Positions 1-64,000 of a stretch of 64,000 nt of DNA are shown in pieces. The stretch comes from Archangium primigenium (GTDB lineage: Bacteria > Myxococcota > Myxococcia > Myxococcales > Myxococcaceae). Numbering within the stretch: position 1 is the first letter of the stretch; each line of letters begins with the position of its first letter. The notes below the pieces were generated by a model. That model was given only the letters and a program-made list of their open reading frames with translations. It did not search any database and was not told the DNA's origin. The DNA lies in assembly GCF_016904885.1 (NCBI RefSeq), contig NZ_JADWYI010000001.1, forward strand, positions 9,047,224 through 9,111,223. Reading direction: 5' to 3'. A program made the translations under genes and the position numbers.

Positions 1-110
1 CCCTCCAAGGGTCCGCGCACCCACAAGCCTCGGAAGGCGGACCGGAACTTCCAGCCCACGTACCCGTCGGCCACCCCGCCGAGAAGCCCCCCCTTGGCCG
101 CGTGGATCAA
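1..110 (-). CDS. Partial acyltransferase-like protein, 5' end only (carB-operon orf9 position)
   Basis: This is the N-terminal part of the next gene of the carotenoid operon; the rest lies beyond the left edge. A TTG codon (bases 110-108) overlaps the crtYd stop as TTGA, matching the overlaps at every other junction of the operon. The frame stays open to base 1 and encodes about 36 residues beginning MIHAAKGGLLGG and containing WKFRSAFRGLWVRG. That second stretch resembles the start of lysophospholipid (PlsC-type) acyltransferases. In M. xanthus, as I remember it, the gene after crtYd is orf9, and myxobacterial carotenoids are fatty-acid esters of carotenoid glucosides, so an acyltransferase would fit. 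The family call rests on few residues and is an inference; the existence of a coupled gene is better supported. Confidence 0.45.
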   Translation of the reverse strand, partial: MIHAAKGGLLGGVADGYVGWKFRSAFRGLWVRGPLE

Positions 111-454
111 GGCACACGCGCCTCTCGCCGGGACAACAAGGCCAGGAAGAGGGTGAGCCCCAGGGCCACCATCACGCTGGTGAGCACGAAGAAGAGCAGC
201 TCCTCCAGGGGCACCGCCCCCAGGTAGATGCCCAGGTGCTTGCCCTCGCCGAAGCCCCAGATGCCCTCGGCGATGGCCAGGTGGTCCGCGATGGACAGGT
301 ACACGCCCACCACGAGCGCGGGTACGAGCGCCGCGCGGAAGATGGGGCCCGCGCGCTCGCGGAAGTAGAGGCGCAGCACCACCGCCTGCAACAGGATGAA
401 GGGGCCCGCCCACGCCATCAGGTGGATGAAGTACGCCCAGCGCGAGTCCATCAT
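107..454 (-). CDS. crtYd: Lycopene beta-cyclase subunit CrtYd
   Basis: This 115-residue membrane protein is one half of the heterodimeric lycopene cyclase found in actinobacteria and myxobacteria, which closes beta-ionone rings on the carotenoid chain. It has three hydrophobic segments and the VPLEELLFF stretch, which is the PxEE signature of the CrtYc/CrtYd/TM0 cyclase family. Length is normal for a single subunit. The start chosen is the ATG at 454, which overlaps the crtYc stop as ATGA; a second ATG follows directly. It forms a pair with crtYc immediately upstream, and both subunits are needed for activity in this family. It lies near the downstream end of the light-regulated carotenoid operon. 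Confidence 0.9.
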   Translation of the reverse strand: MMDSRWAYFIHLMAWAGPFILLQAVVLRLYFRERAGPIFRAALVPALVVGVYLSIADHLAIAEGIWGFGEGKHLGIYLGAVPLEELLFFVLTSVMVALGLTLFLALLSRREARVP

Positions 455-834
455 GGCGTCACCTCCCGGGTGCCCAGCCGCCGCTCGGGCTCGGACGCCC
501 CCTTGGGCGTGACGGTCCGGGCCGAGGGCGCGAGCGACACGCCGCGCAGCCGCACCATCACCCACAGCCCCACCAGCAAGGTCTGCAGGCCGAAGAAGAG
601 GTACTCCTCCAGCGGCAGGTAGCCCACGACGATGCCCCAGATGAGATCCGGCCGGAAGTGCCACAGGCCCCACTTCACCGCCAGGTTGTCCCACGGCATC
701 GTCGCGCCGTAGACCACGAGCATCAGGATGCCCAGGGCCCCCATCTCCCGGCGCGTGTAGGTGCGCCCGTAGCGGATGGCGAGGAAGAGAATGGGCAACA
801 CGACGAACAACCCCAGGAAACGCGCGTAGGTCAT
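451..834 (-). CDS. crtYc: Lycopene beta-cyclase subunit CrtYc
   Basis: This 127-residue membrane protein is the partner of CrtYd in heterodimeric lycopene cyclisation. Hydrophobic segments at about residues 3-20, 33-50 and 75-97 and the motif YLPLEEYLFF place it in the same family. The last 25 or so residues are a polar tail without a membrane segment. The start ATG at 834 overlaps the stop of the glycosyltransferase gene as ATGA, and its own stop overlaps crtYd the same way. Translational coupling of the two subunits is expected from this arrangement and would keep their amounts equal. Expression should follow the crtE promoter about 8.5 kb upstream. Confidence 0.9.
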   Translation of the reverse strand: MTYARFLGLFVVLPILFLAIRYGRTYTRREMGALGILMLVVYGATMPWDNLAVKWGLWHFRPDLIWGIVVGYLPLEEYLFFGLQTLLVGLWVMVRLRGVSLAPSARTVTPKGASEPERRLGTREVTP

Positions 835-1937
835 GGCCTACCCTCCTTCAATCCCACCCAGAGCAATGACATGCGGCCTCCCGAATCCAATGCGTAGGTC
901 CGCCCCCGCCAGGTCACCCGGGGGGCCCGCACGAGGGAGGAAACGAAGGCGGCCAATAGCAGGGCCTCGCCCAACAGCCAGTCGGCCCCCTGGAACGTGC
1001 CCGGCTCGCCGGACGCGCTCAACACCGCCAGCCGCCAGGACAACAGCGAGCGCACGGCCACGAGCCCCAGCACGCCCAGCGCCAGCGGGGCCGAGCCCCC
1101 GAGCAGGGCCAGGGCCAGCAAGGGCCAGGTGGGCGTGAAGAGCAGCGGCACCGTCGGGTAGAGGCCCGGACGGTGGCTGCGCAGCACCTGCATCCACCGG
1201 GTGAAGCGCTCCTGGGCGGCGCGCCAGTCTCCCGCGGCGAGCGGCACCCGCGCGGGCACCTCGCACAGCGCCACGCCGAGCCCCCGCGCGTACAGCCGCT
1301 TGGACAGCTCCAGGTCCTCGCCGATGTGGTCCGCCAGCGCGGGCAGCTCCTCGAGCGCCGCCGGCCCCAGGCCCAGCGCCTTGCCGCACACCGCCTGGGC
1401 GCCCGCGCTCATCACGTGCAGGGCCCGGAAGCTGTGGTGCGTGCGGCGCAGCAGGCCCGCCACCGCGCGTCCGGAGAGGCCCCGGGCCTCCACCGGCGTG
1501 GGCACCGCCGTGCTCAGCGCCACACCCGCCGCCACGGGCGCCGCCAGCCCCCGCACCAGCGCGCCCGTCACCGCCACGTCCGCGTCCACCACCAACACCA
1601 CCCGCCCCTCGCGCGGCAGCGTGTCGAGCGCGTGCAGCACGTGCCCCACCTTGCGGTTGGGCGTCCGGGGCTCGCTCGGCACCCAGCGCACGCCCTCGGG
1701 CAGCGCGGGACGCGTGGGCGAGAGCACCACCTGCTCGAGGGGCCCCGCGTAGTCGATGGGCGCCGCCAGGTTCTCCAGCTCCCGCGCGCTGGGCGCATCC
1801 ATGGGGCGCAGGAGCAGCACCGGTACGTGCGTGGACGCCCCCGGGCCCCGGGGGCGCATCAGCCGCGCCAGCGCCACCGCGCTGAAGCCCGCGGCCAGCA
1901 CCACCCACCCCAGGCCCAGGACCGTCCCCGCGCTCAT
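831..1937 (-). CDS. GT21-like membrane glycosyltransferase, probable carotenoid glycosyltransferase
   Basis: The 368-residue product has one N-terminal membrane segment (residues 5-27), a GT-A type catalytic domain and hydrophobic C-terminal segments, the layout of ceramide glucosyltransferase/HpnI-like GT21 enzymes. The hallmark residues are present: the VVDADV pair (D118, D120), GEDLEL further on, and QERFTRW as the (Q/R)xxRW motif. It sits between crtC and crtYc with 4-base overlaps on both sides; this is the orf6 position of the M. xanthus carB operon as I recall it. Myxobacterial carotenoids (myxobacton, myxobactin) carry a glucose linked to a hydroxyl made by CrtC, so the inferred job is glycosylation of the hydroxylated carotenoid. 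The acceptor is not shown by the sequence. Confidence 0.7.
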   Translation of the reverse strand: MSAGTVLGLGWVVLAAGFSAVALARLMRPRGPGASTHVPVLLLRPMDAPSARELENLAAPIDYAGPLEQVVLSPTRPALPEGVRWVPSEPRTPNRKVGHVLHALDTLPREGRVVLVVDADVAVTGALVRGLAAPVAAGVALSTAVPTPVEARGLSGRAVAGLLRRTHHSFRALHVMSAGAQAVCGKALGLGPAALEELPALADHIGEDLELSKRLYARGLGVALCEVPARVPLAAGDWRAAQERFTRWMQVLRSHRPGLYPTVPLLFTPTWPLLALALLGGSAPLALGVLGLVAVRSLLSWRLAVLSASGEPGTFQGADWLLGEALLLAAFVSSLVRAPRVTWRGRTYALDSGGRMSLLWVGLKEGRP

Positions 1938-2908
1938 GCCTGACGCTCCACGCGCGTGCGGAAGTGCGCCATCCAGCGGATGTAGGGCGAGTGGAAGCGC
2001 TGGAAGTCGGCCACCTCCCCCATCACGTCCAGGCCGCCGCGCCGCGCCTCCAGGCGGGCGTAGAAGGGCGAGGACTCGATGAGGTGGGGCTCGGTGCGCA
2101 CCGTGGGGCCCGCGCTCAGGTGCTGGGGCACCCGCAGGCCCCAGCCCGTCAGCCGCGAGGGCCGCGTCCCGGCGTGCAGCGGCGAGCGCTCCGCGCGCGT
2201 CACCCCGCCGCCCGACGTCACGCGCAGCGGCGCCACGCCGCCTGGCAGGTGGTACTCCACCACCGTCTCGTCCGGCCCGTGCAGCCGCGCCCAGTGCCAG
2301 CCCGGCAGGCGCGAGCCCAGGAGCTCCGCGCCGTGGTTGGTGTCGTGGTAGCCGCGGCCGTCGGCGTCCACGCCCAGCGTCGACACTTCCAGCCGCGCCG
2401 AGGAGCGGGGCGCCAGGGCCCGCCAGTAATGGGGCACCCCGGGCACGAGCTGCACCTCCTCCGCCGCGGGCGCCTCGGGCGTGAGCAGCAGCCGGGCCCG
2501 CATCTGGCCGCCGAAGGGCGCGCACCGCTCGTCCACCTCCATGCTCACCCGGCCCTCCGGGGTGTACACGAGCCGCGAGCGGCCGATGCGCAGCTCCCGG
2601 CCCGCCATCCCCACGGACGCGTGCGCGTACTCGCTGAGCACCCAGCACAGGCGGCGCCCGCCCCGGTAGAGCGCGAAGTTCACCGCGCTGTGCCCCAGGG
2701 GCAGCGCCCCCCGACTCACCCCCACCGAGTAGCGGGGGGAGAAGAGCGAGCCGAGCATGAAGATGAAGACGGCGCTGTACTCGCCCACCGTCGCGTCGGC
2801 GTAGAACCAGCGATAGGCCCCCGGGCGGTCCGGCAGGTGGGGCAGCCCGTCACGCCACTGGTAGCCCCGATGGGCGCTGGGCACGGAGACCTCGTCCAGG
2901 AGCCTCAT
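1934..2908 (-). CDS. crtC: Carotenoid 1,2-hydratase CrtC
   Basis: The 324-residue product belongs to the hydroxyneurosporene synthase (CrtC) family, which adds water across the terminal 1,2 double bond of acyclic carotenoid ends and makes the tertiary hydroxyl later glycosylated. The recognisable part is the YHDTNHG stretch in the middle of the protein, the equivalent of the YHDHNYG-type motif of the family, in a beta-rich lipocalin-like sequence. There is no signal peptide. The start at 2908 overlaps the crtD stop as ATGA. The neighbouring crtD provides the 3,4-desaturation that usually accompanies this hydration, and the downstream glycosyltransferase would use the product. Confidence 0.85.
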   Translation of the reverse strand: MRLLDEVSVPSAHRGYQWRDGLPHLPDRPGAYRWFYADATVGEYSAVFIFMLGSLFSPRYSVGVSRGALPLGHSAVNFALYRGGRRLCWVLSEYAHASVGMAGRELRIGRSRLVYTPEGRVSMEVDERCAPFGGQMRARLLLTPEAPAAEEVQLVPGVPHYWRALAPRSSARLEVSTLGVDADGRGYHDTNHGAELLGSRLPGWHWARLHGPDETVVEYHLPGGVAPLRVTSGGGVTRAERSPLHAGTRPSRLTGWGLRVPQHLSAGPTVRTEPHLIESSPFYARLEARRGGLDVMGEVADFQRFHSPYIRWMAHFRTRVERQA

Positions 2909-4362
2909 GCGACCTCCCTCAAGTGGTTGGAGGCCATGCGCGCGGCGAATTGGCCCGACAGCATCACCATGGGCACGCCCCCGCCCGGGTGCGTGCCGCC
3001 TCCCGCGTAGAACAGGCCCGGCGTGGCGCCGCGGATGCGCGGCCGCCGGAAGGCCCCGAAGCGGCCATGCGGCAGGAAGCCGTAGATGGAGCCGCCCGGC
3101 GCGCCCAGCGCCGCCAGGTCCACCGGCGAGCGCTGCCCCACCACCCGCATGCGCCCGCGCAGCTCCGGGTAGTGCTTGAGCAGCTTCTCCATCATCTGCC
3201 GCTTCACCCGCTCGGCGTGCAGCTCCCACGCGGCGCTCGCCTGCTCCGCGGCCTCGGGCGCCTGGGGCAGGGCCGGGGCGTTCACCATGACGAACAGGCC
3301 CGTCTTGCCCGCGGGCGCCACCGTGTCATCCGTGGCCGAGGGGTTGCAGAAGTACACCGTGGGGTCCTCGGGCAGCTCCCCCGCGAAGAGCGCGTCGAAC
3401 TCGTGCCGGTAGTTGCCGCCGAAGAGCACCGTGTGGTGCGGCAGCGCCGGACGGCCGTCCACCTCCAAGAGCAGCACGTACCCCGACAGCGACAGCGGCT
3501 CCTTGCCCCGCCCCAGGCCCGCGAGCGGATCCGCGTTCACCACCACGGAGTCGAAGGGCTCCTCGGCCCCGCTCGGGCCCACGCGGTAGCCCTGGGCCTC
3601 CCGCGTGTAGCGCACCCGGGTGTTCAGGTGGATGCGCACCCCTTGCCGCGCCACCGCCGCCCCGAGCGCGTCCACCAGCGCGCCCATGCCGCCGCGCACG
3701 TGGTGCACGCCATAGACGCGCTCGATGTGCGGGATGAGGGCGAAGGCCGCGCTCGCCTCGTAGGGCGATGCCCCGGTGTACGTGGCGAAGCGGCCCACGA
3801 ACTGCCATAGATGTTCCGTCTTGAAGTGAGCCCGCGCGAGCTGATCCATCGTGGCCAGCTTCATGCCCCGGGCCATGGCCACCATGCCCCGGCGCAGCAC
3901 GCGCGCCATGAAGCCCGTCATCCCCTCGAAGGGGGCCTCCAGGTAGGGCTCGCCCGCGGCGCGCCAGATGCGCTCGGCCTCCGCGTAGAAGCCATACACG
4001 CCGCGCTTCTCGCTCGGCCACAGCGCCCCGGCGCTCTCCGCCGTGCGGTCCAGGTCGCGGTGCGCCACGAAGCCGCACCCGTCCGGGTAGCGGTAGGTGC
4101 ACTGCGCCTCCAGCTCGGAGAACGGCGGCAGCAAATCCGCGGCCCCCAGGCCCTCGAACACCTCGCGCACCACGTGGGGCAGCGTGAGCAGCGTGGGCCC
4201 GGTGTCCAGCCGCAGCCCGTCCACCTGGACGCTCTGCGCCTTGCCGCCCAGGGACGCGCTGCCCTCGAAGAGCGTGACGTCATGTCCCTCGCGCGCCAGG
4301 AGTCCGGCGGCCGTCAGGCCCCCGATGCCACCACCCACCACCGCCACCCGCGTGGATTTCAT
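2905..4362 (-). CDS. crtD: Carotenoid desaturase of the CrtI/CrtD family, probable 3,4-desaturase
   Basis: The 485-residue flavoprotein starts with a dinucleotide-binding fold (VAVVGGGIGGLTAA, residues 6-19) followed by an acidic residue ending the second strand. It carries the C-terminal CrtI signature GLFYAGGGTHPGGGVPMVM. It is clearly paralogous to the other CrtI-type enzyme of the operon (6715-8262). I call it CrtD because it sits next to crtC, where the M. xanthus operon as I recall it has its orf4/crtD, and because the hydratase and 3,4-desaturase work together. A role in phytoene desaturation cannot be excluded; M. xanthus uses two CrtI enzymes, one encoded outside the operon. The start overlaps the HMG-CoA reductase stop as ATGA. 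Confidence 0.8.
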   Translation of the reverse strand: MKSTRVAVVGGGIGGLTAAGLLAREGHDVTLFEGSASLGGKAQSVQVDGLRLDTGPTLLTLPHVVREVFEGLGAADLLPPFSELEAQCTYRYPDGCGFVAHRDLDRTAESAGALWPSEKRGVYGFYAEAERIWRAAGEPYLEAPFEGMTGFMARVLRRGMVAMARGMKLATMDQLARAHFKTEHLWQFVGRFATYTGASPYEASAAFALIPHIERVYGVHHVRGGMGALVDALGAAVARQGVRIHLNTRVRYTREAQGYRVGPSGAEEPFDSVVVNADPLAGLGRGKEPLSLSGYVLLLEVDGRPALPHHTVLFGGNYRHEFDALFAGELPEDPTVYFCNPSATDDTVAPAGKTGLFVMVNAPALPQAPEAAEQASAAWELHAERVKRQMMEKLLKHYPELRGRMRVVGQRSPVDLAALGAPGGSIYGFLPHGRFGAFRRPRIRGATPGLFYAGGGTHPGGGVPMVMLSGQFAARMASNHLREVA

Positions 4363-5681
4363 TGCACCGCTCCTTGCTGCTGGCGGACTTCGTCGAGGAT
4401 TTCCCGCGCCCGCTCCGGGCGGTAGACGCGCTCACGCGCGAGCTGCTCGGCCACCACGGCCACCCACTCGCCCTCGGCGCCGGCCTCGGCCGCCACGCGC
4501 CGCGCGTGCAGCGCCATGTGGCCCTTCTGGATGCCCTCGGTGGACAGCGCCTTGAGCGCGGCCAGGTTGGTGGCGAGCCCCGCCGCCGCGGCGAGCCCCG
4601 CCAGGTCCAGCGCCCCCGACACGCCCGCGAGCTTGAGCGCCCGGAGCACGCCGGGATGGGTGCGCGCCGCGCCGCCCACGGTGGAGGTCGCCAGCGGCAT
4701 CTCCAGGAGGCCCCGGAGCGCGCCGTCCTCGCCCGCGCGCCAGGTGGTCAGCGGCCGGTACACGCCCGAGCGCGCCGCCCACGCGTGCGCGCCCGCCTCC
4801 ACCGCGCGCCAGTCGTTGCCGCATGCCACCAGCACGCCGTCCACGCCGTTCATCACGCCCTTGTTGTGGGTGACGGCCCGGTACGGGTCGAGTTCGGCGA
4901 AGCGCTGGGCCTCGAGGATGGCGTCGCGCACGGCGCCACCGTCGGCGAAGCCCTCGGACACGAGCGCGTCCGCCGGCACCGAGGCCCGCACGTACACCTT
5001 GCGGCGATCCGCCAGGTTGGTGAGGATCTTCAACCCCGCGCGGCCCCCCGAGAGCGCCACGAACCGGGGCGCCATCTTCTCCGCGAGCCCGTTGACGAGG
5101 TTGGCCCCCATGGCGTCGCGGGTGTCCACGTGCAGGTGCACCACGAGCGTGGTGGCGTCCAGCACGCGCACCTCCAGCTCGCGCACCCCGCCGCCCCGGG
5201 CGCACATGGGCCCCAGGTGCGAGTTGGCCTCCCCGAGCAGCTCCGGGAAGCGCGCGCGCAGCGCGGCCTCGGCCTCGGCGGGCGAGCGCACGTCGAGCAG
5301 TTGCACCTGGGCGGTGGTGATGGGCTCGTCCGCCGTCACCTCGAAGCCGCCGTGCTCGGCGCACAGCCGCGCCGCGTAGCTCGCCGCGGCGATGATGGAC
5401 GGCTCCTCCACCGCCATGGGCACCAGCCGCTCCTGCCCGTTCACCCGGAAGTTGAGCGCCAGCCCGAGCGGCAGGCCATGCAGGCCGATGACGTTCTCCA
5501 CCATCGTGTCCGCGCACGCCTCGTCGAAGCCCGCCAGGCTCGCGCACGCCTCGGCCTCCTCGGCGGACAGCCACCGCGACTCCACCAGCCGCGTGCGCCG
5601 CTGCGCGGGCGTCTGCCGGTAGAAGCCCGACAGGCGCGAGGAGCGCGGCGGTCGCAGGGGATGCACCTTGTCGTCACTCAT
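4359..5681 (-). CDS. mvaA: HMG-CoA reductase (class II type) inside the carotenoid operon
   Basis: The 440-residue soluble enzyme reduces HMG-CoA to mevalonate, the committed step of the mevalonate route to isoprenoids. It has no membrane anchor and resembles class II bacterial reductases: VENVIG (residues 61-66), VEEPSIIAA with the catalytic glutamate (E92/E93), THNKGVMNG with the catalytic lysine (K274), GNDWRA with the catalytic aspartate (D290) and HMALHAR with the catalytic histidine (H388). All four catalytic positions are therefore intact. It is embedded between crtB and crtD with 4-base overlaps on both sides, so precursor supply would be induced together with pigment synthesis. I do not remember an HMG-CoA reductase at this place in the M. 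xanthus operon. Confidence 0.93.
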   Translation of the reverse strand: MSDDKVHPLRPPRSSRLSGFYRQTPAQRRTRLVESRWLSAEEAEACASLAGFDEACADTMVENVIGLHGLPLGLALNFRVNGQERLVPMAVEEPSIIAAASYAARLCAEHGGFEVTADEPITTAQVQLLDVRSPAEAEAALRARFPELLGEANSHLGPMCARGGGVRELEVRVLDATTLVVHLHVDTRDAMGANLVNGLAEKMAPRFVALSGGRAGLKILTNLADRRKVYVRASVPADALVSEGFADGGAVRDAILEAQRFAELDPYRAVTHNKGVMNGVDGVLVACGNDWRAVEAGAHAWAARSGVYRPLTTWRAGEDGALRGLLEMPLATSTVGGAARTHPGVLRALKLAGVSGALDLAGLAAAAGLATNLAALKALSTEGIQKGHMALHARRVAAEAGAEGEWVAVVAEQLARERVYRPERAREILDEVRQQQGAVQ

Positions 5682-6718
5682 CGCACGGTCCCTGTCGTGG
5701 GTTCGGGGGAGAGCAGGGGCACCTTGCTCTTGCCCTGGGCGCCGGGAGCCGGCAGCGCCATGAGCGGCACCGCCGACGGCAGGAACAGCACCTGGGCCGC
5801 CAGCGCCAGCTTGCGCGGCTTGGTCACGAACGAGCGGCCGTGGAACACGTCGTAGTCGCGCGCCTCGATGACGCGCAGGATGTCCCCGTAGATGGCGCCC
5901 ATCAGCTTCACCATGCGCTGGGCCCCGAAGCCCTGGAGCGCCGGAATCCCCTCGGCCGCGCGCGCGTAGTAGGCGCGCGCCCGGGCGATCTGCGCGCGCA
6001 TGAAGGCGCGCCAGCGGTCATCCACCACGCCCCGGCGCAGGTCCTCCACGCTCAGCCCGTACGCGGCCAGCTCCTCCAGGGGCAGGTACACGCGGTCGCG
6101 CTCCAGGTCCTCGCCCACGTCGCGCAGGATGTTGGTGAGCTGCATGCCCCGGCCCAGGTCCGCCGCCGGCCCCAGCGCCCACTCCTCCGAGCACCCGAGC
6201 ATGGCCGCCATCATCAGCCCCACCACGCCCGCCACCCGGTAGCAGTACAGGTCGAGCTGGGAGGCCGTCTCGTAGCGGCGCAGCGTCAGGTCCATCTCCA
6301 TGCCAGAGATGAGCTCCTGCATGGGGTACTCGGGCACGCGGAAGCGGCGGATGCAGTCCACGAGCGCCGCCATCTCGGCGGGGTGCCACGGCCCCTCGCC
6401 GCCCGAGGCGCGCGTGGAGGGCGGCGGCATGCGCGGGTCCGCCAGCTCGGGCGTCTCCAGGTACAGCTCCGCCACCGCCCGGCGCGCGCGCACCAGCCGC
6501 TCGGCCAGGTCCTCGGGCACCGCGCCCTTGTCCGCTCCGTCCGCCACGTCGACCATGTCGTCGAGCCGTCGGCAGAAGGCGTAGAGCGCGAACGCCGCCT
6601 TGCGCCGCATGCCAAAGAGCATGAACGAGGCGAAGAAGAAGCTCTTGGCGTGATGTCGCGTCACGCGCTCCGCCATCTTGTACCCCTCAGCCACCAGGCT
6701 CTCGTCCCGCGACGTCAT
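5678..6718 (-). CDS. crtB: Phytoene synthase CrtB
   Basis: The 346-residue enzyme condenses two geranylgeranyl diphosphates head to head into phytoene, the first C40 carotenoid. It belongs to the squalene/phytoene synthase family and keeps both metal-binding aspartate motifs: RRLDDMVD (D53-D57) and the second motif within LTNILRDVGEDLERDR. The C-terminal ~60 residues are proline-rich and not part of the conserved fold. The ATG at 6718 overlaps the crtI stop and its own stop overlaps the HMG-CoA reductase start. The intact motifs contrast with the degenerate ones of the prenyl synthase homologue at the head of the operon. Confidence 0.95.
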   Translation of the reverse strand: MTSRDESLVAEGYKMAERVTRHHAKSFFFASFMLFGMRRKAAFALYAFCRRLDDMVDVADGADKGAVPEDLAERLVRARRAVAELYLETPELADPRMPPPSTRASGGEGPWHPAEMAALVDCIRRFRVPEYPMQELISGMEMDLTLRRYETASQLDLYCYRVAGVVGLMMAAMLGCSEEWALGPAADLGRGMQLTNILRDVGEDLERDRVYLPLEELAAYGLSVEDLRRGVVDDRWRAFMRAQIARARAYYARAAEGIPALQGFGAQRMVKLMGAIYGDILRVIEARDYDVFHGRSFVTKPRKLALAAQVLFLPSAVPLMALPAPGAQGKSKVPLLSPEPTTGTVR

Positions 6719-8262
6719 GCCGCCTCCTCCAGAGATTCACGCCCGGTCCCCCCAGGCTCGCGCACCGTACTCACACCCGCCCCCGTCCACTGCAGAATCC
6801 GCTCCACCGCCAGCCGCGCGGAGATCATCACCGTGGGCAGTCCCGTGCCCGGCTGCGTGGAGGCCCCCACGAAGAAGAGGTTCTTCACCCGCGGGTCCTG
6901 GTTGGACGGACGGAAGGGGCCAATCTGGAAGAAGTTCTGCGCGAGCCCGAACGCGCTGCCCTTGGCCAGGTTGAAGCTCGTGGCCCAGTCGTCCGGCGTC
7001 ACCACGCGCTCCACCTCGATGTCCCGCTCCAGGTCCGGGAAGCCCAGCTCCCCGAGCCGCTCGAAGACCTTGGCGCGCACCCGGGGGCCCTCGACCTTCC
7101 AGTCCAGGCCCGAGTGCTGGTGCGGCACGGGCACCAGCACGTAGAGCGCGTCCTTGCCCGGCGGCGCCATGCTGGGGTCGGTGTGGGCCGGGGCGTTGAC
7201 GTAGAAGCTCGGATCCTCGGGCACGCGGAAGCGCTCGAAGATGTCGTCGAACGAGCCCTTGTAGTCCCGACCGAAGTAGACGTTGTGGTGCAGGAAGCCG
7301 TCGTAGCGCTTCTTCATGCCCAGGTAGAGCATGTAGCCGCTGGAGGTGTAGCGCAGCGAGTCCTTGCGCTTGAGCCGCGTGACGGACGGATCGAGCAGCT
7401 TCTCGTACGCGTAGGGAAGGTCCGCGTTGCACACCACCACGTCCGCCTTGACCACCTCGCCGTCCGCGAGCCGCACCCCCGTGGTGCGCTTGCCCTCGGT
7501 GAGGATGCGCTCCACGGGACGGCCGTAGTGCAGGTGCACGCCCTCCTCGCGCGCCACCTTCTCCAGCGCCAGGGGAATGGCGTACAGGCCGCCCTTGGGG
7601 AACCACACCCCCACGCCCAGCTCCGTGAAGGGCAGGAGCGCGAACACGCCCGGCGCCGCGTAGGGCGACACGCCCAGGTACATGGACTGGAACGTCATCG
7701 CCGCGCGCAGCCGCTCGTCCTTGAAGAAGCGCCCCACGTCCGAGTACATGCGCCGGTGGGCCCGCACCTCGAACACGCGCTTGAGCACCGAGGGCACGAA
7801 GTAGTCGGAGATGCCCGAGTAGTTGCGCCCCACCAGGTGGTCCAGGCCCGTGCGGTACTGGGTGCGGCCCTGGGCGAGGAAGGCCAGGTAGCGCTGGAAG
7901 CTGCCGGGCTCCACCCGCTCCAGCTCGCGCCCCATGGCGCACAGCTCCGAGGTGAAGGTGATGACCGAGCCGTCCCGGTAGTGGATGCGGTAGTTGGGAT
8001 CGCACCGCTCCAGCGTGAGGTAGTCCTCCATGCGCCGGCCCAGCGCGGTGAACGTCTCCTGGAACACCTCGGGCATGAGCACGATGGTGGGGCCCAGGTC
8101 CCAGGTGAAGCCGTCCACCTTGATTTGGTTGCAGCGGCCCCCCGGCCCGTTCGTCTTCTCGAAGAGGTGGACCTCGAAGCCGGCGTGGGCCAGCCGCGCC
8201 GCGGCGGACAGTCCGCCCACTCCGGCGCCCACCACCACCGCCTGTTGTTTGCCTGGCTTCAC
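6715..8262 (-). CDS. crtI: Phytoene desaturase CrtI (CrtIb type)
   Basis: The 515-residue FAD-dependent desaturase introduces double bonds into phytoene. It has an N-terminal dinucleotide fold (AVVVGAGVGGLSAA, about residues 8-21) and the C-terminal CrtI signature FFVGASTQPGTGLPTVM. The start is a GTG at 8262, overlapping the crtE stop as GTGA; a strong GAGAGGAGAA ribosome site precedes it and the FAD fold begins directly after it, so longer upstream frames are not genuine. By position it matches crtIb (orf2) of the M. xanthus carB operon as I remember it, where a second desaturase, CrtIa (carC), is encoded elsewhere; no third CrtI gene is present in this window. Confidence 0.93.
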   Translation of the reverse strand: MKPGKQQAVVVGAGVGGLSAAARLAHAGFEVHLFEKTNGPGGRCNQIKVDGFTWDLGPTIVLMPEVFQETFTALGRRMEDYLTLERCDPNYRIHYRDGSVITFTSELCAMGRELERVEPGSFQRYLAFLAQGRTQYRTGLDHLVGRNYSGISDYFVPSVLKRVFEVRAHRRMYSDVGRFFKDERLRAAMTFQSMYLGVSPYAAPGVFALLPFTELGVGVWFPKGGLYAIPLALEKVAREEGVHLHYGRPVERILTEGKRTTGVRLADGEVVKADVVVCNADLPYAYEKLLDPSVTRLKRKDSLRYTSSGYMLYLGMKKRYDGFLHHNVYFGRDYKGSFDDIFERFRVPEDPSFYVNAPAHTDPSMAPPGKDALYVLVPVPHQHSGLDWKVEGPRVRAKVFERLGELGFPDLERDIEVERVVTPDDWATSFNLAKGSAFGLAQNFFQIGPFRPSNQDPRVKNLFFVGASTQPGTGLPTVMISARLAVERILQWTGAGVSTVREPGGTGRESLEEAA

Positions 8263-9344
8263 GGTGCTTCTCCTCTCACGGACTGATGGGCCATGGGCCC
8301 GATGAGCGCCTGCAACAGGTCGCGCACGCCCTGCGGATTGGGCAGGGACGCGAGCGCCCGGAGCGCCATGAATGTCGAGCGCGCCATCACCGACTCGGTG
8401 GCCGCGAATCCGCCCGCGTCCTCCACCAGGCCGCGCACCCGCGCGAGGCTCGCGCCCTCCCGCGCCTCGGGCGCCAGGTGCGCCAGGGCCCACAGCTCCT
8501 CGCGCACCTCGGGCCGCGCGCGGCACCAGGCGGCCACCAGCGGAAAGCCGCACCGGCCCTGGACAAACCCCACCCCACCGCCCGCCTCCGGGCCCTCGCC
8601 CAGTCCGGCCCCCTCGCGGCGCAGCTCCACCGTCAGCCCCACCCCGAGCCCCACCCGCGCCAGCCGCAGCCGCGTGTCCGCGTCCGCCCCGGCCAGCAGC
8701 GCCCCACAGACCAGGGAGGACGCCAGGCCCTCGCGCACGGCCCTCAAGCGCACCAGGCGCATGGCCCGCCCCACGCCGCCCGGCTCCAGGAGCCCGCCGC
8801 CCTGTTCGGCGCGGAACAGCCCGGCGCTCGTGTAACGGTGCAGGCGCAGGCAGTGCTCGCCCGCCTCGCCGGCCCCCGGCACTCCCGCCTCGAGCATGGT
8901 CTCCAGGGCCCGGGCGAAGAGATGGTCGCCCACCACCACCGCCAGGTGCTCGCCCGTCCGCTCGGGCGCGAGCCGCGCGCACAGCCCCGCCGGCCGCCGC
9001 GCATCCCCTTGCCGCAGTACCTCGTCATGGATGGCCTGGGACGCGTGCAGCAGCTCCAGCCCCGCGGCGAAGCGCCACAGCCCCGCGGGCACCACCGGCG
9101 AGCCCCGCACGAGGCAATAGCCCGCCAGGAGCAGCGCGGCCCGGGGCCGCTCGGCCGGGCGCAGCACCACGCCCCGCACCCGCGCCAGCGCCTCCGCCCA
9201 CTGCGTGTCCAGGCGCACCTCGTCCGGCAGCTCGAGCAGCCCCGCCAGCGCCCCGTCCACCTGGGCTCGGACCAACGTCAGCCAGTTCCGCTCCGCGGAG
9301 GGAGCAGGCGGGGCCGACGGGTTGATGAACGGCATGAGCCCCAT
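8259..9344 (-). CDS. crtE: CrtE-like polyprenyl synthetase homologue with degenerate active-site motifs
   Basis: This 361-residue protein has the all-helical polyprenyl synthetase layout and holds the crtE position as first gene of the operon. Recognisable stretches include ERPRAALLL, LLHASQAIHDE, VVVGDHLFARALE and a region ending GVGLTVELRRE. The first aspartate-rich motif, normally DDxxD, reads DEVLR here (residues 107-111), although the following DARR is kept. The second, normally DDxxD after GxxFQ, reads VELRREGAG (about 239-247). Magnesium-diphosphate binding as in normal GGPP synthases is therefore doubtful. It may be a non-catalytic partner, with another prenyl synthase elsewhere in the genome. 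The ATG at 9344 has an AAGGAG ribosome site 7 bases upstream. Confidence 0.75.
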   Translation of the reverse strand: MGLMPFINPSAPPAPSAERNWLTLVRAQVDGALAGLLELPDEVRLDTQWAEALARVRGVVLRPAERPRAALLLAGYCLVRGSPVVPAGLWRFAAGLELLHASQAIHDEVLRQGDARRPAGLCARLAPERTGEHLAVVVGDHLFARALETMLEAGVPGAGEAGEHCLRLHRYTSAGLFRAEQGGGLLEPGGVGRAMRLVRLRAVREGLASSLVCGALLAGADADTRLRLARVGLGVGLTVELRREGAGLGEGPEAGGGVGFVQGRCGFPLVAAWCRARPEVREELWALAHLAPEAREGASLARVRGLVEDAGGFAATESVMARSTFMALRALASLPNPQGVRDLLQALIGPMAHQSVRGEAP

Positions 9345-9383
9345 GCGGCACTCCTTCGCGATCCTGCCTACCCTCGTAAGGAG

Positions 9384-9412
9384 ATGTAAGCTTTGCGTAT
9401 AAGGTTTGTCAA
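9384..9412 (-). promoter_or_regulatory. Putative promoter of the carotenoid operon
   Basis: On the minus strand a perfect TTGACA (9412-9407) is followed after 17 bases by TTACAT (9389-9384), giving an initiation point near 9377 and a short leader before the crtE ribosome site. The -10 match is weak (3 of 6 bases), while the -35 match is perfect. The -35 box lies inside the third 11-bp operator repeat, so a bound repressor would block RNA polymerase. Confidence 0.6.
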
Positions 9413-9434
9413 GGCTATGTTCAAGGTTTGTACA
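9402..9434 (-). promoter_or_regulatory. Three contiguous 11-bp direct repeats, CarH/CarA-type operator
   Basis: Read on the minus strand, the 33 bases are three head-to-tail 11-mers: TGTACAAACCT (9434-9424), TGAACATAGCC (9423-9413) and TTGACAAACCT (9412-9402). T at position 1, ACA at positions 4-6 and A and C at positions 8-9 are kept in all three. CarH tetramers are known to bind 11-bp direct repeats that include the -35 box of carotenoid promoters, with a TnnACA core as I recall, and the same core is present here. M. xanthus encodes CarA and CarH at the downstream end of this operon, which lies outside the window. Confidence 0.7.
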
Positions 9435-10030
9435 TGACCCACTCACGACAATCCCTGAAGACCCGGCGGCTGATGGGGCTGCTGATGACCGCTCTCCTGG
9501 CCACCAGCCCAGCACTCGCCGCATCACCGGAGGCAGGCCCGATGGATGCAAGCTTGTGGAACTCGAATGGAAAGGAAGTGGCGCTGTCCAAATGGCGGGG
9601 AAAACCCGTCATTCTCTTCTACGAGGATCGCCACTCCACGACACTCAACGGCCAGCTCAAGGAGAGCCTGTTCAACCGGGGACGCCAGATGGGACTGCTC
9701 GACGCGGCCTTCGTCGTGGCGGTGGCCAACCTGGAGTCCTTCGACTTCTTCCCCGCGCGGGACATCGCGCTGTCGCACGTGCGGGACGAGGAGAAGAAGT
9801 GGAACATCCCCATCCTGGTGGACCTCAAGGGCACGATGAGCGGCGCGCCCTGGAGCCTGCCCAAGAAGACGTCCTCGGTGATGCTGCTCACCCCCGAGGG
9901 CCAGGTCGTCTTCCGCTACTCGGGTCGCATGGACCGCGAGGAGATGGACGAGTTCTTCCAGAAGCTCGGACAGCTGCTCGGGCGTGACATGGGCGCGGGC
10001 GCCGGAGCCGGCGAGGGTGCCCACCCATGA
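9434..10030 (+). CDS. Exported thioredoxin-fold (redoxin-like) protein without CxxC
   Basis: The 198-residue product has a signal peptide (basic start, hydrophobic core at about 15-29, cleavage near ALAA). A thioredoxin-like region follows, with GKPVILFYEDRHST at the place where a redoxin would carry its active site. There is no CxxC motif and no cysteine there, so it is not an ordinary thiol oxidoreductase; it resembles YtfJ/redoxin-like proteins only loosely. I use the ATG at 9434, with AAGG 7 bases upstream; a TTG two codons earlier is possible. The gene is divergent from crtE, and its ribosome site and first base lie inside the 11-bp operator repeats, so it may share the light response. 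Its stop overlaps the next gene as ATGA. Confidence 0.7.
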   Translation: MTHSRQSLKTRRLMGLLMTALLATSPALAASPEAGPMDASLWNSNGKEVALSKWRGKPVILFYEDRHSTTLNGQLKESLFNRGRQMGLLDAAFVVAVANLESFDFFPARDIALSHVRDEEKKWNIPILVDLKGTMSGAPWSLPKKTSSVMLLTPEGQVVFRYSGRMDREEMDEFFQKLGQLLGRDMGAGAGAGEGAHP

Positions 10031-10932
10031 AGGTGGCCGTCACCGGCGCGAGCGGCTTCCTGGGGCCCATCCTCGTCCAGCGGCTGTTGGAGCGAGGCCA
10101 CGAGGTGCACGTGCTGGCGCGTGACGTGAAGCGCGCCCTCTCGGGCCTGCCCTCGGGGGTGACGGGCTCCTACTTCGACACCATCACCCCTTTGTCTCCG
10201 GACGCGCTCGCGGGCGCCGAGGCGGTCATCCACCTGGCGGGCGAGACGGTCAACCAACGTTGGACAGAGTCGGCGCGCCGGCGCATCCAGGAGAGCCGGG
10301 TGGTGGGCACACGCATGCTCGTGGAGGCCATGAAGGCCGCGGGCACGGTGCGCCGCTTCGTGTCCGCCTCGGCCTCGGGCTACTACGGCGCGGACCGGGG
10401 CGCCGAGCCACTCACGGAGACGGGCGCGCCCGGGGACGACTTCCTCGCGCGCGTGTGCCGCGCGTGGGAGGCCGAGGCCCACGAGGCGGACGCCGCGGGC
10501 ATCCCCACGGTGGTGGCGCGGCTGGGCGTGGTGCTGCACCCGTCCGGGGGCGCGCTGCGCCAGATGCTGCCCGCCTTCCGCCTGGGCGTGGGGGGCCGCA
10601 TGGGCTCGGGCAAGCAGTACCTCAGTTGGATCCACCGGGACGACGCGGTGGGCCTGCTGCTCTTCGCGCTGGAGCAGGAGGCCCTGCGCGGGCCGCTCAA
10701 CGTGACGGCGCCCGAGCCGGTGACGAACGAGGACTTCGCGCACACGCTCGGCGCGGCGCTGCGCCGCCCGTCCCTGCTGCCCCTGCCGGGCTTCGCGCTC
10801 AAGGCGGCACTCGGGGAGATGTCGCTCGTGGTGCTGGGCGGCCAGCGCGTGCTGCCGCGTGGGGCCCAGGACGCGGGCTACACGTTCCAGTACACCGCCC
10901 TCGCCCCGGCCCTGCGCGCCCTGCTCGCTTGA
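10027..10932 (+). CDS. TIGR01777-family NAD(P)-dependent epimerase
   Basis: The 301-residue protein is a short-chain dehydrogenase-like sugar-epimerase homologue of the YfcH/TIGR01777 type. It starts with the Rossmann motif VTGASGFLG (residues 5-13) and has VIHLAGETV and SASGYYG, the latter containing the active-site region of the family; a C-terminal DUF1731-like stretch (LPLPGFALK...GGQRVLP) completes it. Substrate and pathway are unknown for this family. It overlaps the redoxin-like gene by 4 bases (ATGA), so the two are probably made from one message. The large overlapping frames in other registers are shadows. Confidence 0.88.
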   Translation: MKVAVTGASGFLGPILVQRLLERGHEVHVLARDVKRALSGLPSGVTGSYFDTITPLSPDALAGAEAVIHLAGETVNQRWTESARRRIQESRVVGTRMLVEAMKAAGTVRRFVSASASGYYGADRGAEPLTETGAPGDDFLARVCRAWEAEAHEADAAGIPTVVARLGVVLHPSGGALRQMLPAFRLGVGGRMGSGKQYLSWIHRDDAVGLLLFALEQEALRGPLNVTAPEPVTNEDFAHTLGAALRRPSLLPLPGFALKAALGEMSLVVLGGQRVLPRGAQDAGYTFQYTALAPALRALLA

Positions 10933-10957
10933 GCGCACACGCGCGAGGAGAAGAGGC

Positions 10958-11425
10958 ATGGCGGAAGAGCGCTTCGGGCAGGACCACTGGACGGCCCAGT
11001 TGGAGCAGCGGCTCCACGAGCGCGGTTTCAGCTCGCTCACTGCCTTCGCGGACGCGCACCCGACGCGTCCCCTGGTGGAACTGGCCGAGCAGCTCGGGAA
11101 CGACTTCAGCGCGGTACATCTCTTCAAACGGCTGGTGCACGAGGCGGAACGAAGCCATCAGGTGACCCGTCTCGTGCGCGGCCAATTCGTTCGTGAATTG
11201 CACGAGAGCTTTCCTGACGGCTGGCCCCCCGTCCTGGACGAGGAAACCCGCCTGGAAATCGCATTGGCGCTCGGATCCTGGTTCGGCTTCACTCCCGTGA
11301 CACATCAGGGACGAGTCAACCGTGCCAGTGACGCGCTCCTCGCCCAGCCACCGCCCCCCGGCTGGCGCCCGAACGGTCCCGATGACGCGTTGCTGAGCAT
11401 GCTCCTCCCCGACAAGGAGAGTTGA
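10958..11425 (+). CDS. Hypothetical protein
   Basis: This 155-residue protein starts at an ATG preceded by a good ribosome site (GAGGAGAAGAGG). The sequence is soluble and mainly helical, with no signal peptide or membrane segment. I do not recognise a family. The C-terminal third contains GSWFGFTPVTHQGR and a PPPPGW turn. It lies 25 bases after the epimerase gene on the same strand. Base composition falls noticeably within its second half compared with the genes before it, and it borders the conflict-type cassette beginning at about 11.47 kb, so it might belong to either unit. Confidence 0.7.
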   Translation: MAEERFGQDHWTAQLEQRLHERGFSSLTAFADAHPTRPLVELAEQLGNDFSAVHLFKRLVHEAERSHQVTRLVRGQFVRELHESFPDGWPPVLDEETRLEIALALGSWFGFTPVTHQGRVNRASDALLAQPPPPGWRPNGPDDALLSMLLPDKES

Positions 11426-11473
11426 TTCGAACGACGCACTGACTCACTGCGGAAATCGAACAAGCTGCGGCGT

Positions 11474-11489
11474 CCACGTCAGCGGATCA
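11474..11489. repeat. Short direct repeat, left copy, flanking the toxin-like cassette
   Basis: The 16 bases CCACGTCAGCGGATCA recur exactly at 15472-15487. The identity extends to 22 bases with one mismatch (GCCCA follows in both after a variable base). The two copies are in the same orientation, 3998 bases apart, and bracket the lipoprotein/partner gene pair. The left copy contains the stop codon of the minus-strand fragment at 11479-11706. Confidence 0.75.
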
Positions 11490-11706
11490 TGCCCACCCTC
11501 GGGAACGTGACGTTCCCGTAGCGCTGCGGCGCGAGACGGGAGGAGAGGGCCAGCTTCCCACCTTCCGCAGCCCCCAGCCAGCTGCGCACCCAGTGAATTG
11601 ACGGCCGCATCCGTACCCCCGTGTAATTCCGGGAGTACGATTTCCAGGCCATGTGGTTCGCTGGGGAGGTGCGGCATGTCCAACCGTCTTGTTGGTCCGC
11701 GCCCAT
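11479..11706 (-). pseudogene. Possible 3' fragment of a minus-strand gene
   Basis: A 75-codon minus-strand frame with strongly GC-biased third positions ends in ...GNVTFPRVGMIR. It has no convincing start or ribosome site; upstream of it lies the divergent lipoprotein gene. The region 11426-11782 (357 bases) has no other plausible gene. The end of the frame lies in a 22-bp segment repeated just after the DUF5953 gene at 15.49 kb, which suggests it is the remaining tail of a related locus cut off by rearrangement. I cannot assign a family, and it could be non-coding. Confidence 0.3.
11500..11518. repeat. Perfect 19-bp palindrome
   Basis: CGGGAACGT and ACGTTCCCG are exact reverse complements around a single G. 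The palindrome lies in the stretch between the hypothetical gene ending at 11425 and the lipoprotein gene, and inside the possible minus-strand gene fragment. It could be a protein-binding site or a hairpin; there is no T-run to make it a standard terminator. Confidence 0.5.
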
Positions 11707-11782
11707 CAGGCGCGCGACACCACCCCCGGGTGGTGCGTTGGTCCCTTTGAGCGGATGGGAGGAGCGGCTTCACGCGGAAGGC

Positions 11783-13912
11783 TTGAGGCGGCATCACCTC
11801 GGCCCGGTCCTCCTGGCCCTGTGGGCGCTGGTGCTATTGGGCGGGTGCGCCACGGGCCACCCACGCGGGAGTCTGCTGGGCGGCTTTGGCATGCACTCGC
11901 GATCCTCCGCGTTCCGCTCCAGTGCCGGGCCACGGCAGTCGGCATCGTCTCCTGCGCTGGTGGATGTGGCGGGAGGCGGGGGCGGCTTCCCCGGGCAGAC
12001 GGTGGACCCATTGCAAGGCGGGCCTCCAGGTTGGCCCGACCTGTCCTCCAGCCAGGAGGTGCTCGCCCCCTTCCTGGCGTGCGACTCGCCCGCGGAGTTC
12101 ATCGAGCTTCAGCGCGGGGTGGACATGGTCCGGCTGGTGGAGGAACTGGATGACTGGTCCGCTGTGCGGCTCGGCTCCCTGGGGCCTGTGCGCGCGGGTG
12201 CCGATGTCCTCAACCGCAAGCGCGCCGCCTTTCTCGTCACCGCCACCCGGGAGTATGGCGCCGCTCGGGCTGAGCTGTTTGCCCTCTTCCTCATCCACTC
12301 GGCCTTCGACGACGACCTGCAGCAGGTCCTCCTCCTGCTGGCCGGGGACAAGCAGCTCGGAGACACACTGGGACGCATGGGCGCTGTCCGCGAGGCGCTG
12401 CGGCAGCGGGGACTGAGCCTCTCGGACTACAAGGACCGGCCCGAGCGCCTGGGTGACATCGGCCGCGGACTGATGAGCGCCGCCGGCGAGGCCCTGTCCA
12501 CCAGCGATCTGGTCCAGGGGGCCCTCGCCATGACGTACTCCGCGCAGCGCGGGCAACTGCCTCCGCCCTACCAGGCGTTGCTCGACGAGGTGGAGCGAGC
12601 GGAGATGGAGGCGGCCTTCTCACCGGGCAACGTGTTGCTGGGCGGCTTCGATAGGCTGACGTTTGGAGTGCCGGTGGGCTTCTACAACCTGGTGGCCGGC
12701 ACGTGCCACGGGGTGTACTCGCTGTCGGAGGGCCGCTACGAGCAGGCCACGCGCGAGCTGTCGGCCGCGGCGGTGCTGGTGTCCTTGTACGCAGGAGGCA
12801 AGGGCATGCGTTACCTCTCAGAGGCGAGGGGGGTCACGGGCAGCCGGTGGGTACGGGTGGGGCAGTTCCAGGTACCGGAGTTGGGCTTCCAGGGACTGGC
12901 GCAGGTGGCGGAGCGGCTGCTGAACCGGCTGGGAGGGGAGGGTATCCGCGAGCTGGCCAGGTACATGCAGACCAACCGAGAGGCGGCCCTGTTGGTGTAC
13001 GAGGGGGGAGAGGCGGGTGCCTTGGCCCTCTACGAGGCCCGGGGCAATGTGGCCAGGGCGCAGGCGTGGCTGTCGGAAGCGAAGTCTGGAAGCGCGGGGG
13101 TGCCCACCTCGACGAGGGCCGGTATCGGGAAGGGCCTCGGCAGCACGGCATCCCTATTGGACGAGGCGGCGGGTCTCACCCAGGAGGTGGTGGAAGCCAG
13201 GCTCTCTCAGGTGGAACTCGACTCCGCGGGCCCGCGCCTGCCCGGGAACGTGGCGGTGCTGGAGAAACAGCGCCCCTCCGTCAAGGCACCGCCGGAAGCC
13301 CAGGGGCACCCGCTCTGGAGCGAGTACGTCGCCTATTGGGAGAACCGCCTCGCGGAGCTCCATCAGCGCAAGGCAGTCAAACCGCCCCTGGCGTGGGCGG
13401 GCTACGAGCAGATGCGCGGGCTGTTCGCCCGAGGGCTCGCATTCGAGAGGACCATGGTGGACCTGCTGCGCGCCGATGCAGCCCTCCCACGAGCGCAACG
13501 CCGCTTCCTCAAGGACTTCAACCAGCCCCTCATCGAAACGTACGTGGGCGTCGCGAAGCCGGGCACTCCTGGCATCCGATTCGCGGACGTGCTCGTCATC
13601 GAGAAGCAGCCGCCCGCGGGCCAGCCGCCCCGCATGGAGACCTTCAGCTTCAAGAGCCGCAATCTCAAGCTGCTCGAGGGCAGATCCTTGGAGACGCAGA
13701 TGAGGGTGGATGCGAACGACGCCTTGCAGTACTACGGCGGGACGCTGGACATTCGTCGGCCTTCCCTTGGCCTTCGCGGCACGCAGGTGCAGATCCAAAG
13801 GGTCTGCCTCATTTATGAAGGCGGCTTGCTCACCCCGGACCCACGAGCAGTGAAGAAGGCAGCGACGGCGGTTGAAGGGAATCTCAGAGGGGTAGAGGTG
13901 CTGTTCGAATGA
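11783..13912 (+). CDS. Lipoprotein with toxin-like (PD-(D/E)xK-related) C-terminal domain
   Basis: From a TTG at 11783 the product has 709 residues and begins with a short basic stretch, a hydrophobic core and the lipobox LLGGC (C22), so export and lipidation are expected. The ATG at 11651 would put 44 polar residues before the signal peptide and is less likely. A helical central region contains GGFDRLTFGVPVGFYN. The C-terminal ~110 residues (from about 598) contain ADVLVIE (D602), METFSFKSR (E619, K624) and end in a strand-rich segment; this is the pattern of restriction-endonuclease-fold toxins found in myxobacterial polymorphic toxins, but the usual acidic residue two before the lysine is S. 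The downstream gene overlaps by ATGA, as toxin and partner genes often do. Nuclease activity is inferred only. Confidence 0.65.
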   Translation: MRRHHLGPVLLALWALVLLGGCATGHPRGSLLGGFGMHSRSSAFRSSAGPRQSASSPALVDVAGGGGGFPGQTVDPLQGGPPGWPDLSSSQEVLAPFLACDSPAEFIELQRGVDMVRLVEELDDWSAVRLGSLGPVRAGADVLNRKRAAFLVTATREYGAARAELFALFLIHSAFDDDLQQVLLLLAGDKQLGDTLGRMGAVREALRQRGLSLSDYKDRPERLGDIGRGLMSAAGEALSTSDLVQGALAMTYSAQRGQLPPPYQALLDEVERAEMEAAFSPGNVLLGGFDRLTFGVPVGFYNLVAGTCHGVYSLSEGRYEQATRELSAAAVLVSLYAGGKGMRYLSEARGVTGSRWVRVGQFQVPELGFQGLAQVAERLLNRLGGEGIRELARYMQTNREAALLVYEGGEAGALALYEARGNVARAQAWLSEAKSGSAGVPTSTRAGIGKGLGSTASLLDEAAGLTQEVVEARLSQVELDSAGPRLPGNVAVLEKQRPSVKAPPEAQGHPLWSEYVAYWENRLAELHQRKAVKPPLAWAGYEQMRGLFARGLAFERTMVDLLRADAALPRAQRRFLKDFNQPLIETYVGVAKPGTPGIRFADVLVIEKQPPAGQPPRMETFSFKSRNLKLLEGRSLETQMRVDANDALQYYGGTLDIRRPSLGLRGTQVQIQRVCLIYEGGLLTPDPRAVKKAATAVEGNLRGVEVLFE

Positions 13913-15249
13913 AGGCGCTGAAGTTTCGGAACTTGAACGTGGAGGACCGTCTCAGGTTCTTTTTCGAGGGCGCTCTCGACCGTCAGCCTGCACTCGAGCG
14001 CGAACTGGAATCTTTCCTCCAGGCACTTGAGGGGGGCGCGGACCAGTGGATGCCGGACATCGTAGAGGGCAAGCGACGACGCAAGTACTCCCGCGCGGCT
14101 GTTTGGAAGGCCCTGGAGGAGGAGCGCGATGCGTACGGTTCAATCATCGAATTCCGTCGCACCGCATTGCCTGCCCTGTTGCTGACGTTCGCGCTCCGGT
14201 CTTCGCGAGAGCCTCCCGTATTGGACATCAGCCTCGACGTGCAACCCCTCTCCTTCTTCGCGGGGACGGAGCGTTGCGGCGGATTCGTGGACATGGTCCG
14301 CGCCTGGGCCTCCCGCTACCCGGTCACTCGTGCCTCGGCTCACAGCATGGCGGATGACCAGTTGTCGGGTGCTCCCAATTTTGGCCGCGACGACGAGACC
14401 ACGCGGCGAGATGGATTCGACAAGGTATACGAGGTGTTCTGGCTCAATGTCTTCGGCCCGAGGTTGGTGGAAACCGTCGGCCGCGAGCGCATGCTTTCCA
14501 CCCCGGCCCACCGGGTGGAGGAGCTCCCCAATGGCTCCATCCTCCTGCTGACCTGGCCCACCGCCGCGGACTTCGCTTCCGAGGAGGCACGCCAGGCCCA
14601 GGCCCGGGCGCTCGTCCATCTCCGGCCGGACCTGGACTTGGACACCGTCCTGCGGACCCTGCGCGAGCGCAGCGCCACGCTCGCCCCCGTAGCGCCCCGC
14701 TTCCACCCGGACGTGGCTCCGCTCCTCTCGCGCGCGGTGGACGACTTCGCCCTCGGTGAACGCCAGCGCAAGATCACCGAACTCAACGCCTGGCAGCCTC
14801 CCGAGCCGGAGGAGTGGCTCCCCGCCGACGCCGCGCTGCCTTCCGACGTGGAGGAAGCGGAGCGCGTCCTCGAGCACTACGGCTACCTCGCTGAACGCCT
14901 CGTGGCGCTCCTGCACTCCAACGTGCCCTCGGTCTTCAAGGCGACCCCCGAGTCGCTCACGGACACCGACGTCTACTTCTGGTCCGAGGACTTCCCGAAG
15001 ACCCGCCTACGAGAAGTCATCGACGAGCATGCTGTGCCGGCCGTGGGCGCGTACCTGGGCGAGGTGCTGGTGCGGAACCTGGGAGGACAATGGATACCGC
15101 GCAAGAAGCTCGAAGAGGCACAGGTTCTCGTCGGCAACCGCGTCTGGTTCCCTTTCGTCCGGGCTCACCGTTACATGCGCTCCCGCCAGTCGCTGCTGGA
15201 CTACTCCCTCACGCAACTCTACCGCGTGGCCGAGCGCTGCCGTTCCTGA
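13909..15249 (+). CDS. Probable partner/immunity protein of the toxin-like lipoprotein
   Basis: The 446-residue soluble protein has no signal peptide. It starts at an ATG overlapping the toxin-like gene's stop, so the two are translated together. The N-terminal half resembles the DUF5953/Imm52-type layout only in general terms (short strands, a GRDD/GFDKVYE segment). The C-terminal ~110 residues (from about VIDEHAVPAVGAYLGEVLVRNLGG to the end) resemble DUF3806-like domains. Coupling to a lipoprotein with a toxin-like end suggests immunity or chaperone function; this is drawn from context and not from a recognised catalytic site. After it, 15250-15502 contains no gene that I can support. Confidence 0.6.
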   Translation: MKALKFRNLNVEDRLRFFFEGALDRQPALERELESFLQALEGGADQWMPDIVEGKRRRKYSRAAVWKALEEERDAYGSIIEFRRTALPALLLTFALRSSREPPVLDISLDVQPLSFFAGTERCGGFVDMVRAWASRYPVTRASAHSMADDQLSGAPNFGRDDETTRRDGFDKVYEVFWLNVFGPRLVETVGRERMLSTPAHRVEELPNGSILLLTWPTAADFASEEARQAQARALVHLRPDLDLDTVLRTLRERSATLAPVAPRFHPDVAPLLSRAVDDFALGERQRKITELNAWQPPEPEEWLPADAALPSDVEEAERVLEHYGYLAERLVALLHSNVPSVFKATPESLTDTDVYFWSEDFPKTRLREVIDEHAVPAVGAYLGEVLVRNLGGQWIPRKKLEEAQVLVGNRVWFPFVRAHRYMRSRQSLLDYSLTQLYRVAERCRS

Positions 15250-15471
15250 TGGAGGGCTGTTGGGCTTGTCGGCCTTGTTCGTGTGCGTGGTGGTGCTGTC
15301 TTGCTGAAGCTACTGCTGCGTCCGGCGTATGCGGGCCCCGGAACCGAGGCCCTCTACGTGGTACCTGCGACCGGCTCTTCCGCAGTTTGTGTGCAGCCCG
15401 TGTGCATCTGGCCAGTTGCCCGAGCGCGCCGTGCCTGCTTGCCTCTTCGAAGCACATAAAGCGCGGGAGAG

Positions 15472-15487
15472 CCACGTCAGCGGATCA
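15472..15487. repeat. Short direct repeat, right copy, flanking the toxin-like cassette
   Basis: This is the second copy of CCACGTCAGCGGATCA (first at 11474-11489), continued by a further 6 bases with a single mismatch. It lies 15 bases downstream of the stop of the minus-strand DUF5953 gene, so both copies sit at the 3' ends of minus-strand reading frames. Confidence 0.75.
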
Positions 15488-15502
15488 AGCCCAGACCCTC
15501 CC

Positions 15503-16258
15503 TCAAGACTCGGCGCGACCGCCAATGACGGGGAAGCGCTCGTAGGTCCGCCGGAGGACCCCCAGATGCGCGGCATTGCTCGGATCGAGTGGCGCATCCG
15601 TGAGCCGTACCACCCACCCTCCCGACGCCGTTCGTCGGGACCGTGACATCAGCTCGGCATGGCACGCGGCCTCCGGAAAACCAATGGCCTGGGCGGCTGA
15701 CGCCGACCAATAGTTCAACCATCCCAGGTGCTCTGGAATCTCGGGTGAGCGGATGTTCCATGGGAGATTCAACGCGGGCAACCCGAGAGGCGGCGCATGT
15801 GGCCCCACCTCCTCGGGGCATATCTGGTCCGCGATGATGTCCCTCATGGGGCCGGGCGCGATGACGCCCCACCAGGCGAGAGCACCCTCCGCGACGCGCT
15901 CCAGCATGTCCGCAGCCGCCGCGACAACGGCCGTGTCCTGTGGCAATTCGGCATGCACCACCAACCGGGGCTGCCCTCCAGGACTCGAGTCCCCGGAGTG
16001 ACGTCGGCCGCCCATCGTCACCGGGTAATACTCATCTCCATTGCACAGCAACCCGAACTTGCCGCTCGCCGCGGTCTCCGCCAGCCACGCCTCGCGTCGC
16101 GGCAGCGCGATGGGTTGGCCCTCCTTGGAGATCTTCCACGCCAGGCGCAAGCCGGTGAGCGCGCGCTCCATCCCTTCAACGGCGGCGAGTGGACGACCAT
16201 CGTCGCCCGTGAGTGCTGGCGCGAAGACGTGCAGATGAATGCGGGCTCGAGTGGTCAT
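15503..16258 (-). CDS. DUF5953/Imm52-like immunity protein
   Basis: The 251-residue protein belongs to a myxobacterial family related to immunity protein 52. Typical stretches are FAPALTGDDGRPLAAVEGME near the N-terminus, LLCNGDEYYPVTMGG, HLGWLNYWSASAAQAIGFP and GGWVVRLTDAPLD near the C-terminus. Such proteins usually protect against a polymorphic toxin made from the gene just upstream. Here the upstream neighbour is only a ~66-codon fragment whose stop overlaps this start as ATGA, so the protein appears to be an orphan immunity gene. The ATG at 16258 is preferred to a GTG three codons earlier because of that overlap and the family's usual start. Confidence 0.8.
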   Translation of the reverse strand: MTTRARIHLHVFAPALTGDDGRPLAAVEGMERALTGLRLAWKISKEGQPIALPRREAWLAETAASGKFGLLCNGDEYYPVTMGGRRHSGDSSPGGQPRLVVHAELPQDTAVVAAAADMLERVAEGALAWWGVIAPGPMRDIIADQICPEEVGPHAPPLGLPALNLPWNIRSPEIPEHLGWLNYWSASAAQAIGFPEAACHAELMSRSRRTASGGWVVRLTDAPLDPSNAAHLGVLRRTYERFPVIGGRAES

Positions 16259-16455
16259 CGGGTGCACCCCGTGGCAGCGACATCAAAGTTCAGGTCCGTG
16301 CGCTTCAGCGCGGCCTTGTGCGCCTCGCTGCTCACTCCGATGGACTTCTGTGCGCATTCGCCATGGCACGGGCCTTCTTCCGATTGCAATGGTCCTGGAC
16401 GATAGGATGCGCGAACCCCGAAGGCGGTAGCCCCTCTGAGGCGGGAGGAACGCAC
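16255..16455 (-). pseudogene. Possible C-terminal remnant of a toxin gene coupled to the DUF5953 gene
   Basis: A minus-strand frame of about 66 codons ends ...HKAALKRTDLNFDVAATGCTR with its TGA overlapping the ATG of the DUF5953 gene. A stop two codons before the first possible GTG start closes the frame, so no complete gene is present. Immunity genes of this family normally follow a toxin gene with such an overlap, so this is best read as a truncated toxin end. The residues do not identify the toxin fold. The rest of 16456-16520 has no feature that I can support. Confidence 0.35.
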
Positions 16456-16520
16456 ACTTCACGCTTCTTCACCCACGCGGTGGTTGCGTGGAAACAGGGG
16501 CCCATTAAGACAGGGGGCGC

Positions 16521-17732
16521 ATGCCCATTCCCCCCCGGCTCCTCGTCTTCCTCGGTCTGCTGTCCATCCTGGTGATCAGCAGCCACATCTATCTGTACCG
16601 GCGCCTCGTGCGGGACACGGGCCGGCACCCCACCTGGCGGCGCGTGGGGCTCGTGCTGTGGACCCTGCTCGGCGCGACGCTGGTCACCGCCCGGCCGCTC
16701 TCGGCCCTGTTGCCCTCGGCCGCGACGAGCGCCCTGTCCCAGTTCAGCTGGTACTGGATGGGCGTGGCCACCTACCTGCTGCTCTCGGTGATGACGCTCG
16801 GCGGTGTGCGCGGCCTCGTCGAGTGGGTGGCCCGGAGACGCGCGAAGGCACCCGCCTCCGCGACCCTCGCGGCCCCGGCCCCCGTGTCCGAGGAGCGGCG
16901 CGAGCTGCTGGCCCGGGCGGGCGCGGGCGCGGCGCTGGCGGTCACCGGGGGCTTCAGCGGCTATGGCATGTGGCGCGCCTTCCACCCCCCCGTGGTGAAC
17001 GAGGCGGAGGTGAAGCTGCCGGGGCTGCCGCGCGTCCTGGACGGCCTCACGATCGTGCAGCTCAGCGACATCCACGTGGGCCCGCTCATCCAGCGCCGCT
17101 TCATGGACGAGCTGGTCGCCCGCACCAACGCGCTCAAGGGTGACCTCGTGTGCATCACGGGAGACCTGGTGGACGGCAGCGTGGAGGAGCTCGGCCCGGC
17201 GGCGGCGGCGCTGCGCGACCTGCGCTCGCGCTACGGCACGTTCTTCTGCACGGGCAACCACGAGTACTACTCGGGCGACGAGGAATGGGCCGAGGCCCTC
17301 ACCCGCATGGACGTGACGGTGCTGCGCAACCGCTTCGTGCGCGTGGGCGACGCGGGCGGCTCGTTCGACCTGGTGGGCGTGGATGACTGGGCGGCGGCGC
17401 GCTCGGGCTTCCCCACGCGTTCCTACGACCTGGCGGCGGCCACCCGGGGGCGAGACCCCTCGCGGGCGTCCGTGCTGCTCGCGCACCAGCCGGCGGGCTG
17501 GCGGGAGCAGGCGCAGAAGGCGGGCATGGGCCTGCAACTGTCCGGACACACCCACGGCGGCCAGTTCTTCCCCTTCACCGGGGTGGTGGCCGCCGTGTGG
17601 GAGCACGACGCGGGCTTCTTCCAGGAAGGCGCGCACTCGCTCTACGTGAGCCGGGGCACGGGCTTCTGGGGCCCGCCCCTGCGGGTGGGCGCGCCGCCGG
17701 AGATCGTCAGGCTCACGCTGCGCGCGGGCTGA
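16521..17732 (+). CDS. Membrane-anchored metallophosphoesterase
   Basis: The 403-residue protein has N-terminal membrane segments at about 5-24, 40-60 and 72-92, a linker, and a calcineurin-like phosphoesterase domain from about residue 155. The dimetal site is complete: QLSDIHVG (DxH), ITGDLVDG (GDxxD), TGNHEYY (GNHE), a histidine in LLAHQPAG and SGHTHGGQ. It resembles YkuE/LpxG-type enzymes, which cleave phosphate bonds in membrane-linked substrates such as UDP-diacylglucosamine; the actual substrate is unknown. The gene converges on the large lipoprotein gene, with 21 bases between the two stops. Confidence 0.88.
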   Translation: MPIPPRLLVFLGLLSILVISSHIYLYRRLVRDTGRHPTWRRVGLVLWTLLGATLVTARPLSALLPSAATSALSQFSWYWMGVATYLLLSVMTLGGVRGLVEWVARRRAKAPASATLAAPAPVSEERRELLARAGAGAALAVTGGFSGYGMWRAFHPPVVNEAEVKLPGLPRVLDGLTIVQLSDIHVGPLIQRRFMDELVARTNALKGDLVCITGDLVDGSVEELGPAAAALRDLRSRYGTFFCTGNHEYYSGDEEWAEALTRMDVTVLRNRFVRVGDAGGSFDLVGVDDWAAARSGFPTRSYDLAAATRGRDPSRASVLLAHQPAGWREQAQKAGMGLQLSGHTHGGQFFPFTGVVAAVWEHDAGFFQEGAHSLYVSRGTGFWGPPLRVGAPPEIVRLTLRAG

Positions 17733-17753
17733 CGGGCTCCGGCGGCCCGGCGC

Positions 17754-20700
17754 TCAGGGCGCCTCGGTGGGGCTCGCGGAGTTCTGCGGATCCCGCGCGG
17801 CGCGCGCCACGAAGTCCGTGGCGTTGTCGTCCGCGTCGTAGCCGTTGCCCTTGAGCGCGTCCGCGCCGCCCGCGGCCATGCTCGCCGCCGTCGAGGTGGA
17901 CAGGGCCTTGCGCTCGAGGCTGCCTCCGGCCGCGGGATGCGAGGGGATGGCGTTGCCCTCGGGCAGCATGCGGCCGGTGCCGAAGGCCACGGTGTCCACC
18001 ACGCCCGTGAGCACCGTGGGGTCCACGGTGACGGCGCTCGTGCCCAGCCGCAGGTTGGCGGCGGTGGCCGAGACGTCCGTGCCGCCCCACGACTGGTCCG
18101 AGAGGACGCTGTTGGTGCCGATGGTCGAGTAGGCGTTGTTGGTGAGCAGGAAGTAGCCGTGCGCCTTGATGACCTTGCCCGTGTCGATGACCTTGAGGTT
18201 CGTGTAGTTCACGGCGGCGCTGGTCGTGCTGGCGGTGCGGTACTGGAGCACCCAGCCGCTCAGGTCGATGTCCGAGTCGGTGGGGTTGTACAGCTCCACG
18301 AAGTCATCCGAGGCGGCGGTGGGCCCGCGCGCGCTCACCTCGCTGATGACCACGTGCGGCTGGGGCGGCGCCACCTGGAGGCCCGTGGCCACCGAGCTGC
18401 CCGGGCCCACCTGGCTCAGCGCGTCCAGCCAGCCGGTCGTCTCCACCGAACCCGCGGTAAAGGTGACCTCGGCCGTCTTCGCCTTCTCCGCGATGGTGAC
18501 GCTCTGCTTGTCGAGCGTGCCCAGCGCGGGGGAAGACAGGGAGAGCGTCAGCGGGAAGCCGCCCGCCTCGGCCGCCTTGTCCAGCGTCACCACGAGCGTG
18601 CGCGTGGCGCCAGGGGCGATGCGCAACGTGGAAGGGGTGATGCTCAAGAGCTTGGGGTACGGCACGCGCGTGGAGATGGCCACGGAGACATCCGAGGGCC
18701 CGAGCGAGGCGTGCACGGTGCCGGAGCCGGAGGCCTTGGTGTCGGCGGTGAAGAGGAACGTGGCCGAGGCGCTGCCCCGGGGCACCGTCACCGTGGAGGG
18801 CACCGCGCCGAAGGTGGCCCCGGCGACGGAGGCGGCGGCCGTGAGGGACACGGACGTGTCCCCTTCCGCCACCTTGTTGAGCGTCACGGTGAACTCCTGG
18901 GCCGCGCCCTGGACGACGGTGGACGTCGCGGGCGTGAGCGCCTGGAGCTTGGGGAAGTCCGCGGTGAAGCGGACCTCGGTCTGCGCCGAGCCCACCACGC
19001 CCTGGGCCCCCTGCACCGCGATGGCGCCCGTGGCCGAGGTGGACGCGTCGCGGTTGGCCAGGAAGGAGAAGGAGGCGGTGGTGGCGTCGGCCGCGAAGCT
19101 CACCGTGGCGGGCGCCGAGCCCAGCTCCGGGGCCACGGCCACCTGGAACGTCGTGCCCGCCGGGGCGGGGATGTCCAGGGTGGCCGTCACCGGCAGGGCG
19201 AAGCCCGGCGCGGTGAGCAGGGGGTTGGGCGAGAGGGACACGAGCGAGGGGGCCTCGTTGGTGCCCAGCACGCGCACCTCCGTCTGGAGCGCCGCGTAGC
19301 CACGCACCCGGGCCGACAGCGTCACATGCGCCGCCTGCGCGAGGGGAATCAGCGGCACCTCGACGCGGGTGGAGCCCTTGGGGATGAGGATCCGGCCGCC
19401 GTTGGCCACCCCGAGCGCGCTCGGGTCACTGGAGGTGACGGTGACCTCCACGTCCTGCCCGTCCGTCCCGGCGAGCACCAGCTCGAGCTTCGTCGGGCCG
19501 ATGAGCGCGCAGCCCGTGGTGTCACAGCCCGCGTGCACCCGGATGAACTGGCCCGAGGCCGCGCCGAAGGACTGGAGGCCCGGGGGCGGCCCGAGCAGAT
19601 CGCTCGCGTCCCGGGGCTCCACCTTGGAGTTGCCGTTGCGCCACTCCAGCACGCCGCGCACCCAGCGGTACTGGGTGCCCACGGCGGGCAGGGGCGAGTA
19701 GGCGTAGACGAAGTCGTTCACGCGCACGCCGCCCGTGGCCGGGGTGGTGTCGACGACGAACTCGTTGCTCGGCGAGGAGTCCCCGGCGCCCAGGGGCGGC
19801 TCCTGCTGGGTCACCGTGACGTCGTTGAGCTGCACCAGCACGCCCTCGAGCTCCGCGGCGCGCGCGCCCCCCGTGGCCACCTCGGCGGGCGTGACGAGGA
19901 TGGGGGCGGGCACGGGCAGCGCCGCGCCCTTGGTGAAGGTGACCCGGCCGCTCAGCTGGATCTGCCCGTGGTACTCCACCACGTTGGCCGAGTTGATGGT
20001 GAGGCGGTCGCCCACCTTGGGCGTGGTGCCGGAGGAGTAGACGTAGACGCCGGACCACTTCTCGCCGTCGGGGCTGCGCTCGGCCTCGGGCACCTGGAGG
20101 TAGTAATTCTTGCCCGTCACCGCCGTCACCACCGCGCTGGGGATGGAGATGGTGGTGCCCACGAGCGGGTACTTGCCGCCCACGGGCTTCTTGATGGCGT
20201 AGATGGAGACGGAGCAGACCGAGTCGTCGGGGTTGGGCGTGGGGCACGCGTCGCACGCATCGCCATGGCCGTCACCGTCCGAGTCCGCCTGGTCCGGGTT
20301 GTAGGTGCCCGGGCAGTTGTCGTCGGAGTCGCGCACGGCGTCGCCGTCGCGGTCGATGGGCTCGGCGGCCAGACACGCCTTGCTGTTGGCGTCCAGCGGG
20401 CACAGGTCACACGCATCGCCCACGCCATCGCCGTCCGTGTCGGCCTGCTTGCCGTTGTCCAGGGGGCGGATGGGGTTGAAGAGGAAGGGGCAGTTGTCCT
20501 GCGCGTCGTCGATGCCGTCGCCGTCCATGTCCCCGAGCCGGCGCTGGCCGTTGTAGAGGTTGGAGCCGTTGACGGACGCGAGCGCGCCGGTGGTGGCGGT
20601 GCGGCGCGGCACGCACGTGGGCTCGTTGGTGGGCGGCGCGCCGCAGAAGAACAGCGGGTAGGAGGTCGCGTTGGCCGCCTGGAGGTCCGCGAGGCTCTTG

Positions 20701-22454
20701 CCCGTCGCCTCGCCCTTGGAGGCGTCGGCCATGGTCTCCGACTTCACGCACACCGTCTTGGCCGAGCCGCAGACGTCCAGCGCGTCACACAGCGTGTCCG
20801 CCGTCAGGGCGGCCACCAGGTTCGCATCGCCGAAGAGCGGCTTGCCGCCGCGCAGGGTGAGCACCACGTCCTCGGGGTTGGCGGCGATGACGGCGCGGTG
20901 GGGCGAGCGCACGTGCGCGTTGAGGCGGAAGATGGCCAGGTCCGCCACCTTGCCCAGCGCGATGCGGCCCAGCTTGTTGCCCGTGAGCGTCAGGTCCGCG
21001 GCGGTCCCCGTGGCCATGCGCCAGAGCTGCTCGTCGGTGAAGGAGTAGGCGAGCTGGACCTGGTTGAGGTAGTCGGCGCACTGCAGCTCGCGCAGCATGT
21101 TCATGGAGCCGGACTGCAACCAGTCCGTGCCCAGCGCGATGGCCACGCCCATCTGCTTGTAGAGCGTCACCTGGGCCGTGTCGCCGTACAGCGACTCGTT
21201 GGAGCGCGGCGACCAGATGAGGCCCGTGCCCGTCTTGGCCATGGTGGCCACCTCGGCCGCCGTCACGCCGACGCCGTGGATGATGGCCGTGCGCCCCGTC
21301 ATCAGGTTCTGGCTCTTGTCGCCCTGGCCGGACAGGCAGCGGAACTCGTTGCGCGCCGCCTCGGTGATGCCCTCGGACACGTGCGGCAGGTAGGCGCCCA
21401 GCGCGGGGATGGCGCTCGGCGTGTCGATGCTCTTGTAGCCGCAGCCATTGGCGAGCAGCGGGCCGGAGCTGTCCCCCAGCGGGAACGTCTGGAAGTCCAG
21501 CTTGGGCGCGCGCAGGCCCCCCTGGGCGTAGCCCTCCGCCGCCGAGTCGTCCGTGCTCAGGTCGCGCAGGAAGCCCGCGCGGCCGCCGCTGCTGGCGATG
21601 GCCGTGGTGCCGGACATCACCTGGCGCAGCTCCGCCCACAGGATGGTGTCGATCTTCGCCGTGCTGCCGCTGGGCACCTTGGTGTGACCGGGGGACACCG
21701 GGCCCGCCGAGCGCCAGTCATGGCGGTGCTCGTAGCGCTCCTCCAGCGAGGCCGAGGGCGGCTTCTGGTAGTCGATGTGGTCGTGCGCGTTGATGAGCGC
21801 GGGGGAGATGACGCCCTGGGGGCAGGACAGGCGCGTGGCGCCCGCGGCATCCGGATGGGTCGAGCAGTCACACGCCGCGCAGGAGATGAGGCCATCGCGG
21901 TTCACCAGCACCTGGCCGCCCTGGAGCGTCCGGCCCTCCATCAGCACCGTGCCCTGGAACAGCCGCGCGCCGCCGCTGCCGGCCTCCACCACCGCGCACG
22001 TCTGGCCCGCGGCCGGCTGGGGCATGCTCTCCGCCGGGGCGCACGCCTCCTGCACCAGCGGCGTCACCTGGCAGTCGTGCTCGCACCCATCCCCGTCCAC
22101 CCGGTTGCCGTCATCGCACGCCTCGCCCGTCTCCCGGATGCCATTGCCGCAGATCGCCAGCACCTCCTGATCCGGCGGCGTCGGCTTGCAATCGCGCTGG
22201 CACCCATCCCCGTCCACCTGGTTGCCGTCGTCACACAGCTCGCCCACCTCCACCTTGCCATTGCCGCACACCGCTTTCTCGGCGAGCTGACAGCTGTTGG
22301 AACACGCGTCGTCGTCCACGCGGTTGCCGTCGTCACATTGCTCCTCTCCTTCGATGACACCGTTGCCGCAGACCTCGGACGGCGAGGAGCAGGCGGCGGA
22401 GAGGAGGAAGAGCGCGCTGAGGAGGGCCAGGAGAGGTCGGGGGAGCTGTTGCAT
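17754..22454 (-). CDS. Giant lipoprotein: Cys-rich repeats, amidohydrolase, calcium-binding repeats, lamin-tail domain
   Basis: The 1566-residue product starts with a lipoprotein signal (lipobox SAAC, C22). Three DUF4215/myxococcus Cys-rich repeats of the CGNGxxExGExCDDGN type cover about 29-130. A metal-dependent amidohydrolase domain follows (about 165-590) with HDH (H224-H226), HVSE, IIHGVG and ALGTDW, the full ligand set of deaminase-type family members. Thrombospondin type 3-like DxDGDGxxDxxD repeats lie at about 665-770, then OB- and Ig-like modules rich in Ala, Thr and Val. A lamin-tail domain (from [10 protein letters not shown], with [15 protein letters not shown]) forms the last ~190 residues. 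I chose the ATG at 22454 because the signal peptide begins there. It is probably surface exposed. The long plus-strand frame across the same region is a shadow. Confidence 0.88.
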
Positions 22455-22717
22455 GCGGATCCTGGGGCTGGGGAGGAACGGAGGCGGGGTAGGAATGCAG
22501 GGGGCCTCGTTGGTGCCACGACGACTCGCGACCCACTGAAACATTCGAGCCACACCTTACGTCGGAGGTGGGCCGGGTGAAAAATCGCGGGCGACACCTG
22601 GACGCCTGGCCAGCCCGGATTTCACCCCGCGCAAACGCGCACTCCTGGACAAGCCCGCATCACCCCCGCACCGCGGGGTGGAGATCACCGCGTGAAGGTG
22701 ATTGGCTGGCCCCCGCC

Positions 22718-23260
22718 ATGGCACGTTCCCTCTTGCTGTCGCTGCTCGTGCGGCAGCACCTCGCACTGAAGGAGAAGTTCCGCGCCCGCTATCCGCATAG
22801 CTGGCTGGTCTGGGAGTCCGGCGCGTGGAACGTGTCGGAGGGCCGCGAGCAGAACCACGGCGCCACACGGGTCCCCAACGACGATCTCAGTGACTGCCTG
22901 CCCACCGGCGACGCCATGTGCTTCGAGCTGAGCCCGGGCCGGGGGGTGCTGACGATTGGACGCGCCTCGCACAACCAGTTCGTCATCAACGACGCCACGG
23001 TGTCGCGCGAGCACCTGGTCTTGCGCGCCCGGAGCGACGACAGCTGGACGGTGGAGGCGCACGAGCACAGCGGGCAGACGCTGCTCGAGGGCCAACGGCT
23101 GCCGCCCGGCCAGCCCGCGCCCCTGGGGCCCGGCATGCACCTGATGTTGGGGGACGTGCGGCTCACCTTCCACGACTCGGACAGCTTCCACCAGCGCATG
23201 GCCGACACGGCCCAGTTGCTGATGGCCAGCGCGCGCGGGGGCCCGGGCCGCCCGCTCTGA
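22718..23260 (+). CDS. FHA-domain protein
   Basis: The 180-residue cytoplasmic protein has a forkhead-associated domain at about residues 70-155: LTIGRASHNQFVINDATVSREHLV has the GR, S and H residues that bind phosphothreonine, followed by HSGQTLLEG at the usual NGT position. FHA domains read Ser/Thr kinase signals, and a PEGA-type kinase is encoded 2 kb downstream on the other strand. The ATG at 22718 is chosen because the conserved part begins soon after; no strong ribosome site is visible. The 263 bases separating it from the divergent lipoprotein gene must contain both promoters, but I cannot assign them. Confidence 0.82.
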   Translation: MARSLLLSLLVRQHLALKEKFRARYPHSWLVWESGAWNVSEGREQNHGATRVPNDDLSDCLPTGDAMCFELSPGRGVLTIGRASHNQFVINDATVSREHLVLRARSDDSWTVEAHEHSGQTLLEGQRLPPGQPAPLGPGMHLMLGDVRLTFHDSDSFHQRMADTAQLLMASARGGPGRPL

Positions 23261-23263
23261 GGC

Positions 23264-23917
23264 TCAGCGGATGGTGCCCAGCGTGGTGGGCCGGGGGTCC
23301 GGCGCGGTGGCCGCGTAGATGAGGCCGCCAGCCACCACCGCCACGGCGCCCGCGCCCGCCCACACCCACCACTTGCGCGCCAGGCTCTCGCCCTGCACTT
23401 CCGCGGCGGGGGGGGTCACGGCCTGCTTGCGCGCGGTGTCCTCCCGGGCGTGGCGCGCGGCGATCTCCTGCGTCTGGGTGCGCAGGGGCGCCGTCTTGGG
23501 CTCGTCGCGCCGTGGCTCTTCCTGCTTCTTCGCCGCCGCGTCCATCTCCGCGATGAGGTCGCGCACCAGGGGCGCGTTGGGCGGCGGGCGCTTGGAGAGC
23601 GCCAAGTAGCGCCGGTAGTGGAAGGCGGCCTGCTCGGGCCGACCCAACTGCCGGTGGCACTGGGCGATGTTGAAGAGGAAGCCCGGCAGCGGCATCAGCC
23701 GGTAGGCCTCGACATAGGCGTCCAGCGCGGCCTGGAAGTCCGCCTTCTCGTAGGCGCTGTTGCCCTCGGCGAACTTCGCGCGCGCCTGGGCCTCTACCTG
23801 GGCCTTGCCGACGGGGGCCGCGCGCGCGGACAGCGGGGCCAGGGCGAGCAGCACCAGGGCGAGCAGCCCCCACCAGCGCCCGGAGAACTCACGGCGCGAA
23901 CGGATCGATGACGGCAT
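23264..23917 (-). CDS. Exported TPR protein with C-terminal membrane segment
   Basis: The product is 217 residues from the ATG at 23917. It begins with a signal peptide (hydrophobic core about 15-32, ARA cleavage site), then tetratricopeptide repeats (ARAKFAEGNSAYEKADFQAALDAY and FNIAQCHRQLGRPEQAAFHYRRY regions), a charged linker and a C-terminal hydrophobic segment (about 182-203). It overlaps the upstream kinase gene by 29 bases, so the two are likely co-translated. Similar TPR proteins accompany kinases and PEGA proteins in myxobacteria, probably as periplasmic scaffolds. It converges on the FHA gene with only 3 bases between the stops. Confidence 0.8.
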   Translation of the reverse strand: MPSSIRSRREFSGRWWGLLALVLLALAPLSARAAPVGKAQVEAQARAKFAEGNSAYEKADFQAALDAYVEAYRLMPLPGFLFNIAQCHRQLGRPEQAAFHYRRYLALSKRPPPNAPLVRDLIAEMDAAAKKQEEPRRDEPKTAPLRTQTQEIAARHAREDTARKQAVTPPAAEVQGESLARKWWVWAGAGAVAVVAGGLIYAATAPDPRPTTLGTIR

Positions 23918-25364
23918 CACGGCTTCCCGAGGTGGACTTGCGCGAGGTGGAGGCGCGGGTGTGCGCCGACGTGCTCCGCGCGGGTTTGGTCACCACCGGC
24001 ACGGGCACCAGGGGCACCTCGAGCGTGGAGGACGCATCCAGCGACACCTTGTGCTCGCTCGGCGTGTAGCCCGCGAGCTCCACGCGCAGGCCCAGCGGCG
24101 CGGCGGACGCGGGCAGGTTCGCCACCCACGGCGTCACGCCCAGCATCTCGCCCGTGTCGGCGCGCACCACGCGGGCGCCCGCCGGCGCCGAGCGCACGGT
24201 GAGCGACACGGGCACGGGCGCGGGCGTGGGCACGGGCCGCTCGGCGACCGGGGTCGGCGCCACGGGCGTCGCGGAGGACGCGTGGCCATGAGAGGTCGTC
24301 CACCAGACGCCGAGCCCCGCCACGGCCGCGACCAGCAGCCCCGCGGAGGCGCGCACCACGGGCCGCCGCGCGATCAGCGCCAGGGGCACGCGCACCGGCT
24401 GGGTGGGCCGGTCCTCGGGCGCCACCGGCACCACGGAGTCGGCCACCAGCGCGGAGATGAGTTCGGAGAGCTGGGCGGGCCGCGCCTCGGGATCCTTGGA
24501 CAGGCAGCGCAGCGCCAGGTGCGCCAGCGCCGGAGGAATGGCCTCGCCCCCGGGCGTGAGCGTGGGCAGCGCGGGCGGCGCCTCGGTGAGGATCTTCACC
24601 ATGAGCTGGCCGAAGTTGGACGCCACGAAGGGCGGCCGTCCGCTGAGCAGCTCGTAGAGCACCGTGCCCACGGCGTAGATGTCCGCGCGCGCGTCCACCG
24701 GCAGCCCCGCGGCCTGCTCGGGCGACATGTACGTGGGCGTGCCGATGATGGTGCCGTCCAGGGTGCCATTGAGGCCCTCGGCGGTGAGCACCTTGGCCAC
24801 GCCGAAGTCGAGCACCTTGACGAAGTCCTCCTGGCCGTTCTTGTGCGCGACGAAGAGGTTGTCCGGCTTGATGTCCCGGTGCACCACGCCCAGGTGGTGC
24901 GCCGCGCCGAGCGCCGCGCACACCTGCACCATGAGCCGGCGGATGCGCGCCAGCGACAGCTTCTCGTCGCGCAGCAGGTCCGACAGGCTCTGGCCGCGCA
25001 GCAGCTCCATCACGCAGTAGACGTGACCGTGGGCCGTGTCCTCGACGAAGTCGAAGATCTCCACGATGTGCTCGTGGTTGATCTGATTGACCGCGTGGGC
25101 CTCCTGGAAGAAGCGCCGCACGAAGGTGGAGTCGTGGGCGAACGCCGAGCGCAGTACCTTGAGCGCTACCTGGCGACCCAGACGCACATGGCGCGCCTGG
25201 AAGACCTGACCCATGGAGCCCTCACCCAGGAGCTGCTCCAGTTGATAACTGCCCAGGATGTCACCCGGCTGCAACGCGTTCTCCTCTTGAGATGAACCAC
25301 CCGACTTCGCGGTTCGAGGAGCCGTGGAGAGTACCGTACCCGGGATGAGGTCGTCGCCGCCCAT
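23889..25364 (-). CDS. Ser/Thr protein kinase with PEGA domain
   Basis: The 491-residue kinase has a Hanks-type catalytic domain at about 40-310: LGEGSMGQV (residues 47-55), the lysine of VALKVL (K69), HRDIKPDN, DFGVAK and MSPEQAAG, so it should be active. A single membrane segment (about 345-365) separates it from a Pro-rich linker and a PEGA domain (SAPAGARVV...ELAGYTPSEHKV) outside the membrane. This is the standard layout of myxobacterial membrane kinases. I start at the ATG at 25364; upstream GTG/ATG codons would add a charged tail with no conservation. The TPR protein gene downstream overlaps it. Upstream (25365-25549) is a short untranslated stretch. Confidence 0.9.
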   Translation of the reverse strand: MGGDDLIPGTVLSTAPRTAKSGGSSQEENALQPGDILGSYQLEQLLGEGSMGQVFQARHVRLGRQVALKVLRSAFAHDSTFVRRFFQEAHAVNQINHEHIVEIFDFVEDTAHGHVYCVMELLRGQSLSDLLRDEKLSLARIRRLMVQVCAALGAAHHLGVVHRDIKPDNLFVAHKNGQEDFVKVLDFGVAKVLTAEGLNGTLDGTIIGTPTYMSPEQAAGLPVDARADIYAVGTVLYELLSGRPPFVASNFGQLMVKILTEAPPALPTLTPGGEAIPPALAHLALRCLSKDPEARPAQLSELISALVADSVVPVAPEDRPTQPVRVPLALIARRPVVRASAGLLVAAVAGLGVWWTTSHGHASSATPVAPTPVAERPVPTPAPVPVSLTVRSAPAGARVVRADTGEMLGVTPWVANLPASAAPLGLRVELAGYTPSEHKVSLDASSTLEVPLVPVPVVTKPARSTSAHTRASTSRKSTSGSRDAVIDPFAP

Positions 25365-25549
25365 TGGATGGCAAACCTCTCCATCCTCTCTTTCCCTGGC
25401 AACCCGTCCCGCACGATTGTCGTCACCTGGACGACCTCTCAAACCCCTGGATCCGCTTGCGGTGAAGCCCCTTCGCCCACGGGTACGAACCGGACCCTCC
25501 CTCCGGTAGGGAAGGAGGGCCCATTGGACGACACCCGGAGCCGGATCAG

Positions 25550-26503
25550 CTAGCTACACGCCCCGGACTTGCAGGTCTTGCCGTTGGCGCAGACCTTTCC
25601 GTTGCAGTCCGCGTCCGCGCAGTCGATCTGCGTGTCGCCGTCGTTGTCCCGGCCGTCGTTGCACGTCGTCTCGACCTTGACGCCGCCCGTGCAGGTGCAG
25701 CCGGTGCCGCACGTGGTGCAGTCCGGATCCGCGCAGTCGATGAGCGAGTCGCCATCGTTGTCCTTGTTGTCGGTGCACGTGGTCTCCGCCTTGACGCCGG
25801 AGCGGCACGTGCAGCCACCGGCCGAGTTGCACGACTGGTTGTTGCAGTCGGAATCGGCGCAGTCGATGAGCGTGTCGCGGTCGTTGTCCGCGGCGTCGTA
25901 GCAGATGGTCTCGGCGGGCTGGCTGTTGCGGCAGGCACAGCCCGTGCCGCACGCGGTGCAGTCCGGATCCGCGCAGTCGATGAGCGCGTCGCCGTCGTTG
26001 TCCGCGCCGTCCACGCAGTTGCGCTCCTGCCTGGCGCCGTTGGTGCAGATGCAGGCGCCGCTGCCGCCGCAATCCTTGCCGGCACAGTCCGTGTCCTCGC
26101 AGTCCGTCTTGCCGTCCTTGTCGTTGTCCACGCCGTCCGTGCAGCTCAGCTCCACGGCGACGCCGCCCGTGCAGACGCAGGCCGTGCCGCACGCGGTGCA
26201 GTCGCTGTCCGCGCAGTCGGTGAAGCCGTCCTGGTCGTTGTCCACCTTGTCCGAGCAGTCGACTTCCTTGGCCACCGTGCGCTCGCAGATGCAGCCCGCG
26301 CCCGTGCCGCAGACCTTCTTGTCGCAGTCCGAGTCCTGGCAGTCGGTCGTGCCATCGCCGTCGTTGTCCACCTTGTCCGTGCACACGCTTTCGCCGCACT
26401 TGCGGGCGATGCACGCGCGGCCCTCGCCGCACACCTGGGTGTCGCAGTCCGAGTCCTCGCAGTCGGTGAAGCCGTCCTGGTCGTTGTCCACGCCGTCCGA
26501 GCA
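25550..26503 (-). repeat. Eight Asp/Cys-rich protein repeats forming an 80-residue super-repeat
   Basis: The leading cysteine of each repeat falls at residues 177, 217, 259, 297, 339, 377, 419 and 457. After the first step (40) the spacing alternates 42, 38, 42, 38, 42, 38. The DNA therefore repeats with a unit of about 240 bp made of two unlike halves: the long half carries an extra Cys loop of the CGGSGACIC type, the short half a TACGTxCxC loop. Confidence 0.85.
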
Positions 26504-27031
26504 GTTGAGCTCCTTGCGCAGCACGCACACGCCCTCGACGCACAGGTCGCGCACCGCGTTGCAGATGTTGCCGCACGCGCCGCAGTTGCGCAGGTCCTTC
26601 TGCAGGTCGAAGTCCTCGTCCACCTGACCGTCGCAGTCGTCATCCAGGCCGTTGCAGGCCTCGGCGGTGGGGAGGATCTCGCCCGTGCACGCCTTGGCGC
26701 CGCTGCCCGCCACGCAGGAGAACTGGCTGCCGCGGCACTGGCCCACGCCCTCGGTGCCCTCGGGCCCCGTGTAGCAGGGGTCCTCGCTCAGGTCGTCGCG
26801 CAGGCCGTTGCAGTTGTCGTCCACGCCGTTGCACACCTCGGCGGTGGGCACGCAGCAGTAGCCGCGCTGCTCCGCGCGGGGCGCGCACACCACGCCCGTG
26901 GCGGCGCAGTCCGCATTGGAGTCACAGCTGAAGATGGTGTCGTCCGGGAGCGCCGGCACCCAACACGCCGAGGCGCCGAGCGCCCACACCAGACAGCCCA
27001 CGAGGAAAGAGAACGCCTTGAAGGACTTCAT
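25550..27031 (-). CDS. Cys/Asp-rich repeat lipoprotein with MopE-type metal motifs
   Basis: The 493-residue product has a lipoprotein-like signal (ASAC, C23). Two CNGxDDxCxGxxxD motifs (CNGVDDNCNGLRDD at C67 and CNGLDDDCDGQVDED at C127) match the putative metal-binding motif of MopE-like proteins. From C177 to the C-terminus there are eight repeats of the type CxDxxDNDxDxxxDCxDxDC, each followed by a CxC-containing loop. The Asp ladders suggest calcium or other divalent metal binding, and the many cysteines suggest disulfides, so an outer-surface location is expected. It starts 2 bases after the stop of the PEGA protein gene, with GGGAG as ribosome site. No enzyme domain is visible. Confidence 0.82.
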   Translation of the reverse strand: MKSFKAFSFLVGCLVWALGASACWVPALPDDTIFSCDSNADCAATGVVCAPRAEQRGYCCVPTAEVCNGVDDNCNGLRDDLSEDPCYTGPEGTEGVGQCRGSQFSCVAGSGAKACTGEILPTAEACNGLDDDCDGQVDEDFDLQKDLRNCGACGNICNAVRDLCVEGVCVLRKELNCSDGVDNDQDGFTDCEDSDCDTQVCGEGRACIARKCGESVCTDKVDNDGDGTTDCQDSDCDKKVCGTGAGCICERTVAKEVDCSDKVDNDQDGFTDCADSDCTACGTACVCTGGVAVELSCTDGVDNDKDGKTDCEDTDCAGKDCGGSGACICTNGARQERNCVDGADNDGDALIDCADPDCTACGTGCACRNSQPAETICYDAADNDRDTLIDCADSDCNNQSCNSAGGCTCRSGVKAETTCTDNKDNDGDSLIDCADPDCTTCGTGCTCTGGVKVETTCNDGRDNDGDTQIDCADADCNGKVCANGKTCKSGACS

Positions 27032-27033
27032 GA

Positions 27034-28269
27034 TCAGAAGCTCCCGCCAAACACGAAGTGCAGCGCCATGCCCGGGCTCGCCGGAGCGCCCGCCACGGGC
27101 GCCACCGAGGAAGACACGGGCTCCGAGCGCGCCGGAACCACGATGAGCCACACCAGACTGCCCGCCGCCACCGCGCCACCGCCAGCCATCAGCGCCGTGG
27201 CGAGCGCGTCCTTGCGCTGGGCGGCCAGGTACTCGGTGCGGGTGATCTGCCGCACGCCCTCGGCGTCGGTGGCCTGCCCCACGTCACGCAGGCCCATGCC
27301 GAGCGCCACGCCCGCGCCCACCGCCGCCAGGCCCAGCACCGTGGTGTAGAGCGCGGGCCGGCTGAACACCGAGGGGCCCGAGGACTTCTTGCGCGAGGAC
27401 TTGAGGTTGGCCACCGCGTCCAGGCCCGGGCCCTCGGGCGAGGGGCCATTGAGCTCCAGCCGCACCGCCACTTCCTTCGTCTCGCCGGCCACGAGCGTGA
27501 GCGTCCGCGTGGACGGGGTGTAGTCGTCCGCCTCCACGATGAGCTGCACCTCGCCGGGCGGCAGCTTCGCCTCGACGCTGCCCACGCCCAGCATGCGCTC
27601 GCCCACGCGCACCACCGCCTGGGACACGTTGCACGTCACCTTGAGCAGCGCGCGCGGCCGCGCCAGCTCCGTCACGCGCCGGGCCAGCACCGTGCCCGCC
27701 TCGCGGATGAAGGCGCTGTCGGCCGGCTTGCGGCCCGTCACCGTGTCCGTCTCCACCACGCCCCGGTCACGGTCATACGTCCACAGCCGCAGCGTCCAGC
27801 CGTCGTCCTCCAGCGCCAGCCGCGACGTGGTGAGCAGGTCCGCGTCGAGCGTGTCCGCGGCGGCCTTCATGCACTCGGCCTCCTGGCAGCGCACCAGCGC
27901 CGCGTACTCGGCGCCGAGCTGCTTGCGCGTCTCGGCGGGGTCCGCCGCCCGCACCACGCGGCCCGTGCGGAAGGCGGCCGACTGCAACCACCCCACCCAG
28001 CGCTTGGACACCGCGGCGCCCGCGCGCTCGGGCGTGTCCAGGCCCACGTAGGCCAGTCGCGGCTGCAGCTCGGCGTTCGGGCCCGAGCTCAAGTCCAGGC
28101 CCAGCGAGCCCGAGTCCGGGGGCGGCTCCTCGCCCTGCTCCAGCGGAGCCTGGGGCGTCGAGTCCCCGGAGAGATCCAGCCCGAAGCCACCCTGGGCCCG
28201 GGCGGGCGCCGGGGCCAGCGCGAGGAGCGCCAGCAACAAGGCACCAGACAACACGAAACGGTTAGGCAT
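27034..28269 (-). CDS. Exported PEGA-domain protein with C-terminal membrane segments
   Basis: The 411-residue protein has a signal peptide (cleavage near ARAQ, about residue 25). A central domain shares the general look of proteins measuring or displaying outer-envelope components (residues ~70-220), and a PEGA domain follows (about 225-295: PPGEVQLIVEADDYTPSTRTLTLVAGET). Two hydrophobic segments with small-residue packing (about 325-345 and 372-392) follow. The start ATG lies at 28269. It is upstream of, and nearly touches, the Cys-repeat lipoprotein gene, so both probably work at the same envelope location. No catalytic residues are apparent. Comparable proteins accompany TPR and kinase genes in myxobacteria. 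Confidence 0.75.
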   Translation of the reverse strand: MPNRFVLSGALLLALLALAPAPARAQGGFGLDLSGDSTPQAPLEQGEEPPPDSGSLGLDLSSGPNAELQPRLAYVGLDTPERAGAAVSKRWVGWLQSAAFRTGRVVRAADPAETRKQLGAEYAALVRCQEAECMKAAADTLDADLLTTSRLALEDDGWTLRLWTYDRDRGVVETDTVTGRKPADSAFIREAGTVLARRVTELARPRALLKVTCNVSQAVVRVGERMLGVGSVEAKLPPGEVQLIVEADDYTPSTRTLTLVAGETKEVAVRLELNGPSPEGPGLDAVANLKSSRKKSSGPSVFSRPALYTTVLGLAAVGAGVALGMGLRDVGQATDAEGVRQITRTEYLAAQRKDALATALMAGGGAVAAGSLVWLIVVPARSEPVSSSVAPVAGAPASPGMALHFVFGGSF

Positions 28270-28317
28270 GCCCCCTGTTCTACCCTGAACACCTGCCCGG
28301 CGGGAGCACTCCAGGCG

Positions 28318-29481
28318 TCATCCCGCCCGAGAAGCGAGGTAGCGCGCCAGGGCCTGGGCCTTGGGCACCAGGGTGTCCACCTCGATGAACTCCTCCACCG
28401 TGTGGAAGCCCTTGCCCCGGGGGCCCAGCCCGTCGATGGACGGAATCCCCATGGCCGAGGAGGTGCTCGCGTCCGAGCCACCGCCCACGAGGGGGGACTC
28501 CCCCCGGCCCAGTCCCGACAGATGCGCACACGCGCCGTACGCGTCCATCAGGGCGGCGGACGCCTCGGTGCGCTCCAGGGGCTCGCGCGCCACCCCTCCT
28601 TGGACCTCCACGCGAGTACCGGGCACCCCCGCCGCCGCCTCCCGGGCCGCCTCGTGGAAGCGCTGGACCAGGCTCTCGCCGTCCGCCCGGGTGCAGAAGC
28701 GCAGGTCCACCTCCGCCACGGCCTGGTCCGGCACCGTGTTCTTGCCCTGTCCACCCGTCACCTTGCCCACGTTGACGGTGAGACCGCGCGGGTAGTCGGT
28801 CAGCTGCTGCACCAGGTCCACGAACCGGGCCAGGGCCCAGAGCGCGTTGGCGCCCTCCTGGTGGGCATTGCCCGCGTGGGCCGCCTTGCCATGGGCCGTG
28901 GCCACGGCCATGCCGGTGCCCTTGCGCCGGGTGATGATGGCGTCCCCCGCCCGGCCCGACTCGAAGACGAGGCACGCCTCGGCCCCGGCGATGGCCTCGC
29001 GGATGACGCGCGTGCCCTCGGGCGAGCCCACCTCCTCGTCCGACACCACCACCAGCCGCAGGGGCGGCAGCCGCTCCAGGCCCCCCGCCGCCGCGAGCGC
29101 CTTGAGCGCCCAGGCGATGACGACCAGGCCCCCCTTCATGTCCAGCACGCCCGGCCCGCGCCGCAGCGGCCCGTCCACGCGGTAGCCCTCGAACTTGCCC
29201 GGCGGAAAGACGGTGTCCAGGTGCCCCACCAGCGCCAGCGGCGCGCGTCCCGGAGCCCCCTGGGAGCGGAAGACGAGGTGATCCGCGTAGCGGGTGCTCG
29301 CCACCACCTCGGCCGTCAGCCCGGGAAGGGCGAGCTGCTCGCGCAGCAGGGCGCCGACCTTCCGGCCGCCCTCCGGGTTCTCCGTCCACGAGTTGACCTC
29401 CACCAGCGCGGCGAGGGCCTGCTCCATCTCCCCCACCCGGCCCACCAGCCAGCGCGCCGCCGCTTCACCCATCTCGTGCAT
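28318..29481 (-). CDS. M20 family metallopeptidase (carboxypeptidase G2-like)
   Basis: The 387-residue enzyme has the complete M20 di-zinc site: GHLDTVFP (H, D), LDMKGG (bridging D), SDEEVGS (catalytic E and ligand E), FESGR (ligand) and GKGFHTVEEF (C-terminal His). A dimerisation domain lies between the last two. There is no signal peptide, so it is probably cytoplasmic. Substrates of close relatives are N-acyl glutamates or dipeptides. The start ATG at 29481 has a GGGAGGT site 8 bases upstream; the much longer open frame upstream runs through the opposite-strand attachment-protein and receptor genes and is not coding. It is divergent from the gene at 29668. Confidence 0.9.
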   Translation of the reverse strand: MHEMGEAAARWLVGRVGEMEQALAALVEVNSWTENPEGGRKVGALLREQLALPGLTAEVVASTRYADHLVFRSQGAPGRAPLALVGHLDTVFPPGKFEGYRVDGPLRRGPGVLDMKGGLVVIAWALKALAAAGGLERLPPLRLVVVSDEEVGSPEGTRVIREAIAGAEACLVFESGRAGDAIITRRKGTGMAVATAHGKAAHAGNAHQEGANALWALARFVDLVQQLTDYPRGLTVNVGKVTGGQGKNTVPDQAVAEVDLRFCTRADGESLVQRFHEAAREAAAGVPGTRVEVQGGVAREPLERTEASAALMDAYGACAHLSGLGRGESPLVGGGSDASTSSAMGIPSIDGLGPRGKGFHTVEEFIEVDTLVPKAQALARYLASRAG

Positions 29482-29667
29482 CGTCGGGACCTCCCGCCCC
29501 GCCGGAGGCCATCTCCGGCGGACCCCCCCTGGCATATGCCAGCCCCCGGGGTGGGCGGAAGCCACGACGCCGCCCGCCCGCCCGGCGCACCAGCGAGACA
29601 CCGCCAGCCCGGGGAAGCTTGCCGGGGGCCGGGAGGCTTCGCACCTCAACCCCAGGAGGAAGAACCC

Positions 29668-30102
29668 ATGGCGGATGCTTTGTGGATTCTGGTGGCCAAT
29701 GCGAGCCGGGCCCGGCTGTTCTCGACGGACGAGCGGGCGGAGAAGTGGGACCTGCGCGAGGAGCTCTTCCACGAGGAGAGCCGGCAGCGCTCCACGGAGC
29801 TGCTCAACCAGCCGGACAACCCCAACGCCGGCACCCTGCGCAAGCCCTCCGCGGAGAACGAGCCCAATGGTCGGCAGTCCCTGGAGCATGAGCGCTTCGC
29901 CCGGCAGCTCGCCGAGCGGCTCGAGCAGGGCCTCAACGAGCGGGCGTACGAGCGGCTGGTGATCGCCGCGCCGCCGGAGTTCCTCGGCCGGCTGCGCAAG
30001 GTCATCAGCGACCGGGTGCACAAGCACCTCATGCTGGACATGCGCGCGGACTTCTCGAACATCCCCGCTCGCGAGCTGCCCGACCGCATCCCGCTCACGT
30101 GA
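29668..30102 (+). CDS. Host-attachment-like protein (PF10116-like)
   Basis: The 144-residue soluble protein matches the general pattern of the 'protein required for attachment to host cells' family, which is related to archaeal release-factor-like (baeRF) folds. Typical stretches are WILVANASRARLFS at the N-terminus and LVIAAPPEFLGRLR with a following H near the C-terminus. These proteins are common in non-pathogens and their function is unresolved. AGGAGGA lies 9 bases before the ATG. The 186 bases between this gene and the divergent peptidase gene contain both promoters; I cannot assign boxes with confidence. Confidence 0.8.
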   Translation: MADALWILVANASRARLFSTDERAEKWDLREELFHEESRQRSTELLNQPDNPNAGTLRKPSAENEPNGRQSLEHERFARQLAERLEQGLNERAYERLVIAAPPEFLGRLRKVISDRVHKHLMLDMRADFSNIPARELPDRIPLT

Positions 30103-30220
30103 TGATTTGACGGACTTCCGGGGCCTTCGGGTCCTGGAAGCCGCCATCCGGGCGGCCGTGCGTGGGTCGCCTCGGATGGGCCGACGTCCGCCGTCCCGTG
30201 CCGTGGTAGACCGGAGGCTG

Positions 30221-32128
30221 ATGCGAGTACCCTTGATCGGCACCCTGAAGCTGCGCGGCCGTCTGACCTGGTATGTCACCCTGCTCACGCTCATTCCCCT
30301 GGTGAGCGTCTCGGTCACCGGGCTGACCAACAGCCAACGGGCCATGAGCGCCCAGGTGCACGAGATGCTGCGCATCGAGGCCGAGGGGCTGCGTGACCTC
30401 GTGGAAGCCTCGCTCGTGGAGCGCGAGACGAGCGTGCGCAGCTGGGCCGAGGACGCGCTGCTGCGCGAGGCCCTGCGCACCGGAGACACGCGCGACAGCG
30501 ATGCGGTGCTCGAGCGGCTGCAACTGCGCTACACGACGTTCGCGGGCCTGGTGCTCTTCAACGAGGAGGGCAAGGCCATCTCCGCCAGCACCGAGGCCCT
30601 GCGCGACGCCTTCATGGGTCAGGAGGGGCGGGTGCGCCAGACGCCCTGGTTCAAGGCGGCCCAGCAAGGGCGCGTCACCAGCGAGACCCTGATGGAGGAG
30701 GATCCCATCTTCGCCATGCGGGTGCTGCACCTGGCCGCGCCCGTCATGGAGGGCTCGGGGAAGTCCACGGACGGGCGGCGGCTGGGCGTGCTGCTCGCGG
30801 CGTATGATTGGGGACAGGTGGGCGAGGTGGTGAAGGCGGCGCTGGCCCGGGCTCAGGCGCGCAAGAACAACAGCTTCGCGCTGGAGGTGCGCACGGCCAC
30901 GGGCAGCGTGCTGTTCGACTCGCGGGACGCGGCGGCCCCGCACACGGCCGAGCCCGTCGCCGAGCAGGCCATCAACGGTCCGGACGTGCCGGACGTGGGC
31001 GATGGCTGGCACTTCGTGGCGCTGTCGGACCCGGCCGAGGTCTATGCCGAGGTCGACGCGCAGCGCGTGCACTTCTATGTCGGCATCCTGGTGGTGGGCG
31101 CGGTGGTGGTGCTGCTCACCTACCTGTTCGCCCGCCGCATCACCCAGCCCATCACCCAGCTCAACGAGGCGGTGCGCCGCATCGTGCGGACGGCGGACCT
31201 GTCGCGCAAGCTCGAGGTGTACGGCGACGACGAGGTGGGCGAGCTCGCCGAGTCCTTCCGGCAGATGGTGCACAACCTGAGCGAGACGACCCGCGGCCTG
31301 CAGCGGGGCACGCGCGTGCTCGGCGACACCGTGGCGGCGCTCACCCGGGCGGCCGAACAGGAGCAGAGCAACCTCACCCGTCAGGCCTCGGCGCTGCAGC
31401 AGACCCAGGTCACCGCGGAGGAGATCCGCCAGACGTCCATGATCGCCGCGGAGCGCGCCAGCGCGGTGCTCCGGGTGGCTTCCAAGGCGGAGGAGCTGGG
31501 CCGCGGCGGCGCGCGCTCGCTCGAGGAGAGCATGAGCGGCTTCGAGGCCCTGCGCACCAAGGTGGAGGAGATGTCCGGCCAGGTGAGCCAGCTCAACGAG
31601 CGCGCCCAGCGCATCGGCGGCATCACCCTGGCGGTCAAGGGGCTCGCCGACCGCTCCAACATGCTCGCGCTCAACGCGGCCATCGAGGCGGTGCGCTCCG
31701 GCGAGCACGGCAAGGGCTTCGCCATCGTGGCCAAGGAGATCCGCACCCTGGCCAACCAGTCCATCCACTCCACCACCCAGGTGGGCACGCTGCTCGAGGA
31801 CATCACCCACTCCATCCACAAGACGGTGGAGCTGCACGAGGCGGGACAGCGGCGCATGGACGAGGGCATGACCCAGGCGCGCATCAGCGGCGAGAGCATC
31901 CAGGCGCTCAGCGGCATCGTGCAGGACAACATGAGCGCGGTGCGACAGATCGCCACGGCGGTGAGCCAGCAGAACGCGGGCTTCCAGGAGATCTTCAACG
32001 CCATGACCGAGTTGTCCGGCATGATGCACGACACCATGACGAGCCTCCAGGCCACCCAAGAGGTCACCGGCGAGCTGCGCGACGTCGCCCAACAGATGCA
32101 CGAGATGGCGAGCAGCTACCGCGTATGA
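30221..32128 (+). CDS. Methyl-accepting chemotaxis protein
   Basis: The 635-residue chemoreceptor has two membrane segments (about 15-36 and 284-305) enclosing a ~245-residue sensor domain of dCache type. A HAMP domain (about 305-358) follows, then a long coiled-coil signalling domain with the tip ANMLALNAAIEAV-like sequence (NMLALNAAIEAVRSGEHGKGF). There are no obvious pentapeptide methylesterase-binding residues at the C-terminus (ends SSYRV). The start at 30221 has GGAGG four bases upstream and precedes the first membrane segment; earlier in-frame starts would add a soluble tail. The sensed ligand is not evident. A HAD phosphatase gene overlaps its stop by ATGA. Confidence 0.93.
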   Translation: MRVPLIGTLKLRGRLTWYVTLLTLIPLVSVSVTGLTNSQRAMSAQVHEMLRIEAEGLRDLVEASLVERETSVRSWAEDALLREALRTGDTRDSDAVLERLQLRYTTFAGLVLFNEEGKAISASTEALRDAFMGQEGRVRQTPWFKAAQQGRVTSETLMEEDPIFAMRVLHLAAPVMEGSGKSTDGRRLGVLLAAYDWGQVGEVVKAALARAQARKNNSFALEVRTATGSVLFDSRDAAAPHTAEPVAEQAINGPDVPDVGDGWHFVALSDPAEVYAEVDAQRVHFYVGILVVGAVVVLLTYLFARRITQPITQLNEAVRRIVRTADLSRKLEVYGDDEVGELAESFRQMVHNLSETTRGLQRGTRVLGDTVAALTRAAEQEQSNLTRQASALQQTQVTAEEIRQTSMIAAERASAVLRVASKAEELGRGGARSLEESMSGFEALRTKVEEMSGQVSQLNERAQRIGGITLAVKGLADRSNMLALNAAIEAVRSGEHGKGFAIVAKEIRTLANQSIHSTTQVGTLLEDITHSIHKTVELHEAGQRRMDEGMTQARISGESIQALSGIVQDNMSAVRQIATAVSQQNAGFQEIFNAMTELSGMMHDTMTSLQATQEVTGELRDVAQQMHEMASSYRV

Positions 32129-32727
32129 GCCCGCCCGTGCGCGCCGTCATCCTGGACCTGGGCAACGTGCTCGCCTTCCACGACAACGCCCTGCTCTTTC
32201 GCCGCCTGGGCGCGCGCGCGGGGCTGGACGCCGAGGAGGCCGCCCGCCGGCTGTCGGGCGCGGGCTGGACGGCGGCCAACCGGGGGCTGCTCGGCCCCGA
32301 GGGCATCCGGCGCGACGTGTGCGAGGCCCTGGGCGTGGACGTGCCCATGGAAGAATTCACCGCGCTGTGGAACTGCCACTTCACCCTGCATGACGCCGTG
32401 ATGCCCCACGTGGAGCGGCTGGAGGGCCAGGTGAAGCGGCTGCTCCTGTCCAACACCAACGTGCTGCACGTGGCCTGGCTCAAGCCCCGGCTGCCGGTGC
32501 TCGAGCGCTTCGACCATCTGGTGCTCAGCTGCGAGACGGGCCACGTGAAGCCCGAGCCCGCCATCTACGAGGAGGCCCTGCGGCACGCGGGCTGCGCGCC
32601 CGACGAGGCGGCCTTCTTCGACGACCTGCCCGAGTACGTGGCTGCGGCGAACACCCTGGGCATCCGGGGCCACCTGTTCACCACCGCCGACGCCTTCGAC
32701 GCCCAGTTGCGCGCGCTCGGGCTGTAG
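32125..32727 (+). CDS. HAD-like phosphatase (YihX-type)
   Basis: The 200-residue protein is a haloacid-dehalogenase-fold hydrolase. Motif I is LDLGNVL: the nucleophilic aspartate is kept but the second position is G as in YihX-type sugar phosphatases. Motif II is LLLSNTN, motif III the lysine of GHVKPEP, and motif IV FFDDLPEY. The cap is short (subfamily IA). A sugar phosphate is the usual substrate of close relatives; the actual one is unknown. The ATG overlaps the chemoreceptor stop by ATGA, which makes the two genes one translation unit, although a functional link is not obvious. Confidence 0.87.
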   Translation: MSPPVRAVILDLGNVLAFHDNALLFRRLGARAGLDAEEAARRLSGAGWTAANRGLLGPEGIRRDVCEALGVDVPMEEFTALWNCHFTLHDAVMPHVERLEGQVKRLLLSNTNVLHVAWLKPRLPVLERFDHLVLSCETGHVKPEPAIYEEALRHAGCAPDEAAFFDDLPEYVAAANTLGIRGHLFTTADAFDAQLRALGL

Positions 32728-32834
32728 GCCCCGGCGCCCTGTCCTCGCGGCCATTGTCCGGCCGGCGCACTGTCGACCCGCGACACGCATGCCCAGCATG
32801 GTCTCCGCGGTGAACGCGGTGAAAGGAGCGGACC

Positions 32835-33338
32835 ATGCGGTGGACACACAGGGTGATGGGGGCGGCATGCGTGGGGGCGGGACTGCTGCTGGGCGTGCCC
32901 CAAGAGGCGTCCGCGCAGGGCTACCGGCGGCAATCCGCGGCCTTCTGCACGCCCATCACCTCGACCTATCAGTCCGTGCGCAGTGACGCGGGCGCCCTCG
33001 GCAACGGGAGCACCTCGGTGATGCGGCTCGTCTGTCCCATCCTCGACGACGGCGTCCTGCCCAAGTCGCAGATCCTCTCGACGCTCGTGGATGTGTATGA
33101 CGGCGCGTCGGCGGCCGTCGTGGATGTCCGCGCGTGCGTCAGCTTCTGGTCCAGCATGGGCGGCGCATGCGGTCCCGCCGCCTCCACCAGCAGCACGGGC
33201 ATGGGCATGATGACCCTCTCGCCGAGCCCTGGCGTGTGGAGCACCTACCCCTCGGACTACGGCTACCTCGTCATCAACCTGCCGGCCTTCACCAGCGGCA
33301 CGGCCAGCTCCGTGCACGGCTACGAGTTGTATCCGTGA
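32835..33338 (+). CDS. Small secreted protein, unknown
   Basis: The 167-residue product has a signal peptide (basic start, hydrophobic core, cleavage near ASAQ at about residue 28). The mature part is short, Ser/Thr/Gly-rich and has four cysteines, with SYQSVRSD-like, LVDVYDGASAAVVDVRACVSF and YGYLVINLP segments suggesting a beta-sandwich. I do not recognise a family; similar small exported proteins are frequent in myxobacteria. GAAAGGAG precedes the ATG. The neighbours offer no pathway link. Confidence 0.65.
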   Translation: MRWTHRVMGAACVGAGLLLGVPQEASAQGYRRQSAAFCTPITSTYQSVRSDAGALGNGSTSVMRLVCPILDDGVLPKSQILSTLVDVYDGASAAVVDVRACVSFWSSMGGACGPAASTSSTGMGMMTLSPSPGVWSTYPSDYGYLVINLPAFTSGTASSVHGYELYP

Positions 33339-33360
33339 GCCCGACGCTCGGGAGGATGCC

Positions 33361-33966
33361 ATGCACCCGGTGAAACGACAGGCCGTGCTGTTCATGCTTC
33401 CCGTGCTGTTCGCGGGGACTGGCGTCACGCTCGCGCATTACCTGCCCCAGGAGCCGCTTCCCGTGGAGGACCCGGATCCACCGCGGGAGCCATCTCGGAA
33501 GCACGAGCCCCCGCCCCCCGTCCCACGGGAGGCCCGGCCAACCCCGTCCGCCACCCTCGCTCGGGATGGGGAACACCCGCGACCGGCCGCCTGGATGGAG
33601 CAGCGCCCGACGCGGGAGGAAGCGCGACGGCGGCTGCTGCGCTATCAGCAGGAACGACTCGACCAGCATGCCCGGGCGCCGGGCGATGCCACCTGGTCCC
33701 GAGGCGCCCGGGATGCCTTCGGCGCGGACTTCGCGGCCCTCACCCGGGAGCAGCCCTTCACGGTGCGGGACATCGACTGCCGGAGCCACACCTGTGTCAC
33801 CACCCTGGAGTGGCCCTCCTACGCCGAGGCCGTTCAGGGCCATGCCCACCTGCTGCGACATCCGTTCGCGATGGACTGCACGCGCAGCATCCTGCTGCCC
33901 GAGCCCGAGGACCCCACGGCGCGCTACCAGGCCCGGCTGTTCCTGGATTGCGCGGGCCCGCCCTGA
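33361..33966 (+). CDS. Membrane-anchored or exported protein, unknown
   Basis: The 201-residue protein begins with a short basic stretch and one hydrophobic segment (about 9-26) that is either a signal anchor or a signal peptide. A Pro-rich, charged linker (about 30-75) and a compact C-terminal domain with four cysteines follow: DIDCRSHTC, MDCTRS and FLDC. The paired cysteines suggest disulfides outside the cytoplasm. GGGAGG lies before the ATG. No family is recognised. It follows the secreted protein gene by 22 bases and could be co-transcribed with it. Confidence 0.6.
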   Translation: MHPVKRQAVLFMLPVLFAGTGVTLAHYLPQEPLPVEDPDPPREPSRKHEPPPPVPREARPTPSATLARDGEHPRPAAWMEQRPTREEARRRLLRYQQERLDQHARAPGDATWSRGARDAFGADFAALTREQPFTVRDIDCRSHTCVTTLEWPSYAEAVQGHAHLLRHPFAMDCTRSILLPEPEDPTARYQARLFLDCAGPP

Positions 33967-34045
33967 GCCTCCGGCGCCCGTGACACGCTTCTGTTCCCTG
34001 GAAATCACTGGGAGTACGCTCCCATTCCACGGAAAGAGGTGCGCC

Positions 34046-34738
34046 ATGACGGCCGAAGCGGAGAACCCCGAGGACTCGAAGCTGCTCAAGTTCATCCACC
34101 GGTGGGCGATGTCCCCGGAGGATGCCAAGGAGATCGCGCGCAATTACCGCAAGCAGTCCGAGTCCGCCCATCCCCAGGACGAGCCGGCCCGGCATCAGGA
34201 GCGGGTCGCGGAGAAGATCATCGGCCGGTACGCGAAGCTGTCCGCCATGTCGGGCGGGGCCACGGCGCTCACCGGCGTGGTGCCCGGCATCGGCACGGCG
34301 CTCGCGGCGCTCGGCGGCGGGCTCGCGGACACGGCCGTGTGCATGAAGCTGCAGGTGGACATGGCCTGCTGCCTGGCCGAGTGCTTCGGCTATGACTTGA
34401 ACAAGGAGGACGCCCGGCACCTGGCCTTCCTCATCGCCGCGGGCGGCGCCATCGAGAAGGCGGGCGAGACGGTGGGCGTGAAGCTCGCGAGCGAGGCGGG
34501 CGTGCGGCTGCTGCGCAGCTACATCAAGGGCGCCACGCTCCAGGCCCTCAAGGAGTTCTTCCGGCGCGTGGGCCTCGTCTTCACGCGCAAGGCGCTCGAG
34601 CGCACCCTGCCCTTCGGCGTGGGCGTCGTCATCGGCAGTAGCGCCAACTACGCGCTCACCCGCTACGTCGGCGCCCAGGCCAAGGAGTGGTTCATCCTCG
34701 ACCGCAAGACGCCGCACGCGGACCCCCGGGTTTCCTAA
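34046..34738 (+). CDS. EcsC-like protein
   Basis: The 230-residue protein resembles the EcsC family: a small-residue-rich amphipathic or membrane-associated segment (SGGATALTGVVPGIGTALAALGGGLADTA, about 65-95) followed by helices containing ECFGYDLN. A second hydrophobic stretch with VGVVIGSSANYA lies near the C-terminus. EcsC proteins are poorly understood; in Bacillus one is linked to an ABC transporter. The ATG at 34046 follows GGAAAGAGG. The 131 bases between this gene and the next contain no feature that I can support. Confidence 0.6.
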   Translation: MTAEAENPEDSKLLKFIHRWAMSPEDAKEIARNYRKQSESAHPQDEPARHQERVAEKIIGRYAKLSAMSGGATALTGVVPGIGTALAALGGGLADTAVCMKLQVDMACCLAECFGYDLNKEDARHLAFLIAAGGAIEKAGETVGVKLASEAGVRLLRSYIKGATLQALKEFFRRVGLVFTRKALERTLPFGVGVVIGSSANYALTRYVGAQAKEWFILDRKTPHADPRVS

Positions 34739-34869
34739 ACCGAGGCCACCTCGTGGGGCGGAGCGAACCGCACAGGTCGTGCGGCACGGGGTGACGGCGG
34801 AAGTGGTTTTGCGCTTGCCACGTCCCGCCCCTCTCCCTTAGCGTGCGAGCCCACTCACCGAGGGCTCGT

Positions 34870-35700
34870 GTGCGCCTTGCTCGCTGGCTGATCCTCCCGC
34901 CGCTCGTGCTGTGTTCTTCCGCTGCGGCGCAGGAGGTAAAGGCCTCGTGGCCGTCGAGGGAGCGGGTCCTGGTGGCGCCCACCCACTCCGGTGAAGTCCC
35001 GCCCCTTGAAATCCGCGTGGCGGGCCAGGTCCCCACGCTCTTGCGACTGGACGTGCCACGGGCCTCCGGCGCCCCGGAGTTGCCCACGGGAGAGGCGCCC
35101 GTCCGGCTGATTCCCGTCGAGGAGAGCGCCTTCATCCTCCTCCCCTCCTCCGATGTTCCTCGGGGAGAGCGGATTCCACTCCTCGTGCGCACCGCCACGG
35201 GCGTGCTGCGCTTCACGCTCGTGACCCGGCATGAGGAAACGGACGTGCGGGTGCGGGTCGTCCCCGCTCCGACGTCCTCCGAGGAAGACGCCGCGGAGAC
35301 GCTGGCGCAGCAACTGCTCGCCACGGCGCGGGCCCGCGCATCGCTCGCCCGTCCACAGCAAGAGGTGAGATACCCGCAGCGAAACTCGTTCGCCCAGGTG
35401 GACGCCGTGCTGTGGATGGGTCGGCGCGTCTTCATCACGTTGAGCGTGCAGAGCCCTCGAAGGAGCGGTCGGCTCCGACGATTGGTCCAGGTACGGCTGA
35501 GAGCAAAGGTTGTTGATAACGCCCAGTGGGAGTGGCCTGGACGCCTCCTGTCGGGAGATCCAGACAACAGACGACAGCATCATGTCCTCACCAGCGTTCT
35601 GCCCGAAGGCGCGTCCAGACTCGAGCTGGCGCTGGACGAGGAGAACACGGCCGGCGGCTTTCGTCCCCTGTCCGCGAGCGACGAGCCCGAGGCGCCATGA
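34870..35700 (+). CDS. DUF2381 family exported protein
   Basis: The product is 276 residues from a GTG at 34870 (GAGGG 5 bases upstream). It has a signal peptide (about 1-22, SSAAAQ). The rest has the look of the Myxococcus-specific DUF2381 paralogous family: short beta-rich N-terminal domain, RVVPAPTSSEEDAAETLAQQLL helix, and a C-terminal region with LWMGRRVFITLSVQS. Members are often encoded next to Ser/Thr kinase genes, as here; the stop overlaps the kinase start as ATGA. Function is unknown; a role in sensing or presenting something to the kinase at the envelope is an inference. Confidence 0.75.
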   Translation: MRLARWLILPPLVLCSSAAAQEVKASWPSRERVLVAPTHSGEVPPLEIRVAGQVPTLLRLDVPRASGAPELPTGEAPVRLIPVEESAFILLPSSDVPRGERIPLLVRTATGVLRFTLVTRHEETDVRVRVVPAPTSSEEDAAETLAQQLLATARARASLARPQQEVRYPQRNSFAQVDAVLWMGRRVFITLSVQSPRRSGRLRRLVQVRLRAKVVDNAQWEWPGRLLSGDPDNRRQHHVLTSVLPEGASRLELALDEENTAGGFRPLSASDEPEAP

Positions 35701-37463
35701 ACAGGCCCCTGCATCCCAATCAACTGAGCATCGGCCACCACGTGCGGGACTTCCGGATCGTGCGCCGACTGGGCGTGGGCGGCTACGCCTTCGTCTTCCT
35801 CGTGGAGCGCGCGAGTCAACTCTATGTGTTGAAGATGGCGGCCCAACCCGCATCCGCCACGGACGTGGACAGGGTCGACGCCTGGATGCGCCGCGAGGTG
35901 CTCTCCCTGGAGTCCTTGGAGCATCCCCACCTGCTGCCCGTGCTGGAGTGGGGCCGTTGGCCCGAGCCCGTGGGGGGCTACGGCTACTTCGTGATGCCCT
36001 ATAAGGCGGCCTCCACCTTCCATGAGTGGCGCTGGCGTGAGCGCGCCGCCCTGGACCGGTGCATGGTCGTGCTGTGCGAGCACTTGAAGACCCTGGAGGC
36101 GCTGCATGCACGCGGCGTGTGCCATCGGGACATCAAGGCGGACAACATCCTCGTGAGGCGGGAAGACGACATGCCCTTGCTGATCGACTTCGGCGCGGCG
36201 CACCTGCCGTGGGCACGACCCGTCACGGAGGGGTTGGCGCCGGGCACGCTCTACTGCCAGCCGCCCGAGGCCATCGCTTTTCTCGTGTCCGATGCGGCGC
36301 GGAAGGGGGAGAGGCTGGAAGCCCGGCCCTCGGCGGACCTGTATGCCTTCGGTGTGCTGCTCTACGAGACGCTCACCAACTGCCGTCCCTTCAGCACGGC
36401 ACTGACGTTGGACGCCTTGCTCGTGACCATCGCCACCACCTCCCCCCTGGAACCCCAGAGGCTCGCGCCTGGAGTGCCAGCGGAGCTCTGCGCGCTGACG
36501 ATGCGACTGCTGGCGAAGAAGCCCGAGCACCGTCCACCGAGTGCTCGTGTGGTCCGAGAGGAACTGGAACGATTGCTCCGCGAGGAGGGCCACGGTACGT
36601 CCTGGAAGACTCCCGCCCAGCGTCCCTCCGAATGTGCCCGACTCCGGGAGCAGTTCCCGGACGTCGACCGCCTGGAACAAACGGGGGAAGACTCACCGGA
36701 CCCCTCCGCCCAGCATCGGGCGGGCTGGCCTCGTGAGCGAGCCCGGCGTCTTCTCATGCGAGCGTCCGGGTTGGTGCTGTTACTCGGGCTGGGATGGATG
36801 ATCCTCCGTGTACTGGGCCCGCCCATCACCCACAACCAAGGAACCTCCGCCATGCCATCCCCATCCACGCCCTCGCGCCCATGCACGTGGCTCACCCACG
36901 TCGTGGGTCTCTCCGTCGCGCAGTTGCTGGGCTGTGCGACCGTGCCCACTCGGCCTGACCCCGAGGGCTATCTCGCGCGCTGTTCTCCCGAAGCACGTGC
37001 CACGCCCGCGAAGTTGGGGCTCGATCCCCGTGAAAACCCAACGTTCCTGGATGTGGGAACACCGGCCTCGGATCTCTCCGTTGAGGACGGTGGCGCATTG
37101 AACCTCAAGTCCGGACCCGTGACCGCCACCATGTACCCGAAGATCAAGGGAGTCGAACTGGAGACACAGATTACTGGAGAGGCGGTGACCACGCCCGTTC
37201 GGGTCTACATCCAGTTCAACCGACTGCGACTGCCGGATGGCACCACGCTTCCCATCTGCGGCGTGGCCGTGGACGCCATCCACCAGTACGGCATCCCGAC
37301 CTACGCGAAGGTGCCCTTCGACGGCAACGTGGTGGATCCAGCGCTCGTGGACAAGACTCCTGGCTCCGTGGTGCTCAACGTGCCACGCTTCGAGACCGTG
37401 CTGCAGGGCCCCGAGGGCTACCCGACGCCCCTCATCGATCTGGCCCCACCGGGCTACCGCTGA
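35697..37463 (+). CDS. Ser/Thr protein kinase fused to a lipoprotein-like C-terminal domain
   Basis: The 588-residue protein has a Hanks-type kinase domain at about 18-305: LGVGGYAFV (residues 25-33), K46 in YVLKMA, CHRDIKADN (D145) and LIDFGAA (D164) are all intact. A membrane segment follows (about 353-372). After it, from an internal ATG (M386, base 36852), comes a lipoprotein-like signal: hydrophobic core and lipobox QLLGC (C413). A ~175-residue domain (DLSVEDGGALNLKSGPV..., PICGVAVDAIHQYG) ends the protein. The internal ATG has AAGGA 9 bases upstream. Either one fused polypeptide or a kinase plus a separately initiated lipoprotein is possible. It is coupled to DUF2381 by an ATGA overlap. 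Confidence 0.85.
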   Translation: MNRPLHPNQLSIGHHVRDFRIVRRLGVGGYAFVFLVERASQLYVLKMAAQPASATDVDRVDAWMRREVLSLESLEHPHLLPVLEWGRWPEPVGGYGYFVMPYKAASTFHEWRWRERAALDRCMVVLCEHLKTLEALHARGVCHRDIKADNILVRREDDMPLLIDFGAAHLPWARPVTEGLAPGTLYCQPPEAIAFLVSDAARKGERLEARPSADLYAFGVLLYETLTNCRPFSTALTLDALLVTIATTSPLEPQRLAPGVPAELCALTMRLLAKKPEHRPPSARVVREELERLLREEGHGTSWKTPAQRPSECARLREQFPDVDRLEQTGEDSPDPSAQHRAGWPRERARRLLMRASGLVLLLGLGWMILRVLGPPITHNQGTSAMPSPSTPSRPCTWLTHVVGLSVAQLLGCATVPTRPDPEGYLARCSPEARATPAKLGLDPRENPTFLDVGTPASDLSVEDGGALNLKSGPVTATMYPKIKGVELETQITGEAVTTPVRVYIQFNRLRLPDGTTLPICGVAVDAIHQYGIPTYAKVPFDGNVVDPALVDKTPGSVVLNVPRFETVLQGPEGYPTPLIDLAPPGYR

Positions 37464-37479
37464 CGAGGACGGAGGAGCC

Positions 37480-38703
37480 GTGCACCCGCTGGACACCCCA
37501 AATACCCGCTCCCATACTTCCCACGTGAGCAATCGCCGTGAAAAGTTCCGTGAGTACATGTCCCTGCTCGACGCGGCGGCGGATCCGCGCCTGGCCATTG
37601 AGCGGGGGTTCTATGTCCAGATGCCCGGTCGAGGGACCGCCGAGCAAATCGCTGGCCGCCTCGAACTGCGGCCGGCGTCCACCCATCTTGTCGTGGGTGG
37701 AGTGGGCGCGGGCAAGACGACCCAGCTCCTGGTGGCGAATGATCGGCTCACGGAACTAGGCGATACCCTCGCCATCTATATTGATGTCAGCAAGCACCAA
37801 GATTTGAGGAAGCTCCAACCTGGAGTGTTGTTGACCCTGGCGGGATTAGACCTTTCTCGCCTGTTGGATGAAGAAAGCGATCTTCGTCCGAAAATCGAAA
37901 ACAGGTTCCTGCTATGGGCGAACGGATACGAAGAGGATCCATTCGCATACGACGAGGCTCCTGGGCCTTGGGTAGGTGGGGTCGTCACATCCCCTTCGCA
38001 TGATCTCGAATTCGACGTGGCTCGCATGAAGAGTTCGCTTGGCGAACTACGCGAGGCCTTGGCAACCCAATGCCCAAACCTCGTCTTCATCATCGACTCG
38101 CTCGATCGACTCTCAACACTGGCGCCGCTTTCCAAGCTCTTGGAGCAAGACATCGCGGCCATTTCGGCACTTGGAATTGGGCTGGTTCTCGTAGGTCCCA
38201 TCCAAGCCATCCATGGGCTCCAGCGACTCACCGCGGAACGCTTCGATTACGTCTACCATCAAGCATTTCTCGACGTGCAACAAGACCCGCACGGACGTGA
38301 CTTCCTCTTCCAGGTCCTGCGGCAGCGCGCTCCAGAGTCATTGATATCCGCAGAGCTTTGCATGCAGCTGGTCAGGTACTCAGGAGGAGCGCTCAGGGAT
38401 TTGATCTCCCTGGCGAGGCAAGCTGTCGAAGAGGCTTATCTGGATGGGGCGGACACGGTGAACAGTGGTCACGTGTTAACCGCGGCGGATGCACTCGGAC
38501 GCAGTCTCATGATTGGACTCAGACCCGCCGAGCTCAACGTCCTCCAGTTGGTCCGAGAGCAAGGCTCGTTCGTCATGACCTCGGAGGATGACCTCGCACT
38601 GCTGGCAACGCGCCGGATACTCGAGTACCGGTCGCCCGGAGTGCGCTACACGGTGCATCCCACGATCGAGCCTCTGTTGAAGCAACTCACGGGTGGGAAA
38701 TGA
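37480..38703 (+). CDS. P-loop ATPase with C-terminal winged-helix-like region
   Basis: The 407-residue protein begins at a GTG (37480) right after GGAGGAG. Walker A is GGVGAGKTT (residues 73-81) and Walker B is LVFIIDSLDRL (D206), followed by a sensor-like stretch GIGLVLVGP. The last ~70 residues (GLRPAELNVLQLVREQG... to YTVHPTIEPLL) look like a winged helix, as in AAA/STAND-type signalling ATPases. Counting two 60-base lines (37801-37920) gives 48-53% G+C, against roughly 70% or more in the neighbours, which suggests recent acquisition. It ends with an ATGA overlap onto the next gene. The biological role is not known. Confidence 0.8.
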   Translation: MHPLDTPNTRSHTSHVSNRREKFREYMSLLDAAADPRLAIERGFYVQMPGRGTAEQIAGRLELRPASTHLVVGGVGAGKTTQLLVANDRLTELGDTLAIYIDVSKHQDLRKLQPGVLLTLAGLDLSRLLDEESDLRPKIENRFLLWANGYEEDPFAYDEAPGPWVGGVVTSPSHDLEFDVARMKSSLGELREALATQCPNLVFIIDSLDRLSTLAPLSKLLEQDIAAISALGIGLVLVGPIQAIHGLQRLTAERFDYVYHQAFLDVQQDPHGRDFLFQVLRQRAPESLISAELCMQLVRYSGGALRDLISLARQAVEEAYLDGADTVNSGHVLTAADALGRSLMIGLRPAELNVLQLVREQGSFVMTSEDDLALLATRRILEYRSPGVRYTVHPTIEPLLKQLTGGK

Positions 38704-39293
38704 GCGGTCCTCCCAGAATGCTCAGCCTGGGAGAGTTCGCGCTCCGTATCTCGGCGCGTCCCGGGCGCGGAGGTTGGTTCGTGATGCTGATTCCCGAGAG
38801 ACAGGGCAAGCAGATAGCGGATGCCTTGTTGGAGGAATTTCCCGCTCTCGGTATCGAGGATGCCCGTGTCGTGGACCGCCCCACCAACGGGAGCGAACTG
38901 GCTCGCCAGTCAAAAGAGACGAGCGGCGTTCTCGTGGTTTCTGGCCTGGATGGGTTTTCCGAGGATGAATGGCGCCACGTGGATCTGCTTCGCAGTCAGT
39001 TCCAGCGCGAGGAGGCCGTCGTGCTCATCCTGGAGACGTCCACGGCGGAACGTCTCCAACGAGCGGCACCCAATCTGATGAGCTGGATCAGTGGCTCCGT
39101 CTGGGTGCTCCAGCCCGAGGCGGACAGCCTCTCCTCCGAGCAGCGTGAAGCCCGTCTCCAGTCGCTTCGTCAGTGGGCCCGCATGACAGACGAGCGCGTT
39201 GTTGAAATGGCCATGCAAGGGCAGCTCCCGGCAGACCCGGCCTACGCCGAATGGCTCGTTCTCCTGAATCGGGGTGATCTGCTTGGCCTCTGA
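38700..39293 (+). CDS. ATPase-associated protein, unknown (degenerate P-loop fold?)
   Basis: The 197-residue soluble protein starts at an ATG overlapping the ATPase stop (ATGA). Its middle part, GVLVVSGLDGFSEDEW followed by VVLILETSTAERLQRAAPNLMSWI, has the look of the Walker B and sensor region of an AAA/STAND ATPase. No Walker A (GxxxxGK) exists; the equivalent N-terminal strand reads GGWFVMLIPERQGK. It may be an inactive ATPase-like subunit that pairs with the preceding protein. The C-terminal ~55 residues are helical. No family is recognised. The downstream gene begins inside its 3' end. Confidence 0.65.
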   Translation: MSGPPRMLSLGEFALRISARPGRGGWFVMLIPERQGKQIADALLEEFPALGIEDARVVDRPTNGSELARQSKETSGVLVVSGLDGFSEDEWRHVDLLRSQFQREEAVVLILETSTAERLQRAAPNLMSWISGSVWVLQPEADSLSSEQREARLQSLRQWARMTDERVVEMAMQGQLPADPAYAEWLVLLNRGDLLGL

Positions 39294-39870
39294 AGTGAAC
39301 CGCGAACACGCTCGCCGCTTGCAGGAGCGGATCTGTGGCGCGGACCTGCCCTTGCCCTCGACCGCGAAACAACTGCGCCAGGAGATCTCCGCGTATCTGT
39401 TGTCCGCCAGTGACGAGAAGGAGTTGAAGTCCCCTCCTCAACAGGTTCTCAAGTTACTCAAGCTCACCCCCTCGAAAGATGGACAGAGCCAGACGCATGT
39501 CATCACGGGAGGGATGGTCGAGAAGGCCAAGGACTTCCGGCGCGAGCGGACCAAGGCAGAGCTGTTCGAGCGTCGCGACGGCGCGCTCATCAGCTTCTCG
39601 CTCACCCTCCAGGAAGCGTCGGAAGGAAAACTGACGCTCATCGCCTACGACTTCGAGATTCGCTTTCACGGTGAGGGCATGGTGCCTGGGTTCCTGCGGT
39701 TCGACCTCAACCCGCCCAAGCACAACAACGACGACATCGGGATGCGGAGCCATTTCCATCCGGGCAGTGATGACCTGCAGGCCCACGCCCCGCTCATGGC
39801 TCCGGTCGAACTCCTCGAGCTGTTCATCTACAAGCTGCGGCCTCGCAACCCAGACAAGCCCAGGGCCTGA
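39283..39870 (+). CDS. Unknown protein with conserved-looking His/Asp cluster, third gene of ATPase module
   Basis: The product is 195 residues if the TTG at 39283 is used (GGGGTGAT upstream); a GTG at 39274 or 39295 is also possible, and all begin within or just after the 3' end of the preceding gene. The N-terminal half is helical and charged. The C-terminal part contains LRFDLNPPKHNNDD and MRSHFHPGSDDLQ, a cluster of His and Asp residues of the kind that binds metal, then a leucine-rich helix (PVELLELFIYKLRP). This could be an enzyme, possibly a nuclease or hydrolase, but I do not recognise the family. Its tight coupling to the ATPase and its partner suggests one functional unit. Confidence 0.65.
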   Translation: MASEVNREHARRLQERICGADLPLPSTAKQLRQEISAYLLSASDEKELKSPPQQVLKLLKLTPSKDGQSQTHVITGGMVEKAKDFRRERTKAELFERRDGALISFSLTLQEASEGKLTLIAYDFEIRFHGEGMVPGFLRFDLNPPKHNNDDIGMRSHFHPGSDDLQAHAPLMAPVELLELFIYKLRPRNPDKPRA

Positions 39871-39882
39871 GCGAGCGGTGGT

Positions 39883-40521
39883 CTACACCTGGGCCGCCCG
39901 GGTCCAGGCCTGGAGCGCCGGCAGCGCGAGCAACGCGTCGCGGTACGCGGCGCACCCGGCGTCCAACTCCACGCCATAGGTGACGAAGCGCGTGACCACG
40001 GGCGCGTAGAACGCGTCCGCGATGGAGAAGGCGCCGAAGAGGAATGGCCCGCCCTGGCCGAAGCGCGCGCGGCACTCCGTCCACAGCGAGGTGATGCGCG
40101 CGATGTCCTCGGCCACGCCCGGCGCGCGGCCCTGGCCCGGCTTCATGTTCCTCAAGTCCATGGACATGTTCGCGCGCAGCGCCTGGAAGCCCGCGTGCAT
40201 CTCCGCGGTGGCCGCGCGCGCCCAGGCCCGCGCCTCGCGCGCCTCGGGCCACAGCCGTGCCTCGGGGAATTGCTCGGCCAGGTACTCGCAGATGGCGAGT
40301 GAATCCCAGATGGCCAGCGCGCCGTGCACCAGCACCGGCACCTTGCCGCTGGGTGAATGCTTCCGGATGTTCTCGGGCGTGTCCGCCTGGCCCAAGGCGA
40401 TCACCACCTCGCCAAAGGGCTGCCCGGTGTGGGCGAGCGCGAGGTAGGGCCTCAAGGACCAGGACGACAGGTGTTTGGATGCGACGACGAGGGTCAACGC
40501 GTCAGGGTTCCGCTCGAGCAT
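39883..40521 (-). CDS. Glutathione S-transferase family protein
   Basis: The 212-residue protein has a thioredoxin-like N-terminal domain with SKHLSSWSLRPYLAL, where the serine takes the place of the catalytic residue in zeta/beta-like classes. The cis-proline stretch KVPVLVHGALAIWDSLAICEYLAE follows, then an all-helical C-terminal domain. It should conjugate or isomerise using glutathione or a similar thiol. The ATG at 40521 is preferred because the first strand begins shortly after. It converges on the ATPase module with 12 bases between the stops and is followed upstream by the cyclase gene on the same strand. Confidence 0.85.
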   Translation of the reverse strand: MLERNPDALTLVVASKHLSSWSLRPYLALAHTGQPFGEVVIALGQADTPENIRKHSPSGKVPVLVHGALAIWDSLAICEYLAEQFPEARLWPEAREARAWARAATAEMHAGFQALRANMSMDLRNMKPGQGRAPGVAEDIARITSLWTECRARFGQGGPFLFGAFSIADAFYAPVVTRFVTYGVELDAGCAAYRDALLALPALQAWTRAAQV

Positions 40522-40561
40522 GGGGCGCGACCCTAGCGCTCCCGGGGACGTCCGCGGTGGC

Positions 40562-41158
40562 TCACCCCCGCGTGGGCAGGAGCGCCTTGAGCCGCGCCAT
40601 CCACGAGCGCGGGCGCGCCCCGGGCGGATCGATGCGGTAGACGGACACCGGCAGGCGGATGTTCTTGAGGTCACCCCGGCCCAGCCGCACCATGCCGCTC
40701 ACGCCCTGATCGCGCACCTCGCGCGCCACGGGCTCGCTCACGTAGAGGGTGCCGGGCCGCGCGAGCGACTCCAGTCGGGCCGCCAGGTTCACGCCCTCGC
40801 CGAACACGTCCCCGTCCTGGTGCACCACCGAGCCCACGTGGATGCCGATGCGCAGTTGCACCCGACGCTCGTGCGGCACGCACTCGTTGCGCGCACACAA
40901 CGCGGACTGGAGCTCCAGCGCACAGGCCACCGCGGGCAGCGCGCCGTCGAACTCCACGAGGAAGCCATCCTCCAGCCGTTTGATCTCCCGTCCGCCGTGG
41001 CCCGGCAGCAAGCCCCGGACGAGCCGCCCCTGCTCCTCCCGCAGTTCGTTGTCGAGCGCCGCGTCCCCGAGGGGCCGACCTCCCGGCACCACCACGTCCG
41101 TGAACATGATGACCGCCTGCTTCACCGTGTCCTGCTGCATCGCTTCAGCCGCCAACAT
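40562..41158 (-). CDS. Class III adenylate/guanylate cyclase, catalytic domain only
   Basis: The 198-residue protein consists almost entirely of a class III nucleotide cyclase domain. The two metal-binding aspartates are present (MFTDVV and LEDGFLVEF), the substrate lysine region IKRLED precedes the second, and the transition-state residues are seen in GEGVNLAARLE (N, R). No sensor, HAMP or membrane segment is attached, so it is a free cytosolic cyclase or depends on a partner. The start at 41158 is the likeliest ATG; one six codons later would also keep the domain whole. A frame extending further upstream lacks any recognisable sequence. Confidence 0.85.
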   Translation of the reverse strand: MLAAEAMQQDTVKQAVIMFTDVVVPGGRPLGDAALDNELREEQGRLVRGLLPGHGGREIKRLEDGFLVEFDGALPAVACALELQSALCARNECVPHERRVQLRIGIHVGSVVHQDGDVFGEGVNLAARLESLARPGTLYVSEPVAREVRDQGVSGMVRLGRGDLKNIRLPVSVYRIDPPGARPRSWMARLKALLPTRG

Positions 41159-41459
41159 CCGCGTGTCTCCACTTTCACCCCCCCAATCCCGACCGGCTTC
41201 GAATGTTACCTCAGCAACACTCGACTGTTTCCAGTCCGCCCCCTTCCACACGCAAAGAGGAAATCGGTGCGCCGACCGTCGTGGTGACAAGCCGGCGTGC
41301 TTCCTGGTCAAAGTGAATCTTCTGCTCAGGCCAAGGGTAGGGTTGCCCTGACGCGGCGCACAACCCGAGGGCGCTCGCGGAGGTTGACCAGTCATCATCC
41401 CGGGATGGGCGGGCGTCGGGGCGGCCCGCGTCGCACGGCTCTTGTAGGATGAGGACCCC
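41159..41459. other. Intergenic region between divergent cyclase and membrane-protein genes
   Basis: These 301 bases separate two divergent genes. I find no convincing gene, RNA or terminator. Short open frames cross it on both strands but none has a ribosome site or recognisable product. A TTGACC (41384-41389) is the only -35-like hexamer pointing to the gene at 41460, without a clear -10. Confidence 0.5.
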
Positions 41460-41885
41460 ATGCCCGCGCCCGCGCCCGAGCCCACTCCGGAGGAACGCGC
41501 TCCCCCGCCGTGGACGCCGTTGTTGCTCGCGCTGGGCGTGTTGCTGCTGGCCACCGCGGCGCGTCACGAGCGGCTGGTGCTCACCGCGCTCGCCACGCTC
41601 GTGCTGCTGCCCAGCCTCTGGCGGCTGCTCACCCGGAAGTGGCGCCCGGGCGACGTGGTGCGCGGGCTCGGCATGGGCTTCATCACCAGCCATGTGCCGC
41701 TGTTGCTGGGCGCCTTCTCCACGTGGGCGCGGCCCGAGTGCCGCATCCACCTGTGTCTGGACGGCGTGATCGCCGGGGTGCCCTATGTGCCGTGGGCGGG
41801 CCTGTTGGGCACCCTGCTCTACTGGGCCTGGGCGCCCCCCCCTCCGCCCCCGGCCGAGTGGCCTCCGCCCCCGCCCCGGGCCTAG
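41460..41885 (+). CDS. Small membrane protein, unknown
   Basis: The 141-residue protein has a Pro/Glu-rich N-terminus, about four hydrophobic segments (roughly 18-33, 39-55, 68-85 and 100-125) and a very proline-rich C-terminus (two runs of PPPPP). No family is recognised. Its TAG stop lies in the palindrome CTAG, which also provides the stop of the convergent S46 peptidase gene, so the two coding sequences overlap by 4 bases. Confidence 0.6.
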   Translation: MPAPAPEPTPEERAPPPWTPLLLALGVLLLATAARHERLVLTALATLVLLPSLWRLLTRKWRPGDVVRGLGMGFITSHVPLLLGAFSTWARPECRIHLCLDGVIAGVPYVPWAGLLGTLLYWAWAPPPPPPAEWPPPPPRA

Positions 41886-43921
41886 CGGCGCGCGGCGCGC
41901 AATTCCTTCACCAGCCGCTCGGCGCCGTACACCCGCTCGAGGCCCAGGAGCAGGCCCTCGCCGTGCACGCCCACGGCGCGGTGGGTCTCCGGCACGTAGG
42001 CGTAGCGGCCACCGAGCGAGTGCAGGTTGCCGTCGAAGATGAGGCCCACCACCTGGCCCTCGCGGTCCACCAGCGGCGAGCCCGAGTTGCCGCCGATGAT
42101 GTCGTTGGTGGTGGCCACGTCGAGCGGCGTCTCGCCGGGCACCTGGCCCTGGGCCTTCATCCACGGGTCCGGCAGGCGGAAGGGCTCCTTGCCCGTCTGG
42201 CGCGCGTAGGCGCCCGCGAACGTCGTCAGCGGGGCCACGCGCGCGCCGTCCGGCTCCGTCCAGCCCTGGACCGTGCCGTAGCTCAGGCGCAGGGTGAAGG
42301 TCGCGTCCGGGTAGCCCGAGGTGCCCAGGGCCGCCAGCCGCGCCCGGGCGAGCAATTCGCCGTTCTTCTTGAGCACCGACTCCACCGTGTCCTCGTAGCG
42401 CTTGCGCGTCTCGCGCGCGGGCGCGTCCACCCGGCGCGCCAGCAGGACGAGCGGATCCTTGGACGCGGCGATGGCCGCCGCGCCGCCGTCGAGCAGCCGC
42501 TGGCGCTCCTTCACGTCGAAGAGCTTCGTGCCCTTCACCAGCGCGCGCGCCAGCTCCTCCGGCGCCTCGCGGCCGAGCACCGTGCGCACGAACGCATCGT
42601 CCGCGCCCAGCGTCTCGCGCAGCTTGTTGAAGCCGAAGGTGAGCCGCACGCGCTCCAGGTCCGCGGGGATGGGCGCGTCGCGCAGGAGGCGCTGGCGCAG
42701 CGAGGGCAGGCGCGCCTCGGTGAACTCGGGCAGCCGCTCGGCGTTGGGCTTGGGCAGCTCCTCCGCCGCGCGCACGAGCCCCCGCGCCAGGTCGAACAGC
42801 TCCGAGGGAAAGCCGTCTCCGCCCTCCTTCAGCCGGTGCGCGGCGAACAGGGGCCGCCACGTGTCCAGCGCGCGCGCGGTGGCCGTGAGGGCCTCGTCCA
42901 CGCCGGGCTGCTCGCGCAGGGCCGCCTCCGCCGCGCGCTTGTCGGCGAGCAGGCCGGGCTCGGCCAGGGCCTGGTGCCGACCACGCAGCGCCTTGAGGCC
43001 GTTCTCCACGCCCCGGAGCGGCGAGCGCGTGGTGCGCCAGCGCTCGGCGGAGGACGCGGCGTACTCGCGCAACATGCCCCGCTCCTCGGCCAGGTACAGC
43101 AGGTGGTAGGGCAGCGCCACGTCCCGCTGGAACTCCAGCTCGGCCACGGTGCGCTGGCGCTCGGTGCCGCCCGGGTGCCCGGACACGAAGACGAGGTCCC
43201 CCTCCTTGGCGCCCTGCTTCGCCCAGGGCAGCCAGTGCTCCGTCTGGAGCGGCTGGCCCGCGGCGTCCCACACGCGCAGGAAGGCGGCGTCGAAGCCGTA
43301 GCGCGGGAAGTTGAAGTTGTCCGCGTCCCCGCCGAAGGCGGCCATGGAGAACTCGGGGGCGAACACCAGCCGCACGTCCTGGAAGCGGCGGTACTTGTAG
43401 AGCTGGTAGCGGCCCCCGTTGAACAGCGTCACCACGTCACAGCGCACGTCCGGGCCCTGGGCGCACTCGGACTCGATGCGGGACATCTCGCCCTTGAGCG
43501 CGGTGTTGAAGTCCGCGCCGCGCTTGCCCTGGGTGGCGCCCTCCAGCCGCGCGGTGACGTCCGTCATCTCCACGAGCTGGTTGGCCTCCACCTTGGGACA
43601 GCGCAGCTCCTCCTTGGCCGAGCGGGCGAGGAAGCCCTTGGCCAGATAGTCGTTCTTCGGGGAGGACAGGTCCTCGATGCACGAGCGGATGCAGTGGTGG
43701 TTGGTCATCACCAGGCCCCCGGGCGACACGAAGCTCGCGGAGCACCCGCCCGCGAGCCGCACCGAGGACAGGCGGAGGTGATCCAGCCAGGCCTGGGAAG
43801 GCGCGAAGCCATACGCCTTCTCCACCGCGTCCCGGGGAAAGGCGTCATAGGTCCACATGCCCTCCTCCGCGGCGGCGGGAAGGGCGAGCAAGAGGCCGAG
43901 GGCGAGAAGGCGTCGCGACAC
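41882..43921 (-). CDS. S46 family dipeptidyl-peptidase
   Basis: The 679-residue exported serine peptidase removes dipeptides from peptide N-termini in the periplasm. It has a signal peptide (about 1-18), then MWTYDAFP and the chymotrypsin-like catalytic residues of the S46 family: His in TNHHC (residues 74-76), Asp in GGDADNFNFPRY and Ser in GGNSGSPLV near the C-terminus, with a large helical insertion between them. Length is close to DPP7/DPP11. The GTG at 43921 is chosen because it directly precedes the signal peptide and has GGAG about 10 bases upstream; the ATG 30 codons earlier gives a polar leader. Its stop shares CTAG with the convergent gene. Confidence 0.9.
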   Translation of the reverse strand: MSRRLLALGLLLALPAAAEEGMWTYDAFPRDAVEKAYGFAPSQAWLDHLRLSSVRLAGGCSASFVSPGGLVMTNHHCIRSCIEDLSSPKNDYLAKGFLARSAKEELRCPKVEANQLVEMTDVTARLEGATQGKRGADFNTALKGEMSRIESECAQGPDVRCDVVTLFNGGRYQLYKYRRFQDVRLVFAPEFSMAAFGGDADNFNFPRYGFDAAFLRVWDAAGQPLQTEHWLPWAKQGAKEGDLVFVSGHPGGTERQRTVAELEFQRDVALPYHLLYLAEERGMLREYAASSAERWRTTRSPLRGVENGLKALRGRHQALAEPGLLADKRAAEAALREQPGVDEALTATARALDTWRPLFAAHRLKEGGDGFPSELFDLARGLVRAAEELPKPNAERLPEFTEARLPSLRQRLLRDAPIPADLERVRLTFGFNKLRETLGADDAFVRTVLGREAPEELARALVKGTKLFDVKERQRLLDGGAAAIAASKDPLVLLARRVDAPARETRKRYEDTVESVLKKNGELLARARLAALGTSGYPDATFTLRLSYGTVQGWTEPDGARVAPLTTFAGAYARQTGKEPFRLPDPWMKAQGQVPGETPLDVATTNDIIGGNSGSPLVDREGQVVGLIFDGNLHSLGGRYAYVPETHRAVGVHGEGLLLGLERVYGAERLVKELRAARR

Positions 43922-44055
43922 GGAAGCGCACTCCAGTGAGTCAAGGGGGGAACGGGTCCGGTTGTGGACCCGACGGGTCGCCTCGTCAACCCGGAGCCGT
44001 CCCGGATGCATTAGGGCTTGAGTTGCAGGCCCGGACCCCGGAAGGTTCGGGTGGA

Positions 44056-45189
44056 ATGGCGACGAAGCACTACATCCTCCTGGTCCCTGGCTTCTTCGGC
44101 TTCGCCAACCTGGGAGAGCTGCTGTACTTCGGCCACGTGCGCGACTACTTCGTCGCGGAGATGGCGCGGCGCGGCGTGGAGGTGGAAGTGGTGCAGGTGC
44201 TCAGCCACCCCACCGGCTCCATCCGCACGCGCGCCGGGGACTTGCTGCGCTCCATCCAGACCCACGTGAAGGACGACGACGGGCCCATCCACCTCATCGG
44301 CCACTCCACGGGCGGACTGGACGCGCGGCTCTTCGTGAGCCCCGGGGTGCTGCTGGGCGAGGACCTGGACGCGGAGCGCTACGCCCGCCGGGTGCGCACC
44401 GTCGTCACCGTCTCCACGCCGCACGCGGGCACGCCGCTCGCGTCCTTCTTCCTGGGCCTGTTCGGCCAGAAGCTCCTGCAGCTCCTGTCGCTCTTCACCG
44501 TGTACGTGCTGCGCTTTGGCCGGCTGCCGCTCAGCGTGGCCTTCCGCATGGGCAGCCTGCTCACGCGCTGGGACGAGCAGCTCGGCTTCCGGCCCACCAT
44601 CCTGGACCAGCTCTTCGAGCAGCTGCTCGGGGACTTCTCCGCCGAGCGCCGCGAGGACCTGGTGCGCTTCCTCGGGGACGTGGGCAACGACGCCTCGCTC
44701 ATTCCCCAGCTCACGCCGGAGGGCATCGACCTCTTCAACGCGAGCTGTCAGGACCGGCCCGGGGTGCGCTACGGCTCCGTCATCACCCAGGCGCGGCCGC
44801 CCTCCTTCCGCGCGCGGCTGAGCGCGGGCCTGGACCCCTACGCGCAGATCACCCACACCGTGTACGCGTTCCTGTACGGGCGCACGCAACGCATGCCGCT
44901 CACGGCCATTCCGCCCCTCACTTCCGTGCAGGCCGAGGCCCTGGTGGAGGCCTACGGCGCGCTGCCCGGTCCCCAGGCCTGTGACGGCATCGTCCCCACG
45001 CGCTCGCAGGTCTACGGCCGCGTGCTGGCCGCCGTGCGCGCGGACCACCTGGACGCCATCGGCCACTTCGACCAGCCCGCCCACCGGCCGCCCCACGTGG
45101 ACTGGCTCATCTCGGGCTCGGGCTTCCGCCGCGTCCAGTTCGAGCGGCTGTGGAACACCGTCGTGGACTTCGTGCTGCTGTCCACGTGA
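44056..45189 (+). CDS. Alpha/beta-hydrolase, triacylglycerol lipase-like
   Basis: The 377-residue protein has an alpha/beta-hydrolase fold. LLVPGFFGFANLGEL near the N-terminus forms the oxyanion region, and GHSTGGLDAR contains the nucleophilic serine. STPHAGTPLASFF follows, as in bacterial lipases, and HFD near the C-terminus (IGHFDQPAHR) supplies the catalytic His. A large hydrophobic insertion (about 130-165) may form a lid. There is no signal peptide. The ATG at 44056 starts the fold. The stop is separated by a single base from the stop of the convergent lipoprotein gene. Confidence 0.82.
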   Translation: MATKHYILLVPGFFGFANLGELLYFGHVRDYFVAEMARRGVEVEVVQVLSHPTGSIRTRAGDLLRSIQTHVKDDDGPIHLIGHSTGGLDARLFVSPGVLLGEDLDAERYARRVRTVVTVSTPHAGTPLASFFLGLFGQKLLQLLSLFTVYVLRFGRLPLSVAFRMGSLLTRWDEQLGFRPTILDQLFEQLLGDFSAERREDLVRFLGDVGNDASLIPQLTPEGIDLFNASCQDRPGVRYGSVITQARPPSFRARLSAGLDPYAQITHTVYAFLYGRTQRMPLTAIPPLTSVQAEALVEAYGALPGPQACDGIVPTRSQVYGRVLAAVRADHLDAIGHFDQPAHRPPHVDWLISGSGFRRVQFERLWNTVVDFVLLST

Positions 45190-45190
45190 C

Positions 45191-45934
45191 TCAGGCCAGC
45201 CGCCGCTCGCGCAAGGCCCCCGCCCGGCGGCCGGACTCCCGGTTGGCGCGCACCATGGACACGCACAGGAAGACGAGCAGCCCCACGAGCAGGCCGCCCG
45301 CGAAGGTGAGCACCAACAGCCAGGGCCGCAGGGCCTGAACGACCCCCAGGGTCGCGCCCCGGGTGAAGGACTCGCCCAGGCGCGCCACCTGCGCGTCCCG
45401 GCACGCGCGGGCCTCGGCGCCCTGGAGCCCGCCGCACTCGGGGAACAGCGCCCCCAACTCGTCGCGGGACTGCTGGACCATGGTGGAGGCCACCCGGCCC
45501 GCCGTGGCCGACAGGCTCTGCCCGAGCGGTCCCTCCCCCTCGCTCCCCAACTGGCGCTCCAGCTCCGTGCTCAGCCCCCGGACGATCTCCGAGGCCAGGG
45601 CCGAGGACGTCGTGCCCAGGCCCGAGCCGCCCACGCCCCGGAGCGCTTCTGGTCCCCCCGGAGCCGCCGCCACGAGCGCTTCTTCTCCGGGTGGCTGGAA
45701 GGGCGCCTCCGCCCGGGTGAGGGCATCCGCGAAGCCTCGCCCCATCTGCTCGGACTGACGGCGCGCCAGGGCGTCATCCAGGGCCTGCGCCTCGGGCGCG
45801 CGCTGCTCCTTCTCCGCGCGCATCGCGTCCTGGGCCCCCTTCGTGGCGCTCTCGCCCATGCGGTACGCGACGCTGGTGCATCCCGGCAGCACCGCCCACA
45901 ACACCAGCAATCCCACGAGGCTCTTGCTCGACAT
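45191..45934 (-). CDS. Lipoprotein with C-terminal membrane segment, unknown
   Basis: The 247-residue protein starts with a lipoprotein signal (MSSKSLVGLLVLWAVLPGC, lipobox LPGC). The body is helical and rich in Ala, Glu and Gln, with ECGGLQGAEARACRD as a possible disulfide. A hydrophobic segment near the C-terminus (about 208-232) is followed by a basic tail. A lipid anchor plus a transmembrane helix is unusual and would cross the inner membrane once. GGGAGA precedes the ATG at 45934. No family is recognised. The 242 bases between it and the divergent Dps gene carry both promoters; I cannot assign the boxes. Confidence 0.65.
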   Translation of the reverse strand: MSSKSLVGLLVLWAVLPGCTSVAYRMGESATKGAQDAMRAEKEQRAPEAQALDDALARRQSEQMGRGFADALTRAEAPFQPPGEEALVAAAPGGPEALRGVGGSGLGTTSSALASEIVRGLSTELERQLGSEGEGPLGQSLSATAGRVASTMVQQSRDELGALFPECGGLQGAEARACRDAQVARLGESFTRGATLGVVQALRPWLLVLTFAGGLLVGLLVFLCVSMVRANRESGRRAGALRERRLA

Positions 45935-46176
45935 GGCGTCTCCCGTGTGGAGCGAATCCTCCACTGTCGTTTCAACCTAGGGACGGCTCCGTCGGCGCCA
46001 TCGCCGTGTGGGACAGGGACAGGCCCTCCAGCGTGAGGGCCGGGTGACCGCTCGCTTGCCCGCCCACTAAAAGGGGTATCACGGCTTGGCGGGGGCCCCA
46101 CCCATCCCCACCCTCTGCTCACAACCTGAGCACCGGCGGGATCTCCGACCGGCGATTTCCGTTCGAGGGCCAACGC

Positions 46177-46731
46177 ATGACCACCAAGTTCCCCAGCCAC
46201 ATCAACCTGTCGCGCGAGACTCGCTCCGAGCTCATCGACATGCTCAACACGAACCTGGCGACCGCCGTCGACCTGCACTGGCAGGTGAAGCAGGCGCACT
46301 GGAACATCCGCGGCAGCCACTTCATCAGCCGCCACCTGCTCTTCGACAAGGTGGCCGATCACGTGCGCGCCCACGCCGACGAGTTCGCCGAGCGCGCGGG
46401 CGCCCTGGGCGGCTACGCGGAGGGCACCATCCGCCTGGCCGTGAAGAACACGGAGCTGCAGGAGTACGACCTGAGCGCCGTCAACGGGGACGACCACGTG
46501 CGCGTGGTGGTGGACCGCGTGGCGCGCTACGCCGCCAGCGTGCGCGAGGGCATCCAGCGCGCCGACGACCTGAATGATCCGGTCACCGCGGACATGCTCA
46601 CGCAGATCCTCGGCGTGGTGGAGGAGGACCTGTGGTTCCTCGAGAGCCACCTGTACGGCTCGGCCACCATCACCCGCGAGGAGTCCGCGCCGTCCGCCAT
46701 CCGCGAGGAGCCCGCGTCGCCCAACGCCTGA
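46177..46731 (+). CDS. dps: Dps family ferritin-like DNA-protection protein
   Basis: The 184-residue protein is a dodecameric ferritin-like Dps that oxidises iron with peroxide and protects DNA. The intersubunit ferroxidase ligands are visible: the His of KQAHWNIRG, H and D in SRHLLFDKVADHV, and D/E in HADEFAERAGALGG. The C-terminal ~20 residues are acidic and serine/proline-rich, not the lysine-rich tail of E. coli Dps, so DNA binding would have to use the N-terminus. It heads a run of plus-strand genes linked to stress and phosphate metabolism. Confidence 0.92.
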   Translation: MTTKFPSHINLSRETRSELIDMLNTNLATAVDLHWQVKQAHWNIRGSHFISRHLLFDKVADHVRAHADEFAERAGALGGYAEGTIRLAVKNTELQEYDLSAVNGDDHVRVVVDRVARYAASVREGIQRADDLNDPVTADMLTQILGVVEEDLWFLESHLYGSATITREESAPSAIREEPASPNA

Positions 46732-46825
46732 GCGGACCGGCCCGCGGCGCCCGGCGTGTTGCCGAGACGAAACTCCCCGCCCGGAGGGCTTGTCCCGCCG
46801 GGCCGTGAGGGGTGAGCCTCCGGGG

Positions 46826-47377
46826 ATGCACACGGACCTCACCCGTCTGCCCTTGCGTGGCAAGGACGGCGCCTTCCATGTCGTGGTCGAGTCGCCCCGG
46901 GGCTCCACCCTGAAGCTCAAGTACGAGCCCGAGCTCGGGGTGTTCACCCTGTCGCGCCCCCTGGTGCGCGGGCTGCGCTACCCCTTCGACTGGGGCTTCG
47001 TGCCCAGCACCCGGGCCTCGGATGGGGATCCCCTGGACGCCATGGTGTACTGGCATCAGACCACCTATCCGGGCGTGGTGCTGGCGTGCCGCGCGCTCGG
47101 GGTGCTCATGGTGGACCAGAAGAAGTCGAAGGGGCGCGGACGCGAGCGCAATGACCGGCTGCTCGTGGTGCCCACGCAGTCGCCCCGGGCGGAGAGCCTG
47201 CGCGACATCGACGACCTGTCCCAGCGCGAGCGCCAGGAGCTGGAGCACTTCTTCAGCGCCGCCGTGACCTTCGCGGACAAGGATCTGCGCATCCTCGGCT
47301 GGGAGGGCGCCCAGAGCGCCGAGCGGATGGTGGAGGAAGCGGCCACCCGCCACGAGGCCCGCCAGACCGAGGAGTAG
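46826..47377 (+). CDS. ppa: Inorganic pyrophosphatase, family I type
   Basis: The 183-residue enzyme hydrolyses pyrophosphate. It has the family I layout with the metal-binding signature DGDPLDAMVY (residues 66-75), the preceding YPFDWGFVPST, and the late Asp/Lys stretch TFADKDLRILG. The E and K of the N-terminal active-site half are present (VVVESPRGS, LKYE). It is a little divergent from E. coli Ppa, and a secondary role on other phosphoanhydrides is possible given the CHAD gene 3 bases downstream. The ATG at 46826 follows GCCTCCGGGG, with a weak ribosome site. Confidence 0.88.
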   Translation: MHTDLTRLPLRGKDGAFHVVVESPRGSTLKLKYEPELGVFTLSRPLVRGLRYPFDWGFVPSTRASDGDPLDAMVYWHQTTYPGVVLACRALGVLMVDQKKSKGRGRERNDRLLVVPTQSPRAESLRDIDDLSQRERQELEHFFSAAVTFADKDLRILGWEGAQSAERMVEEAATRHEARQTEE

Positions 47378-47380
47378 ACC

Positions 47381-48271
47381 ATGGCACAGCCGTCTCCCAC
47401 CCGGGGCCTGGGCCCCGACAGCCGCCTGGCCGAGGCCGCGCGACGGCTCGTCACCAGCCGCCTGGCCGACGTGCGCCACGAGGAGGATGCCCTCGCGCAC
47501 GCGCTGTCCATGGACGGGGTGCACGACATGCGCGTGGCCATCCGGCGGCTGCGCGCGGCGCTGCGGATCTTCCGCGGCCTGGGAGACCTCCGCCCGCTGG
47601 AGACCGAGGTCAAGCGCCTGCAGGACGCGCTCGGCGAGGTGCGCGACCTGCACGTCCAGGGAGACTGGCTGCACGAGGCCGCCCGCGAGGGCAAGGCCTC
47701 CCGGCGCGCGGGCTACAACGCCCTGAGCGCGCACGTGACGGCGCCGCTGCCCACCAAGGAGAAGGCGCTGCGGCGGGCGCTCAAGCGCTGGGAGCGGCAC
47801 ACCGTGCCCGCGCTCCTGGACGCCGTGAAGCACCTGGAAGGCCCGGGCCGCTACGGGGGCCGCCGCGTGCGCAAGCAGCTGCGCCGCCGGCTGCGCGCCC
47901 TGGACGGGCTCATGGCGGACTACGCCGAGGCGCCCGACGCCCTCATCGCGCACGAGATGCGCAAGACGGTGAAGAAGCTGCGCTACGAGGCGGAGATCTT
48001 CCGCCCCGCCATGCGCCGCAAGATGCAGGCCCTGCTGGAGGCCCTGGTGCCCTTGCAGGAGCTGCTCGGCGAGCTGCACGACGCGGACGTGCGCATGGGG
48101 CTGCTCGAGGCCCAGTCCGCGGAGGGCACCGAGGCCCCCCGCACCGCCGCGCGCGAGCTGCTCGAGCGCGTGCGCGAGGAGCGCGCCGGGCACGCCGCCC
48201 ATACCGCGCGAGAGCTGCAACGCTGGCATGCCGAGAAGCTCGTGCGAGGGCTGCGCCACCTGCTGGAATGA
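47381..48271 (+). CDS. CHAD-domain protein
   Basis: The 296-residue protein is a CHAD domain: helical bundle with the conserved histidines and basic residues in VHDMRVAIRRLRAALRIF (residues 47-64), RDLHVQGDWL and HEMRKTVKKLRYEAEIF. CHAD domains bind polyphosphate through their basic groove and target proteins to polyphosphate granules. The gene begins 3 bases after the pyrophosphatase stop, so both act in the same phosphate economy and are probably co-translated. No CYTH domain is attached. Confidence 0.9.
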   Translation: MAQPSPTRGLGPDSRLAEAARRLVTSRLADVRHEEDALAHALSMDGVHDMRVAIRRLRAALRIFRGLGDLRPLETEVKRLQDALGEVRDLHVQGDWLHEAAREGKASRRAGYNALSAHVTAPLPTKEKALRRALKRWERHTVPALLDAVKHLEGPGRYGGRRVRKQLRRRLRALDGLMADYAEAPDALIAHEMRKTVKKLRYEAEIFRPAMRRKMQALLEALVPLQELLGELHDADVRMGLLEAQSAEGTEAPRTAARELLERVREERAGHAAHTARELQRWHAEKLVRGLRHLLE

Positions 48272-48323
48272 GCCGCACTCCGCACTACCCATCCGCCGCG
48301 TTTGCACGTAGAGGAGGCGCCCC

Positions 48324-49577
48324 ATGCCCGCTTGCGGACTCGACTTCGGAACCAGCAACACCGCCCTCGCGCTCCCGGACGGGACCGTGCTCCCCGTGTC
48401 GCCCGGCTACAGCGACCCGCGCCTGTACCGCTCCGTCATCTTCTTTCCCGAGGACGAGAAGGAGCCCTTCACGGGCTTTCCCGCCATCAACCGCTACCTG
48501 GACGACCCCTCCGGCCGGTTCATCCAGTCGGTGAAGTCCTTCCTGCACAGCGCGTCCTTCCGCGCCACGCAGATTCGCGGGCGCACCTGGCTCATCGAGG
48601 ACCTGGTGGCCCTGTTGCTGCGCCGGGTGCGCGACGCGGCGGCCCCGCACCTGGGAGGCACCGCCCCCGAGTCCGTGGTGCTCGGCCGGCCCGCCCTCTT
48701 CTCCTCGGACGCCGAGTCGGACGCGCTCGCCGAGCAGCGCCTGCGCCGCGCCGCCGAGAGCGCCGGCTTCACCCAGATTCAATTCCTCATCGAGCCCATC
48801 GCCGCGGCGCTCTCCTACGAGTCCCAGCTCACGCGCGACGAGCTGGTGCTGGTGGCCGACTTCGGCGCGGGCACCACGGACCTGACGCTCATGCGCCTGG
48901 GCCCCTCGCGCCGGGGCAACCCGGACCGCCGCGCGGACGTGGTGGGCTCCACGGGCGTGCGCATCGGTGGAGACCGCTTCGACGCGGAGATCATGCGCCA
49001 TGCGCTCCTGCCGCGCTTCGGCGCGGGCAGCACCTACCGCGTGCGCGGCTTCAGCGACAAGCGCCTGCCGGTGCCCCAGCACATCATGGCCAAGCTGCTG
49101 TCCTGGCACGAGATGTCCTTCATCCGCGAGAAGAGCACCCAGGAGCTGCTGGAGCTGCTGCAGGAGACGAGCGACAAGCCCACCGAGGCCGCGGCGCTCT
49201 ACGACCTGGTCATGGACAACCTGGGCTACCGGCTCTTTCGCGCCATCGAGGCCGCCAAGGTGCGCCTGAGCACCCAGGAGGAGACGGTCCTGGACTTCGA
49301 GGAGGCGCGCATCCAGCTGCACGAGCCCATCACCCGCGCCGGCTTCGAGACGGCGTGCGAGCCGCTCCTGCGCGAGCTGAGCGAGGTGACCGAGGGGCTG
49401 CTCGCGCGCTGCGCGGGCGCGGGCGAGGTGGACGCGGTGTTCCTCACCGGCGGCTCCTCGCAGATCCCCGCCGTGCGCCGGCTGTACACCGAGCGCTTCG
49501 GCGAGGCGCGCGTGCGCACGCGCGACGCCTTCACCTCCGTGGCCGAGGGCCTGGGTCGGGCGTCCGCGACGCTCTAG
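48324..49577 (+). CDS. Hsp70-like (YegD-type) chaperone
   Basis: The 417-residue protein has an Hsp70/actin-type ATPase fold: GLDFGTSNTALAL (phosphate 1, residues 5-17), VADFGAGTTDLTL (phosphate 2), LTGGSSQIPAVR (adenosine motif) and EPIAAALSYE. It lacks the substrate-binding domain of DnaK and so matches YegD-like short Hsp70 relatives of unknown client. A strong ribosome site, GAGGAGG, precedes the ATG. Its TAG stop lies in CTAG, shared with the stop of the convergent hydrolase gene. Confidence 0.9.
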   Translation: MPACGLDFGTSNTALALPDGTVLPVSPGYSDPRLYRSVIFFPEDEKEPFTGFPAINRYLDDPSGRFIQSVKSFLHSASFRATQIRGRTWLIEDLVALLLRRVRDAAAPHLGGTAPESVVLGRPALFSSDAESDALAEQRLRRAAESAGFTQIQFLIEPIAAALSYESQLTRDELVLVADFGAGTTDLTLMRLGPSRRGNPDRRADVVGSTGVRIGGDRFDAEIMRHALLPRFGAGSTYRVRGFSDKRLPVPQHIMAKLLSWHEMSFIREKSTQELLELLQETSDKPTEAAALYDLVMDNLGYRLFRAIEAAKVRLSTQEETVLDFEEARIQLHEPITRAGFETACEPLLRELSEVTEGLLARCAGAGEVDAVFLTGGSSQIPAVRRLYTERFGEARVRTRDAFTSVAEGLGRASATL

Positions 49578-50932
49578 TGCCGCGCGAGCCAGTCCGTGAT
49601 GCGCGGCCACACGTCCCGGTCCGCATCGGTGGCCAGGAACAGGTCCGCGTGGCCGTAGTCCTGGGCATTGGAGCCGTCGCGCAGGCGCTGCACGAGGAAC
49701 GAGGACACGTCCTTGCTGCCCAGCAGGGACACCGAGTGCAGGCCATAGCGGCCCGTGCCGCCCTCGGCGCCCACGTACAGCACCGGCACCTTCACCTGCT
49801 TGAGCCGGTCGTTGTAGGGCAGCTTCGGCGCGCCGCACCAGAGGGCCAGCGACTCCACCTGCTCGCCGATGCTCTGGTAGGGCGCGGCCTGCTCCAGCGT
49901 GTCGAAGAAGAAGCGCTCCTGGGTCCACGACAGGGACGTGGGCGTCGCGCCCGAGAACACGCCGCCGGTGAAGTGGTACCACTTGAAGATGGGCAGCCCC
50001 TGGAGCCGCCAGGTGGCCGCGCCCGCGAGCAGCGCCGCCTGCCGGTTGGTGAAGCCCGGCAAGAGCGAGGAGGGCAGCGCGGGCGCCACGTTGGCGAAGG
50101 CCCCCAGGTCCTGGAGCGTCTGCCCGCTGCCATCCACGTACATCCCGGAGACCTGGAGCGAGGCCAGCATCTTGTAGCCCTGGCACGCGTCCTGGCGCTG
50201 CGCCGCGGCGTCCGGCCCGAAGGAGAAGGCCATGTCCACGGGGATGAAGGCGCTCACGTGACGCCGGTCCGGCGGCGCCTGCGTCTCCTCGTTCAGGTAG
50301 GCGTAGCCCACCATGGCGCCCCGGCTCCACCCCAGCAGCGGCAGGGGTCCGCCCGCGCGGGCCGAGCTCAGGCCCCGCGCGTAGCGCGCCACCGCCAGCC
50401 CCGTGCCCAGGTCCCGCGCGTGCATCTCCAGGTTCCAGTTGCGCATGAAGGTGAAGTCCGTCGTCTGCGCCGGGACGTTCACCCAGCGCATGTCCAGGCC
50501 CCACACGTCCAGGCCCTGCTGGGCCAGGTAGACCGCGAAGGAGGGCTTGCCCGGCCTCGAGCCTCCGGCGACGCCCGACAGGAACGCCCCCCGAAAGCCC
50601 CAGATGTCGCCATGCAAGAGGAACAGGGCGCGCTCCGGCGTCCGCGGCACGCCCGGTGACTCCTCCTGCACCACCCGGTGCATCACCACCTTGTCGTACG
50701 CGCCCGCGCCCACCTGGAGCGTGTAGGTGTACTCGGCGATGCCCTCCGCCACCGGGCGCCGCTCACTGTCCAGCAGCCCACACGTGGACAGCCCCGGCAC
50801 CGGGCCCCCACAGGCCTCATGCACCGCCTGGGGCAAGGGCTGGAGCCAGGCGTCCTCCTGCCCTGGCGCCGCCATCCCCGAACCGAGAACCCAGATGAAC
50901 ACCCACGCAGCCGACTTGATGAGAGTCCTCAT
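49574..50932 (-). CDS. Exported alpha/beta-hydrolase
   Basis: The 452-residue protein has a signal peptide (about 1-22) and an alpha/beta-hydrolase domain. FLLHGDIWGF holds the oxyanion loop, YLAQQGLDVWGLDMR the next strand, LGWSRGAMVGY the nucleophilic serine and DYGHADLFLA the catalytic histidine. Long insertions around residues 230-330 enlarge the substrate side. Cysteines at AVHEACGG and LSTCGLL suggest a disulfide in the exported protein. The substrate is not known. GGAGGGGCAGGAC precedes the ATG at 50932. Confidence 0.78.
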   Translation of the reverse strand: MRTLIKSAAWVFIWVLGSGMAAPGQEDAWLQPLPQAVHEACGGPVPGLSTCGLLDSERRPVAEGIAEYTYTLQVGAGAYDKVVMHRVVQEESPGVPRTPERALFLLHGDIWGFRGAFLSGVAGGSRPGKPSFAVYLAQQGLDVWGLDMRWVNVPAQTTDFTFMRNWNLEMHARDLGTGLAVARYARGLSSARAGGPLPLLGWSRGAMVGYAYLNEETQAPPDRRHVSAFIPVDMAFSFGPDAAAQRQDACQGYKMLASLQVSGMYVDGSGQTLQDLGAFANVAPALPSSLLPGFTNRQAALLAGAATWRLQGLPIFKWYHFTGGVFSGATPTSLSWTQERFFFDTLEQAAPYQSIGEQVESLALWCGAPKLPYNDRLKQVKVPVLYVGAEGGTGRYGLHSVSLLGSKDVSSFLVQRLRDGSNAQDYGHADLFLATDADRDVWPRITDWLARH

Positions 50933-51056
50933 GTCCTGCCCCTCCGCTCCGAAACGACTCGAAGGGAAAAAATTTGTCCTTCCAGGGAAGTCCCACAACC
51001 CACGGGGTGTCATTTGGTGCCCAGAGTGTGGAATGGGTCACCCTCGGCCGGAGGAC

Positions 51057-52286
51057 TCAGCGCGAGCCGGCGAGGGCGGCGGCCTCGATGACCAGGTCCG
51101 CGTAGCGGTTGGCGGCGTCCGAGGGCGCGCTGCCGTCCCGGAAATAGAACGTGTAGTCGTCCCAGGAGTCGGGCCGGGCGTCGTAGGCGAACATCCACGG
51201 CGCACTCGCGGCCACGCCCGAGCGCCAGGCGCACCGCCACCAGCCCCGGTACAGGGCACGCCGCTCCTCGAGCGCGAAGCCGTCCCGGTTGCGCAGGGCG
51301 AACTCGCCCACGAACAACGGTTTGCCCGACGCGCGGGCGAGCGCCGCGTGCTCGGCGAACCAGCGCGCCCCGGCCCGGGCGGTGGCCTCGCGCGTCACGC
51401 CATAGGCTTCCGGATAGAAGTGCAGGCTGGCGAAGTCGATGAAGGGCGAGGCCGTGTTGCGCCGGAAACTGCTGCCCCCCTGGAAGAGCGAGCCGGGCGC
51501 CGCGTCGCGCCAGAACGCGGCGTCATAGCCTTCCGGGGAGGTGTCGAAGCCCTCCTCGCCCGTGCCGACCAGGTGGCCGGGCGCATGGCGCTTCACCTCG
51601 GCGGCCACCGTGTCCACCCAGGCGCGCATCGCCCGCCCCTCGGCGTCCAGGCCCCGGCCTCGCGGCTCGTTGAGCAGCTCCCAGGCCAGCACCGCCGGGT
51701 GCTCGCCATACCGCAGCCCGTCCACCGTGTTGACCCGGGAGAGCAGCCGACCGATGTGGGCCGTGTAGTGCGCGATGACGGTGGGCTCGGTGAAGAAGCG
51801 CGCGTCGCCCTCCACGGGAGACGGCAGCCCCGCCCACCCCACGTAGCGCCGCGTGCCCCCGTACGCATCCCAGTAGTTGCCCAGCGTCAGCACGAGCCGC
51901 ACCCCGTGCACCCGCGCCCGCGCGAGCACCCGGTCCAACCCCTGGAGCGCCTGCTCGTCATAGACGAGCGGCGCCACCTGGAGGGCCGCGTCCCCCGTCC
52001 CATCATTATAGGCGTTGGTGCGCACGGCCCAGGCCCCGAGCGCCGCCGCCTTGGCGAGCGTCTCCTCCACCCCGGGCGACTCGGCGAGGCCCCGGCGCAC
52101 GTCCCGCGTCGCCTCCTCCTGGAGGTAGTAGGCGTTGAGGAACACGGCCGCGGAGGGCGCCGGCCCCAGCCGCATCGCGGGCGCCTCGTCACAGGCCGCG
52201 GCCTCGTCCTCGAGCCGCTCCAGCACGTCCTCGCCGCACGCCGTGCCCATCAGCAAGAGTCCCCACAGCGGCCCGAGCACACGCAT
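51057..52286 (-). CDS. GH5-like glycosidase lipoprotein (mannanase-type)
   Basis: The 409-residue product has a lipoprotein signal (lipobox GTAC, C17). The catalytic domain looks like a (beta/alpha)8 barrel of clan GH-A, with WELLNEPRG carrying the acid/base glutamate and PLFVGEFAL the nucleophile, and LHFYPEAYG between them. The layout resembles endo-beta-1,4-mannanases of GH5, but substrate assignment needs more than these motifs. Anchoring by lipid suggests degradation of polysaccharide at the cell surface. Confidence 0.82.
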   Translation of the reverse strand: MRVLGPLWGLLLMGTACGEDVLERLEDEAAACDEAPAMRLGPAPSAAVFLNAYYLQEEATRDVRRGLAESPGVEETLAKAAALGAWAVRTNAYNDGTGDAALQVAPLVYDEQALQGLDRVLARARVHGVRLVLTLGNYWDAYGGTRRYVGWAGLPSPVEGDARFFTEPTVIAHYTAHIGRLLSRVNTVDGLRYGEHPAVLAWELLNEPRGRGLDAEGRAMRAWVDTVAAEVKRHAPGHLVGTGEEGFDTSPEGYDAAFWRDAAPGSLFQGGSSFRRNTASPFIDFASLHFYPEAYGVTREATARAGARWFAEHAALARASGKPLFVGEFALRNRDGFALEERRALYRGWWRCAWRSGVAASAPWMFAYDARPDSWDDYTFYFRDGSAPSDAANRYADLVIEAAALAGSR

Positions 52287-52298
52287 GGTCGCCTCACG

Positions 52299-52892
52299 TC
52301 AGGGGACGAGCCCCAGGGCCCGGCGCACCTCGGCGACCTGCTTGCCCGCCCAGTGCCGCCGGTGGTTGTCCAGCGTGGAGAAGCTGCGCGGCTCCATGCG
52401 GTCGAGGTAGAGCGTGCCCTCGAGGTGATCCACCTCGTGCTGGAGGATGCGCGCGTACCAGCCCGTGGCCACGCGGCTGAAGGGCCGGCCCTGCTCGTCG
52501 AAGGCCTCCACCCGCACGGCGCGCGCCCGCCGCACCAGCGCGGAGAAGCCATTCACGCTCAGGCACCCCTCGTGGAACTCCACGGGCGTCGCGTCCTCCA
52601 CCACCAGCCGGGGGTTGATGAGCACGTGGAAGTCCACCACCTGGCGCTCGCGCGCGGCGAGCTCCGCGGGGGGCAGCATCGCCTGGTACTCGGCGCGGTC
52701 CTCGATGACGGCCACCCGCACGTCCACGCCCACCTGGGGCGCGGCCAGCCCGACACCGGGCGCATCCCGCATGGTGTCGCGCATGAGGTCGATGAGCCGT
52801 CGGGTCGCCGGGCTCGTCATCTCCTCGGGCGTGAGGTCCCGGGCCCGCTGGCGCAGCACCGGCTCTCCCGTCTGGACGATCTTCAAGAGCAT
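52299..52892 (-). CDS. def: Peptide deformylase
   Basis: The 197-residue enzyme removes the N-formyl group from new proteins. All three signatures are intact: GVGLAAPQVG (motif 1), EGCLSV (motif 2, Cys metal ligand) and QHEVDHLEG (motif 3, two His ligands and the catalytic Glu). A C-terminal extension of about 30 residues follows. It may be a second copy, since the housekeeping def gene usually sits next to fmt and no fmt is nearby. It follows the GH5 gene closely on the minus strand. Confidence 0.95.
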   Translation of the reverse strand: MLLKIVQTGEPVLRQRARDLTPEEMTSPATRRLIDLMRDTMRDAPGVGLAAPQVGVDVRVAVIEDRAEYQAMLPPAELAARERQVVDFHVLINPRLVVEDATPVEFHEGCLSVNGFSALVRRARAVRVEAFDEQGRPFSRVATGWYARILQHEVDHLEGTLYLDRMEPRSFSTLDNHRRHWAGKQVAEVRRALGLVP

Positions 52893-52934
52893 GGCCCGCG
52901 ACCCTAGCCGGGAGGAACGCGCCCGCTCCAGCCG

Positions 52935-53321
52935 TCAATCCTCCGCGAAGGGCGCGAGGTTCTTTCGTCGACGGATGTCCGCGGCGAGTGCCCCCACACA
53001 GCGCAGGCCCTGGGGCGTGAGGAGGCGCAGCAGGCGGGCCAGGCGCGTGAGCTCCGGGGTCAGCTCCGGCTCGGGCGCGGCGGCGGCCAGGGCCTTGGGG
53101 GACTGGAGGTCCAAGAGGGCACTGGCGGAGATGGGCAGCGTCATGCACAGCCGGTGCAGCGTGGGCACGCTGGGCAGCATCTGTCCCCGCTCGATCCGCC
53201 CATACACGGCCGCGGCGAGCCCCGAGCGCGAGGACACGTCCGCCTGGGTCAATCCCGCCCGCTCCCGCGCCCGCAGCAAGGCGGCTCCGAGGTGGCGCTT
53301 CAACGAATCAATGTCGTCCAT
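52935..53321 (-). CDS. XRE-family helix-turn-helix regulator
   Basis: The 128-residue protein has an N-terminal XRE helix-turn-helix domain (about residues 8-68; RARERAGLTQADVSSRSGLAAAVYGRIERGQMLPS). The helical C-terminal region contains LTPELTRLARLLRLLTPQGLRCVGALA. It should be a DNA-binding repressor; its target is not evident. The gene lies between def and the chalcone-isomerase-like gene, all on the minus strand. Confidence 0.87.
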   Translation of the reverse strand: MDDIDSLKRHLGAALLRARERAGLTQADVSSRSGLAAAVYGRIERGQMLPSVPTLHRLCMTLPISASALLDLQSPKALAAAAPEPELTPELTRLARLLRLLTPQGLRCVGALAADIRRRKNLAPFAED

Positions 53322-53425
53322 GCGCCGGGGACACTACTTGAGAAGTGAGCCCGACGGAACGAACTTTTCAGGTCGACCCCGCCCCGCCCCGAGTGTCCAG
53401 GCGATGGACGCTGGACCGCGGTCCG

Positions 53426-53986
53426 CTACTGGATGGGATTGGCGCGCAGCCAGGCGGTGAAGAGCGCATCCGCGAAGGCCTTGCCGGGAATGTTCGCGCC
53501 TCCGCTGCCCTCGCCCGCGACCACCAGGCCCTGGTCGGGCACGTAGCTGATGAGCAACGAGTCACCCTTCTTCACGCCGCGCAGCGACTGCAGGAGCTGT
53601 TCGGACAGCCGCCGCATCTCCGGCGAGCGCAACGACTCGCTTTGGGAGAGGAACTCCCGGAAGGCCGTCACGAGCTGGTCACGGTTCACGTTGCGCTTGA
53701 AGTGCATCTGCAGCTGCTTGGCCTGGTTGGAGGCGATGGCCTCCTGGTTGGAGCTGGGCTTCTGGGTCAGGTAGAGCCCCCACACATAGACGTCGAAGAC
53801 GTAGCGCCGCTTCACGTCCATGTGGTTCAGGGTGAGCTCCTGACCCTCCACGGAGATGGCATCCGGCATCCGCACGCCACTGAGGGCGCGGGCCTCGGCG
53901 CCTCCCGCCAGCAGCGCCAGCGCCAGCGCCATCCCGCGAGCTCCCCGCCGAACCACCCCCCACCTGTCCTGTCGCTCGGGCATCAT
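53426..53986 (-). CDS. Exported chalcone-isomerase-like protein
   Basis: The 186-residue product has a signal peptide (hydrophobic core about 18-30) and then a domain of the chalcone isomerase-like type: FDVYVWGLYLTQKP, MHFKRNVNRDQLVTAF and SLLISYVPDQGLVVAG. Bacterial members are exported and bind fatty acids or have unknown function; the plant-type flavonoid reaction is not expected. Two adjacent ATGs (53986 and 53983) are possible starts. The gene is divergent from the hydrolase gene at 54109. Confidence 0.78.
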   Translation of the reverse strand: MMPERQDRWGVVRRGARGMALALALLAGGAEARALSGVRMPDAISVEGQELTLNHMDVKRRYVFDVYVWGLYLTQKPSSNQEAIASNQAKQLQMHFKRNVNRDQLVTAFREFLSQSESLRSPEMRRLSEQLLQSLRGVKKGDSLLISYVPDQGLVVAGEGSGGANIPGKAFADALFTAWLRANPIQ

Positions 53987-54108
53987 GGAGCGAAGCTGGG
54001 CATGGCCCCCGGGACAGACCAGTCTTGCCTATTCCCGGCATGACCCGTCCTCATGAGCTCGCTCGGCTGCCTGGAGACGCCCGCCGCCGTGCGTTATAGG
54101 GACACGCC

Positions 54109-54894
54109 GTGATCCTCTCGAACTTCGTGGTGGGACAGGGGCCGCGGCCCACGGTGATGCTGCATGGCTTCCTCGGCACGGGGCGCAACCTGCGCACGCT
54201 CGCCACGGCCTGGAGCGCCGCGGACCCGGAGCGCCGCCTGCTCCTGCCGGACCTGACGGGCCATGGCACCTCGCCGGGGCTGCCCGCGGACGCCACCCTG
54301 GCCGGCGTGGCCCGGGATGTCCTGGACACCGCGCGCGCGGCGGGCCTGGACGGGCCCCTGGACGTGGTGGGCCATTCGCTGGGCGGCCGCGTGGCGCTCG
54401 CCCTGAGCCAGCTCGCGCCCGAGGCGGTGGCGCGCGTCGACCTGCTGGACATCACCCCGGGCCCCGTCCCGCACGCCCTCTCGGAGAGCGGCAAGGTGCT
54501 GGAGATACTCGGGGCGGCCCCCGCGCGGGCGGCGGACCGCAAGGCCATGCGCGAGGAGCTGACGGGCCGGGGGCTCTCGGGGGGGCTGTCCGACTGGCTC
54601 CTGATGAACCTGGAGACGGCGCCCGAGGGCGGCGTGCGCTGGCGCTTCGATCGCGAGGCCCTCGCCCACTTCCACGGCCGGTTCCTCGACGAGGACCTGT
54701 GGCCGGCCCTCACCCGGCCGGGGCTGCCGGTGCGTTGCATTCGCGGCGGCCGGTCCCAATATGTGGATGAGCGGGCACAGGCCCGCATGGAGGCCCTTGG
54801 CTGCCCGGTGGAGACGCTCCCCGAGGCGGGACACTTCGTCCACATCGACGCCGCCGAGGCCGTGCTGCGCTGGCTCCAGGCGGGCCGCGTCTGA
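54109..54894 (+). CDS. Alpha/beta-hydrolase (YbfF/MenH-like)
   Basis: The 261-residue protein is a small alpha/beta-hydrolase: VMLHGFLGTG (oxyanion loop), LPDLTGHGTS, VGHSLGGRVAL with the nucleophilic serine and AGHFVHIDA with the catalytic histidine. The lid is short, as in YbfF or MenH-like esterases and thioesterases. The GTG at 54109 is used; it starts the first strand directly. The substrate is unknown, and the neighbours give no hint. Confidence 0.82.
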   Translation: MILSNFVVGQGPRPTVMLHGFLGTGRNLRTLATAWSAADPERRLLLPDLTGHGTSPGLPADATLAGVARDVLDTARAAGLDGPLDVVGHSLGGRVALALSQLAPEAVARVDLLDITPGPVPHALSESGKVLEILGAAPARAADRKAMREELTGRGLSGGLSDWLLMNLETAPEGGVRWRFDREALAHFHGRFLDEDLWPALTRPGLPVRCIRGGRSQYVDERAQARMEALGCPVETLPEAGHFVHIDAAEAVLRWLQAGRV

Positions 54895-54980
54895 CGGGCC
54901 GCCCAGCAGGCGAGCGGCGCAGCGTCGACTGGTCCTGACGTTGGTCGTCGACCGGCGGGGGCGTGAGCAGCCTTACAGGC

Positions 54981-55841
54981 ATGCACGCCCCAACCAAATC
55001 CATGCTCGGTGAAGTCCTGATGGAGTTGGGACTGATCGATCGGGCTCAATTGCGGCTCGCCCTGGTGCACCACCACGAGATGAACGTGCCCCTGGGCCGG
55101 GCGCTCGTGCGCGAGGGCCTGTGCACCGAGGCGGACATCCTGCGCGCGCTCGCCCAGCAACAGGGCGTGCCCGCCATCGACCTGGACCGCGAGCCCCTGC
55201 ACCCCAAGCTCACGCGGCTGGTGTCCAAGCGCATCGCGCGTCAGTACCGCGTGGTGCCGCTGCGGCTGGAGAAGGGCGAGCGCGAGGTGCTGCACATCGC
55301 CGTGCCCGCCCCCGTGTCCCTGGAGGCCCTGGACGCCGTGCGGGCCGTCGCGGGCAAGCCGCGCGTGGAGGCGCACCTCGCCTCGGATCCCGCGCTGACC
55401 CGGGCGCTCGCGGCGCTCTACCGCTTTCCCATGGACAAGCCCGAACCGCCCCTCAAGCGGTCCACGTACGCCCGGGGCCCGGATGCGCCCGTGCTGCTCT
55501 ATGCGTGGCCGCCCGTCACCGCGACGCTCATCTCCCGGGCGCTCTCGCGCGAGGGCATCCAGACGCGGGTCGTCTCGCCGCTGGAGACCATGCACACCCA
55601 GCCGGGTGACCTGGTGTTCGCCCCCGTCCAGGCCATGGAAGGCCTGCTCGCGGGCGAGGCGCGGATCGAGGGCACCCTGCTGCTGTCCGGTTCCTCGGAT
55701 GACGAGGACTTGCAGCGGGCCCACCGGGTCGGCGCGCGGGGTTATGTCTCCAACCCGCTCGACGAGCTGATGCTGCTGCGCGCCATCCGCCGTCTGAGAC
55801 CCGGCGCGGGCGCCAGCTCGGGTGCCCAGGGCGCCGTCTAG
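54981..55841 (+). CDS. MshEN (GspE N-terminal) domain protein with degenerate receiver domain
   Basis: The product is 286 residues from the ATG at 54981. Residues ~1-150 form a MshEN-type domain like the N-terminus of PilB/GspE ATPases: LGEVLMELGLIDRAQL, VPLGRALVREGLCTEADILRALA and the later YRVVPLRLE. Some MshEN domains bind cyclic-di-GMP. Residues ~170-275 resemble a response-regulator receiver, but the phosphoacceptor strand reads DLVFAPVQAMEG (no Asp at the acceptor) and the usual lysine is N (GYVSNPLDE), so phosphorylation is unlikely. The serine of LLLSGSS is kept. There is no ATPase domain. It could act as an adaptor for type IV pili or secretion. Confidence 0.75.
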   Translation: MHAPTKSMLGEVLMELGLIDRAQLRLALVHHHEMNVPLGRALVREGLCTEADILRALAQQQGVPAIDLDREPLHPKLTRLVSKRIARQYRVVPLRLEKGEREVLHIAVPAPVSLEALDAVRAVAGKPRVEAHLASDPALTRALAALYRFPMDKPEPPLKRSTYARGPDAPVLLYAWPPVTATLISRALSREGIQTRVVSPLETMHTQPGDLVFAPVQAMEGLLAGEARIEGTLLLSGSSDDEDLQRAHRVGARGYVSNPLDELMLLRAIRRLRPGAGASSGAQGAV

Positions 55842-55916
55842 ATCCTGGATGCAATCAGCGCCGGGAACACCGCTTCAATCACAGACACACTTCTGGATTG
55901 GACATCAGGGTCCGGC

Positions 55917-57041
55917 TCACCCGAAGGTGGTGACCAGGTTGAGCGGACCGGCGGGCACGCCCACGTCGAGGCCCGCCGGATCGTCCTGGGGGGTCTGCCA
56001 GGCGTTGGCCTCGGTCACGGTGTGGCCGTTGGCCTCGTTGCTGATGGACATCTTGCCGTTGTGGCCCGCGGGGCTGATCTGGCTGGTGTCGTAGCCGCTC
56101 CAGCCGGTGGTGCCGTTGGCGAACGTCGCCTCGCCCCAGGTCTGGCCCGAGTTGGCGCCCGGCTTGGCCGTGCCGTCCTTGGACGCGCACCACGCCACGC
56201 TGGTGTTGGTGTCGAAGGCCACCAGCTGCGACTCGCCGGGCTGGAGCGTGAACGTCTTGGGCGTGCTCTTGTCGAAGTTCTGCCCGTCGTTCGGCATCCC
56301 GTTCTCCCCCGTCTTGTTCCACAGGGTGATGGTCTGCGGCTCGTTCGTCTTGTTGGTGAAGGTGTTGGTGTACTTGTAATCGCCCTTCTGGCTCGGGTCG
56401 ATGAGCAGCATGTTGCTGTTGTAGGGCGAGCCCACGTTGTTCTTGGCCAGCCACGGCTCGGCCGGGTTCACCGGATCGTTGGCGCCCGCGGACGGCGCAC
56501 CGAAGCCAGGGCCCGCGTCGGAGCCGGGACCAAAGGACTCGCTCTTGGCCGCGCCCTTGGCCGGGGCCGCGCCCTGGAGAGCCGGAGCCGCGCCCGCGCC
56601 GCTGACCGGTCCCGCGCCGCCCGCGCCGCTGATCGGGCTCGCGCCGAGGTCCTGCGGCGCGTCGCCCAGGTCGCTGACCTGACCGCCGCCCTGCAGACCC
56701 TGGAGCATCTGGGAGAGCTGCTCGATCGCCTGGGACACCTGCTCCAGCGCCTGGCCGATGCCCCCGGCGCCGCCCATGTCGAACGAGTCGCTCATGAGCT
56801 GCCGCCGCAGATCGTTCCCAGGCGACTGCGCCGGGGTGCTCGCCACGCTCGGGGCCGAGGCGACGGGCGACTGGACCTGGGGAGCGACGACGGGGCGGTG
56901 CGCGATGGAGCTGATGGACATGGCGGGGCTTTCGGGCGCGGACGTGGAGGACGACGGGCCGCCGAGGCGCGGCACGAGAGGACCTAGAGCAGGACGCATG
57001 CCAAGGCCCGGCACGACGGCCCCGCTCACGAAATCAACCAC
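55917..57041 (-). CDS. Unknown modular protein: Ser/Gly-rich N-terminus, harpin-like helix, beta-rich C-terminal domain
   Basis: The product is 374 residues from a GTG at 57041 (GGGGAGGG upstream); later ATGs at 56999 and 56921 are possible. The first ~85 residues are low-complexity Ser/Pro/Ala. An amphipathic Gln/Leu-rich helix (about 90-118, QALEQVSQAIEQLSQMLQGL) follows, then a Gly/Ala/Pro linker. A ~180-residue domain rich in N, T, G and aromatic residues (NTFTNKTNEPQTITLWN, WGEATFANGTTGWSGYDT) ends the protein. The order recalls harpin-type proteins secreted without a signal peptide, but the C-terminal domain is not one I recognise. There is no signal peptide. Confidence 0.6.
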   Translation of the reverse strand: MVDFVSGAVVPGLGMRPALGPLVPRLGGPSSSTSAPESPAMSISSIAHRPVVAPQVQSPVASAPSVASTPAQSPGNDLRRQLMSDSFDMGGAGGIGQALEQVSQAIEQLSQMLQGLQGGGQVSDLGDAPQDLGASPISGAGGAGPVSGAGAAPALQGAAPAKGAAKSESFGPGSDAGPGFGAPSAGANDPVNPAEPWLAKNNVGSPYNSNMLLIDPSQKGDYKYTNTFTNKTNEPQTITLWNKTGENGMPNDGQNFDKSTPKTFTLQPGESQLVAFDTNTSVAWCASKDGTAKPGANSGQTWGEATFANGTTGWSGYDTSQISPAGHNGKMSISNEANGHTVTEANAWQTPQDDPAGLDVGVPAGPLNLVTTFG

Positions 57042-57136
57042 TTGGGGCGAGCCCTCCCCGCGTGCGCATCACCCGACGCGATGACGGCGCTCACCACCCT
57101 GGTGTCCAGTGTCACCAGATAGAGTGCCGCCCCACC

Positions 57137-58735
57137 ATGGCAGCGCCCCCGCCCTCCCCCGTGGCCCTCCGACACACCCGACGCCTCACCGGGCTCGTGG
57201 GCACGCTCTGCGCGCTCGCGGTGCTGCTGCTCACCTACCTCCTGGTGCCCGAGTACTGGCGGGAGCGGGGCTTCCCGCTCGACGACGCCTGGATCCACGC
57301 CGTGTACGCGCGCGCCGTCGCCCAGGGCGAGGGGCTCAGCTACAACCCCGGGGAGCCCTCCACGGGGGAGACCTCCCCTTTGTGGGCGATCGTCGTGTCC
57401 GGGGTGTACCTCGGCGGCCGGAGCCCCGAGGGCGCGGTGCTGCTCACCAAGCTGCTCGGCTTCCTGCTGCATGCGCTCACCGCCGCGGGCACCTATGGAC
57501 TCCTGCGGGAGGCGGGTCGGCGCTGGGCCGTGAGCGCGGCGCTGCTCGTGCTGCTCAGCCCGCACCTGGTGGCGGCGAGCCTGTCCGGCATGGAGGTACC
57601 CCTGGCCACGCTCGTGGCGGTGGGGTGCGCGCACGTGCTGCGCGGCCAGCGCCCGGGCCTGTACGTGCTGTGCGGCGCGGCCGGGCTGCTGGCCCGTCCC
57701 GAGGGCGGGCTGTTCGTCTTCCTGCTGCCGCTCGTCGTGCGGCCCCGGCCGGGGTTCCGGCCGCTCGTGCGCCGGTGGGTGGAGGCGGGGGTGGGCGTGG
57801 CGCTCGCGGGCGGGGCGTGGGCCGCGTGGAACCTGCATGCCTCGGGCAGGCCGCTGCCCGGGACGTTCTACGCCAAGGTCGTCGTGGCGCCCGGCGAGGC
57901 CCTGCTCCTGTCCATGGCGCGCGCGGGCGCCGAGGGCCTCTGGGACTTGCTGCCCGAGGTCTCCCTGCCCCGGGCCGCCCTGGCCGTGCTCGCCGGGCTC
58001 GTGCTCCGGGTGGCGGTCTACCGCCGACGCCTGTCGGTGACGGAGCGCGAGGCGGCCGGACTGTTCGCCGTGGGGCTCGTCTTCGTGGCGGTCTCCATGG
58101 CCCTGCTGCGCCAGGGCAGCGCGCCCATCTTCTACCTGCAGCGCTACATCCTGCCCGCCCTGCCCTTCATCCTCGCGCCCCTGCCCGTGCTGTTGGGGGC
58201 GTGGCTGGACACGCGGCGGGCGGGGCGGGGCCCGGGTGTGTCACGGCTGCTCGCGGGGGCCCTGCCGCTCGTGGTGGCCCTGGGGCTGCCGTCCCGGCTG
58301 GCGCTGCTGGAGAACGACGCCCACAACATCGACGACCTCCAGGTGCGGCAGGGCCGGCGGCTCGCCCGCGCCGCGCCCACGGACGTGGTGTGGGCGCTCG
58401 ACGCGGGGGCCTCGCGCTTCTTCGGGCGGGCCTACGTCGTGGACATGCTCGCGCTCAACTCGCCGCGCATGCTGGACGCCGATGCCCAGGCGTACCTCAC
58501 CGAGCACCCGCCCCGCTTCTTCGACTGGACCCAGAACTGGGCCCAGCTCCTGCCCGACAGCCCCGCGGGCCTGCGCGAGGTGGGCGCCTTCCAGACGAGC
58601 ACCCTGTACACCGTCAGCCCCGCCCGGACGATGGCGGTGCGGCTGCTGGTGGAGTGCGTCCCCGGCTCGAGCGGGCGCTACGAGCGCGGGCGCCACGCCT
58701 GGCGCTACACGTGCGCGCCCGCCCCCTCGCCCTGA
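57137..58735 (+). CDS. GT-C-type membrane glycosyltransferase
   Basis: The 532-residue integral membrane protein has about nine to ten hydrophobic segments. The first loop, GFPLDDAWIHAVYAR, contains the acidic pair typical of GT-C enzymes that use lipid-linked sugars. GLSYNPGEPSTGETSPLWA follows, as in arabinofuranosyl/mannosyl-type relatives. A soluble domain of about 130 residues (from about 410) completes it. It should transfer a sugar from a polyprenyl-phosphate donor to a lipid or glycan outside the membrane. The ATG at 57137 is chosen because the first membrane segment begins about 16 residues later. No other polysaccharide gene is adjacent. Confidence 0.8.
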   Translation: MAAPPPSPVALRHTRRLTGLVGTLCALAVLLLTYLLVPEYWRERGFPLDDAWIHAVYARAVAQGEGLSYNPGEPSTGETSPLWAIVVSGVYLGGRSPEGAVLLTKLLGFLLHALTAAGTYGLLREAGRRWAVSAALLVLLSPHLVAASLSGMEVPLATLVAVGCAHVLRGQRPGLYVLCGAAGLLARPEGGLFVFLLPLVVRPRPGFRPLVRRWVEAGVGVALAGGAWAAWNLHASGRPLPGTFYAKVVVAPGEALLLSMARAGAEGLWDLLPEVSLPRAALAVLAGLVLRVAVYRRRLSVTEREAAGLFAVGLVFVAVSMALLRQGSAPIFYLQRYILPALPFILAPLPVLLGAWLDTRRAGRGPGVSRLLAGALPLVVALGLPSRLALLENDAHNIDDLQVRQGRRLARAAPTDVVWALDAGASRFFGRAYVVDMLALNSPRMLDADAQAYLTEHPPRFFDWTQNWAQLLPDSPAGLREVGAFQTSTLYTVSPARTMAVRLLVECVPGSSGRYERGRHAWRYTCAPAPSP

Positions 58736-58853
58736 GGAAGCGGGCGGACAGGCCCCTCCCACGCGCCCCCCTCCCGGTGGGCCGAGAAGCCCGTGGACCG
58801 TCAACGTCCTTGCGCCCGGCGCCAGGGACATTTATCTTATCGGCGTAACACCA

Positions 58854-58880
58854 CCGCGACTTATAAAAATAAGGTCGCGG
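58854..58880. promoter_or_regulatory. AT-centred palindrome, probable Lrp autoregulatory site
   Basis: The arms CCGCGAC (58854-58860) and GTCGCGG (58874-58880) are exact reverse complements around the 13-base AT-rich centre TTATAAAAATAAG. The site lies just upstream of the Lrp-type gene, overlapping a TATAAA (58862-58867) that could be a -10 box. A bent AT-rich core with palindromic flanks is the usual form of an Lrp/AsnC operator, and these regulators commonly control their own gene. Confidence 0.55.
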
Positions 58881-58891
58881 CGGGAGACGCC

Positions 58892-59362
58892 ATGGACGAC
58901 CTGGACTACCGCCTCATCGACCTGCTGCAGCGCGACGGCCGCGCCACCCAGTTGGAGCTGTCCCGCTCGGTGGGACTGAGCCAGCCGGCGGTGGCCGAGC
59001 GCATCCGCAAGCTCGAGGAGCGGGGCGTCATCACCGGCTACGCGGCGCGGGTGGACGCGACGAAGCTGGGCAAGGACATCACCGCCTTCATCGGCGTGAG
59101 CATCGAGCACCCCAAGTACTTCGAGGGCTTCGCCAAGAAGGTGCTCGCCCTGCCCGACGTGCTCGAGGCACACCGGGTGGCCGGCCAGGACTCGTATCTG
59201 CTCAAGGTGCGCACGGCGAACACGCGCACCCTGGACTCACTGCTCGTGGAGACGCTGCGTGTCATCGCGGGCGTCACCCGCACCCACACCACCATCGTGC
59301 TGACCTCCATCAAGGAGGGAACGCACGTGTATGTCGACCCCGACGAGCTGAAGGGAGCTTGA
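58892..59362 (+). CDS. Lrp/AsnC family transcriptional regulator
   Basis: The 156-residue regulator has an N-terminal winged helix (LDYRLIDLLQRDGRATQLELSRSVGLSQPAVAERIRKLEERGVI, about 3-47). The C-terminal RAM/AsnC ligand-binding domain has VLEAHRVAGQDSYLLKV. It should form an octamer and respond to an amino acid. GGGAGA lies 5 bases before the ATG. The gene is followed after 2 bases by an aminotransferase gene, so the likely job is to regulate that gene in response to its amino-acid substrate. A palindrome upstream suggests autoregulation. Confidence 0.92.
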   Translation: MDDLDYRLIDLLQRDGRATQLELSRSVGLSQPAVAERIRKLEERGVITGYAARVDATKLGKDITAFIGVSIEHPKYFEGFAKKVLALPDVLEAHRVAGQDSYLLKVRTANTRTLDSLLVETLRVIAGVTRTHTTIVLTSIKEGTHVYVDPDELKGA

Positions 59363-59364
59363 TC

Positions 59365-60573
59365 ATGACCGCCGTCCCCGCCTCCGCGCCTCCGTCCTTG
59401 CGGCTCGCCCAGCGCATGTCGCGCATGAAACCCTCGGCCGTCCGGGAAATCCTCAAGGTGGCCGAGCGGCCCGACGTGCTCTCGTTCGCCGGAGGGCTGC
59501 CCGCGCCCGAGCTCTTCCCGGTGGAGGCCATCGCCCAGGCGCATGCCGAGGTGTTCGCCGAGGAGGGCCGCGCGGCGCTCCAGTACAGCACCACGGAGGG
59601 CTACGGCCCCTTGCGCGAGTGGATCGCCGCCTGGCTGGGCGGGCACGGCCAGCGCGTGAGCGCCGACGGGGTGCTCATCACCAATGGCTCGCAGCAGGGC
59701 ATCGAGCTGGTGGCCAAGGTGATGTTGGATCCAGGCGACCTGGTGGTGGTGGAGAGCCCGAGCTACCTCGCGGCGCTGCAGACGTTCAGCGGCTACGAGG
59801 TGTCGTTCCTGGTGGCGGGCAGTGACGACGACGGCATGCGGGTGGACGAGCTGGAGCGGCTGTGCGCCGCGCGCAAGCCCAAGCTCATCTACCTGGTGCC
59901 CAACTTCCAGAACCCCAAGGGCACCACGCTGTCGCTGGAGCGGCGCCGGGCGCTCGTGCGCTTCGCCCAGCACCACCGCATCCTCATCCTCGAGGATGAT
60001 CCGTATGGCGAGCTGCGCTTCCGCGGCGAGCACCTGCCGTCGCTGGCGTCGCTCGACGACGAGGGCGTGGTGGTGGGCCTGGGCTCGTTCTCCAAGGTGC
60101 TGGCCCCCGGGCTGCGCATTGGCTGGATGGTGGCGCCGCGCGAGGTGCAGCGCGCGGCCACCGTGGTCAAGCAGGCGGCGGACCTGCACACGGCCACCGT
60201 GGCGCAGCGGGCCACGGCGCGGCTCCTGTCGCGCTTCGACTTCCAGGGGCACCTGGCGCACCTGCGCGGCGTGTACGGCGAGCGGTGCGAGGCCATGCTC
60301 GGCGCGCTCGAGCGGCACATGCCCGCGGGCACCCGGTGGACCCGGCCCGACGGCGGCATGTTCGTGTGGGCGGAGCTGCCCGCGGGCCTCAACGCGGACA
60401 CCCTCTTCCCGCTCGCGCTGGAGAAGCGGGTGGCCTTCGTGCCCGGCACCTCGTTCTTCGCCGCCGAGCCGCGCCACGAGTTCATGCGGCTCAACTTCTC
60501 CAACCGCCCGCCGGAGCTGTTGGAGGAAGGGATGCGGCGGCTGGGCGCCGTCATCGCGTCGCGGCGCGCCTGA
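59365..60573 (+). CDS. PLP-dependent aminotransferase, class I/II (LysN-like)
   Basis: The 402-residue enzyme is a fold-type I aminotransferase. The PLP lysine lies in GSFSKVLAPGLRIGW (K244), with NFQNPKG (residues 181-187) and LEDDPYGELRF (the Asp and Tyr contacting the cofactor). It resembles 2-aminoadipate/aromatic aminotransferases of the LysN type. The ATG at 59365 has AAGGGAG 9 bases upstream, overlapping the end of the Lrp gene, so the two are one operon. The substrate cannot be fixed from the sequence alone; branched-chain, aromatic or aminoadipate are the candidates. Confidence 0.9.
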   Translation: MTAVPASAPPSLRLAQRMSRMKPSAVREILKVAERPDVLSFAGGLPAPELFPVEAIAQAHAEVFAEEGRAALQYSTTEGYGPLREWIAAWLGGHGQRVSADGVLITNGSQQGIELVAKVMLDPGDLVVVESPSYLAALQTFSGYEVSFLVAGSDDDGMRVDELERLCAARKPKLIYLVPNFQNPKGTTLSLERRRALVRFAQHHRILILEDDPYGELRFRGEHLPSLASLDDEGVVVGLGSFSKVLAPGLRIGWMVAPREVQRAATVVKQAADLHTATVAQRATARLLSRFDFQGHLAHLRGVYGERCEAMLGALERHMPAGTRWTRPDGGMFVWAELPAGLNADTLFPLALEKRVAFVPGTSFFAAEPRHEFMRLNFSNRPPELLEEGMRRLGAVIASRRA

Positions 60574-60586
60574 GCGCCAATTCCTC

Positions 60587-60667
60587 GCAACCCCTCGCGG
60601 TTGCCTGGGAAGACACACATTCCCGTTGCCCCGAGAGCAACACCAGACATGTTGCCGCCGGGGCAAC
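60587..60667 (+). ncRNA. Dense run of hairpins built on GCAAC/GTTGC words, untranslated region
   Basis: Three hairpins follow one another 13 bases after the aminotransferase stop. GCAACC pairs with GGTTGC (60587-60604), and GGGAA pairs with TTCCC (60607-60624). GTTGCCCC (60625-60632) pairs with GGGGCAAC (60660-60667), enclosing an inner GCAACA/TGTTGC stem with the loop CCAGACA. GCAAC or GTTGC occurs six times in 81 bases. No T-run follows, so it is not a standard terminator. It may be a 3' untranslated structure, a processing site or a protein-binding region. Confidence 0.4.
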
Positions 60668-60701
60668 AAAACCAGGATAACACCCACACCCCGTTTAAAC
60701 C

Positions 60702-60730
60702 TTGCCTTGATAAGGCTTTGTTTCTTATCT
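60702..60730 (+). promoter_or_regulatory. Putative promoter of the lipoprotein gene at 60783
   Basis: TTGCCT (60702-60707) and TTATCT (60725-60730) are separated by 17 bases and lie about 50 bases before the start codon. Both boxes match the vegetative consensus in 4 of 6 positions. The surrounding AT content is high for this genome, and an exact palindrome GTTTAAAC (60693-60700) lies directly upstream. Confidence 0.4.
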
Positions 60731-60782
60731 TGCGAAGAAGGATGCCTGACCGGGGCGTCCTTCCCAAGAAGGGGGTGTGTCC

Positions 60783-63008
60783 ATGCATCAGGAACGCAAT
60801 CAGGCAAAGGGTTTGAAGTCGGGCTCGTGCTGGCTGTTGGGCGCCGCGCTGGCCTTGGGCGGATGTCTGTCCGAGCAGGCCCCCCCGATGGATCCCGCGA
60901 CGGAGCAGCTCGTGGCCGCCGCGGCCGCCGCCGAGGATCCCATCACCACGCCCTTCAAGAACCTGCCCTTCGTGGAGGCCAGCAGCGCCACGCGGGTGAT
61001 GGTGCAGAAGCTGCCCCAGCCCACCGCGCTCCGGGAGACGGTGGCGGTGCACGTGAAGCTGCCGCCGCCGGCCAACAAGGAGCTGGAGGGCAGCCTCGTG
61101 CGCGTGCTCGGGGACCAGAAGAATCCCCAGGTGCTGTTCCGCTCGGACGTGCTGGCCGAGCTCAAGCAGATTCCCCAGAGCCCGGGCCGGGAGTTCTACA
61201 CCTCCTTCGCCCAGCTGGACGTGTCGGAGCTGGAGCGCCGCGCCAAGAACGAGGAGGAGATCGCCTCGGGCGCGTTCGGAGAGGTCACCCGCGAGTCCAT
61301 CGTGTTCAACGGCCGCACGCCGATCAGCCGCACGGTGGGGGCGCCGGTGGACGTGCGCACGTTCCAGGGGGGCGGGCTCACCCCGCTGTCGATCTGCCCC
61401 GTGCGTCCCGTGTCCACCCAGGCCTCCTGGGGCAAGAGCCTGCTCATCACGGATCCCGCCGTGGTGCTGGATCCCGCGCGCACGTGGGATCCGTGCACGG
61501 GCGCGGGCACGCAGGGCGGCGTGTGGACCTTCGCGCACCTCGTGCGGGAGATGGCGCAGAACTCGGGCCGCACGCCCGAGGACTTCGTGAAGGAGTGGCT
61601 GAGCCTCTGGCTCAACGACTACGCCCTCAACGGCAGCAACGTGCCGGCGCGCACCAACATCTTCTCCCAGGTCATCCAGCCCTGGGCCACCGCCAGCGGG
61701 GTCTCCTCGGCGCTCGTCACCAACCCGTCCACCAACCGCCGCGAGGTGCTGCTGGGCGGCCCGCTCAACCTGAACATCTCGCCCTTCCGCCTGCTGGCGA
61801 TCGTCAACCGCACGGACCTGGGCCGCAGCGTGGGCGGCGGCGGCTACGGCGGCTCGTCCGACGCGGGCGAGCTGCGCTTCGTGTTCGGCCTGACGCGCCC
61901 CTCGCCCTGGGGCGGCGGCACCGAGGCGACGTGTGGCCTGAGGCCCTTCACCGTCATCTTCGAGTATGGCGTGCCCCGCTCGGGCTGCCAGCAGGTGATT
62001 GACTGGGCGCGGCAGTGGACGCAGCTGGCCAGCCGGCCCTCGTTCGACGCGACCTACCTGTCGCAGCTGCAGGGCATGACCCAGAGCGTGGTGCTGCGCG
62101 ACAAGGCGCCCGGCAAGGGCAACCGCAACGCCATCAATCAGATCCGCACCAACGAGAACACGCTCAACACGCTGTGGCAGCTGCGCGAGTTCACGCTCAG
62201 CACGCAGAACTTCGCCACCGACACCGAGACGCCCGTGAACGGCCCGCTGCGTCCGCACACGGTGGCGCTCACGCCGAGCGACAGCCTGCACAACCCCAAC
62301 GGCGGGGACCCGGACCTGACCGCCTACGTGTCCACCACCGTGGCCGCGGGCCTGCAGACCCCGCTGAGCGTGCCCTTCCAGTGCGCGTCCAGCTTCTCCA
62401 TGCCCTCGAGCTTCAACGGCCGGCCGCTGCTCGGCGCCAGCTCGCAGATTCCGGCCAACCGCTGGATCGTCTCGGGCCTGAGCAACACCTCGGCCCAGGA
62501 CGTGTGCGCGCGCAAGGAGCTGTCCGTCAACACCTGCAATGGCTGCCACTTCGGTGACACGGCCACCAACGGCGCGGGCGGCAACCTGAGCTTCACGCAC
62601 ATCAGCCCCACGTCGGGCATTCCCGCCCGCACGTCCAAGTTCCTCACGGGCGGTGGCCCGGGCTTCATGTTCGGCGTGCCCGACCAGCAGTTCGGCGCGT
62701 CCGTGGCGACGTGGAACTTCGCGGACCTGGAGCGGCGCCACCAGCGGCTGTACGACATCGCCACCTGCTCCACGTGCGGCCCGCGCTTCAGCCTGAACGC
62801 CGGCATCCTGGATCAGATCCAGCGCCTCGAGGGCGTGGTGCCCTTCGAGCCGGCCATCTCCACGGGCGGCAAGTCGCCCTTCAAGGTGGGCCCCATCACC
62901 CGCGTGGAGACGGTGCGCTCCCTGCTGGAGGTGCGGCCCCAGTTCCAGGGTGAGCTGCGCGACGAGCCGACGGACTTCCTGCGCCCCGTCGAGACGTTCG
63001 TGCACTGA
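60783..63008 (+). CDS. Large lipoprotein with one c-type-heme-like CxxCH motif
   Basis: The 741-residue product has a lipoprotein signal (lipobox LGGC, C28). Most of the sequence is not recognisable: segments such as LLAIVNRTDLGR, GELRFVFGLTRP and AINQIRTNE occur in exported myxobacterial proteins of unknown function. Near the C-terminus NTCNGCHFGDT contains CxxCH, the attachment motif of cytochrome c heme, and CSTCG follows about 75 residues later. One heme or a structural zinc/disulfide site is possible. The ATG at 60783 is used; a GTG two codons earlier is less likely. No cytochrome or maturation gene is nearby. Confidence 0.75.
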   Translation: MHQERNQAKGLKSGSCWLLGAALALGGCLSEQAPPMDPATEQLVAAAAAAEDPITTPFKNLPFVEASSATRVMVQKLPQPTALRETVAVHVKLPPPANKELEGSLVRVLGDQKNPQVLFRSDVLAELKQIPQSPGREFYTSFAQLDVSELERRAKNEEEIASGAFGEVTRESIVFNGRTPISRTVGAPVDVRTFQGGGLTPLSICPVRPVSTQASWGKSLLITDPAVVLDPARTWDPCTGAGTQGGVWTFAHLVREMAQNSGRTPEDFVKEWLSLWLNDYALNGSNVPARTNIFSQVIQPWATASGVSSALVTNPSTNRREVLLGGPLNLNISPFRLLAIVNRTDLGRSVGGGGYGGSSDAGELRFVFGLTRPSPWGGGTEATCGLRPFTVIFEYGVPRSGCQQVIDWARQWTQLASRPSFDATYLSQLQGMTQSVVLRDKAPGKGNRNAINQIRTNENTLNTLWQLREFTLSTQNFATDTETPVNGPLRPHTVALTPSDSLHNPNGGDPDLTAYVSTTVAAGLQTPLSVPFQCASSFSMPSSFNGRPLLGASSQIPANRWIVSGLSNTSAQDVCARKELSVNTCNGCHFGDTATNGAGGNLSFTHISPTSGIPARTSKFLTGGGPGFMFGVPDQQFGASVATWNFADLERRHQRLYDIATCSTCGPRFSLNAGILDQIQRLEGVVPFEPAISTGGKSPFKVGPITRVETVRSLLEVRPQFQGELRDEPTDFLRPVETFVH

Positions 63009-63044
63009 GAGCGGACGTGGACGGCGCGCGGTAGGGTGAGGCCC

Positions 63045-63923
63045 ATGTCCTCCCGCGCGCCCCCGCCCGACATCGCCCTGGTCACCGCCCCCACCCTCCC
63101 CGACTGCACCCCGGACGAGACCCTGCTCGCCCAGGCGCTGGCGCGGCGGGGGGTGAGGGCGGGCCCCGTCGTCTGGGACGACCCCGCGGTGGACTGGAGC
63201 CGCTTCCGCCTGGCCCTGGTGCGCACCGCGTGGGACTCGGACATGCGCCGTGACGCCTTCGTCGCCTGGGCCGAGCGCGCGGGGGCCCTGTGCCCCCTGT
63301 GGAATCCCCCCGACGTGATTCGTTGGAACACCCACAAGGGCTACCTCCGGGAGCTGGAGGCCCGGGGCATCCCCACCATCCCCACCCTCTGGCTCGACCG
63401 CGGCGCGGCTCCGGACGTGGGCGCCCTGCTCGCCGAGCGGGGCTGGACGGACGCGGTGCTCAAACCGGCCGTCTCCGCCGGCGCGCGGGACACCCTGCGC
63501 CTGCGCGGCCCCGGAGACCTCACCGCCGCCCACGCCCTGGTGGCGCGCGTGCTGCCCCACAAGGACATGATGGTGCAGCCCTACCTGCCCTCGGTGGAGC
63601 AGCAAGGGGAGTTCGGGCTCGTCTTCCTCGGCGGCCGGCACACCCACACCGTCCGGCGGCAGGCCGCCCTCTCCGGCCAGCCCGGCTACGACTCCACCGC
63701 CGCCACCCTCGCCTCCGCCTCCGAGGAGGAGCGCGCCTTCGCCCAGAAGGTGCTCGACGCCACCGGGCGCCGCCTGCTCTACGCCCGGGTGGACGTGGCC
63801 CGCGACGCGCACGGCGCCCTCAGGCTCATGGAGTTGGAGGCCACCGAGCCCAACCTCTTCCTGCGGCTGGGCGGCCCCCAGGCCGTGGAGCACTGGGTGG
63901 ACGCCTTGCTGCACACCGCCTAG
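63045..63923 (+). CDS. ATP-grasp domain protein
   Basis: The 292-residue protein has the ATP-grasp layout: an N-terminal domain (IALVTAPTLPDCTPDE), the central lysine strand DAVLKPAVSAGARDTLR, the ATP-pocket stretch MMVQPYLPSVEQQGEFGLVFL and the C-terminal metal site LRLMELEATEPNLFL (E, E, N). It resembles proteins called prokaryotic glutathione synthetase-like, which ligate an amine to a carboxylate at the expense of ATP. The product is unknown. The start codon ATG follows GGGTGAGGCCC. The next gene begins 9 bases after its stop. Confidence 0.85.
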   Translation: MSSRAPPPDIALVTAPTLPDCTPDETLLAQALARRGVRAGPVVWDDPAVDWSRFRLALVRTAWDSDMRRDAFVAWAERAGALCPLWNPPDVIRWNTHKGYLRELEARGIPTIPTLWLDRGAAPDVGALLAERGWTDAVLKPAVSAGARDTLRLRGPGDLTAAHALVARVLPHKDMMVQPYLPSVEQQGEFGLVFLGGRHTHTVRRQAALSGQPGYDSTAATLASASEEERAFAQKVLDATGRRLLYARVDVARDAHGALRLMELEATEPNLFLRLGGPQAVEHWVDALLHTA

Positions 63924-63932
63924 CGTGCGCGT

Positions 63933-64000
63933 ATGCCCCAGGTGAAAAGTTCTCGTCCCGCCCAGGACACCCTTCCCCCCCGGCTCAGCACCCTGCTCGA
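63933..64000 (+). CDS. Start of a further gene, truncated by the window edge
   Basis: An ATG at 63933 opens a frame that stays open to the right edge (22 codons; MPQVKSSRPAQDTLPPRLST and then LL). It lies on the same strand 9 bases after the ATP-grasp gene. The ribosome site is weak and the protein cannot be identified from this much. Confidence 0.4.
   Translation, partial: MPQVKSSRPAQDTLPPRLSTLL

Follow-up and report, generated by a model that had tools for sequence, protein, structure and literature searches.

The window, a stretch of 64,000 nucleotides of Archangium primigenium DNA, carries a carotenoid (crt) operon on its minus strand. The first gene of the operon, in the same position as in relatives, encodes a crtE-like polyprenyl (GGPP) synthase (8259–9344), followed by a crtI-type phytoene desaturase (6715–8286, TIGR02734; the 5' limit is approximate, the gene being the 3' part of a long ORF, 6715–8982), the crtB phytoene synthase (5678–6718, PF00494), a second HMG-CoA reductase lying within the carotenoid cluster (4359–5681, PF00368/TIGR00532), a crtD-type desaturase (2905–4362, NF045637/TIGR02734) and a crtC-like carotenoid 1,2-hydratase ORF (1934–3229, NF045922), whose true start is probably further in. 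Upstream of crtE, a TTGACA box was assigned as the -35 element by homology to the PB promoter of Myxococcus xanthus, and a putative -10 element, TACATC (9383–9388, minus strand), is placed 18 nt from it by its position relative to TACCTC, the -10 element of PB (PMC8156234); the crtE ATG follows 62 nt after the -35. A sigma-70 consensus scan of the region returned no promoter on either strand. On the plus strand, a divergent gene (9434–10030) is predicted to encode a secreted YtfJ/redoxin-like protein; this likeness is weak, and a solved-structure search with the protein gave no credible match.

Upstream of crtE, the first-pass annotation had described three contiguous 11-mers sharing a TnnACA core in the same register, with the -35 box in the third. 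Read from 9434 to 9402, the minus strand is TGTACAAACCT TGAACATAGCC TTGACAAACCT, letter for letter as described: the 11-mers stand head to tail, each with a TnnACA core, and the third contains TTGACA, the crtE -35. This frame begins at the T, while the published frame is nnnnTnnACAn, in which the array is longer and comprises five repeats, dr1-DR2-DR3-DR4-dr5, between 9395 and 9449, all on the minus strand. The first, dr1 (gtcgTGAGTGg, 9439–9449), is degenerate, keeping 1/4 core bases, and its register is fixed by DR2–DR4. The core is full in DR2 (gtcaTGTACAa, 9428–9438), which holds the probable start codon of the divergent gene (ATG, 9434–9436, plus strand), in DR3 (acctTGAACAt, 9417–9427), where a likely Shine-Dalgarno sequence of the same gene is found (AAGG, 9423–9426), and in DR4 (agccTTGACAa, 9406–9416), which contains the -35 TTGACA (9412–9407). 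The last repeat, dr5 (acctTATACGc, 9395–9405), keeps three of the four core bases, TnnACG being the usual form of dr5 in relatives. Cystobacterineae crt promoters (Pcrt) are recognised by at least two full tandem nnnnTnnACAn repeats and a TTGACA -35 inside DR4 upstream of crtE; here three full repeats plus dr5 are present, and the -35 lies in DR4 upstream of crtE.

We looked for the array in relatives both blindly and through crtE. The blind search with the triple pattern in 58 genomes of the family gave matches in 20, of which 14 have a crtE homologue within the same 3-kb locus; 13 of the 14 share the divergent neighbour as well. A separate crtE-based search of named genomes yielded 35 loci. 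Thirty-one Cystobacterineae promoters were aligned gap-free, anchored on TTGACA, and the best-scoring register was taken where there were several. All 31 have intact DR3 and DR4 cores and a dr5 that is either full or TnnACG, while repeats 1 and 2 are variable, as published; because of the anchoring, DR4 is conserved by construction, which holds only in part for DR3 and dr5. Core positions of repeats 2–5 carry a mean of 1.77 bits versus 1.34 bits at the other repeat positions, and the flanks carry 0.65 bits upstream and 1.00 bits downstream. Position and register are thus kept among relatives, and the lack of conservation that the first-pass annotation had named as evidence against an operator was not seen. 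Several deep-branching MAGs show related triple or double repeats closer to crtE, and two loci (L081 and L083, genomes G028 and G007) display five full tandem DR repeats at the crtE promoter, which exceeds any arrangement found in the available part of PMC9304148.

The regulator gene had been expected off the window, to the left of base 1, and a single MerR-type gene of the CarH kind is indeed found there. This carH (C1:9045752–9046660) lies 0.56 kb left of the first base, on the same strand as the operon and linked to it, as expected for a Cystobacterineae Pcrt operator, and encodes a 302 aa protein with a MerR domain and two B12-binding domains. Its best NCBIfam match is the CarH model, below threshold (137 bits against a cut-off of 400 bits), and its best solved-structure match is CarH of Thermus thermophilus. 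Residues W149 and E159-H160 align with the AdoCbl-binding Wx9EH motif and H195 with the lower-ligand histidine, so that the domains and motifs expected of a CarH photoreceptor are present. Outside the locus, CarF is encoded at C1:2694461–2694976 (PF10520, 212 bits), and a search with the NrsF anti-sigma family for CarQRS gave one weak, sub-threshold match beside a sigma factor gene.

The published operator rule (PMC9304148), the conservation across 31 genomes and the nearby carH all support the CarH-type operator proposed in the first-pass annotation. We consider it highly likely that the array is the operator-promoter of the crt operon, at which AdoCbl-CarH would repress in the dark and be released by light; CarH very probably occupies the site in the dark and keeps the carotenoid genes off. 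In the Cystobacter model, two AdoCbl-CarH dimers sit on four tandem repeats and cover the -35, and CarS can also remove CarH (PMC9304148). By analogy, CarH carrying AdoCbl, the product of a gene further along this operon, would bind cooperatively in the dark as two dimers, occupying four of the five 11-bp repeats, either dr1–DR4 or DR2–dr5, covering the TTGACA in DR4 and blocking RNA polymerase. The dr1–DR4 mode may be weaker than in Cystobacter fuscus, since dr1 keeps so little of the core. Light would break the Co-C bond of AdoCbl, CarH would fall to monomers and leave the DNA, and the operon would be expressed; removal of CarH by a CarS antirepressor may be a second route of release. Protein-DNA contact, dimer stoichiometry, release by light and the possible CarS route are carried over here from the Cystobacter work.

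As an addition to this mechanism, not an alternative, the operator may be bidirectional, with CarH repressing both crtE and the divergent gene and so making the YtfJ/redoxin-like protein part of the light response. Across the Cystobacterineae, almost all of the relatives' loci that we examined have the divergent gene head to head with crtE. The probable ATG of this gene in Myxococcus, Corallococcus and Archangium is found 50–53 nt from the edge of DR4, and many of these loci have a good ribosome-binding site in front of it. In four of four members of the genus of this genome, that codon, read by eye, is CTG without a good ribosome-binding site, and the next ATG in frame falls within DR2, at 27 nt from the edge of DR4, with DR3 supplying AAGG or AGGG. 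Since CTG here takes the place of the ATG of the other genera, we infer from the aligned loci that the start has moved about 24 nt upstream, into the operator. The divergent promoter must then overlap the operator or lie beyond it, because the start adjoins the repeats, and CarH is for the same reason predicted as a possible regulator in both directions; operators of Sorangiineae and Nannocystineae are likewise expected to serve divergent promoters (PMC9304148). Against this, the consensus scan recognised no promoter for the divergent gene, and the published Cystobacterineae work speaks of a single promoter region (PMC9304148). We therefore put dual control at somewhat below an even chance. 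That the CarH operator and the translation start of the divergent gene have become fused in this genus, with one light-released repressor governing pigment synthesis and a secreted redox-type protein, is a more tentative proposal still. In the available parts of PMC9304148 and PMC8156234, no mention of a divergent gene beside the operator was found.

The first-pass annotation had named the regulator as CarH or CarA, and its first half stands with carH adjoining the window, whereas no carA was found, either beside the operon, where a single CarH/CarA-like gene is present, or in a genome search for B12-binding_2. CarA as the main repressor would bind the same repeats without B12 and be released by CarS; indeed, CarA and CarH share one operator in M. 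xanthus (PMC8156234), and in vitro the CarA of M. xanthus also recognises the C. fuscus operator (PMC9304148). However, a CarA operator goes with carA in tandem before carH, and only one gene of this type adjoins the operon here. Of the two other B12-binding_2 matches in the genome, one is a frame of 915 codons and the other a frame of 260 codons that resembles CarH in its B12 part only; the assembly is 98.6% complete. In the same search, the carA-bearing Myxococcus, Corallococcus and Archangium loci showed two CarH/CarA-type genes in tandem, while a single gene, of the CarH type, is present here and in three further genomes of the genus (the Cystobacter/Melittangium type). We accordingly regard repression by CarA as very improbable and, as no carA was found, take CarH alone to be the regulator. 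Elsewhere in the survey, in Citreicoccus inhibens M34 (L053:17505–19740), the space between the acyltransferase-like gene and carH, which holds carA in Myxococcus and Corallococcus, is without it; CarA seems to have been lost there a second time, independently of Cystobacter/Melittangium. Five deep-branching Myxococcales MAGs (L062, L063, L064, L067 and L069) have carotenoid operons in which one CarH-like gene (48–50% identical) but no carA was seen, as would be expected if carA arose after those lineages had split off. Finally, a record titled Comamonas sp. KCTC 72670 (BNCN01000015.1, L052) contains a carotenoid operon resembling that of Myxococcus, with both carA and carH, and its name is probably wrong.

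The spaced pattern TnnACA-N5-TnnACA-N5-TnnACA has a single match in the window, none in 100 dinucleotide shuffles of it, and a single match in the 9.49-Mb genome, where the backwards control pattern also matches once; because of this control, the case for an operator rests on place and conservation and not on uniqueness. TnnACA-N5-TTGACA occurs elsewhere in the genome three times versus two for its control. With one mismatch allowed, the whole genome gave the array itself, in two registers, and one other place, C1:5378180 (AAGCCTTGAACAAGGCTT), an intergenic site that we rejected as a second CarH target and judged a terminator-like chance match, being a hairpin that directly follows a stop codon. 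That the array is itself a chance match, arising in a promoter that is AT-rich while the genome is GC-rich, is hardly credible, for although the backwards control also finds one site, the window shuffles find none, and the array has a fixed place and phase-specific conservation across 31 promoters.

The probable CarH operator of the crt operon is an already known kind of site, described and tested in close relatives, and ordinary apart from its overlap with the start of the neighbouring gene. With it, a further genome joins those in which CarH regulates carotenoids in the absence of CarA. A modest new lead comes from the divergent gene: in nearly all near relatives the operator abuts this conserved gene, which is therefore a simple candidate for another function under light and B12 control. 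The same arrangement has been described by Perez-Castano et al. (2022; PMC9304148) in C. fuscus, Cystobacter ferrugineus, Melittangium boletus and Hyalangium minutum, whose Pcrt share with the present one the order dr1-DR2-DR3-DR4-dr5, TTGACA in DR4, crtE as first gene and carH downstream in the operon. On the C. fuscus operator, EMSA and footprints revealed AdoCbl-dependent, light-sensitive binding of CarH (PMC9304148); footprint protection, whose absence the first-pass annotation would have counted against an operator, is known from this close relative. C. fuscus, C. ferrugineus and M. boletus lack carA, as this genome does, and M. boletus also has HMGR in its carotenoid cluster (PMC9304148). 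A single CarH-type gene, CarF and HMGR in the cluster, as combined here, are what Perez-Castano et al. describe for M. boletus, a likeness and not an identification. The present site appears to differ from the published Pcrt in dr1, which keeps just one core base of four, and in the divergent start inside DR2, discussion of which was not found in the available part of PMC9304148. The M. xanthus PB (carB) operator, bound by CarA and CarH, occupies the same place, with the -35 in DR4 and similar -10 spacing, but its order is DR1-dr2-DR3-DR4-dr5 and it serves two regulators versus one here. The T. thermophilus CarH operator likewise has three 11-bp TnnACA repeats in tandem, one of which includes the -35, and is bound by a CarH tetramer, whereas Cystobacter CarH binds as two dimers on four repeats.

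What the first reader, a model, noticed from the sequence alone, without database searches (positions are those of the whole stretch)
37480..39870. Low-GC three-gene ATPase module of unknown function
A P-loop ATPase with a winged-helix-like end, a partner that looks like the same fold without a Walker A motif, and a third protein with a His/Asp cluster (HFHPGSDD) are tightly coupled. The ATPase region has 48-53% G+C in counted lines against roughly 70% or more around it. Composition, coupling and an active/inactive ATPase pair are the signs of a transferred conflict or signalling system. This is my best candidate for an undescribed system.
Basis: partly seen in the sequence, partly recalled or inferred. 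Interest (0 to 1): 0.68.

Follow-up and report, generated by a model that had tools for sequence, protein, structure and literature searches.

The report
Three-gene ATPase switch with TumE-like partner
Three tightly linked bacterial genes, found together in the same order in myxobacteria and cyanobacteria, look like an ATP-driven switch controlling a third protein that distantly resembles a known bacterial growth-stopping toxin; no database used here recognises the second or third protein, and what the system does is untested.

Summary
Window 37480-39870 encodes three translationally coupled genes: P1, an ATPase with an ORC/Cdc6-KAP-like P-loop; P2, without a Walker A motif; and P3, with an HFHP motif. 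The stretch is the lowest-G+C 2.4 kb of the window (0.606 against 0.709) and lies in a 7.16-kb insertion absent from the matching site of all four relatives compared. The three genes are a real unit: intact and in order in 8 of 12 loci that carry P3 (two Myxococcota including the window, six cyanobacteria), with congruent divergence. Diverged versions of the whole triad occur in three more Myxococcota. P2 is homologous to an unannotated N-terminal domain of TPR, WD40 or NTPase proteins encoded next to P1-like ATPases. P3 resembles TumE (DUF6516) toxins in topology and motif order, but Pfam's TumE model does not match it and the profile evidence is modest. Best reading: P1 and P2 form a STAND/iSTAND-type ATP switch that restrains or deploys P3, probably a TumE-like RNA-targeting effector. 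The closest published idea is the nSTAND2 active/inactive pair. Defence is inferred, not shown; in cyanobacteria the module sits stably in the chromosome.

The parts
37480..38703 (+). P1: P-loop ATPase (407 aa from GTG 37480, which follows GGAGGAG; or 392 aa from GTG 37525, where the homologues begin), STAND/ORC-Cdc6/KAP-like
37696..37719 (+). P1 Walker A, GGVGAGKT
   Evidence: Walker A present in 9 of 9 close homologues
38080..38109 (+). P1 Walker B, LVFIIDSLDR
   Evidence: Walker B present in 9 of 9
38380..38400 (+). P1 SGGALRD, sensor-2-like motif (name recalled)
   Evidence: SGGxLRD in 9 of 9
38700..39293 (+). P2: 197 aa, no Walker A; stand-alone version of an unannotated adaptor domain found fused to TPR, WD40 or NTPase modules elsewhere
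38991..38993 (+). P2 Arg98, the only residue invariant in 24 P2-like proteins; candidate arginine finger (inference)
39069..39086 (+). P2 PNLMSW motif (AP[DN]F.SW in many P2-like proteins)
39274..39870 (+). P3: 198 aa alpha/beta protein with HxHP; predicted effector, TumE-like
39697..39711 (+). P3 RFDLN motif (R142, D144 nearly invariant in 12 P3-like proteins)
39751..39762 (+). P3 HFHP motif (H160 and H162 invariant in 12 P3-like proteins)
32728..39890 (.). 7.16-kb insertion relative to the matching site in four relatives; also carries an EcsC-like gene, a DUF2381 gene and a kinase gene. Context, not part of the module

Best explanation
P1, P2 and P3 are one three-part system. P1 is the ATP-hydrolysing half of a switch. 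P2 is a degenerate NTPase-like partner that cannot bind ATP itself but may supply its invariant arginine to P1's site; together they would form a mixed ring or oligomer. P3 is the output: an alpha/beta protein with an R-x-D ... H-x-H centre arranged as in TumE toxins, most likely an RNase-type translation inhibitor kept silent by P1-P2 and released or activated when the switch fires, arresting the cell (abortive defence or stress arrest). Shown here: the genes' unity, conservation, motifs, the P2 domain family, and the predicted topology of P3. Inferred: ring assembly, the arginine finger, RNA as target, and the defence role.
For: Same order and coupling: intact triads in 8 of 12 loci with a P3 signal, with P2/P3 overlapping in the loci measured. 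Pairwise identities of P1, P2 and P3 rise and fall together (Spearman 0.86-0.94, 28 pairs of 8 loci). Diverged triads in G103, G004 and G125: profile comparisons E 4e-17 (P1), 1.2e-5 (P2; 0 of 60 shuffles), 3.1e-4 (P3; 0 of 60). P2 of triads against the N-terminal domain of partners of other P1-like ATPases: E 7.7e-7, 0 of 100 shuffles; Arg98 invariant in 24 of 24. P3 model from 4 sequences: pLDDT 72.4, pTM 0.72, two main helices and about eight strands, close to how TumE is described (PMC10584680 passages). P3-like (12) against TumE (25) profile: E 0.0029, 84 columns, motifs in register, 0 of 200 shuffles. Three cyanobacterial loci keep P1 while P3 is broken or lost, the order expected if P3 is the costly part. 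Module G+C is below its surroundings in 11 of 11 loci.
Against: Pfam's TumE model matches none of 5 close P3s at E<=10, nor the P3s of L078 and L075 at E<=1. The smaller P3 set against TumE gave E 0.0096 or, with roles swapped, 0.022, where 2 of 200 shuffles reached the score; the three diverged P3s alone are not significant (E 0.1), and L075's P3 alone against the main P3s is not either. No solved structure matches P3. One locus, L020, has an intact P3 beside broken P1 and P2, so P3 may not be strictly toxic alone, or the metagenome assembly is faulty. Nothing ties the module to phage resistance: no PADLOC match for the three proteins, and several cyanobacteria keep it beside ordinary genes at a shared site. 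P2 being the same fold as P1 rests on E 0.026.
Confidence: 0.42

Rival explanations
1. P3 is the sensor, not the effector. In related two-gene systems the module joined to the P2 domain is TPR or WD40 repeats, which usually bind ligands; P3 would occupy the same place and report a signal to P1-P2, with the output made elsewhere, for example by P1's possible DNA-binding end.
For: P2-like domains are fused to TPR, WD40 or further NTPases (one is stand-alone) in 14 of 15 distant cyanobacterial loci read and fused in about ten of 17 Myxococcota loci read.
Against: P3 keeps catalytic-looking invariant residues (H160, H162; R142 and D144 nearly so) across deep divergence, which a ligand sensor under diversifying pressure would not be expected to keep. 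Its motif order follows TumE.
Confidence: 0.2
2. It is an accessory regulatory or DNA-maintenance module rather than a conflict system: an ORC/Cdc6-like ATPase with a helper and a small enzyme, stably inherited and serving the host.
For: Weak Orc1/Cdc6 and MuB-like similarity of P1. Four cyanobacteria carry it beside the same 421-aa gene. No phage or plasmid copies.
Against: Sparse: 2 of 195 Myxococcota and 8 of 386 cyanobacterial genomes. Lower G+C than surroundings in 11 of 11 loci. Absent from the matching site in 4 of 4 relatives. Repeated decay.
Confidence: 0.22
3. P3 is a JAMM/MPN-type metalloprotease because of its HxHP motif, and the system works by proteolysis.
For: HxHP resembles the JAMM motif H-x-H-P-x6-S-x2-D (motif recalled).
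Against: The Ser/Asp pair of the motif is absent in 12 of 12 P3-like proteins; predicted topology is helix, antiparallel sheet, helix; no JAB hit in Pfam.
Confidence: 0.04
4. The triad is part of a transposition machinery (MuB/TnsC-like ATPase).
For: P1 matches PHROG 296 'DNA transposition protein' at E 1e-5.
Against: No transposase is conserved with it and no repeats mark clear element ends. P1's nearest relatives pair with P2-like partners, not transposases.
Confidence: 0.04

Closest known systems
nSTAND2 two-gene system (PMC8195603, section 15)
   Same: Two adjacent NTPase genes, one active and one with eroded nucleotide-binding motifs; arginine finger proposed in both; the inactive one is linked to variable effector modules; predicted counter-invader role.
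   Different: There the effector (most often GT4 or HEPN) is fused to the inactive protein. Here P2 stands alone and the third gene is a TumE-like protein. I had no nSTAND2 sequence to compare, so kinship is untested.
iSTAND / iSTAND2 ternary systems (PMC7159879, PMC8195603)
   Same: Three-part logic with an inactive STAND component; enriched in multicellular bacteria, cyanobacteria among them.
   Different: Those are built on a MoxR AAA+ and vWA pair; neither is present here.
TumE-TumA toxin-antitoxin (DUF6516, PF20126; PMC10584680)
   Same: Two helices on an antiparallel sheet; R-x-D-N ... H ... H-x-H order; C-terminal helix; profile E 0.0029.
   Different: P3 is longer, is not matched by PF20126, and is paired with an ATPase and P2 instead of a small TumA antitoxin.
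P1-like ATPase plus P2-domain-TPR/WD40/NTPase pairs found here in cyanobacteria and Myxococcota (no published name met)
   Same: Homologous ATPase (E 2e-16 and 3e-13 against two of them) and homologous P2 domain.
   Different: Two genes, P2 domain fused to repeats or other NTPases, no P3.

Membership tests
nSTAND2 two-gene conflict system | Adjacent active and inactive STAND NTPases | tested here: inconclusive
   P1 Walker A/B intact, P2 lacks Walker A; P2 as an NTPase fold only at E 0.026; no nSTAND2 sequences to compare
nSTAND2 two-gene conflict system | Conserved arginine finger in both proteins | tested here: inconclusive
   P2 Arg98 invariant in 24 of 24; its role as a finger not testable
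nSTAND2 two-gene conflict system | Variable effector fused to the inactive module | tested here: not met
   P2 is stand-alone and P3 a separate gene in the window and in 7 other close loci
TumE (PF20126) | Match to the Pfam model over its cut-off | tested here: not met
   No PF20126 match for 5 of 5 members at E<=10
TumE (PF20126) | Two helices packed on a seven-stranded antiparallel sheet | tested here: inconclusive
   P3 model, pLDDT 72.4: two main helices and eight short strands; no direct superposition possible
TumE (PF20126) | Two-gene arrangement with a TumA antitoxin | tested here: not met
   Neighbours are P1 and P2
TumE (PF20126) | Inhibits translation when expressed | not testable with these tools
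   needs experiment
iSTAND/VMAP MoxR-vWA ternary systems | MoxR AAA+ and vWA pair | tested here: not met
   No MoxR or vWA domain in P1, P2 or P3 by Pfam
JAMM/MPN metalloprotease (P3) | HxHPx6SxxD (recalled) | tested here: not met
   SxxD absent after HxH in 12 of 12
Known anti-phage system in PADLOC-DB 2.0.0 | Model match for its proteins | tested here: not met
   0 families for P1, P2 and P3 at E<=1

The most novel reading that the evidence does not exclude
P1 plus the P2 domain is a widespread, unnamed bacterial switch: an active ATPase paired with an arginine-donating pseudo-NTPase adaptor that is joined to interchangeable third modules (TPR, WD40, further NTPases, or the TumE-like P3). 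The window's triad is its minimal toxin-armed form, an ATPase-gated toxin system in which a two-protein NTPase switch takes the place of an antitoxin.
Probability: 0.3. Interest if true: 0.78.

Novelty: new variant of a known kind. Interest (0 to 1): 0.58.

Why it matters
If right, it gives a small, easily cloned system (under 2.4 kb) in which an NTPase switch directly controls a TumE-like effector, and it assigns a role to an unannotated domain (P2) encoded next to ATPases in a sizeable share of cyanobacteria. It would link toxin-antitoxin effectors to STAND-type switches and make the 'active plus inactive NTPase' idea testable with three short proteins and point mutants at P1 Lys79, P2 Arg98 and P3 His160/His162.

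Tried and rejected
Single-protein search of genome contigs with P3 found nothing; the two-sequence profile then found three loci. Three viral-contig scans and five phage or plasmid tblastn searches found nothing. PDB sequence searches gave no credible match for P1, P2 or P3. Foldseek against PDB and viral models had nothing at E<=0.001. VIA-align's best match to the P3 model, actin capping protein CapZ at Z 7.0, rmsd 3.4, 101 aligned, lies in the tool's stated background range of 7-8 and is taken as a common arrangement. Single comparisons of P2 with the L009 partner and with P1 were negative; the P2 link emerged only with more sequences. The L075 third gene is not significantly similar to P3 on its own (E 0.069, 2 of 60 shuffles reach it) and counts only as part of a diverged set. 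Hits L079, L080, L082 and L168 were read as other ATPases or a transposase and dropped. JAMM protease and transposition readings rejected as told above. In one search's 195 Myxococcota genomes only two have P3 by that model; the diverged triads were reached by other routes, so frequencies are lower bounds. The literature searches listed no paper that I saw to describe this triad; figures and supplements, including the nSTAND2 lists, were not available, so prior description is not excluded.

Full report
WHAT IS THERE. Three + strand genes run without a gap from 37480 to 39870. P1 starts at GTG 37480, preceded by GGAGGAG, or at GTG 37525, where its homologues begin. P1's stop overlaps P2's ATG by 4 nt and P2 overlaps P3 by 20 nt. 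P1 carries Walker A GGVGAGKT, Walker B LVFIIDSLDR and SGGALRD; all three motifs are in 9 of 9 close homologues, while none of 9 P2s has a Walker A. Library scans leave P2 and P3 unannotated, and place P1 only loosely among AAA/ORC-Cdc6/KAP-like ATPases, below curated cut-offs. The module is 60.6% G+C against a window mean of 70.9% and is the lowest stretch at every scale tried.

HOW IT GOT THERE. Blocks on both sides of the stretch (window 24.3-32.7 kb and 39.9-41.8 kb) are contiguous in G001, G002, G003 (same genus) and G010 (same family), 40-41 bp apart, so 32728-39890 (7,163 bp) is an insertion in this lineage or a shared loss in the others. No integrase, transposase or clear terminal repeat was seen in it. 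The insertion also holds an EcsC-like gene, a DUF2381 gene and a Ser/Thr kinase gene; kinase-DUF2381 homologues occur elsewhere in relatives, so I do not count them in the module. The kinase gene ends 16 nt before P1's first start, so co-transcription is possible.

THE UNIT IS REAL. In a sample of relatives, P1, P2 and P3 each have one strong match outside the window's genome, in the same genome, G032, in the same order. A scan of one genome for each of about 85,000 species found three more loci: an Acaryochloris MAG (L018), Laspinema D2d (L019) and a Myxococcales MAG (L020). Of 386 cyanobacterial genomes 8 have P3, of 195 Myxococcota 2. Over all 12 loci with a P3 signal (window, G032, L018, L019, L020, L032-L038; L019 is one of the eight), 8 hold the intact triad in order. 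L036 has P3 broken by a frameshift. L020 has P3 beside fragments of P1 and P2. L037 is decayed throughout. L038 is a P3 fragment at a contig end. Among close P1 copies in cyanobacteria, G261 and G396 keep P1 but have lost P3 and most or all of P2; G245 and G330 end at contig ends. In the 8 intact loci the pairwise identities of the three proteins are strongly correlated. P2/P3 overlap in the loci measured. Module G+C is below the rest of the locus in 11 of 11 loci, from 32% to 66% G+C.

A DEEPER FAMILY. More distant P1-like ATPases (19 of 193 Myxococcota and 54 of 292 cyanobacterial genomes at E<=0.001, close copies and a few other AAA proteins included) led to two findings. First, three Myxococcota (G125 L078, G004 L075, G103 L169) carry diverged P1-P2-P3 triads, each gene overlapping the next. 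Against the main group the combined profiles give E 4e-17, 1.2e-5 and 3.1e-4 for P1, P2 and P3. Across 12 P3-like proteins L51, H160, H162, P177 and L181 are invariant; G80, R142, D144 and G156 nearly so. Second, most other P1-like ATPases are followed by a protein whose N-terminal ~180 aa resemble P2, fused to TPR, WD40 or another NTPase (14 of 15 distant cyanobacterial loci read, one of the 14 stand-alone). A NACHT protein, L009, is in the same position, but its N-terminus did not reach significance against P2. Realigned independently, 8 P2s of triads match 16 of these domains at E 7.7e-7, with 0 of 100 column shuffles reaching the score (the 16 are those put into A13, not all partners read). 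Arg98 is the one invariant residue of 24. The Pfam, PADLOC and NCBIfam scans name no P2 domain. Against P1, the P2 family aligns its 'LVVSGLDGF...VVLIL' stretch to Walker B and sensor 1 at E 0.026: weak, but in the register expected of a degenerate P-loop NTPase.

WHAT P3 MAY BE. A first single-sequence model was poor. With four sequences AlphaFold2 gave pLDDT 72.4 and pTM 0.72: helix 31-47, about eight strands, helix 177-187. No solved structure stands out. The order R-x-D, P-x-H, H-x-H, final helix recalled TumE/DUF6516 toxins. I fetched TumE loci (22 of 146 cyanobacterial genomes have PF20126), built a profile of 25 proteins, the five of 30 loci without a motif-bearing frame being left out, and compared. 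The 9 close P3s gave E 0.0096 (score 21.7; best of 10 shuffles 15.6) or 0.022 with roles swapped, where 2 of 200 shuffles reached it. The 12-member set gave E 0.0029, 84 columns, motifs in register, 0 of 200 shuffles. The three diverged P3s alone do not reach significance (E 0.1), cyanobacterial P3s alone give 0.0068 and the Myxococcota plus diverged set 0.041. TumE was chosen by eye before the test, and the TumE proteins were picked by a motif, so these values are best taken as suggestive. The published TumE description, two helices on a seven-stranded antiparallel sheet, toxic, translation-inhibiting, RNase activity proposed but unproven, is from passages of PMC10584680. P3 is therefore called TumE-like, not a TumE.

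MECHANISM. Most likely P1 and P2 form a mixed ATPase assembly in which P2 lends its arginine, and P3 is the output. This mirrors the published nSTAND2 pair (active plus inactive STAND with an effector on the inactive one; PMC8195603 section 15, read in full) and the proposal that inactive STANDs act as nucleic-acid receptors (same paper, passages). BREX BrxB is another inactive STAND in defence (PMC12839542, passages). The trigger is unknown. Defence against phage fits sparse occurrence, insertion, decay and low G+C, but L033-L036 share one chromosomal neighbour (its name would be recall), which suggests vertical descent there, so a stress-response role is also open.

VERDICT. A genuine, conserved, largely unannotated three-gene system; a new variant of the STAND-type switch plus effector idea; function inferred.

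Noticed in passing
window 32728-39890: Clean 7.16-kb insertion point between two blocks conserved in relatives, which have only about 41 bp there. Possibly a site of variable gene content.
   Followed up: partly
window 34843-37463: DUF2381 gene overlapping a Ser/Thr kinase gene with a long C-terminal part; homologues of the pair recur at other places in relatives.
   Followed up: no
L149-L162: Many cyanobacteria carry a P1-like ATPase next to a protein with an unannotated P2-like N-terminal domain plus TPR, WD40 or NTPase modules; looks like an unnamed NLR-like two-gene family.
   Followed up: partly
L009 (G006:C180): P1-like ATPase followed by a NACHT protein whose N-terminus may be P2-like (not significant).
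   Followed up: partly
L068 (G000:C1:814000-826000): The window's own genome has a second, distant P1-like ATPase at about 820 kb, similar by sequence to the TPR-paired type; its partner was not identified.
   Followed up: no
L020 6600-8525: In a Myxococcales MAG P3 is intact but P1 and P2 are remnants, downstream of a nucleotidyltransferase-like frame (reading by eye).
   Followed up: partly
L007 10946-11611: IS4/5-type transposase fragment (DUF4096) directly downstream of the G032 triad.
   Followed up: no
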